From Elusimicrobiota bacterium (GTDB lineage: Bacteria; CG03; SLGR01; PWQF01): a stretch of DNA of 35,753 bases. The stretch lies in the NCBI GenBank assembly GCA_003557485.1, contig PWOI01000029.1:1-35753 (forward strand), written 5' to 3'. The position numbers and the translations under genes are program-made. Positions 1 through 35,753 of this stretch are shown piece after piece. Positions within the stretch are counted from its first letter, which is position 1, and every line of letters begins with the position of its first letter. The notes below the pieces were generated by a model, which worked only from the letters and a program-made list of their open reading frames with translations, searched no databases and was not told where the DNA came from.

Positions 1-894
1 AACCGCGGCGGTATAGGTTATACCCTTGTTTACGGCAATCCTGCCCTCGTACAGGAAGACCCCATTGAACGTAAGCCTTTTTTTCATGTCCTGCCGTCAA
101 GCCGGGCACTTTCGGTCTCGACTGCGGGCTGCAACCTGGAGTGTAAATTTTGTGAGGTCTGGGATATGGCTTTAGTTCGTCCCGAAGAAATATATGCATA
201 TGATATCCCATCCGGTGAAGTAGTCAAACATGCTCTTACGTCAGATGTAAAATCGATAAGCTACGCTTTCGGAGAACCTGTTGTTTTTTATGAATATATG
301 GCTCAGACAGCACGCTATGCCAGGAAAGAAGGGCTTCTGAACCTTATGCATACCGCAGGGTACATAAACACCAAACCCCTTAAGAAAATAATTCCTTATA
401 TTGATGCGGTCAATGTTGACCTTAAAAGTTTTGACGAAAATTTTTACAGGGAAGTGGTTTCAGGGCGTCTTCAGCCGGTATTGGATACTCTCAGGCTACT
501 TAAAAAAGAAGGTGTACATATTGAAATAACAAATATTATAATTCCATCCCTGAATGATGATGCGAAAATGATATCTGAAATGTGCTCATGGATAGCCGGG
601 GAACTCGGAACGGGTGTGCCGGTTCATTTTGCGCGTTTCTACCCGCTTTACAAGCTTTCTTCGATTCCGCGGACCCCGGTTTCAGCACTTAACAGGGCAA
701 GAGAAACGGCTCTTAAAAAGGGGCTGGAATATGTTTATGTATCAAGAGTGACGGGCCACGAAGGCGAAAATACTTTCTGTCCGGGATGTGGAAATAAAAT
801 AATAAAAAGAATAGGGTTTGTTGTAGACCGTGTTGACATAAAAGACGGAAAATGCAGTCATTGCGGACGTGTTATACCCGGAAGATGGAGCTAA
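1..894 (+). CDS. amrS: AmmeMemoRadiSam-type radical SAM protein (AmrS-like), 5' end missing
   Basis: The frame is open from base 1, so the N-terminus lies outside the window; the in-frame ATG at 166 is internal because the iron-sulfur motif precedes it. The radical SAM Cx3Cx2C motif (CNLECKFC) is encoded at 130-153 and would bind the 4Fe-4S cluster that cleaves S-adenosylmethionine. The fold resembles pyruvate formate-lyase activases. The C-terminus carries a zinc-ribbon-like pair of CxxC motifs (FCPGCG and CSHCG), typical of the AmmeMemoRadiSam-system radical SAM family. In that family the enzyme is linked genetically to AMMECR1 and MEMO proteins; its substrate is unknown to me. Neither partner is visible here, so they may lie upstream. 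The stop codon abuts that of the next, opposing gene with no spacer. Family assignment is good; the symbol is less certain. Confidence 0.8.
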   Translation, partial: NRGGIGYTLVYGNPALVQEDPIERKPFFHVLPSSRALSVSTAGCNLECKFCEVWDMALVRPEEIYAYDIPSGEVVKHALTSDVKSISYAFGEPVVFYEYMAQTARYARKEGLLNLMHTAGYINTKPLKKIIPYIDAVNVDLKSFDENFYREVVSGRLQPVLDTLRLLKKEGVHIEITNIIIPSLNDDAKMISEMCSWIAGELGTGVPVHFARFYPLYKLSSIPRTPVSALNRARETALKKGLEYVYVSRVTGHEGENTFCPGCGNKIIKRIGFVVDRVDIKDGKCSHCGRVIPGRWS

Positions 895-2022
895 TCAGCG
901 AAACATTCTCCGGAACATTTCAAGCCGGGAAACAGATCTCCTGTCAAGATTTGTAAGCCCTGCCTCCTTTGCCCAGCGTATTGACTCTATAAATTCATCC
1001 GCGGTTATTGCCCTGGAAATTTTATCGTATTCAAAGGCCCTGTGTTCCACCCTGTACTGCGACATAATATTGACATAGGTTTCCTTGGAGAGATTTTCTG
1101 CTACCCATCTGACAAACTCCTTTGTCCCGGAAACACGGTTGGGCATAACGAGGTGGCGCACCATCAAACCGCGCACGGCAATGTCCCTGTCGTTGGTTAC
1201 AAGGTCCTCTGTCTGGCGGTGCATTTCTATAATTGACTCCTGCGCCATTTCCGGGTAATCACGAGAGCCGGTAAATATGTATTTGTCGGCTTTATCCCCG
1301 TCCATGAATTTTAAATCCGGCAGGTAAATATCTGCTATGCCGTCAAGGAGTTCTATGTTTTCCTTAAGTTCGTAGCCCCCGGTATTGTAGCATAACGGGA
1401 TGTTGAGTCCTTTTTTTATTGCAATCCTGAGAGCCGCGAGTATATTAGGCATCACATGGGTAGGGGTAACAACATTTATATTGTGACATCCCCGTCTCTG
1501 CAGAGCTATCATCATATCGGCCAGTTCTTCGTCACTTACCTGGCGCCCTCGGCCCTCATGGGCAATAGGCCAGTTCTGGCAGAAAACACAGCGCAGGTTG
1601 CAGTTGGAGAAGAATATTGTACCCGAACCTCCATTTCCTACAAGCGGTAGTTCCTCACCGTAGTGGGGGCTGTAACTGTGGACAACAGCCCTGTAGGGGG
1701 CGTTGCAGAAACCTTTCTGTCCTTTTGAACGGTCCACTCCGCAGCGGTGTGGGCAGAGGTCACAACTTCTGAGTTTTTCGTAGGCAAGTTCAATTCTTTC
1801 CTTGAGTTTACCCTCCGCTTCAAGTTTTTTATAGGACGGATACAGGCTGCTGTTATGCTCTTTTGCAGGCTTAGCCTGACATCCCGTACCTTTCAGCAGC
1901 AGGGCTGCTGCTGAAAAAAGCGTTGATTTTAAAAAATTTCTGCGTGTAAGGCTCATTTTTAAGTATTTTGGATGCTTTTTATTTCTTAATAAAGTACTAA
2001 TAAATTTTAGAAGCAATTGCAA
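895..2022 (-). CDS. COG1313-like radical SAM protein with twin-arginine signal
   Basis: The 375-residue product has a radical SAM motif C141-x3-C145-x2-C148 (CNLRCVFC) and an N-terminal cysteine cluster (C87, C90, C94, C106), as in the uncharacterised PflX-like COG1313 family related to pyruvate formate-lyase activases. The unusual part is the N-terminus: LTRRNFLKS at residues 25-33 is a textbook Tat motif, followed by a hydrophobic stretch and a cysteine at 48 that could be a poor lipobox. The chosen start is TTG at 2022 because AGGAG lies 7 nt upstream. An ATG at 1956 (residue 23) has no ribosome binding site but would also keep the Tat motif. Export of a radical SAM enzyme is unexpected, since SAM and electron donors are cytoplasmic. 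It converges on the AmrS-like gene and diverges from the peptidoglycan enzyme at 2097. Confidence 0.8.
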   Translation of the reverse strand: MQLLLKFISTLLRNKKHPKYLKMSLTRRNFLKSTLFSAAALLLKGTGCQAKPAKEHNSSLYPSYKKLEAEGKLKERIELAYEKLRSCDLCPHRCGVDRSKGQKGFCNAPYRAVVHSYSPHYGEELPLVGNGGSGTIFFSNCNLRCVFCQNWPIAHEGRGRQVSDEELADMMIALQRRGCHNINVVTPTHVMPNILAALRIAIKKGLNIPLCYNTGGYELKENIELLDGIADIYLPDLKFMDGDKADKYIFTGSRDYPEMAQESIIEMHRQTEDLVTNDRDIAVRGLMVRHLVMPNRVSGTKEFVRWVAENLSKETYVNIMSQYRVEHRAFEYDKISRAITADEFIESIRWAKEAGLTNLDRRSVSRLEMFRRMFR

Positions 2023-2036
2023 ACGAAAACTCCTGT

Positions 2037-2065
2037 TTGAATATTATTAAAGTTTTGATTAGAAT
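2037..2065 (+). promoter_or_regulatory. Putative sigma70 promoter for the M23/YkuD gene
   Basis: TTGAAT (2037-2042), a 17-nt spacer, then TAGAAT (2060-2065). The predicted start of transcription is near 2072, giving a leader of about 25 nt before the ATG at 2097. It overlaps the minus-strand promoter in the same 74-nt divergent gap. Confidence 0.4.
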
Positions 2066-2071
2066 TACCAA
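2043..2071 (-). promoter_or_regulatory. Putative sigma70 promoter for the Tat radical SAM gene
   Basis: On the minus strand TTGGTA (2071-2066) is followed after 17 nt by AATAAT (2048-2043), about 20 nt before the TTG start at 2022. It overlaps the plus-strand promoter of the divergent gene, so the two would compete. This is a consensus match only. Confidence 0.35.
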
Positions 2072-2096
2072 GAGAAAAAGTTTTATATAAATAGCT

Positions 2097-3407
2097 ATGA
2101 AATTCAGAAAAATAAATTTTTTAATATTTGCGATATTGTTCTTAACGGTTTTTGAGGGGCGGTCCTCTGTTACTTATTTCGGCGATATGCGGCCGGGCGG
2201 TTTTATAGTAGCGCGGTCTTCAGGGATAAAAAGCGCAGTTTTTAATGGGTCAGAAATACGGACAGACGGAAAATATGTAACAGTGGGGTTTGATAGAGAC
2301 GACAAAGGATCCCGCCGCCTTGAACTGATTTTTGAGGATGGAAGCATAGAAACAAAGACCATAAACCTACCGGAGAGAGAATATGTCATTCAGCATGTAC
2401 GGGGGCTTCAGGAGGAGCATGTCACACCGAGAGCCGAGCATGCTGCCAGGATAAGCAGAGAACGAGAAATCCTTAGGAACGCCATTGAAAAGGCAGGCCG
2501 TAAAGAAAAGGCCTATTTTTCTTCCGGCATAATGCGTCCCGTGGAAGGCGGCCGTATTACAAGTGTTTTTGGAAGCCAGAGGATACTTAACGGCGTTCCC
2601 GGAAGCCCTCACAACGGGATAGACATAGCTCTTCCCGAAGGGTCTCCAGTGCGCGCAATGTCCGATGGTAAGGTTATTCTGGCTGATGATTTCTTTTTTG
2701 CTGGAAAATATGTGATGATTGCTCACGGCCAGGGCCTCATTAGTTTCTATATGCATCTTTCAAAAGTAGAAGTCGTTCCGGGCCAGAGGGTTTACAAGGG
2801 AGATAAAATAGGGGAAGTCGGAATGACGGGCCGCGCTACAGGGCCTCATCTTCACTGGGGAGTGCAGTGGAACAGAAGCCGCATTGATCCGGCTCTGCTT
2901 CTTAATACCGGTATAGGCCTTGAAAGCAGTCATTTTATAATGGTAAGCGTGGGAGAACAGAAGTTGTACCTCTATAGTGACGGTGAACTTGTAAACTCCT
3001 ATCCGGTATCAACTTCCCGCTACGGAACAGGCAATAAATCCGGATCCTATAAACCCCCTCCGGGGCTTCACAGGGTAGCCCGCAAGATAGGTGACGGTGA
3101 GCCCGCCGGCACAGTTTTCCGGGGCAGGGTAAGAACAGGTGAGATAACCGAAATATACTATGACGGCAGAACTTCTGAAGGAGATTACATTCTTACAAGG
3201 ATACTGAGACTGGAAGGGCTGGAACCCGGAATAAATAAGGGTGAGGGTATAGATTCCTACAGCAGGTTTATTTATATACACGGGACCAAGGAGGAAGGTC
3301 TTATCGGCCAGCCTGTATCCTCCGGATGCGTAAGAATGAGAAATAAAGATGTAATAGAACTATTTGATATTGTAGAAGAGGGGACTTTGGTAGAAATAAT
3401 ACCATAG
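2097..3407 (+). CDS. Exported bifunctional peptidoglycan enzyme: M23 endopeptidase fused to L,D-transpeptidase (YkuD)
   Basis: The 436-residue protein starts with a signal peptide (about residues 1-24) and so should act in the periplasm. Residues 150-270 form an M23/LytM zinc endopeptidase: H172 and D176 in HNGIDIA, H220, and the H251-L-H253 motif provide the zinc ligands and catalytic histidine, so it is not one of the degenerate LytM regulators. Residues 278-436 form a YkuD L,D-transpeptidase with H395 and the SSGCVRM motif containing the nucleophile C411 and R413. M23 enzymes cut peptide cross-links and YkuD enzymes make 3-3 cross-links or attach proteins to the wall. One chain carrying both intact active sites could therefore cut and reseal peptidoglycan locally; that coupling is inference. 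Residues 25-145 precede the catalytic domains and are not recognised. The next gene starts 9 nt downstream. Confidence 0.88.
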   Translation: MKFRKINFLIFAILFLTVFEGRSSVTYFGDMRPGGFIVARSSGIKSAVFNGSEIRTDGKYVTVGFDRDDKGSRRLELIFEDGSIETKTINLPEREYVIQHVRGLQEEHVTPRAEHAARISREREILRNAIEKAGRKEKAYFSSGIMRPVEGGRITSVFGSQRILNGVPGSPHNGIDIALPEGSPVRAMSDGKVILADDFFFAGKYVMIAHGQGLISFYMHLSKVEVVPGQRVYKGDKIGEVGMTGRATGPHLHWGVQWNRSRIDPALLLNTGIGLESSHFIMVSVGEQKLYLYSDGELVNSYPVSTSRYGTGNKSGSYKPPPGLHRVARKIGDGEPAGTVFRGRVRTGEITEIYYDGRTSEGDYILTRILRLEGLEPGINKGEGIDSYSRFIYIHGTKEEGLIGQPVSSGCVRMRNKDVIELFDIVEEGTLVEIIP

Positions 3408-3416
3408 ATAATTATT

Positions 3417-4166
3417 ATGTATGGTGAAAAAATAAAAAAACTCTTTCCGCGTGCAGTAAGATATGACGAAAAATGGGTAAAAGAAAACTCTTGTGATGGC
3501 CTTACTCTTATATGCCTTGAAAGCCTCACCGGTATAATGGATTTAAAGCCTGGGATGCGCATTCTGGATCTTGGCTGCGGCTGGGCTGTAAGTTCTATTT
3601 TTCTGGCAAAAGAATTCGGAGCCAGGGTCTGGGCTGTAGATAAAAATATTTCGGCAACGGAAAATTATAAAAGGGCAGTTGAATACGGGTGCGAAGATAG
3701 TGTCTTTCCGGTTAAAGTTGATGCCCGCTCTCTTCCTTTTCCGAATGAATATTTTGATGCCGTGATTTCCGTAGATGCCTACACTTATTTCGGTATGGAT
3801 GAACGCTACCTTGAGTACCTTGTTTCATTTCTTAAGCCAAGCGGTAAAATAGGAATACTGGACGGTTGTTTTACTAAAGAATTTGAATCACCTAACGAAG
3901 TACCGGAACATATAATGCCGGTCTACTATGACCGGGAAGACCCCTGGTATACTGTTCACTCGCCTGAATGGTGGAGGAAATTCTGGGAAAATACCGGGAA
4001 AGTAAAAGTGCTGAAATCGGAAATTGTTCCGGAAACCGGAATTATCTGGGAGAAATATTTTGAAAACTGCAGCAGTTTTGACAGTGAAAAGAAACTTATC
4101 AAAGCCCTTAAAGAAGACAGGTTGGAAAATATGGCGCTGTTTCGGATGACAGCAGATAAAAAATAA
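3417..4166 (+). CDS. Class I SAM-dependent methyltransferase
   Basis: The 249-residue protein has a Rossmann-type SAM-binding core: motif I LDLGCGWAVSS (residues 50-60), an acidic residue D75 after strand 2 (WAVDKN) for the ribose hydroxyls, and VDARSLPFP at 101-109 for the adenine side. The pattern fits the Methyltransf_11 type. No signal peptide is present, so it is cytoplasmic. The substrate cannot be read from sequence; small-molecule or lipid methylation is more likely than DNA methylation because no target-recognition domain or DPPY/NPPY motif is seen. It begins 9 nt after the peptidoglycan enzyme and has no clear Shine-Dalgarno sequence, suggesting translational coupling. Adenosylhomocysteinase, which removes the by-product of such enzymes, lies 2.5 kb downstream. 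Confidence 0.8.
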   Translation: MYGEKIKKLFPRAVRYDEKWVKENSCDGLTLICLESLTGIMDLKPGMRILDLGCGWAVSSIFLAKEFGARVWAVDKNISATENYKRAVEYGCEDSVFPVKVDARSLPFPNEYFDAVISVDAYTYFGMDERYLEYLVSFLKPSGKIGILDGCFTKEFESPNEVPEHIMPVYYDREDPWYTVHSPEWWRKFWENTGKVKVLKSEIVPETGIIWEKYFENCSSFDSEKKLIKALKEDRLENMALFRMTADKK

Positions 4167-4167
4167 C

Positions 4168-4701
4168 TTACCCGTTCTTTAAAATTTCCTCTATAAGGCG
4201 TCTGTTATCCTGATCTGTCCAGTCCCTTGCGCCCGAAAGAAAAGAAGTTATATTTCCTTTCCTGTCTATCAGGTATGTCTGGGGTATTCCGCCGGTTTGG
4301 TCATAAGCTGAGAAGGCTTCTCCTCTGGCATCGAGAAAAACCGGGTAAGTATAACCGTGGGTTTCAATATAGTTCTGAACGGTATGACTATTTTCGCGAA
4401 CTGAAACAGCGAGTATTAAAAAACCTTTATCCCTGTAATCATCGTAAATTTTCTGCATAAAAGGTTTTTCATATCTGCACGGAGGGCACCAGGTTGCCCA
4501 GAAATTAAGCATAATCGCCTTTCCCCTGTATTCAGACAATGCTGAAACATTACCGTCAAGGTCAACAAGTTCTATCTCCGGCGCTTCAAAAAGGGGAGAG
4601 GCCTGTTTTTCCGGTCTTCGACCAGCCCCGAAAACAAGTGCCGAGGCAAAGAGAATGCCGACAGCGGCTATTATGAGATATAAAGCTTTTGTATTTTTCA
4701 T
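4168..4701 (-). CDS. TlpA/ResA-like membrane-anchored thioredoxin-fold protein
   Basis: The 177-residue protein has an uncleaved anchor or signal peptide at about residues 5-25 and a periplasmic thioredoxin fold. The redox motif is WCPPC (71-75) and the conserved cis-proline is P140 in GGIPQTYL. The AhpC/TSA-redoxin style with the insert after the active site matches TlpA/ResA/CcmG proteins, which pass electrons to exported proteins, often in cytochrome c maturation. No cytochrome maturation genes are visible here, so the client is unknown. It faces the methyltransferase tail to tail with a 1-nt gap and diverges from the MscS pair. No strong ribosome binding site precedes the ATG. Confidence 0.85.
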   Translation of the reverse strand: MKNTKALYLIIAAVGILFASALVFGAGRRPEKQASPLFEAPEIELVDLDGNVSALSEYRGKAIMLNFWATWCPPCRYEKPFMQKIYDDYRDKGFLILAVSVRENSHTVQNYIETHGYTYPVFLDARGEAFSAYDQTGGIPQTYLIDRKGNITSFLSGARDWTDQDNRRLIEEILKNG

Positions 4702-4770
4702 TTTATGAATAAGGTAGAAAATATATTAAAATGTGTCAATCGGGAACTTATTTTTCCATAAAAAAGAAAA

Positions 4771-4798
4771 TTGATTTTTTACTGTTATTTATTACAAT
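4771..4798 (+). promoter_or_regulatory. Putative promoter for the mscS-mscS-ahcY operon
   Basis: TTGATT (4771-4776), a 16-nt spacer and TACAAT (4793-4798) lie about 45 nt before the first MscS start. This is the only good plus-strand match in the 142-nt divergent gap. Confidence 0.4.
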
Positions 4799-4821
4799 CA
4801 AACTATAGAAAAAGGTTTAAA

Positions 4822-4833
4822 TGTAAATTTACA
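4822..4833. promoter_or_regulatory. Perfect 12-bp palindrome in the mscS leader (possible operator)
   Basis: TGTAAATTTACA is its own reverse complement. It lies between the predicted promoter and the MscS ATG at 4844, a place where a dimeric repressor could block elongation or initiation. Short AT-rich palindromes arise by chance, so this is weak. Confidence 0.25.
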
Positions 4834-4843
4834 GGGTATAATT

Positions 4844-5761
4844 ATGTTTCAAGCAGCTGATTTTGATATAACGGATGGTTTTAACGAGTTTCTGAAAAGT
4901 GCGGTAGAGAATCTTCCGGCGGTTTTCTCTACCATAATTATACTGGTTTTAATTACTCTTGCATTGAAAGTTATTCTTCGCAGGACCGAACATTATTTAA
5001 TAAATAAAACCAAGTGCAGGGCCAAATCTCCGGGCGAATATGAAAAAAGAGTAAATACTTTGACGGGGGTTTTAAATAAATTTATTTATATAATTATATG
5101 GGCTGCCGGACTTACAATTATGGTCGCCCGGCTCGGTATGAATATAGCGCCTCTTGTAGCCCTTGCAGGAGTCTTCGGGATTGCTATCGGATTTGGCGCT
5201 CAGAGCCTTGTACAGGACATAATAAACGGAATTTTAATACTTTTTGAAAACCAGGTGCGAGTTGGAGATGTTGCAGCAATAAACGGAACGAGGGGCCTGG
5301 TTGAGGCTATAAACTGGCGGACAATAATTCTCAGGGATGTTCAGGGAGCCGTACATATTTTTTCAAACGGGTCAATAAAATCCCTTTCTAACCTTACAAA
5401 AGAATGGTCTGCCTTTGTTTTTGATATAGGGGTTGCATACAAAGAGGACGTGGACAATGTTATTTCGGTTATCAGGGAAGTTGCTGACGGACTAGAGCAG
5501 GATGAAGAATTTGGCAAAAAAATAATAGAGCCCGTGGAGGTTTTCGGCCTTGATAAATTTGACAACTCTGCGATTGTAGTAAAGGGAAGAATAAAGACCC
5601 TTCCCCGCCAGCAGAGGCCTGTTGGCAGGGAATTCAACCGGAGAATAAAAATAGCTTTCGATGAAAAAGGAATAACAATACCGTTTCCGCACCTTAGAAT
5701 TTATACGGGTCCTCCTTCAGACCCTCTAGAAGTTCTTTTAAAGGACGAGGGTTCAAAGTGA
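4844..5761 (+). CDS. Mechanosensitive channel of the MscS family (first tandem copy)
   Basis: The 305-residue protein has hydrophobic segments at about 25-46, 77-97 and 101-136. The last is the glycine/alanine-rich pore helix GIAIGFGAQSLVQDIINGI (112-130), the signature of MscS, followed by the beta domain (ENQVRVGDV, 135-143) and a cytoplasmic C-terminal domain. Such channels open on membrane tension during osmotic downshock and release solutes. It is slightly longer than the E. coli MscS of about 286 residues. It is one half of a tandem duplication: the second copy begins 60 nt after its stop, has the same length and is near-identical over long blocks, for example [12 protein letters not shown]. 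That points to a local duplication with possible subfunctionalisation. Confidence 0.93.
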   Translation: MFQAADFDITDGFNEFLKSAVENLPAVFSTIIILVLITLALKVILRRTEHYLINKTKCRAKSPGEYEKRVNTLTGVLNKFIYIIIWAAGLTIMVARLGMNIAPLVALAGVFGIAIGFGAQSLVQDIINGILILFENQVRVGDVAAINGTRGLVEAINWRTIILRDVQGAVHIFSNGSIKSLSNLTKEWSAFVFDIGVAYKEDVDNVISVIREVADGLEQDEEFGKKIIEPVEVFGLDKFDNSAIVVKGRIKTLPRQQRPVGREFNRRIKIAFDEKGITIPFPHLRIYTGPPSDPLEVLLKDEGSK

Positions 5762-5821
5762 AAGCAATGGCTGAAGGACTTTTCGTTGATATGGTTAAAG
5801 CGATCTAACTAGGAGTAAAAA

Positions 5822-6739
5822 ATGGCAGAATACGAATTAACTCAAAGCATAGCGGAGTTTTTTAGAGGAATTGCAGAGAAAATACCGGGATTTCTGGTGA
5901 TTTTTCTTGTTTTCATATTGCTTACTTTTGCAGTTAAACTTATACTCTGGCGGTTTGAATCCTATGTTATTGACCGGCTTAAGAAAAAGGGCGCCTTGCA
6001 GGCGGAAGCAGAAAAAAGAGTAAACACGGTAACCGGTGTTTTCAATAAATTTATATATGTTATACTGTGGATAGTAGGTTTCATAGTTATTCTAGGCCAT
6101 TTTGGTGTTTCAACCAGCCCGCTGGTCGCTGCGGTAGGTGTTCTGGGTCTTGCTTTCAGTTTCGGAGCACAGAGCCTTGTCAAGGATATTATAAACGGAC
6201 TATTTATCATTATTGAGAACCAGGTCAGGGTGGGAGATGTTGCAATAATAAACGGTACCGGCGGCTTTATTGAGGCAATAAATCTCCGGACAATAATATC
6301 GCGCGACCTCACCGGGACAGTTCACGTTTTTCCAAACGGTTCCATCGACACTATAGCCAACCTTACCAAAGAATGGTCTGCTTTTGTTTTTGATGTTGGC
6401 GTTGCCTATAAGGAAGATGTAGACAATGTAATTTCCGTAATAAAGGAGGTTGCCGAAGGGCTGCGTAACGATGAAGAGTTCGGGGAAAAAATAAAGGAGC
6501 CTGCGGAGGTTTTCGGGCTGGATCAGTTCGGTGATTCGGCAATAGTAATAAAAGGAAGAATAAAAACTTTTCCGCTGCAGCAGTGGGCTGTTGCCAGAGA
6601 GTTTAACCGAAGGATAAAGATGGAGTTTGACAGGCGCGGGATAACCATACCTTTCCCGCACAGGAGGGTTTACCTTGGCAAGCCGTCAGACCCTCTGGAA
6701 GTCCTGTTGAAAAAGAACAAGGAAGAAGGAAAAAAATGA
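5822..6739 (+). CDS. Mechanosensitive channel of the MscS family (second tandem copy)
   Basis: This 305-residue paralogue has the same layout as its upstream neighbour: hydrophobic segments at about 22-44 and 77-95, pore helix [17 protein letters not shown] (111-127), then the beta domain starting ENQVRVGDV. The start is well supported by AGGAG 6 nt before the ATG. Pore-lining residues differ from the first copy (AFSFGAQ versus AIGFGAQ; LVAAVGV versus LVALAGV), so gating tension or conductance may differ; that is inference. The last four bases (ATGA) overlap the start of adenosylhomocysteinase, which ties the channel pair to methyl-cycle metabolism by translation. Confidence 0.93.
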
Positions 6740-7992
6740 GTGACGTAAAAGATAAAAAACTTGCGCCTGAGGGCAAAAAAAGAATCCAGTGGGCCGATAC
6801 GGATATGCCTGTTCTGGAAGAGATAAGAAAGAGGTTTGAAAAGGAAAAACCCCTTGAGGGGCTTAAGCTTTCAGCCTGCCTACATGTTACTGCCGAGACG
6901 GCAAATCTTATGAGAACCTTCAAAGCCGGCGGCGCAGATGCGGTGCTTTGCGCTTCCAATCCGCTCTCAACCCAGGATGATGTTGCGGCTTCGCTTGTTG
7001 AGGATTTCGGGCTCAAAGTTTTTGCCATAAAAGGAGAAGGGAGGGATCTTTATTACTCTCACCTAAAGTCCGCCATAGAGCATAATCCGGACATAACACT
7101 TGACGACGGAGCAGATCTTGTTTCAACAATACATGAAGAATATGCCGATATGACATCCCGAATTGCTGCCTCTATGGAAGAAACCACTACCGGGGTAATA
7201 CGACTCAAGGCAATGGCTGCTGACGGTGCGCTTAAAATACCCGTTTTTGCAGTAAACGATGCTCTTACCAAACATCTTTTTGATAACCGTTACGGGACCG
7301 GTCAGTCAACGGTTGACGGCATAATAAGGGCAACCGATATACTTTTCGCGGGAAAGAATGTTGTTGTGGCCGGCTACGGTTGGTGCGGAAGGGGTTTTGC
7401 TTCACGCTCCAGAGGAATGGGAGCGAATGTCATAATATGCGAAGTTGATCCTGTAAAAGCCCTTGAGGCAGCCATGGATGGTTACAGGGTGATGAAAATG
7501 GATCAGGCAGCCGGAATAGGAGACCTTTTCTGTACTCTAACCGGAGACATTAATGTCATAGATAAAGGTCACTTTGAAAAAATGAAGGACGGAGCTATTG
7601 TCGCCAACTCGGGTCATTTTAATGTAGAGATAAATATAGACGCCCTTGAATCAATGAGTTCGGAAGTTAAAAAAGGAGTGAGAGATTTTATTGATTGCTA
7701 TGTTTTAAAAAACGGCAGAAAAATTAATCTACTTGCCCAGGGGAGGCTGATAAACCTTGCCGCTGCCGAAGGGCACCCTGCTTCGGTTATGGATATGAGT
7801 TTTGCCGGTCAGGCCCTGACAACCGAATATGTACTTAAGAACCGGAATTCATTGGAGCATAAGGTCTACCCGGTGCCACCGGAAATAGATGACTGGGTAT
7901 CAAGGCTTAAGCTTGAAACCATGGGAATAGAAATAGACCGGCTGACGGCTCAGCAGCAGGAATACCTGCAATCATGGAAAATCGGCACCTGA
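6736..7992 (+). CDS. ahcY: Adenosylhomocysteinase (S-adenosyl-L-homocysteine hydrolase)
   Basis: The 418-residue enzyme reversibly splits S-adenosylhomocysteine, the product of SAM-dependent methylation, into adenosine and homocysteine, using tightly bound NAD. Visible family signatures are [12 protein letters not shown] (48-59), the substrate-site block [17 protein letters not shown] (173-189) with K179 and D183, the NAD Rossmann motif GYGWCG (213-218) with an acidic residue in ICEVDP, and the NSGHFNVEI block. The length and GTGQSTVDG form match the shorter archaeal/Thermotoga-type enzymes; the C-terminal KPxxYRY tail of the long form is absent. AAGGA lies 5 nt before the ATG, and the start overlaps the MscS stop by 4 nt. 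Two radical SAM genes and a methyltransferase nearby make a methyl-cycle enzyme unsurprising. Confidence 0.95.
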
Positions 7993-8001
7993 AATATTTT
8001 C

Positions 8002-8030
8002 TTGAAAACCTGAAAATTATATCTTATCAT
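8002..8030 (+). promoter_or_regulatory. Putative sigma70 promoter for the lipoprotein/barrel operon
   Basis: TTGAAA (8002-8007), a 17-nt spacer and TATCAT (8025-8030) lie in the 70-nt gap after ahcY. The predicted transcription start near 8037 gives a short leader with GGAGAA (8048-8053) before the ATG at 8063. Confidence 0.5.
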
Positions 8031-8041
8031 TAAATAAGATA
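8020..8041. promoter_or_regulatory. Inverted repeat over the -10 element (possible operator)
   Basis: TATCTTAT, a 6-nt loop and ATAAGATA form a perfect 8-bp inverted repeat covering the predicted -10 and start of transcription. There is no following T tract and the stem is AT-only, so a repressor site fits better than a terminator. It may still be chance. Confidence 0.35.
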
Positions 8042-8062
8042 CGTTCTGGAGAATCCTTAAAT

Positions 8063-8764
8063 ATGATAAAATATGTTGTCGCAATTTTAATTCTTACCTT
8101 TCTTCCCTTTTCACAGGGTTGTGAGGGAGAAAACGTTTTTTCGGGGTTTCACAAATCAGGAACCGACACTTCAACCGGTGCCCGCCTTGCCGATGCAAGA
8201 AAGGCTCTTCGCGACGGAAATTACAAAGAAGCTCTTAAAATATACGAGGAGATTCTTGAGCAAGATCCCAGAAATTCCGAAGCTCTTTACGGGAAAGCGG
8301 CGGCCGAGCTTAGAGCTGCAGGCCTGGACCTGCGCCATATTTTCGATACCCTGCTGGACTTAGATGATGACGATGATGACGGTGAAATAGATATAATAGA
8401 CGAGCTTTTCGGTGGCCTGGGACTTAAAAATGTAGCCGATGCCACGGCCGAGTCCGTAAAAGATCTTAAAAAAATAGCTGACGGCAAAGCTGATGGAACT
8501 ATTCCTCCTGACAATTATGATGTTAATATGAATCTGGCCGTTCTTATAACCCTGAACGCTTTCGTTGATATGATGGTTAAAAATGATGTTGACAATATAG
8601 ATGACCTTGAAAATGAAATAGACGAGGGTGAGAGAAATAGCATTGTTGACAAAATTAAAGATGCAAAAAAATATGCTAAAGTTGCAGGCGGCGCAATGGG
8701 CAAAGATATAGTAGAAGCTTTTGATAATCTTATTGAGCAAATTGAAAAATGGAAACTCTCGTAA
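8063..8764 (+). CDS. TPR lipoprotein with an EF-hand-like calcium loop
   Basis: The 233-residue protein has a hydrophobic signal ending in SQGC (C20), a relaxed lipobox, so it is probably lipid-anchored; its neighbours suggest the outer membrane. Residues about 41-86 form a tetratricopeptide repeat (ADARKALRDGNYKEALKIYE onward). Residues 102-113 (DDDDDGEIDIID) match the canonical EF-hand loop D-x-D-x-D-G-x-I-x-x-x-D, with helical sequence on both sides. The rest is acidic and helical with no recognised domain. TPR proteins are protein-binding scaffolds, and the next gene, 1 nt downstream, encodes an outer-membrane barrel that is the obvious partner candidate. A good Shine-Dalgarno sequence, GGAGAA, fixes the start. 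Function is unknown. Confidence 0.75.
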   Translation: MIKYVVAILILTFLPFSQGCEGENVFSGFHKSGTDTSTGARLADARKALRDGNYKEALKIYEEILEQDPRNSEALYGKAAAELRAAGLDLRHIFDTLLDLDDDDDDGEIDIIDELFGGLGLKNVADATAESVKDLKKIADGKADGTIPPDNYDVNMNLAVLITLNAFVDMMVKNDVDNIDDLENEIDEGERNSIVDKIKDAKKYAKVAGGAMGKDIVEAFDNLIEQIEKWKLS

Positions 8765-8765
8765 A

Positions 8766-9908
8766 ATGATAAATAAACAGGTGACATCAACCCTGTTTGT
8801 CTTTTCGTTTCTTTTTTTTGTTACGATAGAGTCTGTATCTGCGCCTATAAACATAGAGGGCGTTGAAAACCTGGGGATGGGGGGCGTGGGGACTGCCGTA
8901 AACAGCCCGAAAGCCGTTCTTTATAATCCGGCTCTTCTGGGTCTTCGGGAAGGTTTCAAAATAACCGTTATCGATATTCCCATCACTATATCCCACGATA
9001 TCGTAAAAACTGCTATGTTTATCTATAAAAATATGGATGAGCTTATGGATAATGATGACTGGGATGAACTTGATGAGGATTTAAGGGACGATATAATTGA
9101 CCTGGCTCTCTATGATTTCAGGATTAACATAGGAATGCTTGCTCCTAACGTTTCAGCCGGCCCTTACCCTCTATATACGGGCGTGCGCTGGTGGGATATG
9201 TGGTGGGGGTTGGGTTTGTACAATGAGAATTACATATCTTTTTCTCTTGACGAAGGGATACTGATTCCGACATTTGACCTTAAGGCCCAGGCTGATGCCG
9301 TGGTTCACTTGCCGTTTGCATTCAGGGTCCAGCACCTTCCTTACAGGCTTCCGGGACAGCTTTATTCCGGTTTTGCCGTCAAATATATGATGAGGACCAG
9401 GGTGGAAAAAACAAGACGCAGTATAATGGAAATAGAAGAAGTTATGGATGAACTTGAAGATCAGGATTTTGAGCCGGGAACCGGATTGGGTTTTGATCTT
9501 GGTTTATACTACGATATATCTCCGAAATGGAGCATAGCGTTTGCTGTCAGGGACTTTCTGGGGTCAACTATAGAGTATCCGGACGGTGAAAAGGACGAGA
9601 TATCCGCCCGGATAGATTTAGGTGCAGAGTATACCCCTCACAGTAGAATTGAACTTGCTGCAGACCTCAGGGATATTAAATTCGATGACTTTACCGGTGC
9701 TTCTTTTTTCACCAAACTGCATCTGGGGTGCCAATTCCACCTGACAAGAATTTTGAAGCTGCGCGGCGGATTGTACCAGGGCTATCCTACATTCGGTTTC
9801 GGTATAGGCGGAGCGATAAACTATGCATTTTACGGGCGTGAACTCGGCCGATATGCAGGAGATGATCCCCAGTTGAGTCACACCCTGGCATTTGCTCTTA
9901 GATTCTAA
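8766..9908 (+). CDS. PorV/TraF_2-like outer-membrane beta-barrel protein
   Basis: The ATG at 8766 was chosen because it gives a clean signal peptide (about residues 1-26, ending SVSA) and starts 1 nt after the lipoprotein stop; upstream in-frame starts would overlap that gene. The mature N-terminus carries NLGMGGVGTAVNSPKAVLYN (35-54), the hallmark of FadL-like families including PorV, UPF0164 and TraF_2. The rest alternates polar and hydrophobic residues as in transmembrane strands, and the chain ends in phenylalanine (FALRF), the usual BAM recognition signal. In Bacteroidota, PorV is the partner of the type IX translocon SprA; a SprA-like gene begins 3 kb away. Whether this protein is a true PorV orthologue or another member of the superfamily is not decided by sequence reading. 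Confidence 0.72.
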   Translation: MINKQVTSTLFVFSFLFFVTIESVSAPINIEGVENLGMGGVGTAVNSPKAVLYNPALLGLREGFKITVIDIPITISHDIVKTAMFIYKNMDELMDNDDWDELDEDLRDDIIDLALYDFRINIGMLAPNVSAGPYPLYTGVRWWDMWWGLGLYNENYISFSLDEGILIPTFDLKAQADAVVHLPFAFRVQHLPYRLPGQLYSGFAVKYMMRTRVEKTRRSIMEIEEVMDELEDQDFEPGTGLGFDLGLYYDISPKWSIAFAVRDFLGSTIEYPDGEKDEISARIDLGAEYTPHSRIELAADLRDIKFDDFTGASFFTKLHLGCQFHLTRILKLRGGLYQGYPTFGFGIGGAINYAFYGRELGRYAGDDPQLSHTLAFALRF

Positions 9909-10990
9909 AAAATACGGGCGTTTTTCATCATAGCCACGCTTATAAGAAGAAATATTATGTTTGCCGACCATGCAGCCAGCATGGGAGACAAAATCCCACC
10001 GACCCCCATAGCGCGGCCTACCGTTATTGCTCCCCAGTAGATGAAAGCTATAAGAAGGGCGATAAAGAATCCAGCAGTCCTGCTTTTCATTCCTCCCCAT
10101 AGTGCTAGCGGTATTCCGAGTATTAGTATTATTGTGTTTGAAAATGGAAAAGATATCTTATGATGCAGTATAACGCGGTGCCTTCTTGAAGATAGCCCTC
10201 CTTTTTCAATTCTTCGGGTATGCCTGAGCAGTTCAATAAAACCCATGCTTTCAGGGTTTTCTTCGGCTTTTTCGAAGTTTACAGGGGTTTCAGGAAGATC
10301 AGTGTGTATTTTTTCAAATTCCATAAACGAAATGGATTGACCGTCATCAGGAGAAAAATCTCTTAAGGTTCCATTATAAAATTCCCATGACCCGTCAGTA
10401 TATACAGCGCGTTCGGCAGTCATTCTGGAAATTTCTCTGGTTGTACCTTTAAGGAATTCTATCATTTTCACTCCATAAAGCGTATTTTCTGAGAGCTTCT
10501 CTATGAAGTAAAAGCGGTCCCCTGCAGCGGCATAGGAGAAGTTTTTTCTTGTGTCGTCAGGCTCACGGGGGTCTCTTCCTCTTATAATACGGAAAAGATT
10601 GTCTGCTTTTCTGTTGGCTGGCGGAACAACCGTTTCGTTTATAATAAGAGAAGAAATGCTTATAAGAATAGAAATTAATATAAGGGGTTTAAGGGCTTTA
10701 AGTATGCTTATTCCGGAACTTCCTATAGCGGTTATTTCACCGTGCCTTTTCAGGGATCCCAGGGAGAAAAGAACTGCAAGAAGAGCAGCCACCGGCATAA
10801 CCATTACAAACCAGTCAGGTATCCTGTTTAAAAAATAGACCGCAAGCATATCTATAGGCGGTTTCTGATCAAGAAATGTATGCATATAATCGAAAAAGTG
10901 CGTTACAATCATAAGGATTAGAAAAGCAATTAGAGCTGCGAAGAACGGCTTGAGAAAAGAATAGGCCAGATATTTCTGTATCAGCTTCAC
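9905..10990 (-). CDS. lptG: LptF/LptG-family LPS export permease (LptG position)
   Basis: The 361-residue YjgP/YjgQ protein begins with the family's N-terminal block (LIQKYLAYSFLKPFFAALIA) and has about six hydrophobic segments, three at each end, flanking a periplasmic domain. With LptF and the ATPase LptB it extracts lipopolysaccharide from the inner membrane and feeds the LptC-A-D bridge. KRHGEITAIGSSGISI is the conserved cytoplasmic coupling-helix region that contacts LptB. It is the second gene of the pair; its start overlaps the LptF stop by 4 nt. The LptG label rests on gene order, since the two are close paralogues. Its stop overlaps the stop of the convergent barrel gene by 3 bases. 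No lptB is visible here. Confidence 0.85.
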   Translation of the reverse strand: MKLIQKYLAYSFLKPFFAALIAFLILMIVTHFFDYMHTFLDQKPPIDMLAVYFLNRIPDWFVMVMPVAALLAVLFSLGSLKRHGEITAIGSSGISILKALKPLILISILISISSLIINETVVPPANRKADNLFRIIRGRDPREPDDTRKNFSYAAAGDRFYFIEKLSENTLYGVKMIEFLKGTTREISRMTAERAVYTDGSWEFYNGTLRDFSPDDGQSISFMEFEKIHTDLPETPVNFEKAEENPESMGFIELLRHTRRIEKGGLSSRRHRVILHHKISFPFSNTIILILGIPLALWGGMKSRTAGFFIALLIAFIYWGAITVGRAMGVGGILSPMLAAWSANIIFLLISVAMMKNARIF

Positions 10991-12078
10991 CGGTTAAAAC
11001 TTACCGTGATCATTACGGCTCCCAGTCCACCCATTAGAAAATTAGGGAGCCACACTCCAAGCCAGGGCGCTATATCACCGTTAAATGCAAGCTTAATTCC
11101 ACCTGTCATAAGAAAATAATATATAGCAATAACGGCCAGACTTATTCCGATACCTATTGTTTTTCCTTTAACTTCTGCCCTTAGCCCCAATGGTATACCG
11201 CATAACATCAGTGCAAGTGCCGCTCCTGCAAGCGCGCCGCGAATATGCAGGTGTGCGGAAACTGTATTAGTAGGCAGTCCTCTTTCCTCAAGCCTGTTAA
11301 TTTCCTCTTTCATTTCAAAGTAACTTTTAGATTCAAGATTTTTACTCACAGTTATATCTTCATCGCTTCTGTGTATAGTTATTGAGTATTCTTGGAATTC
11401 GATACTGCTTAATATTTCGGGCCTGTCTGGGGGTTGGTGTCGGATAAACCCTTCATAAAGCATTAAAACAAGGGAGTTGTCTTTTTCGGTACTCCATATT
11501 CCTCTTCTCGCCTCAATAAACATTTCAGGTTCATCGTTGTCGGCCGGTTTGTTAATCATAACCTCCCTTAGTGATTGTTCTCTGTGATTAACAGAGTGTG
11601 CCAGAAGAGTATACTCTCCAATTTCAACCTGGGTCCCTTCTTCAATCTGTATGGCAGGTTCCCGGTAAGCCAGGTGAGTAAACCTGTAGCGAAAAGCATA
11701 ATTGCTTGCAGGGGCTACGTGGTAATTAAAAGGAATCATTATAAGAGCTATAACAAATGCGGCCCCTATAGCAGGTTTTATGATAGGAAGTATAGAGCTG
11801 CCGGAAGTTCGAATTGCCGTTATTTCTCTGTCGGAAGCCATTTTGCCGAATGTTATGACGCTTGCAGCAGCAACTGCCATGGGTACCGTAAGAACCAGTA
11901 TTGTGGGTAGGGAATAGAGCAGGAGTATTAATATTTCACCTGCTCCGACGCCTTTTGTTACAACAATCTCAACCAGCTGGAAAAGCCTTTCCATTATAAG
12001 TATAAAAGAGAAAAGCAGCAGGCTGATTGCCAGAGTAGGCAAAAACATTTTTAAAGTATAAGCAGTTAATATTTTCAT
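10987..12078 (-). CDS. lptF: LptF/LptG-family LPS export permease (LptF position)
   Basis: The 363-residue protein is the upstream member of the pair. It shows hydrophobic segments near both ends and a periplasmic beta-jellyroll-type middle, with the coupling region KMASDREITAIRTSGSSILP typical of LptF/LptG. Its role is to form the LptB2FG transporter that moves lipopolysaccharide out of the inner membrane. The first-in-operon position favours LptF. The ATG lacks an obvious ribosome binding site. A small unknown membrane-anchored protein is encoded 69 nt upstream on the same strand and probably shares the transcript. Presence of LptF/G implies an LPS-bearing outer membrane. Confidence 0.85.
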   Translation of the reverse strand: MKILTAYTLKMFLPTLAISLLLFSFILIMERLFQLVEIVVTKGVGAGEILILLLYSLPTILVLTVPMAVAAASVITFGKMASDREITAIRTSGSSILPIIKPAIGAAFVIALIMIPFNYHVAPASNYAFRYRFTHLAYREPAIQIEEGTQVEIGEYTLLAHSVNHREQSLREVMINKPADNDEPEMFIEARRGIWSTEKDNSLVLMLYEGFIRHQPPDRPEILSSIEFQEYSITIHRSDEDITVSKNLESKSYFEMKEEINRLEERGLPTNTVSAHLHIRGALAGAALALMLCGIPLGLRAEVKGKTIGIGISLAVIAIYYFLMTGGIKLAFNGDIAPWLGVWLPNFLMGGLGAVMITVSFNR

Positions 12079-12147
12079 GTTTTAAAATAAAGTTTCATTC
12101 TTGGAAGATGCGGGAATTTTTATCCGAATATATTTAATATTTTGATA

Positions 12148-12705
12148 TTAAAAATCCGTAAAAATTTCAGAAGGACCTTTAATGAGAAGCAATATACTCC
12201 CTTCACCTCTTAATATTGCAAAAAGAAAAATAGTTTCTTTATCTTTTTTTAATCTAACTGAGCGCGCATCTCCAGAGATTAGTAATTCAGAAAAATTTTT
12301 AAATACTTCAGTTGTTTCTGTAGATATCTTTTCTGCAGTTGCGCGCATTATTTTTTCTATACTATTTATGTTAAATTCCTCTACCTTCCAGTGTTGTTTA
12401 TGAAAATAATCAGAGAACTCTCTTAGGGTTTCTTCTGAAGGCTTACCGGAGGTTACAATTGTTATGGAGCCTTTTCCCTCCAGAAGCTCTATATTGTAAG
12501 CTTTGTCAGCATAATTTTCGGGTATATCAACATCAACTATATGGTCAGTTCCGCTTAAAACAGCAATAGGGGGATGAAAATTACTGAGATTTTCAAATAT
12601 ATCATATACCGCTACAATAAGAATAATCAAAAATAATATTAGCGCTAATATGGCTAGCAATAATTTTTTCTTCTTATTTTGATTGTGTTCTCTAGTATTA
12701 CTCAT
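12148..12705 (-). CDS. Unknown single-pass membrane protein upstream of lptFG
   Basis: I do not recognise this 185-residue protein. It has a short lysine-rich cytoplasmic N-terminus, one strongly hydrophobic helix (about residues 15-38, rich in L and I), then roughly 145 residues that should sit in the periplasm. The soluble part alternates strands and helices, with a segment resembling a small alpha/beta domain (EETLREFSDYFHKQHWKVEE). The N-in, single-pass, periplasmic-domain topology recalls LptC in general shape, but no LptC signature is visible and LptC is usually beta-rich. Base composition is more AT-rich than its neighbours. It is probably first in the operon with lptF and lptG, and a good minus-strand promoter precedes it. 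Confidence 0.65.
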   Translation of the reverse strand: MSNTREHNQNKKKKLLLAILALILFLIILIVAVYDIFENLSNFHPPIAVLSGTDHIVDVDIPENYADKAYNIELLEGKGSITIVTSGKPSEETLREFSDYFHKQHWKVEEFNINSIEKIMRATAEKISTETTEVFKNFSELLISGDARSVRLKKDKETIFLFAILRGEGSILLLIKGPSEIFTDF

Positions 12706-12734
12706 TTTTTTATTTATCTTTCTAATTATATTTG

Positions 12735-12746
12735 TAAGTATACTTA
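12735..12746. promoter_or_regulatory. Perfect 12-bp palindrome over the -10 of the lpt operon
   Basis: TAAGTATACTTA is self-complementary and centred on the predicted -10 element, a classic repressor position. The sequence is AT-rich, so chance is not excluded. Confidence 0.3.
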
Positions 12747-12765
12747 AATATAGCTAAAATCACAA
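12737..12765 (-). promoter_or_regulatory. Putative sigma70 promoter for the unknown gene-lptF-lptG operon
   Basis: On the minus strand TTGTGA (12765-12760), 17 nt, then TATACT (12742-12737). Predicted transcription start is near 12730, about 25 nt before the ATG at 12705. Confidence 0.5.
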
Positions 12766-12835
12766 AAAAAACATATTTATGTAAACACATAATTAGGTTA
12801 AGTAAGAGTAAAATGAATTAGTATAAATATATGAT

Positions 12836-12865
12836 TTGAAATTATGACTCTACTTCAATTATAAT
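12836..12865 (+). promoter_or_regulatory. Putative sigma70 promoter for the SprA-like gene
   Basis: TTGAAA (12836-12841), an 18-nt spacer and a consensus TATAAT (12860-12865). Transcription would start near 12872, leaving a leader of about 120 nt before the TTG start at 12991, long enough for RNA-level control. Confidence 0.55.
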
Positions 12866-12990
12866 TTATAATCAGAATGTAAAATTTTCTTTTGTGCTTT
12901 TTCCGGTTGTATTCAAAATATCCGGCTAGGCAAACCAAAGAAATCCCTTAATGCAAAGAGTAGGCGAAAGTGTAATAAAGATAGGCAGGA

Positions 12991-15900
12991 TTGTTAATTA
13001 AAATAAAATTTATAAAAAAAAATCTGCAAGCGTTTTTATGTGTTTATGCGCTGTTTGTATTTATACCGTCAGGTTTGAAGGCTCTTAATCTTATGGATGA
13101 TGATGCACTTGACTATTTTATCAATGAAGAGATCGAAAGAGAAGAAATTGATGATTTTGAAAGGGCTATAGATATTGATAATCTTGAGTTTGACCGCGAG
13201 CTTTTTGACAGGATAAGGAGAGAAAAAGATGAGGATATATATGTCAGTCCGGAGATTGATGATGTATTTGATTTAATTGAAGCGGATCCGGACGACCCTC
13301 CTCTTTTAGAATATCCTCCGGTAATGCCTGACCTTCCTTATGAGGCGCGCCTTCAGATAACCGGCCGTAAATCAATAGCCCTTAAAACGGGTCATTCCTT
13401 CTGGCTGGGTGATGAAGAAGAAAGAACACTTACCGGTAACCCCCCCGGGCTCTTGCGGGGATTTGAAATGGATCAGGAACTTAGGGTTCGCATACAGGGG
13501 CAGGTAGGTGACAAGATTACAGTTGACGTGGACTATGATGATACCAAGCCCGCTTACGATGAGTCTGCCCGCCGTATTTCTGTGGTCTACAAGGGAGACC
13601 CGGACGAAATAATACAGGAAGCGGCTTTCGGGGATATAACCCTCACTCTTCCCAGAAAACATTTTATAGGATATTCACGTAGCGTTTTTGGTGCCAGGGT
13701 GAAAGGGCGTTATAGAAACCTTGATTTTATGGCAATTGCCTCCCAGACCAAGGGAAGAACTGAAGTAAAGGAATTTACCGGAGATACAACGTTCACCAGG
13801 AGGGATATAAGGGATATTGACTACATACGTCGCCGGCATTACAGCATAGACGTGGATACCTCTGTAAACCATCTTCCGATAGAACCGGGTTCAGTTGAGG
13901 TCTTTTTAAGGGACGGTGTAAGCGAAACCGGAGTGAAGATGGATGTAAAATATGTTAGCGGAGATACTCATAACGATTACTTTGAGAGACTGGTTCCCGG
14001 AAGAGATTTTACAGTAGATCATCAAACCGGAATTCTGACATTTTCCAGTTCCCTTTCCAGGCACTATATAGCGGCAGTCCGGTTTACCGGCAGCCAGGGC
14101 ACTGTTGGGGAAACGGATCCCGTTATTTTTGCGGATGAGCAGCGTGAGGGAGGAAAGACAGTTACTGAATACGAAAGAAAAAACTTTTACAGCCTTGGCG
14201 CGTCAAGGATATCAAGAGACGATTTTGTCCTTAGGTTTCTTGATACCAACAGAAAACCAGATACTCCGCCCAAGCCCGCATATACCGTTGATTACGATCG
14301 GGGCATACTTGAATTTGACCATAAGATGCCCTTTGACCCTGAAGACAAAAAAGGAATATATGACACTCACAACCCCCAACATAATTATATAATTTATGTG
14401 GAGTTTAAAAGCAGGATACGCCAGTATTTTCTTCGCCCTAATATTGTAAGGGGTAGTGAAAGGATAGTAAAGGACGGCAGGGTGCTGAGCCGGAACACGG
14501 ATTATTTAATAGATTACCCGTCAGGATTTATAACCTTTCTGAGACCCGAAGAAATAGATGAAACCACTACAATAAGGGCGACCTATGAGTATATGCCTTT
14601 TGGTATAGCTCAGCAGGAAACACTTGTAGGATTGCGGGCTGATTACCGGTTCTCCCGCAATCTTTCAATGGGGGGAACTCTGCTCTATAATTTTGCGGCA
14701 TCCGAGCGTGAAATACCCAGGGTAGGCCAGACTCCGCAGAGCGCCCTTGTCCTTGGAAGCAATATCGACCTGACAATACCTACAGGCCGCTATAATCCTT
14801 TTCCTACGCGTATAAGCGCCGAGGTTGCCCGGAGTGAAATGAATCCGAATACGATAGGTAAAGCAATGATAGATGATATGGACGGGATACGGATAACCCG
14901 CAGCGTATCGCTGAGAAAAGATCAGTGGCAGATAGCGGCAACGCCATCAGAAAGGGTAGCCAGTCCTTCCTGGATAGATCTGGATGAAGATGATGATAAA
15001 TACCTCAGCGACATAAACCCCAATGTTTCCAGGGATGAAGATGAGAAAGTATGGATCCTTGAGGTTGATTATGATATTCCCGCGACAGACAAGGGCTGGG
15101 GAAGCGATCTTGAAGTTTCAATTGTTAACCCTATCTCAAGGACCGGAATAGACATCGGAGATATGGATAAAATACAGCTCTGGTTTAAAGGCGACTTAAC
15201 CGATGCCGAACTGGATATTGATTTCGGGGTTATTTCGGAAGACGCTGACCGGACGGGAGTTATAAAACCGCATCCTGATAAGATTGAAGACAGCAGAATA
15301 GAAGGGTGGCAGTATGTTTATCCGGGGACCGCCCCTATAAGAAGGAATAAGGGCTGGAATTACGACTATGTAGGGGGTGGAGTTTTTACTATCGGAGCCG
15401 ATAACGGCAGGATAGATACAAACGATCTGGACAGAGACGGGATACTGGATAGAGTGGAAAATGTAGCAACCTTTGAGCAGGGACCCCTTTCGTCCGATAA
15501 ATGGAGACGCCTTGAATTTGATATAGGAGAGTTAGGCGAAGGAGAGAGGGCTAATTTAAGATTTGTAAAACATGTCCGTATTACTGTAAGAAATAAAAGC
15601 GGAGCAAGAAACAGGGGTAAATTTTACATAGCGAAACTTGAAGCCATAGGGAACCACTGGGAAGCCTCGGATGTTCATACCGATGACTCTTTCAGGGTTC
15701 TGGACGTAAACACTTTTGATAACCCCGATTACCGCAGGAATTCCCCCGAAGACGAAGATATCTATAAGGACATATACTCAAAAGTCGGAGGAAGGGATGA
15801 TATAAGGGAGGGAGCGCTTGAACTTAACTATGAACTGGAAAAAACTACTTCAGTATATGCATATATGGAGTTTCCTGCGGCACTGGACTTTTCCAGGCAT

Positions 15901-18180
15901 AAAAAACTGGAGTTTCTACTCTATGGAAAAGATGCGGGACAGGATGCCGTTTTCTTTATAGAATTCGGCGCCGGCGACAATTTTTACCGAAAAGAATATA
16001 AAATAAGCGATTATGATTTTGACAGCAGTGGATGGGAAAAATTTACTATTTCCCTCTCTGAAAAGAATCTTGCAGAGCTTGAAAAAACAGGAACTCCTTC
16101 TATTTCTAATGTAAGGGAAATAAGAGTGGGTATCAGAAATGACAGTGCCGGAAAGCTGGAAGGTAAAGTCTGGGTAAATGTTATCCACCTTTCGGATTCT
16201 ATTAAGCAGGTGGGTACCGCAGAGAGGTTCGATTTTTCTTCTACCATTCCGGGGATCCTGGAATACGGTGGGACATACGAACATGTTACAGAGGATTTCC
16301 AGACTATTACCGAGCCGCCCCGGAACCAGGAAATCACGGCCTATTCCGCCAATGCGCGCCTGACTTTGCTTGATTTCCTTCCTGTTCGGGGGCGTTACAG
16401 CCAGCGGGAAACCGTTACGCCCGCTGACCGTATACGGGATGAGGACAGAAACCCTTATATACGGGCCCGGGACGAAGGAAAGGTAGTAAGAAAAGACGGC
16501 AGTCTGGACGCCGATTTAAGGATAAGAAGATTGCCCGATATAGGCGGCCATTATTCCAGAAGTATTGAAAGGTCGGATTTTTCGGGAAGAATAGAGGAAC
16601 TGGAAACTATAAGAGGAAATTTGTCTTATAGCCCGCCCCTTGACGTATTCATAGTGCCCAGAAGTTTGCGCGGAAACGTCCGCAGAACCATAAGAGATAC
16701 TGCCTGGGATGACAGAATAATAGATGAAACAAGGGATTCCAAAAGTGATGGAGGTAAGGAAGACTGGAGCGAAGTAACATATGATTTCGGAGGAAGTTCT
16801 ACTTTCGATATGTTCGGTTTTCTGGATTTCAGGCCGGCTTACAGTAAAAACGTAAAGGACAGAACCTGGGATTTCTATGCAGGCGATTATGAGGGCAAAG
16901 AAAAAACCTGGCCCTGGAGCCGCCGCCAGAAAATTGATATGAATTCCACTTTAACGCTTGCCCGGTGGTTTAGGCCTTCTTTTTCATATGGTATAGATAC
17001 AAACGAAGATTATAATTTTGATACAGTGAATGGCTCTCCGGTTTTTATCGAGAGAAAGGATGTCGACAGAAATTTTGATATAGACAGCCGGGTTAGATTC
17101 GGTGTCAAACATGTAATCCCCGGGTTTGACCCGGTTGAAACCCTTGAGCTTGATCTGAACTACAGGTACGAAAAGGGTGAGAGCTATAAAAATCTTCCCA
17201 GCACGAGAAGTGTTTTTGATAAACTTGACTGGAGGAAAGAAATAGACTCAGATAAAGTGGATTCAGCTACAAAAAGAGACACCAGGAGGTACGGTACTGA
17301 CTGGCGGCCGTTTGATTTTATGAATCTCTCGGGAGACTGGTTGAAAGCTGTGGGAGATATGAGACTGAGAACCAACTACCGTAAAATAAATTCCTTTCGG
17401 CTCAGTCAGAATACAATTTACGAAAAGGACTCACTGACCTGGCCTGACCTGACCGCAGATTTCGGCCGTTTGCCGCGGCTGCCCTATGCAGGCAGGACAA
17501 TAACAGAGATAGATTTGAGGGGGACATACACTTTGGCTACCGATTTAGAGTACTCATACAGTGATGGAATAGACAGGGATGATGATATCCATGGTATTTC
17601 TGAAGAATGGAGGAGAAGGTATGGTGTTAATTCACGGTTTAAAATAAGGGGTAGATACGATTCTCTTCTGGATTATACTTCCGAATCAGCAGAAAAGATA
17701 GACCTTCGCGATTTGAATCCCTGGGACTGGCGTGACGAAAGAAGAACTTACAGCGGGCAGATAAAAGTTGAATTAAGACGATACTGGGACGTTATAGCCC
17801 GCTTCAGCCATTCTCGTCATGAAAGAGTTTCCTACCCTGATATCTTGCGGACCGACTCACGTAGTTACAGCCCGAGTTTAAGTTTCCGGGCAGTAATAGA
17901 TTTACCCGATATCGTAAATGTCCCTCTTTTTGGAGATGTGGCTGCCGGGAACCGTCTCAGGCTGGATGCTGATCTCAAAGCTGACTTTGCAAGGAGTGAG
18001 CTTGATATTTACCGGACAAATACAAACAGTTATACCTTCAACTGTACAGGTCAGCTGGATGTAGCGGCTAATATGCGAGGAAGCTTCGGGTTTGGAGCGC
18101 AGTATGTGCATAATATAGAGCGCTACGCTAACAGCTACGCCGGAATAAACCTCCGCGCAGAAGTAGTAATAACCTTTTAA
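12991..18180 (+). CDS. SprA-like giant outer-membrane protein (type IX translocon family)
   Basis: The 1729-residue protein has a signal peptide (about 1-31). The block around residues 163-300 (RVRIQGQVGDKITVDVDYDD, then a DEIIQ-AAFGDI segment, SVFGARVKG and FMAIASQTKGRTE) matches the order of the SprA N-terminal secretion/motility domain. The middle has IDDMDGI (627-633), corresponding to the MDDFEG-type motif of SprA, the LWFKGDL block, and an EF-hand-like loop DLDRDGILDRVE (812-823). From about 1050 the chain is strand-rich with alternating residues and ends AEVVITF, as expected for a very large beta-barrel. In Bacteroidota, SprA is the type IX translocon of about 2,300-2,400 residues; this one is about a quarter shorter. 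Start is TTG, with AGG 5 nt upstream; no ATG would keep the signal peptide. ComF follows after 8 nt. Confidence 0.75.
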   Translation: MLIKIKFIKKNLQAFLCVYALFVFIPSGLKALNLMDDDALDYFINEEIEREEIDDFERAIDIDNLEFDRELFDRIRREKDEDIYVSPEIDDVFDLIEADPDDPPLLEYPPVMPDLPYEARLQITGRKSIALKTGHSFWLGDEEERTLTGNPPGLLRGFEMDQELRVRIQGQVGDKITVDVDYDDTKPAYDESARRISVVYKGDPDEIIQEAAFGDITLTLPRKHFIGYSRSVFGARVKGRYRNLDFMAIASQTKGRTEVKEFTGDTTFTRRDIRDIDYIRRRHYSIDVDTSVNHLPIEPGSVEVFLRDGVSETGVKMDVKYVSGDTHNDYFERLVPGRDFTVDHQTGILTFSSSLSRHYIAAVRFTGSQGTVGETDPVIFADEQREGGKTVTEYERKNFYSLGASRISRDDFVLRFLDTNRKPDTPPKPAYTVDYDRGILEFDHKMPFDPEDKKGIYDTHNPQHNYIIYVEFKSRIRQYFLRPNIVRGSERIVKDGRVLSRNTDYLIDYPSGFITFLRPEEIDETTTIRATYEYMPFGIAQQETLVGLRADYRFSRNLSMGGTLLYNFAASEREIPRVGQTPQSALVLGSNIDLTIPTGRYNPFPTRISAEVARSEMNPNTIGKAMIDDMDGIRITRSVSLRKDQWQIAATPSERVASPSWIDLDEDDDKYLSDINPNVSRDEDEKVWILEVDYDIPATDKGWGSDLEVSIVNPISRTGIDIGDMDKIQLWFKGDLTDAELDIDFGVISEDADRTGVIKPHPDKIEDSRIEGWQYVYPGTAPIRRNKGWNYDYVGGGVFTIGADNGRIDTNDLDRDGILDRVENVATFEQGPLSSDKWRRLEFDIGELGEGERANLRFVKHVRITVRNKSGARNRGKFYIAKLEAIGNHWEASDVHTDDSFRVLDVNTFDNPDYRRNSPEDEDIYKDIYSKVGGRDDIREGALELNYELEKTTSVYAYMEFPAALDFSRHKKLEFLLYGKDAGQDAVFFIEFGAGDNFYRKEYKISDYDFDSSGWEKFTISLSEKNLAELEKTGTPSISNVREIRVGIRNDSAGKLEGKVWVNVIHLSDSIKQVGTAERFDFSSTIPGILEYGGTYEHVTEDFQTITEPPRNQEITAYSANARLTLLDFLPVRGRYSQRETVTPADRIRDEDRNPYIRARDEGKVVRKDGSLDADLRIRRLPDIGGHYSRSIERSDFSGRIEELETIRGNLSYSPPLDVFIVPRSLRGNVRRTIRDTAWDDRIIDETRDSKSDGGKEDWSEVTYDFGGSSTFDMFGFLDFRPAYSKNVKDRTWDFYAGDYEGKEKTWPWSRRQKIDMNSTLTLARWFRPSFSYGIDTNEDYNFDTVNGSPVFIERKDVDRNFDIDSRVRFGVKHVIPGFDPVETLELDLNYRYEKGESYKNLPSTRSVFDKLDWRKEIDSDKVDSATKRDTRRYGTDWRPFDFMNLSGDWLKAVGDMRLRTNYRKINSFRLSQNTIYEKDSLTWPDLTADFGRLPRLPYAGRTITEIDLRGTYTLATDLEYSYSDGIDRDDDIHGISEEWRRRYGVNSRFKIRGRYDSLLDYTSESAEKIDLRDLNPWDWRDERRTYSGQIKVELRRYWDVIARFSHSRHERVSYPDILRTDSRSYSPSLSFRAVIDLPDIVNVPLFGDVAAGNRLRLDADLKADFARSELDIYRTNTNSYTFNCTGQLDVAANMRGSFGFGAQYVHNIERYANSYAGINLRAEVVITF

Positions 18181-18188
18181 CCTCTGAG

Positions 18189-18914
18189 GTGATGAAGGCA
18201 ATATTATTAAATTTATTTTTCCCCGTTAATTGTGCTTCCTGCGGTGGATATGTTAATCTGACTTCAGAATACGGGATATGCAGGGAGTGTGTTTCGGAAA
18301 TTGCACCCGTATACTCATGCGGATGCCGGTTTTGCGGAAGCCCGGTTGACAGCAAAACAGAATTCTGCAGGATATGTGCCGCGAATCAATCTTACATTGA
18401 TGATTTTTATACTGCGTTCTATTATGAAGGGACCGTCAGAAATATTATTAAAAAATATAAGTACGGAAATGCAAGGTATGTTGAGAAACTATTGGTTGAT
18501 TACCTTGTGAATCTTTTTAATAAATATATTCAGGAGAGGGAAAAAAACAGGATTGTAGTTCCGGTTTCTCTTCACCGCAGAAAGCTTAAGGAAAGAGGTT
18601 TTAATCAGTCAGAAGCTCTTGCTGCCAGGCTATCAAAGGCTTTGAGATTGAAAACCGTACCGCGTGCAATCATTCGAACAAGAAATACTGAACCGCAGTA
18701 TACAAAAAACAGGCAGGAACGCTTCAGTAATGTAAAAAATGCATTCAGCGCCAGCCGGAAATTATGTGCCGGAAAAGATATAGTATTACTGGACGATGTA
18801 TCTACAACCGGTGCTACAATACAGCAGGCCGCTGCCGCGCTCAGATCAGCCGGCGCAAAAAGGATTACAGCAGTTACTGTTGCGCACGGCCGTTTAAGAG
18901 ATATACAGGTTTGA
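18189..18914 (+). CDS. comF: ComF-family phosphoribosyltransferase-like protein
   Basis: The 241-residue protein has an N-terminal double zinc finger (C15/C18, C31/C34, C46/C49, C60/C63) and a C-terminal phosphoribosyltransferase fold. The family motif RGFNQSEALA starts at 136 and the PRPP-binding loop IVLLDDVSTTGAT is at 198-210. ComF proteins assist natural DNA uptake in some bacteria, perhaps with primosomal helicase functions, but are widespread in species not known to be competent. The start is GTG at 18189 or ATG at 18192; the sequence TGAGG sits too close to either to decide. It is 8 nt from the SprA-like gene and 35 nt before lysS, so it is probably cotranscribed. No other competence gene is visible here. 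Confidence 0.88.
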   Translation: MMKAILLNLFFPVNCASCGGYVNLTSEYGICRECVSEIAPVYSCGCRFCGSPVDSKTEFCRICAANQSYIDDFYTAFYYEGTVRNIIKKYKYGNARYVEKLLVDYLVNLFNKYIQEREKNRIVVPVSLHRRKLKERGFNQSEALAARLSKALRLKTVPRAIIRTRNTEPQYTKNRQERFSNVKNAFSASRKLCAGKDIVLLDDVSTTGATIQQAAAALRSAGAKRITAVTVAHGRLRDIQV

Positions 18915-18949
18915 TAAATTTTCTATAATAAGTAAAAATATAAAGAATT

Positions 18950-20383
18950 ATGAATAAAAAACAGAATCAGACAGAAATAAGAAAAGATAAATTAACAAAA
19001 CTGCGCGAGTCAGGAGTTAATCCTTATCCGCATTCCTTTGAAAACAGGATTGATGCCTTGGAAGCTCTTAAAATAAAAGATGGAGTAAAAGTCAGGGTGT
19101 GCGGCAGAATTATGAGCCGGCGCATTATGGGTAAGTCCTCCTTTGCTCACATCAAGGATGTATCGGGTCAGATCCAGGTTTTTATGGCGGTCGATAAGCT
19201 TGGCAGGGAAAATTATGATCTTTTTCGTGATACCGACATAGGGGATTTTATAGGAGTAGAAGGTGAGTTGTTTGTGACGCGTGCCGGAGAAAAGACAGTA
19301 ATGGCGGAAGCGTTTACTATACTTTCAAAATCCCTGAGGCCGCTTCCTGAAAAGTGGCACGGCCTTAAAGACGTTGAGACACGCTACAGGAAGCGTTATC
19401 TGGATATTCTTGTAAATCCGGAATCATCAAAAATATTAAAAGCCCGTTCAATAATAACGGCTGCCATAAGGGAGTTTCTTGAAAGCCGCAGGTTCTGTGA
19501 AGTTCAGACACCTGTACTTCAGGATATAGCCGGCGGTGCAGCCGCCAGGCCTTTTAAGACTCTCCATAATGTTTACAATACCGATCTGTATATGAGAATC
19601 GCTCCGGAGCTGTACCTTAAAAGACTCCTTGTAGGGGGTTGGGAAAGAGTTTTTGAAATGGGTACGAACTTCAGAAATGAAGGCCTTTCGTCTATGCATA
19701 ATCCGGAGTTTACAATGCTTGAAGTTTATGCGGCATACACAGACTACAATTTTATGATGGATCTGGCGGAGGAAATGGTAAAATCTGTTGCCGGAAAAAT
19801 TGTGGACGAAGGTTTTTCCGTTCCCGAAAACATAATGGGTGAGTGGGTAAGAAAAGATTATTGGGAGCTGCTGAAGGTTCACACGGGAGAGGATTTTACA
19901 CCTGAAATTACTTATGATGAAGTTAAGAAAAAAGCAGAGTATCTTAAAATCCCTCCTGGTAAAGATTCCATTGAAAAAATGCTGGACAGGATTTTTTCTC
20001 ATTATGTTGAAGAGAAACTGTCAGATCCGACTTTTGTAACGGGTTATCCTTCTTCTGCATCGCCTCTGGCAAAGCAGTCTCCTGAAAATCCTGGAATTGC
20101 AGAAAGATTTGAGATTTTTATAAACGGAAGCGAACTTGGAAATGCTTACAGTGAACAGAATGATCCTGAAATACAAAAGGAAGTCTTTTTAAAGCAGGCC
20201 TCTGGCAGCACTTCCCCTGTTGACAATGACTATATAGAAGCTCTGGAATACGGAATGCCGCCGGCTTCCGGTTTGGGAATAGGAGTGGACCGTCTCACTA
20301 TGGTCCTTACAGGCGCTGAAACTATCAGGGAGGTCCTGCTTTTTCCCATGCTGAAACCCAACAACGCCGACACCGGGGAGTAG
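18950..20383 (+). CDS. lysS: Lysyl-tRNA synthetase, class II
   Basis: The 477-residue enzyme charges tRNA-Lys with lysine. It has an N-terminal OB-fold anticodon-binding domain (about 45-145, including VRVCGRIMSRRIMGKSSF) and a class II catalytic core with motif 2 FRNEG at 241-245, followed by HNPEFTMLE, and motif 3 GLGIGVDRL at 441-449. It is a little shorter than the E. coli enzyme of about 505 residues. The order lysS, then lolC/E, then lolD recurs in other diderms such as Deltaproteobacteria, which supports the reading of the next genes. The stop TAG lies 5 nt before the preferred ATG of the next gene. Confidence 0.97.
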   Translation: MNKKQNQTEIRKDKLTKLRESGVNPYPHSFENRIDALEALKIKDGVKVRVCGRIMSRRIMGKSSFAHIKDVSGQIQVFMAVDKLGRENYDLFRDTDIGDFIGVEGELFVTRAGEKTVMAEAFTILSKSLRPLPEKWHGLKDVETRYRKRYLDILVNPESSKILKARSIITAAIREFLESRRFCEVQTPVLQDIAGGAAARPFKTLHNVYNTDLYMRIAPELYLKRLLVGGWERVFEMGTNFRNEGLSSMHNPEFTMLEVYAAYTDYNFMMDLAEEMVKSVAGKIVDEGFSVPENIMGEWVRKDYWELLKVHTGEDFTPEITYDEVKKKAEYLKIPPGKDSIEKMLDRIFSHYVEEKLSDPTFVTGYPSSASPLAKQSPENPGIAERFEIFINGSELGNAYSEQNDPEIQKEVFLKQASGSTSPVDNDYIEALEYGMPPASGLGIGVDRLTMVLTGAETIREVLLFPMLKPNNADTGE

Positions 20384-20388
20384 TGAAT

Positions 20389-21576
20389 ATGTTTTTCAGC
20401 CTGAAAATGGCATGGGCTTACTTCAGAAAAGTATGGAGCCGCGGGATATGGGGCGTTATGGTCGTGATTTCGGTAATGGGTGTAATGCTTGGAGTGGCGT
20501 CACTTGTGGTATCCCTGTCAGTTATGAACGGTTTTCATACTGAAATAACCTCCCGGCTGCTTTCACTTAACCCTCATCTTATACTTATGCATCCTTTTGA
20601 AAACGAGAATACAAGGATTGAGGCTGCAGATAAACTTGAAAAAATTGATTTCGTGGAACAGTATTCCGCGTTTCTTCACGGGAAGGGGCTTCTTCAAAGG
20701 CGAGGAGAAAGCCATGGTATCGTAGTGCGTGGAGTGGAGCCGGAAGGCAGTTATCTTGATATAGACAGCCAGGTCTGGAAAGATCTTGGTGATGAGGGTA
20801 TTATAGTCGGAAGCGAACTTAAAAATATTCTCGCTTTGAGGGAAGGGGATGAAGTCTATCTTGTAATACCAACTCTTGACCGTCCGGGAATACCGTCCAT
20901 CCCCAGAGTGGAAAGATTTACTCTTGCGGAGGTATTTACTTCCGGAATATATGAGTATGATTCTTCTGTTGCATTTATTGATTATAGCCGTGCTGCTGCA
21001 ATTTTTGAAGACAGTGCAGCTTCCGGAATTGAAGTCTATATAAAAGACCCTTTTAAATCAGAGCAAGCAAAAGAGGTTCTTGAAGACAGGCTTGGCAGAT
21101 ATCATATAAGTACATGGATGGAAAGGAACTATAACCTTTTTGCTGCGCTTAGGCTTGAGAAAACTATGATGTTCATTGTCCTTGTAATGATAATAATTGT
21201 GGCAACGTTTAATATTGCGGGCACATTGATAATGACTTCTATAACCCGTTCAAAGGACTGCGGCGTAATGAGGGCCGTAGGAGCAACAAAAAGACAGATA
21301 AGAACTATGTTTAATTTTAAGGGCCTTATGATAGGGTTTACAGGAACCATTCTGGGGATGCTTCTTGGACTGGGGGTTGCTTTTCTTTTAAGCCGTTATG
21401 AATTTATACAGCTGCCGCCCCAGGTCTATCTTATTTCGACACTGCCAGTAAGGGTCAGCATCAAGGATATGGGCGTTATATTTATGGCCGCTATGTTAAT
21501 AAGTCTGCTAGCGACACTGTATCCGTCACGCAGAGCTTCAAATATTGAGATTGCAAGAGAAATCAGATACGAATAA
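20389..21576 (+). CDS. lolC: LolC/LolE-family lipoprotein-releasing permease
   Basis: The ATG at 20389 is preferred over the GTG at 20383 because GGGGAG lies 8 nt upstream. The 395-residue product has the family N-terminus with a first transmembrane helix at about 20-46 leading into SLSVMNGFHTEI, a large periplasmic domain (about 50-260), and three further helices in the C-terminal FtsX region. With LolD it pulls mature lipoproteins out of the inner membrane and hands them to LolA. Only one permease gene is present beside lolD, so the transporter may be a homodimer (LolF-like) or the second subunit lies elsewhere. The symbol lolC is used loosely for that reason. The lolD start is 9 nt downstream. 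Confidence 0.88.
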   Translation: MFFSLKMAWAYFRKVWSRGIWGVMVVISVMGVMLGVASLVVSLSVMNGFHTEITSRLLSLNPHLILMHPFENENTRIEAADKLEKIDFVEQYSAFLHGKGLLQRRGESHGIVVRGVEPEGSYLDIDSQVWKDLGDEGIIVGSELKNILALREGDEVYLVIPTLDRPGIPSIPRVERFTLAEVFTSGIYEYDSSVAFIDYSRAAAIFEDSAASGIEVYIKDPFKSEQAKEVLEDRLGRYHISTWMERNYNLFAALRLEKTMMFIVLVMIIIVATFNIAGTLIMTSITRSKDCGVMRAVGATKRQIRTMFNFKGLMIGFTGTILGMLLGLGVAFLLSRYEFIQLPPQVYLISTLPVRVSIKDMGVIFMAAMLISLLATLYPSRRASNIEIAREIRYE

Positions 21577-21585
21577 AAAATTAAT

Positions 21586-22269
21586 ATGAATAAAGACCTA
21601 ATTCTTGATAAAATAAGCAAAAGTTTTTTCCAGGGAGTGAAACACCAGAGGGTTCTTGACGGAATAAACTTGAAATTTTCACCGGGAAAGTGGTATACAA
21701 TATATGGCGTTTCCGGCAGCGGAAAAACAACCCTACTTAATACCATAGGAGGGATTGAAACTCCGGACTCAGGGTACCTTTATTGCAACGGCAGCAGCAT
21801 TTATGACCTGCCGGACAGAAAAATAAGCCGGTGGAGGAACCGGAGTGTAGGTTTTGTGTTTCAGTTTTTTCATCTTATTGGCGAGCTCAATGTCAGACAA
21901 AACATATTACTCCCCTGCAGAATAGGAGGCATTTCTCCGGATTTTGATTGGATTGAAAGGATAATAAAGGTTCTTTCCATAGATTCTCTTATGAGCCGCG
22001 CTCCCGCTACTTTAAGCGGTGGCGAGATGCAGCGTGCGGCTCTTGCCAGAGCGCTTGTTAATAAACCTTCATTTATTTTAGCAGATGAGCCCACCGGAAA
22101 CCTTGATTCGGGAAACAGTGCTAAAATAATAAAACTGCTTGAGGAATTAAAGGATGAGAGCGGTGCCGGCATAATATTGGCTACCCATGAGAGAGAACTT
22201 ATTGAGACCGGTGATGAAATATATGAAATTAAGGACGGAAAAATAAAAAGCGGAAAAAAAGGAGAATAA
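21586..22269 (+). CDS. lolD: LolD-like ABC transporter ATP-binding protein
   Basis: The 227-residue ATPase has Walker A GVSGSGKTT (41-49), the ABC signature LSGGEMQRAALARAL (from 143), and Walker B FILADEPTGNLD (E168 is catalytic), with a later H-loop in LATHERE. The ADEPTGNLD form and compact length are typical of the LolD/MacB ATPase group. It powers lipoprotein release together with the permease encoded just upstream. LolD's stop (22267-22269) is 3 nt before the next ATG, and the GGAG ribosome binding site of ilvE lies inside the end of this gene, so the two are translationally close. Confidence 0.92.
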   Translation: MNKDLILDKISKSFFQGVKHQRVLDGINLKFSPGKWYTIYGVSGSGKTTLLNTIGGIETPDSGYLYCNGSSIYDLPDRKISRWRNRSVGFVFQFFHLIGELNVRQNILLPCRIGGISPDFDWIERIIKVLSIDSLMSRAPATLSGGEMQRAALARALVNKPSFILADEPTGNLDSGNSAKIIKLLEELKDESGAGIILATHERELIETGDEIYEIKDGKIKSGKKGE

Positions 22270-22272
22270 AAA

Positions 22273-23148
22273 ATGGAACGAATGGTATACCTCAACGGAG
22301 AATTTGTCGAAAAACAAAATGCGAAAGTTTCCGTATTTGATCATGGTTTTCTTTACGGAGACGGGGTTTTTGAAGGAATTCGGGCCTATGAAGGCAATGT
22401 TTTTAAGCTTGAGGAACATATTGACAGGCTTTTTGTCTCTGCAAAGGCAATAAAACTCACTATCCCGATTAAAAAAGAGGAGATTATATCGGCTGTTCTT
22501 GATACTGTCAGGAAAAACAATTTAACCGATGCCTATATAAGGGTTGTGGTTTCCAGGGGAGAAGGAGATTTGGGGTTAAACCCTACTAAGTGTCCCAGGC
22601 CTTCCATAATAATTATAGCTGACAAAATAGTCCTTTATCCGGAAGAATTTTATAAAAAAGGTCTTTCTATAATAACTGCTTCAACCAGGAGAAACATTCC
22701 GCAGGCACTCAGCCCTAGGATAAAATCTCTTAACTATCTTAATAATATAATGGCAAAGATAGAGGCTAACAGGGGAGGAGTTCCTGAAGCGCTTATGCTT
22801 AACAATCAGGGTTATGTCGCTGAATGTACGGGAGATAATATCTTTATTTTAAAGGGAAAAGATAAACTTATAACTCCTCCGCTGCATGCAGGAGTTCTGG
22901 ACGGAATTACCAGAAATTCTGTTATGGGTATTGCTGCTGATATGGGTATTGAAGTAGCCGAGGAATTGTTTACTCTTTTTGAAATCTACAATGCTGATGA
23001 GTGCTTTCTTACAGGTACAGCTGCCGAAGTAATACCCGTTGTAAAAATAGATGACAGGGAAATAGGCTCCGGGAAGGTGGGGGATATAACAAAAAGTTTA
23101 ATGGCGGAATTTTCAAGGATAGCAAAAATAGAGGGAGAAAAGATATAA
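22273..23148 (+). CDS. ilvE: Branched-chain-amino-acid aminotransferase
   Basis: The 291-residue class IV PLP enzyme transfers amino groups between leucine, isoleucine or valine and 2-oxoglutarate, the last step in their synthesis. Visible signatures are DHGFLYGDGVFEGIRAY (23-39), the Schiff-base lysine K151 in RIKSLNYLNN, the cofactor-binding region YVAECTGDNIF with E184, and FLTGTAAEVIPV near the C-terminus. D-amino-acid transaminase and aminodeoxychorismate lyase are related alternatives, but the FEGIRAY and GTAAEVIPV forms favour IlvE. GGAG sits 8 nt before the ATG. It separates the Lol genes from the arginine-kinase genes and looks like a metabolic passenger of the operon. Confidence 0.9.
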   Translation: MERMVYLNGEFVEKQNAKVSVFDHGFLYGDGVFEGIRAYEGNVFKLEEHIDRLFVSAKAIKLTIPIKKEEIISAVLDTVRKNNLTDAYIRVVVSRGEGDLGLNPTKCPRPSIIIIADKIVLYPEEFYKKGLSIITASTRRNIPQALSPRIKSLNYLNNIMAKIEANRGGVPEALMLNNQGYVAECTGDNIFILKGKDKLITPPLHAGVLDGITRNSVMGIAADMGIEVAEELFTLFEIYNADECFLTGTAAEVIPVVKIDDREIGSGKVGDITKSLMAEFSRIAKIEGEKI

Positions 23149-23149
23149 A

Positions 23150-23659
23150 TTGCTTTGTAGTAGATGTGAAAAAAATCTGGCAACGGTCCATATTAAGAAA
23201 ATAGAAGGGGATAGAAAAGTGCAGCTTGATTTATGCGCCGCCTGCGCTTCAGATATTTCTCCCCCGGCGGCGGGACTCTTTGGTTTTCAAGAGGATTTTT
23301 TTGATAGTATATCAGATATTCTTGCCGGTTTCAGTGATATCCGGGAGGATGAGGACGAAGGCAGTCAGCATCGCTGCAGCGTATGCGGAACGAGTTTTGG
23401 TGATTTTCAAAAAAGCGGCAGGATAGGATGTTCAGACTGTTATGATGCTTTTTCCGAGCAACTTCTTCCTCTTTTGAAAAGATTGCAGGGATCGGTTCAG
23501 CATGCGGGAAAGAGTCCCTCTGGTAAAAGCCGCAGGCAGGAGTTGCTAAGCCTTAAAAAGGAACTGGAACAGGCAGTCCGGAAAGAAGAATATGAGAGGG
23601 CTGCAGTAATACGGGATAAAATAGAAGAAATTGAGAAAATAAAACATGAAACTGAGTAA
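23150..23659 (+). CDS. mcsA: McsA, zinc-finger activator of protein-arginine kinase
   Basis: The 169-residue protein has four CxxC pairs (C3/C6, C29/C32, C76/C79, C94/C97), as in McsA, and a C-terminal UVR-type coiled coil (about 128-163, KEEYERAAVIRDKIEEI). In Firmicutes McsA binds and activates the kinase McsB and links it to ClpC. The start is TTG at 23150, the second base after the ilvE stop, with GGGAG about 12 nt upstream; no ATG would retain the first CxxC. It overlaps mcsB by 14 nt. The repressor gene ctsR, which usually leads this operon in Firmicutes, is absent. Confidence 0.92.
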   Translation: MLCSRCEKNLATVHIKKIEGDRKVQLDLCAACASDISPPAAGLFGFQEDFFDSISDILAGFSDIREDEDEGSQHRCSVCGTSFGDFQKSGRIGCSDCYDAFSEQLLPLLKRLQGSVQHAGKSPSGKSRRQELLSLKKELEQAVRKEEYERAAVIRDKIEEIEKIKHETE

Positions 23660-24716
23660 GCTTGCTGTACGCGATATTTCATGGCTTAAACCTCTTCCTT
23701 CTTCCGACAGTAGCATTATTTCTACAAGGATAAGGCTTGCAAGAAATCTTTGCGGCTGTCCTATGCCCGGAACAGCTTCAGAGGATGAACTCAAAAAATA
23801 TCTTAATTTAATTTTTGATGCAGCACAAAAAACTTCTTTTTTTAAAAATGCAACCAAGATAATATTATCTGATTGTTCAGAACTCGATCTTCGTCTCTTA
23901 ATGGAGAGGCATCTGATAAGTCACGAGCATGCTTTTTCTTCCCACTCCGGAGGTGTTATAATAGATGACAGGGAACAGATGAGCATAATGGTAAACGAAG
24001 AAGACCATCTCAGGATTCAGTATATTTCCGCCGGTTTGAATCTTTTTGATTCCTGGGAGGTGATAAACAGAGCCGATGATGAACTTGGAAAAAATATTGA
24101 CTTTGCCTATTCTGAAAAATTCGGGTATCTAACTGCATGTCCTACCAACACCGGGACAGGTATGCGGGCATCCTGCCAGATGCATTTGCCTGCGCTTGGT
24201 ATTTCAGGAGTTATGGCTGCGACAATGGAGAGTATTAACAAAATGGGGATGGTTGTAAGAGGGCTTCAGGGAGAAGGGACAAGAATAATGGGAGATATGC
24301 TTCAGGTTTCAAATCAGGTCACCCTGGGTCTTTCCGAACAGAGAATACTTGACAATCTTCAAAGGCTTCTCAAACAGGTTTCCCATAGAGAGGAGAAGAT
24401 AAGAAAAAAACTTATGGATAAAGAATCTGACTCCATTAAGGATCGGGTATGCCGGGCTCAGGGACTTCTTCTTAATGCATATAAAATTTCATATACAGAG
24501 GCCCTCAGTTTAATTTCTTCCTTAAGATTTGGCGTTTATACGGGTATGTTTGAGTATGATGCAGGAATACTCAATAATTTGATGATTAAAATACTGCCTG
24601 CCCATATTCAGCAGATAGAAGAAAAAAGCATGGAGCCGGATGAAAGGGACCGGGTCAGGGCTGACATGATAAGAAAGGAACTTAAGAATAAAGGGAGATT
24701 AAATAATGTTCAATAA
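23646..24716 (+). CDS. mcsB: McsB, protein-arginine kinase
   Basis: The 356-residue kinase belongs to the guanidino-phosphotransferase fold and phosphorylates arginine side chains, marking proteins for ClpC-type degradation. The ATP-binding arginine block STRIRLARN (27-34 region), the catalytic loop NEEDHLRIQ (117-125) and the [12 protein letters not shown] block (165-176) are intact, so it should be active. The C-terminal RDRVRA (334-339) fits the RDxxRA phospho-arginine-sensing motif, which implies allosteric feedback and pArg recognition. It overlaps mcsA by 14 nt and clpC by 11 nt. A matching arginine phosphatase (YwlE) was not seen in the window. Confidence 0.95.
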
Positions 24717-27156
24717 ATTTACAAAACGGGCACAAAAAGTAATTGTTCTTGCACAAAAGGAGTCCAGGAAACTTAACCATGATTATGTTGGAACAGAGCA
24801 CATTCTTCTTGGCCTATTGTCGCTTAATGAGGGAGTTGCAGCTGAAGCTCTCAAGACTTTGGGTGTAGAAAAAGACAAGCTCAGAAGGCGCATAATAGAA
24901 ATGGTTGGTGAGGGTGACAATATACTTCTCTCCGGTGAAAGGCCCATGACTCCAAGGGCCAAGCGCGTTCTTTCCCTTGCAGTAAAAGAGGCAAATGAAC
25001 TGGGACATAATTTTGTAGGAACCGAACATATACTGCTGGGGCTTATACGCGAGGAAGAAGGTGTTGCTAATAGGGTTCTTGCCGGAGCCGGTCTTTCAAG
25101 GGAAAAAGTCCGTAAGGCTGTTATAAACCTCCTTGGCGACGGAGCTTTATCTCCCGGTGAAGCCGGCATGGGACCATTTAAACAGCAAAAAGCATCCAAG
25201 ACCCCGGCTCTGGATACATACGGCAGCGATCTTACGTTAATGGCCTCCGAAGATAAACTGGACCCTGTAATAGGCAGAGAAAAGGAAATTCAAAGAATAG
25301 TTCAGATACTTTCGAGAAGGACTAAAAACAATCCTGTTCTTGTCGGTGATGCGGGAGTGGGTAAAACAGCCATAGTTGAAGGGCTGGCGCAGAAAATATC
25401 CGATGGAGAGGTTCCGGAACTTCTTATGAATAAAAGGGTTGTTACTCTTGACCTTGCAGCTATGATTGCCGGAACGAAATACAGGGGTGAATTCGAACAG
25501 CGCCTGAAGAGGGCAATGAACGAAATTAAACAGGCAAAAAACAAAATAATATTGTTTATTGATGAACTGCATACCGTAATAGGAGCAGGTGCAGCCGAAG
25601 GCGCTATGGATGCGTCGAATATCCTTAAACCCGCACTCTCCCGTGGGCTTATGCAATGCGTAGGGGCTACAACTCTGGACGAATACAGAAAAAACATAGA
25701 AAATGACGCCGCATTGGCAAGAAGGTTTCAGCAGGTAGTTGTAGATCCGCCTACGGTTGATGAAACAATACAGATACTTAAAGGATTGAGGGACAGGTAT
25801 GAGACCCACCACCGTGTTAAGTTTTCAGATGAGTCTCTTGAGTCGGCCGCTCAACTGTCACAAAGATTTATAACCGACAGGTTCCTTCCTGATAAAGCTA
25901 TTGATGTGCTGGATGAGGCCGGCTCCAGCGCCCGCCTCAGGATGACAAGACTTCCCGATGACATCAAAATGATGGAAGACGAAAAAGCCTCTGTAACAAA
26001 AGAGAAAAAAGCGGCTATCGCTTCGCAGGAATACGAAAAGGCAGCCCAGTTAAGAGATGAAGAGAAAAAGCTTGAAGAAAAGATAAGAAAAGAAAAGCAA
26101 AAATGGGAAAGCAGTGTTCATGACGGGAAAAACACAGTCGGTTCGGACGAGATAGCCAAAATTATATCTGAATGGACAGGTATTCCGGTTAAAAAGATGA
26201 CTGAAACAGAGCAGAAAAGGCTTCTTAATATGGAGGAAGAGCTGCACAGAAGAATAGTAGGCCAGGATGAGGCGGTTAAAAAGATTTCGCAGGCTATTCG
26301 CAGGTCAAGAACCGGTCTGAAAGATGCAAGAAAACCTATAGGCTCTTTCCTTTTTCTCGGTCCTACCGGAGTTGGTAAAACCGAACTTGCAAGAACGCTT
26401 TCTGATTATATGTTCGGTGACAAAGATTCTCTTATAAGAATAGATATGAGCGAGTTTATGGAGAAATTTTCCGTTTCCCGCCTTATAGGCGCCCCTCCGG
26501 GTTATGTGGGATATGAAGAGGGCGGTTCCCTTACCGAAGAAGTTAGGAGAAAACCCTATTCGGTTGTTCTTCTGGATGAAATAGAGAAAGCCCATCCGGA
26601 AGTATTCAATATACTTCTTCAGATTTTTGACAACGGGCAGATTACGGACAACCTGGGCCACAAAGTGGTTTTCAGAAATACTCTGGTGATAATGACTTCG
26701 AATCTTGGAGCCAGAGACCTGAAAAGTAAGGGTATGGGCTTCCAGAAAGGCGGTGAGGCTGAAATGGACTACAGCCAGATAAAAGAGAAGATACTTGAAG
26801 AATCTAAAAAAACTTTCCGCCCTGAATTTATAAACCGCCTGGATGAGATGATAGTTTTTCATCCTCTTCAGAAGGAACATATTATCGATATAGTAAAGAT
26901 CTTAGCAGATGAACTTAAAGAGCGTTTGAAAAGCCAGAAAATAGAATTGAAATTTACCGATGCATCTCTTGAGTTTCTTGCAGAACAGGGTTTTAACCCC
27001 GAATACGGTGCGCGCCCGCTGGAAAGGACTATAAGAAAATATATAGAAGATCCGCTGGCAGAAGAAATGCTTAAGAAAGAACTTGTTCCTCCGGCAAATA
27101 TAAGCGTAGAATTAAAAGACGGAAAGATTCACTTCAAGCAGAGCAGGAAGAGTTAA
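24706..27156 (+). CDS. clpC: ClpC, AAA+ unfoldase of the Clp protease
   Basis: The 816-residue ATPase has the double Clp-N repeat (about 1-145), a first AAA+ domain with Walker A GDAGVGKT (214-221), a middle domain bearing a UVR-like segment ([20 protein letters not shown]), and a second AAA+ domain with Walker A GPTGVGKT (552-559). This order and the short middle domain separate ClpC from ClpB. It unfolds substrates, including arginine-phosphorylated ones bound by the N-domain, and feeds them to ClpP, which is not encoded here. AAGGGAG lies 8 nt before the ATG. It is the last gene of the mcsA-mcsB-clpC set; tamB begins 55 nt downstream. Confidence 0.96.
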
Positions 27157-27211
27157 CCCTGTCCGTACTCAATAGATTTTTCAGCCGGGTAAAGGCCGGC
27201 CGGATATTTTT

Positions 27212-30200
27212 ATGAAGATAAAAGGTAAGAAAAGAGTCTTTTTCATAATCATAGTCTTTCTGCTGACAATTACAGCCGGAGCCTACCTGTATGTTCAGAG
27301 CAGGGAATTTAATGAACATCTTAAATCTATTATAAAAACAACACTTTCAGATTACGCAGGAAGGGAAGTGAAAGTCGAAAGAATAAGTACGGATATATTT
27401 AACCGGACTATAATTTCAGGTGTCCGGATAATGGATGATGAGAGAAAAAAAGAGCTTATAAGCATAAACAGGATCAAACTCAGTTATTCTCTTATAGAGC
27501 TTTTTAGAAATATACGGGATCCCGAAAGGATTATAAGCAGTGTGACCTTTTACGGACCGTCTATAACCATTGATGCTACAGGAGAAAAGCCCAAAATTCC
27601 CGGTCTTGAAAAAATGAATTCCGGAGGTGAAAGCAAAGGGCTTCCTTCCTGGACACTTCGGGTTGTCAGGGGGAATGCTCATATTCTGCTTCCCGGAGAA
27701 GTGAGTTACCATATAACTTCCTGTAACGGTTCCGTTTTTCTGGGAGGATATCCTGAATTACATTCAAGAACAGAATTCAGAATAGAAGAACTGGACGGTT
27801 CGGTAAACGTAAGGGGAGATGTTAATGTAATCAGCGGCGATTTTTCAGGCACTCTGAATCTGAATAAAATAAAAGTAAGCGATCTTCGGGATCTTTTTCC
27901 TACGGAAACCGCTCAAGAATTTCCTTCAGCCAATCTGGACGCCTCATTACGTTTCACCGGAAACACGGAAGAAATTAAAAGAAGTATAAGTTCGCTATAC
28001 CTGTACGGGGACATGCACTTGCGCGCGGCAACATGGAAAGAATTTACTGTTCCGTATGCAAAAGTAAACATATCGCCCCGCCGGCTTCTTGTAGAAGAGG
28101 GTTCGGTAGGCTGGAAGAATAACTCGCTTTCAATTCGAGGAACTATAGAAAACTACCTTGTGCTTCCGGATATGGATATACAGCTAGGGGGGACGGTTGA
28201 TACTTATAGCGCTCTTAAAGAAATAGGAGTAGATGCAGTCCAGGGGATTGCTGAAGTAGAAGGAGAATTTAAAGGTACTGCATATGACCACCGCATATCC
28301 GGGTCTGTTTTCATGGAAAAAGCATCCATAGGTAAAAGAAAGGTTTCAAAAATAGAAATTGATTTGAATTATAAAGAGGATGTGCTTCAAATACTTTCCG
28401 GCGAATTTGAGGCTGCCGGAGGCAGGCTTTTGGTGTCCGGGAGTTTAAGTGCATCTGAAGAAATCGATGTGAGAGGAAGAATAGAAAACATGGCGCTTAT
28501 GGATATTGCCCTGGAAGATGCGCTTAAAGGCAGTGTTGACGGAGATATAAGTATGTCCGGTTCCTGGGAAGACCCTTTTGCAGAAATCGATTTTTCATTT
28601 ATGGGAGTCTCTGCGGGATACAAGGACTTTGGTGATATTTCATTGAAAGCTGAGTATTCATCCGGTCGTATTTCACTGGACGGTTTTTCTCTTGACGGTA
28701 AATACTCCCTGTCCGGTTCGTCGTTTTACGATACTCAGTCAAAGACGTTGTCAGAAATAAATGCATCCATTAACTCCTCTGAAGGAGAAGGACTTAATGT
28801 GCAAGGAGAGATACAGATGTCCCCTGCCAGAACTTCCCTGCGTTTTAAAGGAGAAAACATATTTGCAGGAGACCTGCCTGTTTTAAGGGATATTTACAGC
28901 AGCGGCAGCGGAACCTTCGGTTTTGACGGTTCTCTTGAGACGGAACCGGGAAAACTATTTATTGAATCATCAGTAACGACCCGTAATTTCAGATTAGATG
29001 ATGTGTTGTATTCTCTTGACGGAGAACTTTCAGCCCTGCTTAAAGACAACGGCAAGAGATTTTACAATGCGCGCATAAACAACTTGAATGATTACCTGAA
29101 AGGCATGGTTGAGCTGGAATTTTCAGATGGTAAATACAGGTTGGGCAGGGCGTCTGCAGATTTCAGCAGAGCGGATCTTGCTCAGCTCGCTGTATTGCTT
29201 GGGAGTCCCGAAATAATTACCGGCGGATATATGCGGGGATATGCAGAATACAGTGAAGATAAAAGAAGGGGGGAAGTTGAGATCGAACGGCCCTCTTTTT
29301 ACGGAAGTGAATTTGACTCGGCGCGCACCCGGCTTTCTTTTGCGGGGAATGCAGTTAACCTGGTTTCGATGGTTCTTGAAAGCGGTCCGGGCAGAGCTGA
29401 GTTTACCGGAGAAGTATACCCCGAACAGAACATTAATATGTTTGTCAGCAACTTTGATTTATATGACAGAATTATGTCGTTTACGGGAAAATACAGCGGA
29501 GCCTGGAGCAGCATATACAATTTTACTGCGTCAGCTGAGGATATAGTTATCGACGGCTGGGAATTTGACGATATTGAACTCTCGGGTGAATCCGATGAAA
29601 AAGAATTTAAAATAAATTTTGAAAGCAAGCCTTCTATTACTGCATCGCTTACTGCAGGAAGCGGGCCTGAAGGTAAACTTTCGGGAAATATAGATATAAA
29701 AGATATTGATGCGTCTGCCGTTGCAGATACTGCCGGGCTGTCTCACGAAATTTCCGGAGCGCTTAACGGTAAAGTAGAAATATCAGGTACAAAAAGGGTT
29801 CCTGAATTTTCTTATACGAGCCGCCTGAGTGATGGGCGTTTTGAAGGTGTATCGATCAGTCTTGAATCGTACGGGCATTACAGCCCGGGTATTTTGAGGC
29901 TGGATGAGATAAAAGGAAGTATTGGTGAAAATGGAAATCTCTCTGCATCTGGGAGTTATGAAAACGAAAAATTGGATTTTAGCTATTCAGTTAAAAACTT
30001 CTCCGTGCCGGAACATCTTAAAGATAATATAAGTGCTCTGATTGACATTGAAGGGAATATAGGCGGCTCACGGAATGATATCAAGATTGATTACAATAAA
30101 CAGGCAAGAGATATCAAGACGGCAGGCCTTTCGGCAAAAAGTTTCTCTTCCCATGGCAGGTACTCCGGTAAAGAATTAATTATTGAATCCGGAAGAATCG

Positions 30201-32254
30201 GTTTTGATACAGGAGCTCTTTCTATATTGTCGGGAACCGTCAGCAGCGGACAGGGAAAAATGCTGGATCTGATTTTGAGTATAAGGCTTGAAAATCTAAG
30301 AGCCGGCCCGGCAGCACTTCTGGGCCGTGCATCTGTGAAGGGGTATATTAACCCGGAAACCGTTGATTTTAAGGCCGATATATCTCCGGAAACGCTTATT
30401 ATAAACCGTTACCGGGTGGATAAGCCTTTCACTATACAGAAGTCAGACAGGAAGATACAGTTAAGAGCCCGCGAAGGCATTGAGTCCGATATAAAATTAC
30501 TTCCGGATAGCGCAATAGAAATTGAAAGTATAAGAATGCGTCATGCAGATGTCCGCCTGGCCGGGGATGGATTTTACAGCAACGGAAGTTTTAACGGGTC
30601 ATTTGAAGGCCGGGGCATAGAGATTAATAATATCATGCGGCTGTTAAACAGTGAATCGGACATTAAAGGCCGAGCAGCAATAAATATACAATTAAATGCT
30701 GATGATTCTGGTTTAAAGGCTTCCGGAAATATAAATATTCCTGAACTTTCTTACAGGGAACTTGAACTCAATAATATAAATAGCCGTTTTACATATGACA
30801 GTGGTGAAGTATATCTGGAGGAAACACATATCAGAGATCCGCGTTATATAGACCTTTCTGCGGCAGGTAAACTTGGCGACGATTCTGATTTTGAAATAAA
30901 AATAAACAGATTATCCCTTTCTGTTCTGGAAAGCATTTCAAGAGAGATAACGCATACATCAGGATATTTTCAGGGAGAATTTGCTGTTAAAGGTGAAATG
31001 TCAGATCCGCGTATAGAAGGTTACGCAGAACTTGTAGGAGGCAGCCTAAGGGGAGAGAGCCTTTTTGATGAAATAAGTCGTATAAACTGTAGGATATCAG
31101 CTGATGGGTCAAGGCTTGTGGTTGAGAATATGAAGGCGCGCTGGGCTCCGGGCTCTGTAAGCGCAGAAGGGTATATGGATTTTTCTTCTTCGCCTTTTGA
31201 AGTAGACATTCTTGTGAATACCGAAGGCGACAGGGGGGTGAATATAAGGGTTCCGTATCTTGATATTCCGCAAAGCGCTATATTCGGCAGACAGTTGAAT
31301 CTTCCCTCACAGGGCGAACCTTCTGGGAGTTTCAGGTTTTATACAGAAGGAGAAGAAAAACATATTAAAGGTGACATACTTCTTTCAAATGCGCATTTTA
31401 CATATCCGCCGGCTCAGGAAATACAGGCTCCCGAGACCCCCGATGCTTCCTTTCTGGATGAAGTATATCTTAAAATTAAGCTTACGGCCGGAAGGGCAGT
31501 TTGGTATGAGAATACATTTGCCCGGGCCCGGGCAAGCGGGAGTTTGATATTTGAAAAGGAACCATCAGGGCCTCTGCTTGTTAACGGAGTTATGCATTCC
31601 GACCAGGGAAATGTTAATTTTTTTAACCGGGACTTCCGGGTGAGAGAAGTGCGCGTTATATTTGAAGACGGAAGGGAATACATAGAAGGTACTGCAGCTA
31701 CAACGGTTAGGCGCAGGATCGATGATGATATTCCCGAAGACGATGAGATTGAAATGCGTATATCACGCAGCCGTATTGCTGATATGGAGCCTCAGTTCTC
31801 ATCTGCAAGATTCGCGGAGATAACAACTTCCAGGGAAGCAACGGAACTGGCTATGGCCGGTGCGCGCCTTGAAGATTTAACGTCAGAAGAGCGTAATATG
31901 CTTATGAGAAGAGAACTCCTGCGAGCAATTGATGCAAACCTTACTTCCCCTCTTGTCCAGAATATACTACGGCAGGCAGATATTGTTGATGTGGCGAAAG
32001 TCGATATTAAATTTGAAGAAGACCCGGAACTTGAAGCCCTGCAGCTTAGAGGGGCAGGATTGCGGCTAGGCCGTCATTTGACGGACAGGTTTTATATGGG
32101 GTACTACATTGAATACGGTGCGGCTATACATAACCCTTTGAGGCTTTCTCATGAATTAGATATGTCCTATCGTATGAGAGAAAGTCAGTTTTTGAGAGGG
32201 AGGATTTCAGACGAAGAGCAATTTCTGGGAATAGAACAGAGGTTCAGATTCTAA
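27212..32254 (+). CDS. tamB: TamB/AsmA-like inter-membrane bridge protein
   Basis: The 1680-residue protein has one N-terminal transmembrane helix (about 8-29) and then a long, repetitive, strand-rich periplasmic region, as expected of the beta-taco groove of TamB and AsmA-like proteins. The C-terminal 300 residues carry the DUF490/TamB domain, including the NGVMHSDQGNVNFFNRDFRV block, and the chain ends GIEQRFRF with a barrel-like terminal phenylalanine. TamB works with TamA in barrel assembly and, with its relatives, in phospholipid transport between membranes. No tamA is visible here. The length is above that of E. coli TamB, about 1,259 residues, as is common outside Proteobacteria. The next gene starts 4 nt after the stop. 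Confidence 0.9.
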   Translation: MKIKGKKRVFFIIIVFLLTITAGAYLYVQSREFNEHLKSIIKTTLSDYAGREVKVERISTDIFNRTIISGVRIMDDERKKELISINRIKLSYSLIELFRNIRDPERIISSVTFYGPSITIDATGEKPKIPGLEKMNSGGESKGLPSWTLRVVRGNAHILLPGEVSYHITSCNGSVFLGGYPELHSRTEFRIEELDGSVNVRGDVNVISGDFSGTLNLNKIKVSDLRDLFPTETAQEFPSANLDASLRFTGNTEEIKRSISSLYLYGDMHLRAATWKEFTVPYAKVNISPRRLLVEEGSVGWKNNSLSIRGTIENYLVLPDMDIQLGGTVDTYSALKEIGVDAVQGIAEVEGEFKGTAYDHRISGSVFMEKASIGKRKVSKIEIDLNYKEDVLQILSGEFEAAGGRLLVSGSLSASEEIDVRGRIENMALMDIALEDALKGSVDGDISMSGSWEDPFAEIDFSFMGVSAGYKDFGDISLKAEYSSGRISLDGFSLDGKYSLSGSSFYDTQSKTLSEINASINSSEGEGLNVQGEIQMSPARTSLRFKGENIFAGDLPVLRDIYSSGSGTFGFDGSLETEPGKLFIESSVTTRNFRLDDVLYSLDGELSALLKDNGKRFYNARINNLNDYLKGMVELEFSDGKYRLGRASADFSRADLAQLAVLLGSPEIITGGYMRGYAEYSEDKRRGEVEIERPSFYGSEFDSARTRLSFAGNAVNLVSMVLESGPGRAEFTGEVYPEQNINMFVSNFDLYDRIMSFTGKYSGAWSSIYNFTASAEDIVIDGWEFDDIELSGESDEKEFKINFESKPSITASLTAGSGPEGKLSGNIDIKDIDASAVADTAGLSHEISGALNGKVEISGTKRVPEFSYTSRLSDGRFEGVSISLESYGHYSPGILRLDEIKGSIGENGNLSASGSYENEKLDFSYSVKNFSVPEHLKDNISALIDIEGNIGGSRNDIKIDYNKQARDIKTAGLSAKSFSSHGRYSGKELIIESGRIGFDTGALSILSGTVSSGQGKMLDLILSIRLENLRAGPAALLGRASVKGYINPETVDFKADISPETLIINRYRVDKPFTIQKSDRKIQLRAREGIESDIKLLPDSAIEIESIRMRHADVRLAGDGFYSNGSFNGSFEGRGIEINNIMRLLNSESDIKGRAAINIQLNADDSGLKASGNINIPELSYRELELNNINSRFTYDSGEVYLEETHIRDPRYIDLSAAGKLGDDSDFEIKINRLSLSVLESISREITHTSGYFQGEFAVKGEMSDPRIEGYAELVGGSLRGESLFDEISRINCRISADGSRLVVENMKARWAPGSVSAEGYMDFSSSPFEVDILVNTEGDRGVNIRVPYLDIPQSAIFGRQLNLPSQGEPSGSFRFYTEGEEKHIKGDILLSNAHFTYPPAQEIQAPETPDASFLDEVYLKIKLTAGRAVWYENTFARARASGSLIFEKEPSGPLLVNGVMHSDQGNVNFFNRDFRVREVRVIFEDGREYIEGTAATTVRRRIDDDIPEDDEIEMRISRSRIADMEPQFSSARFAEITTSREATELAMAGARLEDLTSEERNMLMRRELLRAIDANLTSPLVQNILRQADIVDVAKVDIKFEEDPELEALQLRGAGLRLGRHLTDRFYMGYYIEYGAAIHNPLRLSHELDMSYRMRESQFLRGRISDEEQFLGIEQRFRF

Positions 32255-32258
32255 ACTA

Positions 32259-33215
32259 ATGAAAAGAAGAGATTTTTTAAAAACGTCGCTTGCAGCAGCT
32301 GTCTCTCTGGGAGGCGGTAATATTTTTAAGTTTTTGCGCCAAATCAAAGCCGGTCCTGATTCAGAAAATAAAAATATGCCTTTAAGGCAACTTGGAAAGA
32401 CAGGGCACAAAGTAAGTATCTTTAGTCTTGGGGGAGAATCCGCTGTAGAGAACAGAAGAAACAGGAAAAAAGCTGTAGACTTGATAAACAGGGCTATAGA
32501 CGGTGGTGTAAACTATATTGATACGGCGCCTTCATACGGCGCCGGAGGCAGTGAAGAAAATATAGGACAGGTTATGAAATCGCGGAGAGGGGAAGTTTTT
32601 CTTGCTACGAAAACCCATATGAGAACTTATGATGGAACAATGCGTCTTCTTGAACAGAGTTTAAACCGCTTAAATACCGACTTTCTTGATCTTTACCAGC
32701 TTCATAATGTGCGTACGGATGAAGACCTTGAAAGAATATTTTCTCCGGGAGGCGCGCTGGAGGCACTTGTAAAATTAAAGGATGAGGGAGTAATAAAGAA
32801 TACAGGAATTACCGGTCACAGAAGTCCTGAAGTGCTTTTGAATGGAATAGAAAAGTATGATTTTGACTGTATACTGCTTACTTTAAACGCTGCTGATATA
32901 CATTACAAACCTTTCCAGAAAGATCTGCTGTTAAGAGCCTTAGAAAAAGATATGGGAATAATTGCAATGAAAATTACAGCAAGGGGTAGAATTTTTACAC
33001 CGGGAGGGTTAACCTCTATGGAAGAGGCGCTGGGCTACACTCTTTCATTTCCTGTAAGCACAGCAATAGTAGGTATTTCTAATAAAGAGCAGCTTGAAGA
33101 AAACCTCAAAATAGTAAGGAGTTTCAAGCCTCTTAGCGAGGCTGTTCTTAAAGAAATTGAAAGCAAGACAGAACCCTATAAGAGAGAAGGTAATTTTTTT
33201 AAATATTACTGGTGA
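32259..33215 (+). CDS. Aldo/keto reductase with twin-arginine signal
   Basis: The 318-residue protein starts with a Tat signal: MKRRDFLKTS followed by a hydrophobic stretch (11-26). The AKR catalytic tetrad is complete: D88 and Y93 in DTAPSYG, K118 in LATKTH, and H149 in QLHNV. It should reduce carbonyl compounds with NADPH, yet a Tat signal implies export folded, possibly with cofactor bound. Similar Tat-AKR proteins exist in anaerobes, often with a C-terminal ferredoxin domain that is missing here. It closes the long plus-strand gene run; a strong terminator follows 11 nt after its stop. It begins 4 nt after tamB without a clear ribosome binding site. Confidence 0.88.
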   Translation: MKRRDFLKTSLAAAVSLGGGNIFKFLRQIKAGPDSENKNMPLRQLGKTGHKVSIFSLGGESAVENRRNRKKAVDLINRAIDGGVNYIDTAPSYGAGGSEENIGQVMKSRRGEVFLATKTHMRTYDGTMRLLEQSLNRLNTDFLDLYQLHNVRTDEDLERIFSPGGALEALVKLKDEGVIKNTGITGHRSPEVLLNGIEKYDFDCILLTLNAADIHYKPFQKDLLLRALEKDMGIIAMKITARGRIFTPGGLTSMEEALGYTLSFPVSTAIVGISNKEQLEENLKIVRSFKPLSEAVLKEIESKTEPYKREGNFFKYYW

Positions 33216-33226
33216 TAAAAAACCGT

Positions 33227-33271
33227 GGGCCTTTTAGCTGCGCAAGGGCATTGACTAAGGGGCCCTTTTTT
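33227..33271 (+). terminator. Strong rho-independent terminator
   Basis: GGGCCTTTTAG (33227-33237) pairs with CTAAGGGGCCC (33255-33265) over 11 bp, including two G-T pairs, with a 17-nt loop, followed by six T (33266-33271). It ends the operon after the aldo/keto reductase gene. Confidence 0.88.
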
Positions 33272-33302
33272 AGATAGCTTTATTGACGAAACAGCAGCCG
33301 GC

Positions 33303-33330
33303 TTGAAATAAAAATTTTATTAACTATAAT
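33303..33330 (+). promoter_or_regulatory. Strong putative promoter for the dksA-like gene
   Basis: TTGAAA (33303-33308), a 16-nt spacer and a consensus TATAAT (33325-33330). Transcription would begin around 33336-33339, essentially at the ATG at 33339, so the message would be leaderless or nearly so. Confidence 0.6.
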
Positions 33331-33353
33331 TACATACTATGAGAAAGAGGTAA

Positions 33354-33689
33354 ATACAAAAAATCAGAAAAGAGCTGGAAGCAGAAAGGCAGGATATTCT
33401 CGAGGCTGTAAAGCGCCTTAAAGAAAAGGAAGAGTCCTATCTTAATGACGAGGTTGGCGACGATCTTGATAAGGCGGCCGGTAACAGTCAGAGAGAACTG
33501 CTTTTTTACATATCAGACCACGATCACCAGAGACTGGACGCCATAGAGGATGCTATTCAGAAGATTGATGAAGACAGATTCGGTATATGCGAAACATGCG
33601 GAAAGAAAATATCGAATAACCGTTTGAATGCTATCCATTATGCCCGCCTCTGTATGAAGTGCAAGCCCGAGGCGGAAAACAACTCCTGA
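33354..33689 (+). CDS. DksA/TraR-family zinc-finger protein with disrupted or non-canonical start
   Basis: This frame encodes about 111 residues with the DksA C4 zinc finger C79-x2-C82-x17-C100-x2-C103, a long helical region, and an acidic tip DDLDKA (36-41) matching the DxxDxA motif that DksA inserts into the RNA polymerase secondary channel. It probably tunes transcription. The frame has no ATG, GTG or TTG near its 5' end: it opens right after an in-frame TAA at 33351, and the only early near-cognate codons are ATA (33354) and ATC (33363). Upstream in the same frame is ATG AGA AAG AGG then that TAA, and family proteins often begin with a basic MKKK-like string, so the stop may be a nonsense mutation or a sequence error. 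AGAGG lies just before the ATA. Coordinates start at the first sense codon after the stop. Confidence 0.75.
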   Translation: MQKIRKELEAERQDILEAVKRLKEKEESYLNDEVGDDLDKAAGNSQRELLFYISDHDHQRLDAIEDAIQKIDEDRFGICETCGKKISNNRLNAIHYARLCMKCKPEAENNS

Positions 33690-33693
33690 AAAA

Positions 33694-34965
33694 GTGGCCG
33701 CCGGCGCCGTAGATAAAATAAAAGAAGCAAAAAATTTTCTTTACAGGGATATCTGGCTTGTAAATGTTGCTGCCTATAGCAGGGTTAAAGCTCTATTAAT
33801 ATCAGGGCTTAAGGTCGTGCTAATCACAGCAGGTGACTTCATACACGATAAGTGTGTTCTCAGGGCGTCTTCTATTACCTATTACTTTTTTCTTGCCGTA
33901 GTTCCTTTCCTTGCTGTGGCAACTGCTGCAATCAAAGGTTTCGGTATGCAGGATGAGTACGGTGAGACCCTTCTTAACAGGGTTCTTATGAACCCTGAGC
34001 TTTCCCGCGAAATAATAAACTACATTGAAAATACCAACCTGGAAACACTGGGACTTTTCGGCGCAATTGCGCTGGTATATATAGCTATACTTCTTCTTTC
34101 TAATATAGAAAAGTCTTTTAACGATATGTGGGGGGTAAGGGAACAGCGTCCCTACCTTAGAAAAATAGTCTACTATCTCTTTGCAATAATGGTTGTCCCG
34201 GTTTTTATGACAATTATAGTATCTAACGTTACCGGTGTGATGACGGGAGATATGCTTTCAAGCGGAATATGGCACTATGTAGTAGCTTGGCTTGTTCTTA
34301 CTCTGCTCTATGTCGCCTTCACTAATGAAAAAGTTAAATTCCATGCGGCTCTTTCGGGCGGGCTTTTAGGGTCAATACTCTGGAATCTTGCCTGGATGGG
34401 ATTTATATTCTATGCGGTAAAAGTAAAACAGTTTGACAGGGTTTACGGCAGTTTTTCCCACATATTTCTTACGTTTCTCTGGGCTTATGTGAGCTGGATG
34501 ATAGTCCTCCTGGGATCGGAATTTGCCTTTGCAATTCAGAATTTTAAAACATACAGAAAAGAAGGTAAATCCGATAACATAAGCTTTTCTTATAAACAGA
34601 AACTTGCTCTTATAATTCTTCACCTTATATACTCAAACTTCAAGGACGGGAAATCACCCCTTTCATCGGATGATATAATAAATACCACCCGCGGCCCCAT
34701 AAAGATGATAAACGAACTTCTCTACGAACTTGTTAATATGGGGATTCTTGTTGAAAACAAGAAAGACGACAAGCGTTATTACTCTCCTGCCAAGAGTGAA
34801 GAGAAGGTTACGGTTCCATATATTATGGAGAAACTCCAGGGTTACGGCATATCAGATATCCCAATGAATAAGGATCCGCGCTTTAACAAGGTGGAGCAAA
34901 TACTTAAGAAAATAAGAAAAGAGTCCGAAGAGAATTACAGAAACATCAAAGTTTCTGAAATCTAA
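33694..34965 (+). CDS. YihY/BrkB-family membrane protein with C-terminal winged-helix-like domain
   Basis: The 423-residue protein has about six transmembrane segments between 40 and 285 and the family signature LRASSITYYFFLAVVPFLAV (56-75); it was once mislabelled RNase BN. The family is a poorly understood group of inner-membrane proteins. The last 125 residues are soluble and look like a winged-helix domain (IILHLIYSNF, then a recognition-like helix TTRGPIKMINELLYELVNMG). The start is GTG at 33694, only 4 nt after the dksA-like stop and without a Shine-Dalgarno sequence, so it is probably translated by coupling. If the upstream gene is truly broken, this gene's expression would fall too. 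Confidence 0.85.
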   Translation: MAAGAVDKIKEAKNFLYRDIWLVNVAAYSRVKALLISGLKVVLITAGDFIHDKCVLRASSITYYFFLAVVPFLAVATAAIKGFGMQDEYGETLLNRVLMNPELSREIINYIENTNLETLGLFGAIALVYIAILLLSNIEKSFNDMWGVREQRPYLRKIVYYLFAIMVVPVFMTIIVSNVTGVMTGDMLSSGIWHYVVAWLVLTLLYVAFTNEKVKFHAALSGGLLGSILWNLAWMGFIFYAVKVKQFDRVYGSFSHIFLTFLWAYVSWMIVLLGSEFAFAIQNFKTYRKEGKSDNISFSYKQKLALIILHLIYSNFKDGKSPLSSDDIINTTRGPIKMINELLYELVNMGILVENKKDDKRYYSPAKSEEKVTVPYIMEKLQGYGISDIPMNKDPRFNKVEQILKKIRKESEENYRNIKVSEI

Positions 34966-34967
34966 GC

Positions 34968-35435
34968 TTATTCTTTTTTTGATTTATTTTTTATAGTCTC
35001 GAGCACGCGTATATCCATCTTGTCCATTTCCCGGCCTGTCTCCTTTTTGTTTTGAAACAGGTCGTCAAGGGAGATAAAATAAGTGGGAGTATTTCCGTAT
35101 TTGGATTTAACCTTGTTTTTAAGTGCCTTGAGCGGTTCGACTCCTGTTATGGAATTTACAAGATGTATCTGCACAGGAGGGACTCCTACCTGGTAGAAAT
35201 TTCCGGTTTTCTCAAAATAATCTTCTTCTATATTTGAAATGTCAGCGCCAAAATCTTTAAGAGCCTGATAAGTTTTTCTGCTATTTTCCAGTGATGGTTC
35301 AATGAGAATATCCAGGTCGTTTGTGAAACGGGGCCGACCGTGATAAATCACGCCGAAACCTCCTATAATACAGTAGTTAACACGCCGGGTGTTGAGGCAG
35401 GAAAGAAAGTCTCTGAAATCAGGTTCAATCTTCAA
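34968..35435 (-). CDS. Nucleotidyltransferase-like protein (DUF6036/MNT type)
   Basis: The 155-residue protein has the minimal nucleotidyltransferase signature: a glycine pair in IIGGFGVIYHG (23-33) and the acidic motif TNDLDI with D40 and D42. The third acidic residue of classic enzymes is not clear. Proteins of this kind occur as parts of two-gene toxin-antitoxin or defence modules, where they add nucleotides to proteins or tRNAs. Here it overlaps by 4 nt a 67-residue partner encoded upstream on the same strand, which supports a two-gene module. It converges on the YihY gene with 2 nt between stops. No HEPN-type partner motif (Rx4-6H) was seen, so the pair is not a standard HEPN-MNT system. 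Confidence 0.72.
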   Translation of the reverse strand: MKIEPDFRDFLSCLNTRRVNYCIIGGFGVIYHGRPRFTNDLDILIEPSLENSRKTYQALKDFGADISNIEEDYFEKTGNFYQVGVPPVQIHLVNSITGVEPLKALKNKVKSKYGNTPTYFISLDDLFQNKKETGREMDKMDIRVLETIKNKSKKE

Positions 35436-35635
35436 TTTTTTGAAAAGCCCGCTTTTGTTATTTTTTTATCAAGCGGCTTGTGCTCTATATTGCGTATCAG
35501 GTAATACTGCTCTCTTAAAAACTGGGCGCTGTCCAGTCTCTGGGCGGGAGTAAGGGATAAATCGAACTCAAGGGAATGCCTTTCAAGTTCCTCGAAGGAG
35601 CTGCATTTATTCGTGGAAAACTTTTTCCTTTTCAT
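35432..35635 (-). CDS. Small helical partner of the nucleotidyltransferase (antitoxin-like)
   Basis: The 67-residue protein starts with a basic tail (MKRKKF) and continues as a charged helical protein (SFEELERHSLEFDLSLTPAQ onward, 13-32). It ends on the nucleotidyltransferase start with a 4-nt overlap, so the two are translated together. Small partners with an LTPAxRL block are often found beside nucleotidyltransferase genes of this sort. Which partner would be toxic is not known to me. TATAAT on the minus strand lies 6 nt before the ATG and no Shine-Dalgarno sequence is present, suggesting a leaderless message. Confidence 0.65.
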   Translation of the reverse strand: MKRKKFSTNKCSSFEELERHSLEFDLSLTPAQRLDSAQFLREQYYLIRNIEHKPLDKKITKAGFSKN

Positions 35636-35641
35636 ATAATA

Positions 35642-35647
35642 ATTATA
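35642..35647 (-). promoter_or_regulatory. -10 element close to the small-partner ATG
   Basis: TATAAT on the minus strand ends 6 nt before the ATG at 35635. No convincing -35 element is present. If used, transcription would start at or very near the start codon. Confidence 0.3.
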
Positions 35648-35679
35648 GTAAATTTTAAGAGAGAATAAAACTCTAAAGA

Positions 35680-35717
35680 AAAGCCCCGCTCCGGAAAAAT
35701 AACCGAAGCGGGGCTTT
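35680..35717 (-). terminator. Strong rho-independent terminator, probably for an unseen minus-strand gene
   Basis: AAAGCCCCGCT (35680-35690) pairs with AGCGGGGCTTT (35707-35717) over 11 bp; a mismatch and 3 more pairs follow inside. The T tract is longer on the minus strand, so it most likely ends a gene entering from the right edge. It could act in both directions. Confidence 0.85.
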
Positions 35718-35738
35718 CTGTAACCTGTAGAATAAGAG

Positions 35739-35753
35739 TTAGAAACTTATTCC
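35739..35753 (-). CDS. Possible 3' end of a minus-strand gene (last codons only)
   Basis: Reading inward from the right edge, the minus strand gives GISF and then TAA (35741-35739), 21 nt before a strong terminator in the same direction. A terminal phenylalanine is typical of outer-membrane barrels. Four codons are too few to prove a gene; the terminator is the main argument. Confidence 0.3.
   Translation of the reverse strand, partial: GISF

Follow-up and report, generated by a model that had tools for sequence, protein, structure and literature searches.

An early in-frame stop codon in a DksA-like gene of an uncultured Elusimicrobiota genome

We analyzed a contig of 35,753 bases (hereafter, the window) from the genome of an uncultured Elusimicrobiota bacterium. 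Near its end, a DksA-like gene interrupted by a stop at codon 5 was found immediately upstream of a gene encoding a BrkB/YihY-family membrane protein. The following features were assigned to the locus.

33303..33330, plus strand: sigma-70-type promoter belonging to the dksA-like gene, TTGAAA-16-TATAAT (agrees with the consensus at 11 of 12 positions; hexamers and spacer identical in a genome of the same genus)
33339..33353, plus strand: original start ATG, codons 2–4 (MRKR), and in-frame TAA at codon 5 (read from the sequence; genomes G001, G002, and G004 share the ATG and have Glu as codon 5)
33354..33689, plus strand: remaining DksA/TraR-family frame with a C4 zinc finger, including the stop TGA at 33687–33689 (Pfam PF01258; NCBIfam DksA models below cut-off; DksA chains in PDB; dN/dS about 0.05)
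33636..33638, plus strand: codon 100, CAT, encoding His instead of the Pro of all other homologues examined (homologue comparison)
33694..34965, plus strand: BrkB/YihY-family membrane protein gene starting with GTG, 4 nt past the stop of dksA (Pfam PF03631; same TGA-N4-GTG in the sister genome)

The sequence ATG AGA AAG AGG TAA was present at 33339–33353 in frame with the downstream DksA-like frame; the ATG occupies 33339–33341, the TAA (33351–33353) is codon 5, and the N-terminal product is MRKR. The original prediction had described these codons correctly, except that it started the feature at 33336, 3 bases before the actual ATG. Its statement that the conserved DksA frame begins right after the TAA agreed with the sequence: ATA CAA AAA ATC follow, and 111 sense codons (33354–33686) run in the same frame until the TGA. 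Neither ATG, GTG, nor TTG was found near the start past the stop, also as predicted; the first such codon in frame is TTG at 33624 (codon 96), and the next ATG is at 33654. Residues flanking the stop aligned with the orthologues without gaps, so the stop is no chance effect of the reading frame.

Pfam model zf-dskA_traR (PF01258) matched residues 76–108 of the post-stop product (E 7e-10) with 39.2 bits against a curated cut-off of 24.9, and the four cysteines of the zinc finger (CETC ... CMKC) were all present. The best NCBIfam matches were DksA models, all of them under their curated cut-offs (NF033459 and TIGR02420, 70.6 vs. 105 and 64.3 vs. 115.5 bits); the intact gene of the sister genome, reaching 75 bits, also stayed below the DksA equivalog cut-off. 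Among PDB chains, the best solved relatives of the 111-residue product were DksA proteins. Judged by these matches, the gene is of an ordinary DksA-like type, with a C4 zinc finger, of the RNA-polymerase-binding type, and originally of 116 codons. It resembles DksA and DksA-like RNA polymerase-binding proteins in length and in the zinc finger; the window copy differs from them in its NCBIfam scores, the stop at codon 5, and a His replacing an invariant Pro. The gene was found in a single copy in the genome (2.07 Mb, 212 contigs, 86.6% complete), and a search of this genome for a second intact dksA-like copy gave none. A more distant PF01258 match on contig C196 was under the curated cut-off and lay in a frame of 54 amino acids.

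The promoter begins with TTGAAA at 33303 and ends with TATAAT at 33330, 8 nt before the ATG. In the same-genus genome, a promoter with the same hexamers and spacer (L031:2881–2918) ends 7 nt before the ATG; in G004, which belongs to another family, a TATATT box is located 9 nt upstream of the ATG (L053, minus strand, about 2600–2557). The conserved −10 element of the window and the sister thus falls within 5–9 nt upstream of the start codon, the distance used here to recognize leaderless genes. Because the promoter ends 8 nt before the ATG and is kept in the sister, the dksA-like mRNA is probably leaderless, with its 5' end no more than 2 nt from the ATG. The placing of the transcript start at this ATG by a consensus promoter, proposed originally, was thereby borne out and implies such a leaderless mRNA. 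The arrangement appears to be kept in the sister species and probably also in another family.

Downstream, the GTG start of brkB has no SD-like sequence at the usual distance (33687–33696 junction). Since this GTG follows the dksA stop by 4 nt in both species and lacks a well-spaced SD-like sequence, brkB is probably translationally coupled to dksA. Upstream, the window alone has a gene between a TamB-family gene and the dksA-like gene (32259–33215); it encodes an aldo/keto reductase and shows a weak match to a Tat signal. The sister and two other families have dksA directly after the TamB-family gene. No RNA family matches were found within the window.

Orthologues were compared from one genome of the same genus (the sister) and two genomes from other families of the order. 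All three (G001, G002, and G004) are intact, share the ATG, and carry Glu (GAG or GAA) at codon 5. The sister gene, 94% identical, begins ATG AGA AAG AGA GAG ATA CAA AAA ATA (MRKREIQKI); a 55% identical orthologue from another family begins ATG AGA AAA AGA GAA ATA (MRKREI), and the N-terminus in the third family is MNKKEI. A stop at codon 5 was absent from all three. The basic opening string that had been ascribed to family proteins was thus recovered as MRKRE, MRKRE, and MNKKE, and comparison of the 5' ends of orthologues, proposed as a check in the original prediction, showed an ordinary ATG start at the same position, an outcome that this prediction had listed as its refutation. Because the orthologues share the ATG and continue with Glu at codon 5 and without a stop, the MRKR codons are best read as the conserved N-terminus of the protein, and the ATG at 33339 is, on this comparison, the ordinary start. 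A single G>T substitution leads from GAA to this TAA, and polarization places it on the window lineage. The third base of codon 4, which adjoins the stop, is also specific to the window and differs from all relatives.

Public copies were sought elsewhere: genome_contigs gave one relative, the sister itself, and viral_contigs gave none. Among public records, the nearest is an Elusimicrobia MAG from sediment sample CSSed10, the prefix of which was found in a study of soda-lake sediment metagenomes (PMC6146748).

Between the window and the sister, the dksA-like gene had a dN of about 0.03 and a dS of about 0.62, with dN/dS of about 0.05; its dN was the lowest of the three neighboring genes compared (0.15 for the TamB-family gene and 0.07 for BrkB). 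By these values, the gene body is under strong purifying selection through most of the divergence of the two lineages, so the stop would be either very recent or absent from the real genome. The window gene nevertheless lacks the Pro between RL and the third zinc-binding Cys: codon 100, just before this Cys, encodes His, while Pro was found in 29 of 29 other distinct homologues. This substitution (P100H), the second change specific to the window, suggests real decay or loss of constraint; decay is barely visible in the body of the gene, being limited to P100H and perhaps L73I. A dksA-like homologue was found in four of the eight genomes of the order, some of which are incomplete. In G003, the TamB-family gene is directly followed by a gene for a succinyl-CoA ligase beta-type protein, with no dksA-like gene between them. 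Because the homologue occurs in only half of these genomes and is cleanly absent from the syntenic site in G003, the regulator seems to be dispensable in this order of Elusimicrobiota.

We consider the best explanation to be that a dispensable DksA-like gene has recently acquired a nonsense mutation, with a probability of roughly 0.6. According to this explanation, a recent G>T substitution converted the conserved Glu codon 5 (ancestral GAA) to TAA in this genome. Ribosomes starting at the 5'-terminal AUG would make only MRKR and then stop; with no usable start before codon 96, the protein would be absent or present in traces, and the coupled brkB may be poorly translated too. We infer both that living members of the population carry the stop and how it affects expression; were the stop real, polarity on brkB could follow. 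Orthologues that are intact, share the start, and read a sense codon in place of the stop (G001, G002, and G004) support the option of a nonsense mutation or a sequence error, which had been among those offered originally. Early nonsense alleles and recent pseudogenes of non-essential bacterial genes are similar in having a single-base nonsense change in an otherwise intact conserved frame, and also in that the gene is absent from a sister family. The window gene differs from such pseudogenes in that its decay has barely begun, the dN/dS of the pair being still about 0.05. Taken alone, the finding is of little weight: it concerns one copy of a regulator gene, recently broken or mis-sequenced, that is missing altogether from some relatives. 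It does serve as a caution, because a gene start placed downstream of such a stop may look non-canonical where no such start exists.

A sequence error, the other half of that option, is a serious though clearly less probable explanation: the TAA would then stem from a mistake in the consensus or assembly of this metagenome-derived contig, or from a minority strain, and the population would carry an intact gene. A single wrong base in the consensus would give the same picture as a mutation. This explanation is consistent with a single-base difference in a gene under such strong purifying selection, with the draft state of the genome, with the intact orthologues, and with two neighboring window-specific bases, the third of codon 4 and that of the stop. 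The error rate, on the other hand, was low: in 82 gene alignments of fetched contigs with the sister (24,831 aligned residues), no frameshift and no internal nonsense codon other than that of dksA was seen, and the reverse comparison (88 genes) gave no internal stops. Every other stop, as sorted by eye on the alignments, preceded the real start, fell at the extreme end of the gene, or belonged to a shadow frame. The comparison covered part of both genomes, 449 kb vs. 420 kb. Signs of an assembly riddled with errors were not seen in these alignments; since no other internal nonsense codon or frameshift was seen in the 82 alignments, the assembly may be regarded as reasonably clean, and it may still hold one error in 75 kb. 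P100H, moreover, affects an otherwise invariant residue and would require a second error in the same small gene. All three polarized window-specific substitutions that change an amino acid are G:C to T:A transversions, a number too small to judge; this type fits damage-type errors as well as mutation, and the bulk ratio in dksA (5 vs. 3) is like that of the neighbors.

It is improbable that useful amounts of a protein without the first five residues are translated by reinitiation or by direct initiation at AUA 33354 or AUC 33363. The frame after the stop is indeed open and conserved, an SD-like AGAGG (33346–33350) precedes it, and initiation at codons like the AUU of infC is known. The window gene resembles infC in the Ile codons that follow the stop; they differ in not being conserved as a start and in being ill-spaced from the SD-like sequence, the gap from AGAGG being 3 nt for AUA and 12 nt for AUC against a usual 5–9 nt. 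Relatives use the ATG at the same position as codon 1, without a stop, and on this ground, as well as on the poor spacing from both codons, the AUA/AUC start put forward in the original prediction was rejected. Ile codons are also expected to be very weak initiators, since even CUG initiation is only 0.86% of that of AUG in E. coli (PMC11497404). P100H, suggesting that constraint on the protein has been lost, argues further against useful translation. A stop fixed in the population that keeps DksA-like expression low and regulated, with ribosomes on a leaderless mRNA terminating at codon 5 and at once reinitiating at AUA or AUC, seems more improbable again. Reading MRKR-stop as a conserved regulatory leader peptide that precedes dksA and is followed by reinitiation is hardly credible: the promoter does set the transcript start at this ATG, but in all three orthologues the same codons, the N-terminal MRKR or MNKK of the protein, pass into the DksA frame uninterrupted by a stop, codon 5 being Glu, which refutes a leader peptide for the relatives and tells against this third original proposal.

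As a side result, the conserved promoter of a probably leaderless mRNA is of more use than the interrupted gene itself. The search of the literature on leaderless mRNAs in Elusimicrobia gave nothing specific. We scanned promoter positions at 653 gene starts on fetched contigs of both species. Strong promoter matches 5–9 nt upstream of the ATG numbered 13 (one site being counted twice), compared with roughly 4 in each of the other 5-nt bins; no peak appeared when the −10 hexamer was scanned for by itself. A few other genes may therefore be leaderless in this genus too, the enrichment being modest. Strong −35/−10 promoters 5–10 nt upstream of an ATG were seen at L129 and L149, which are orthologous frames of 667 amino acids, at L121, L127, and L112, and at others.
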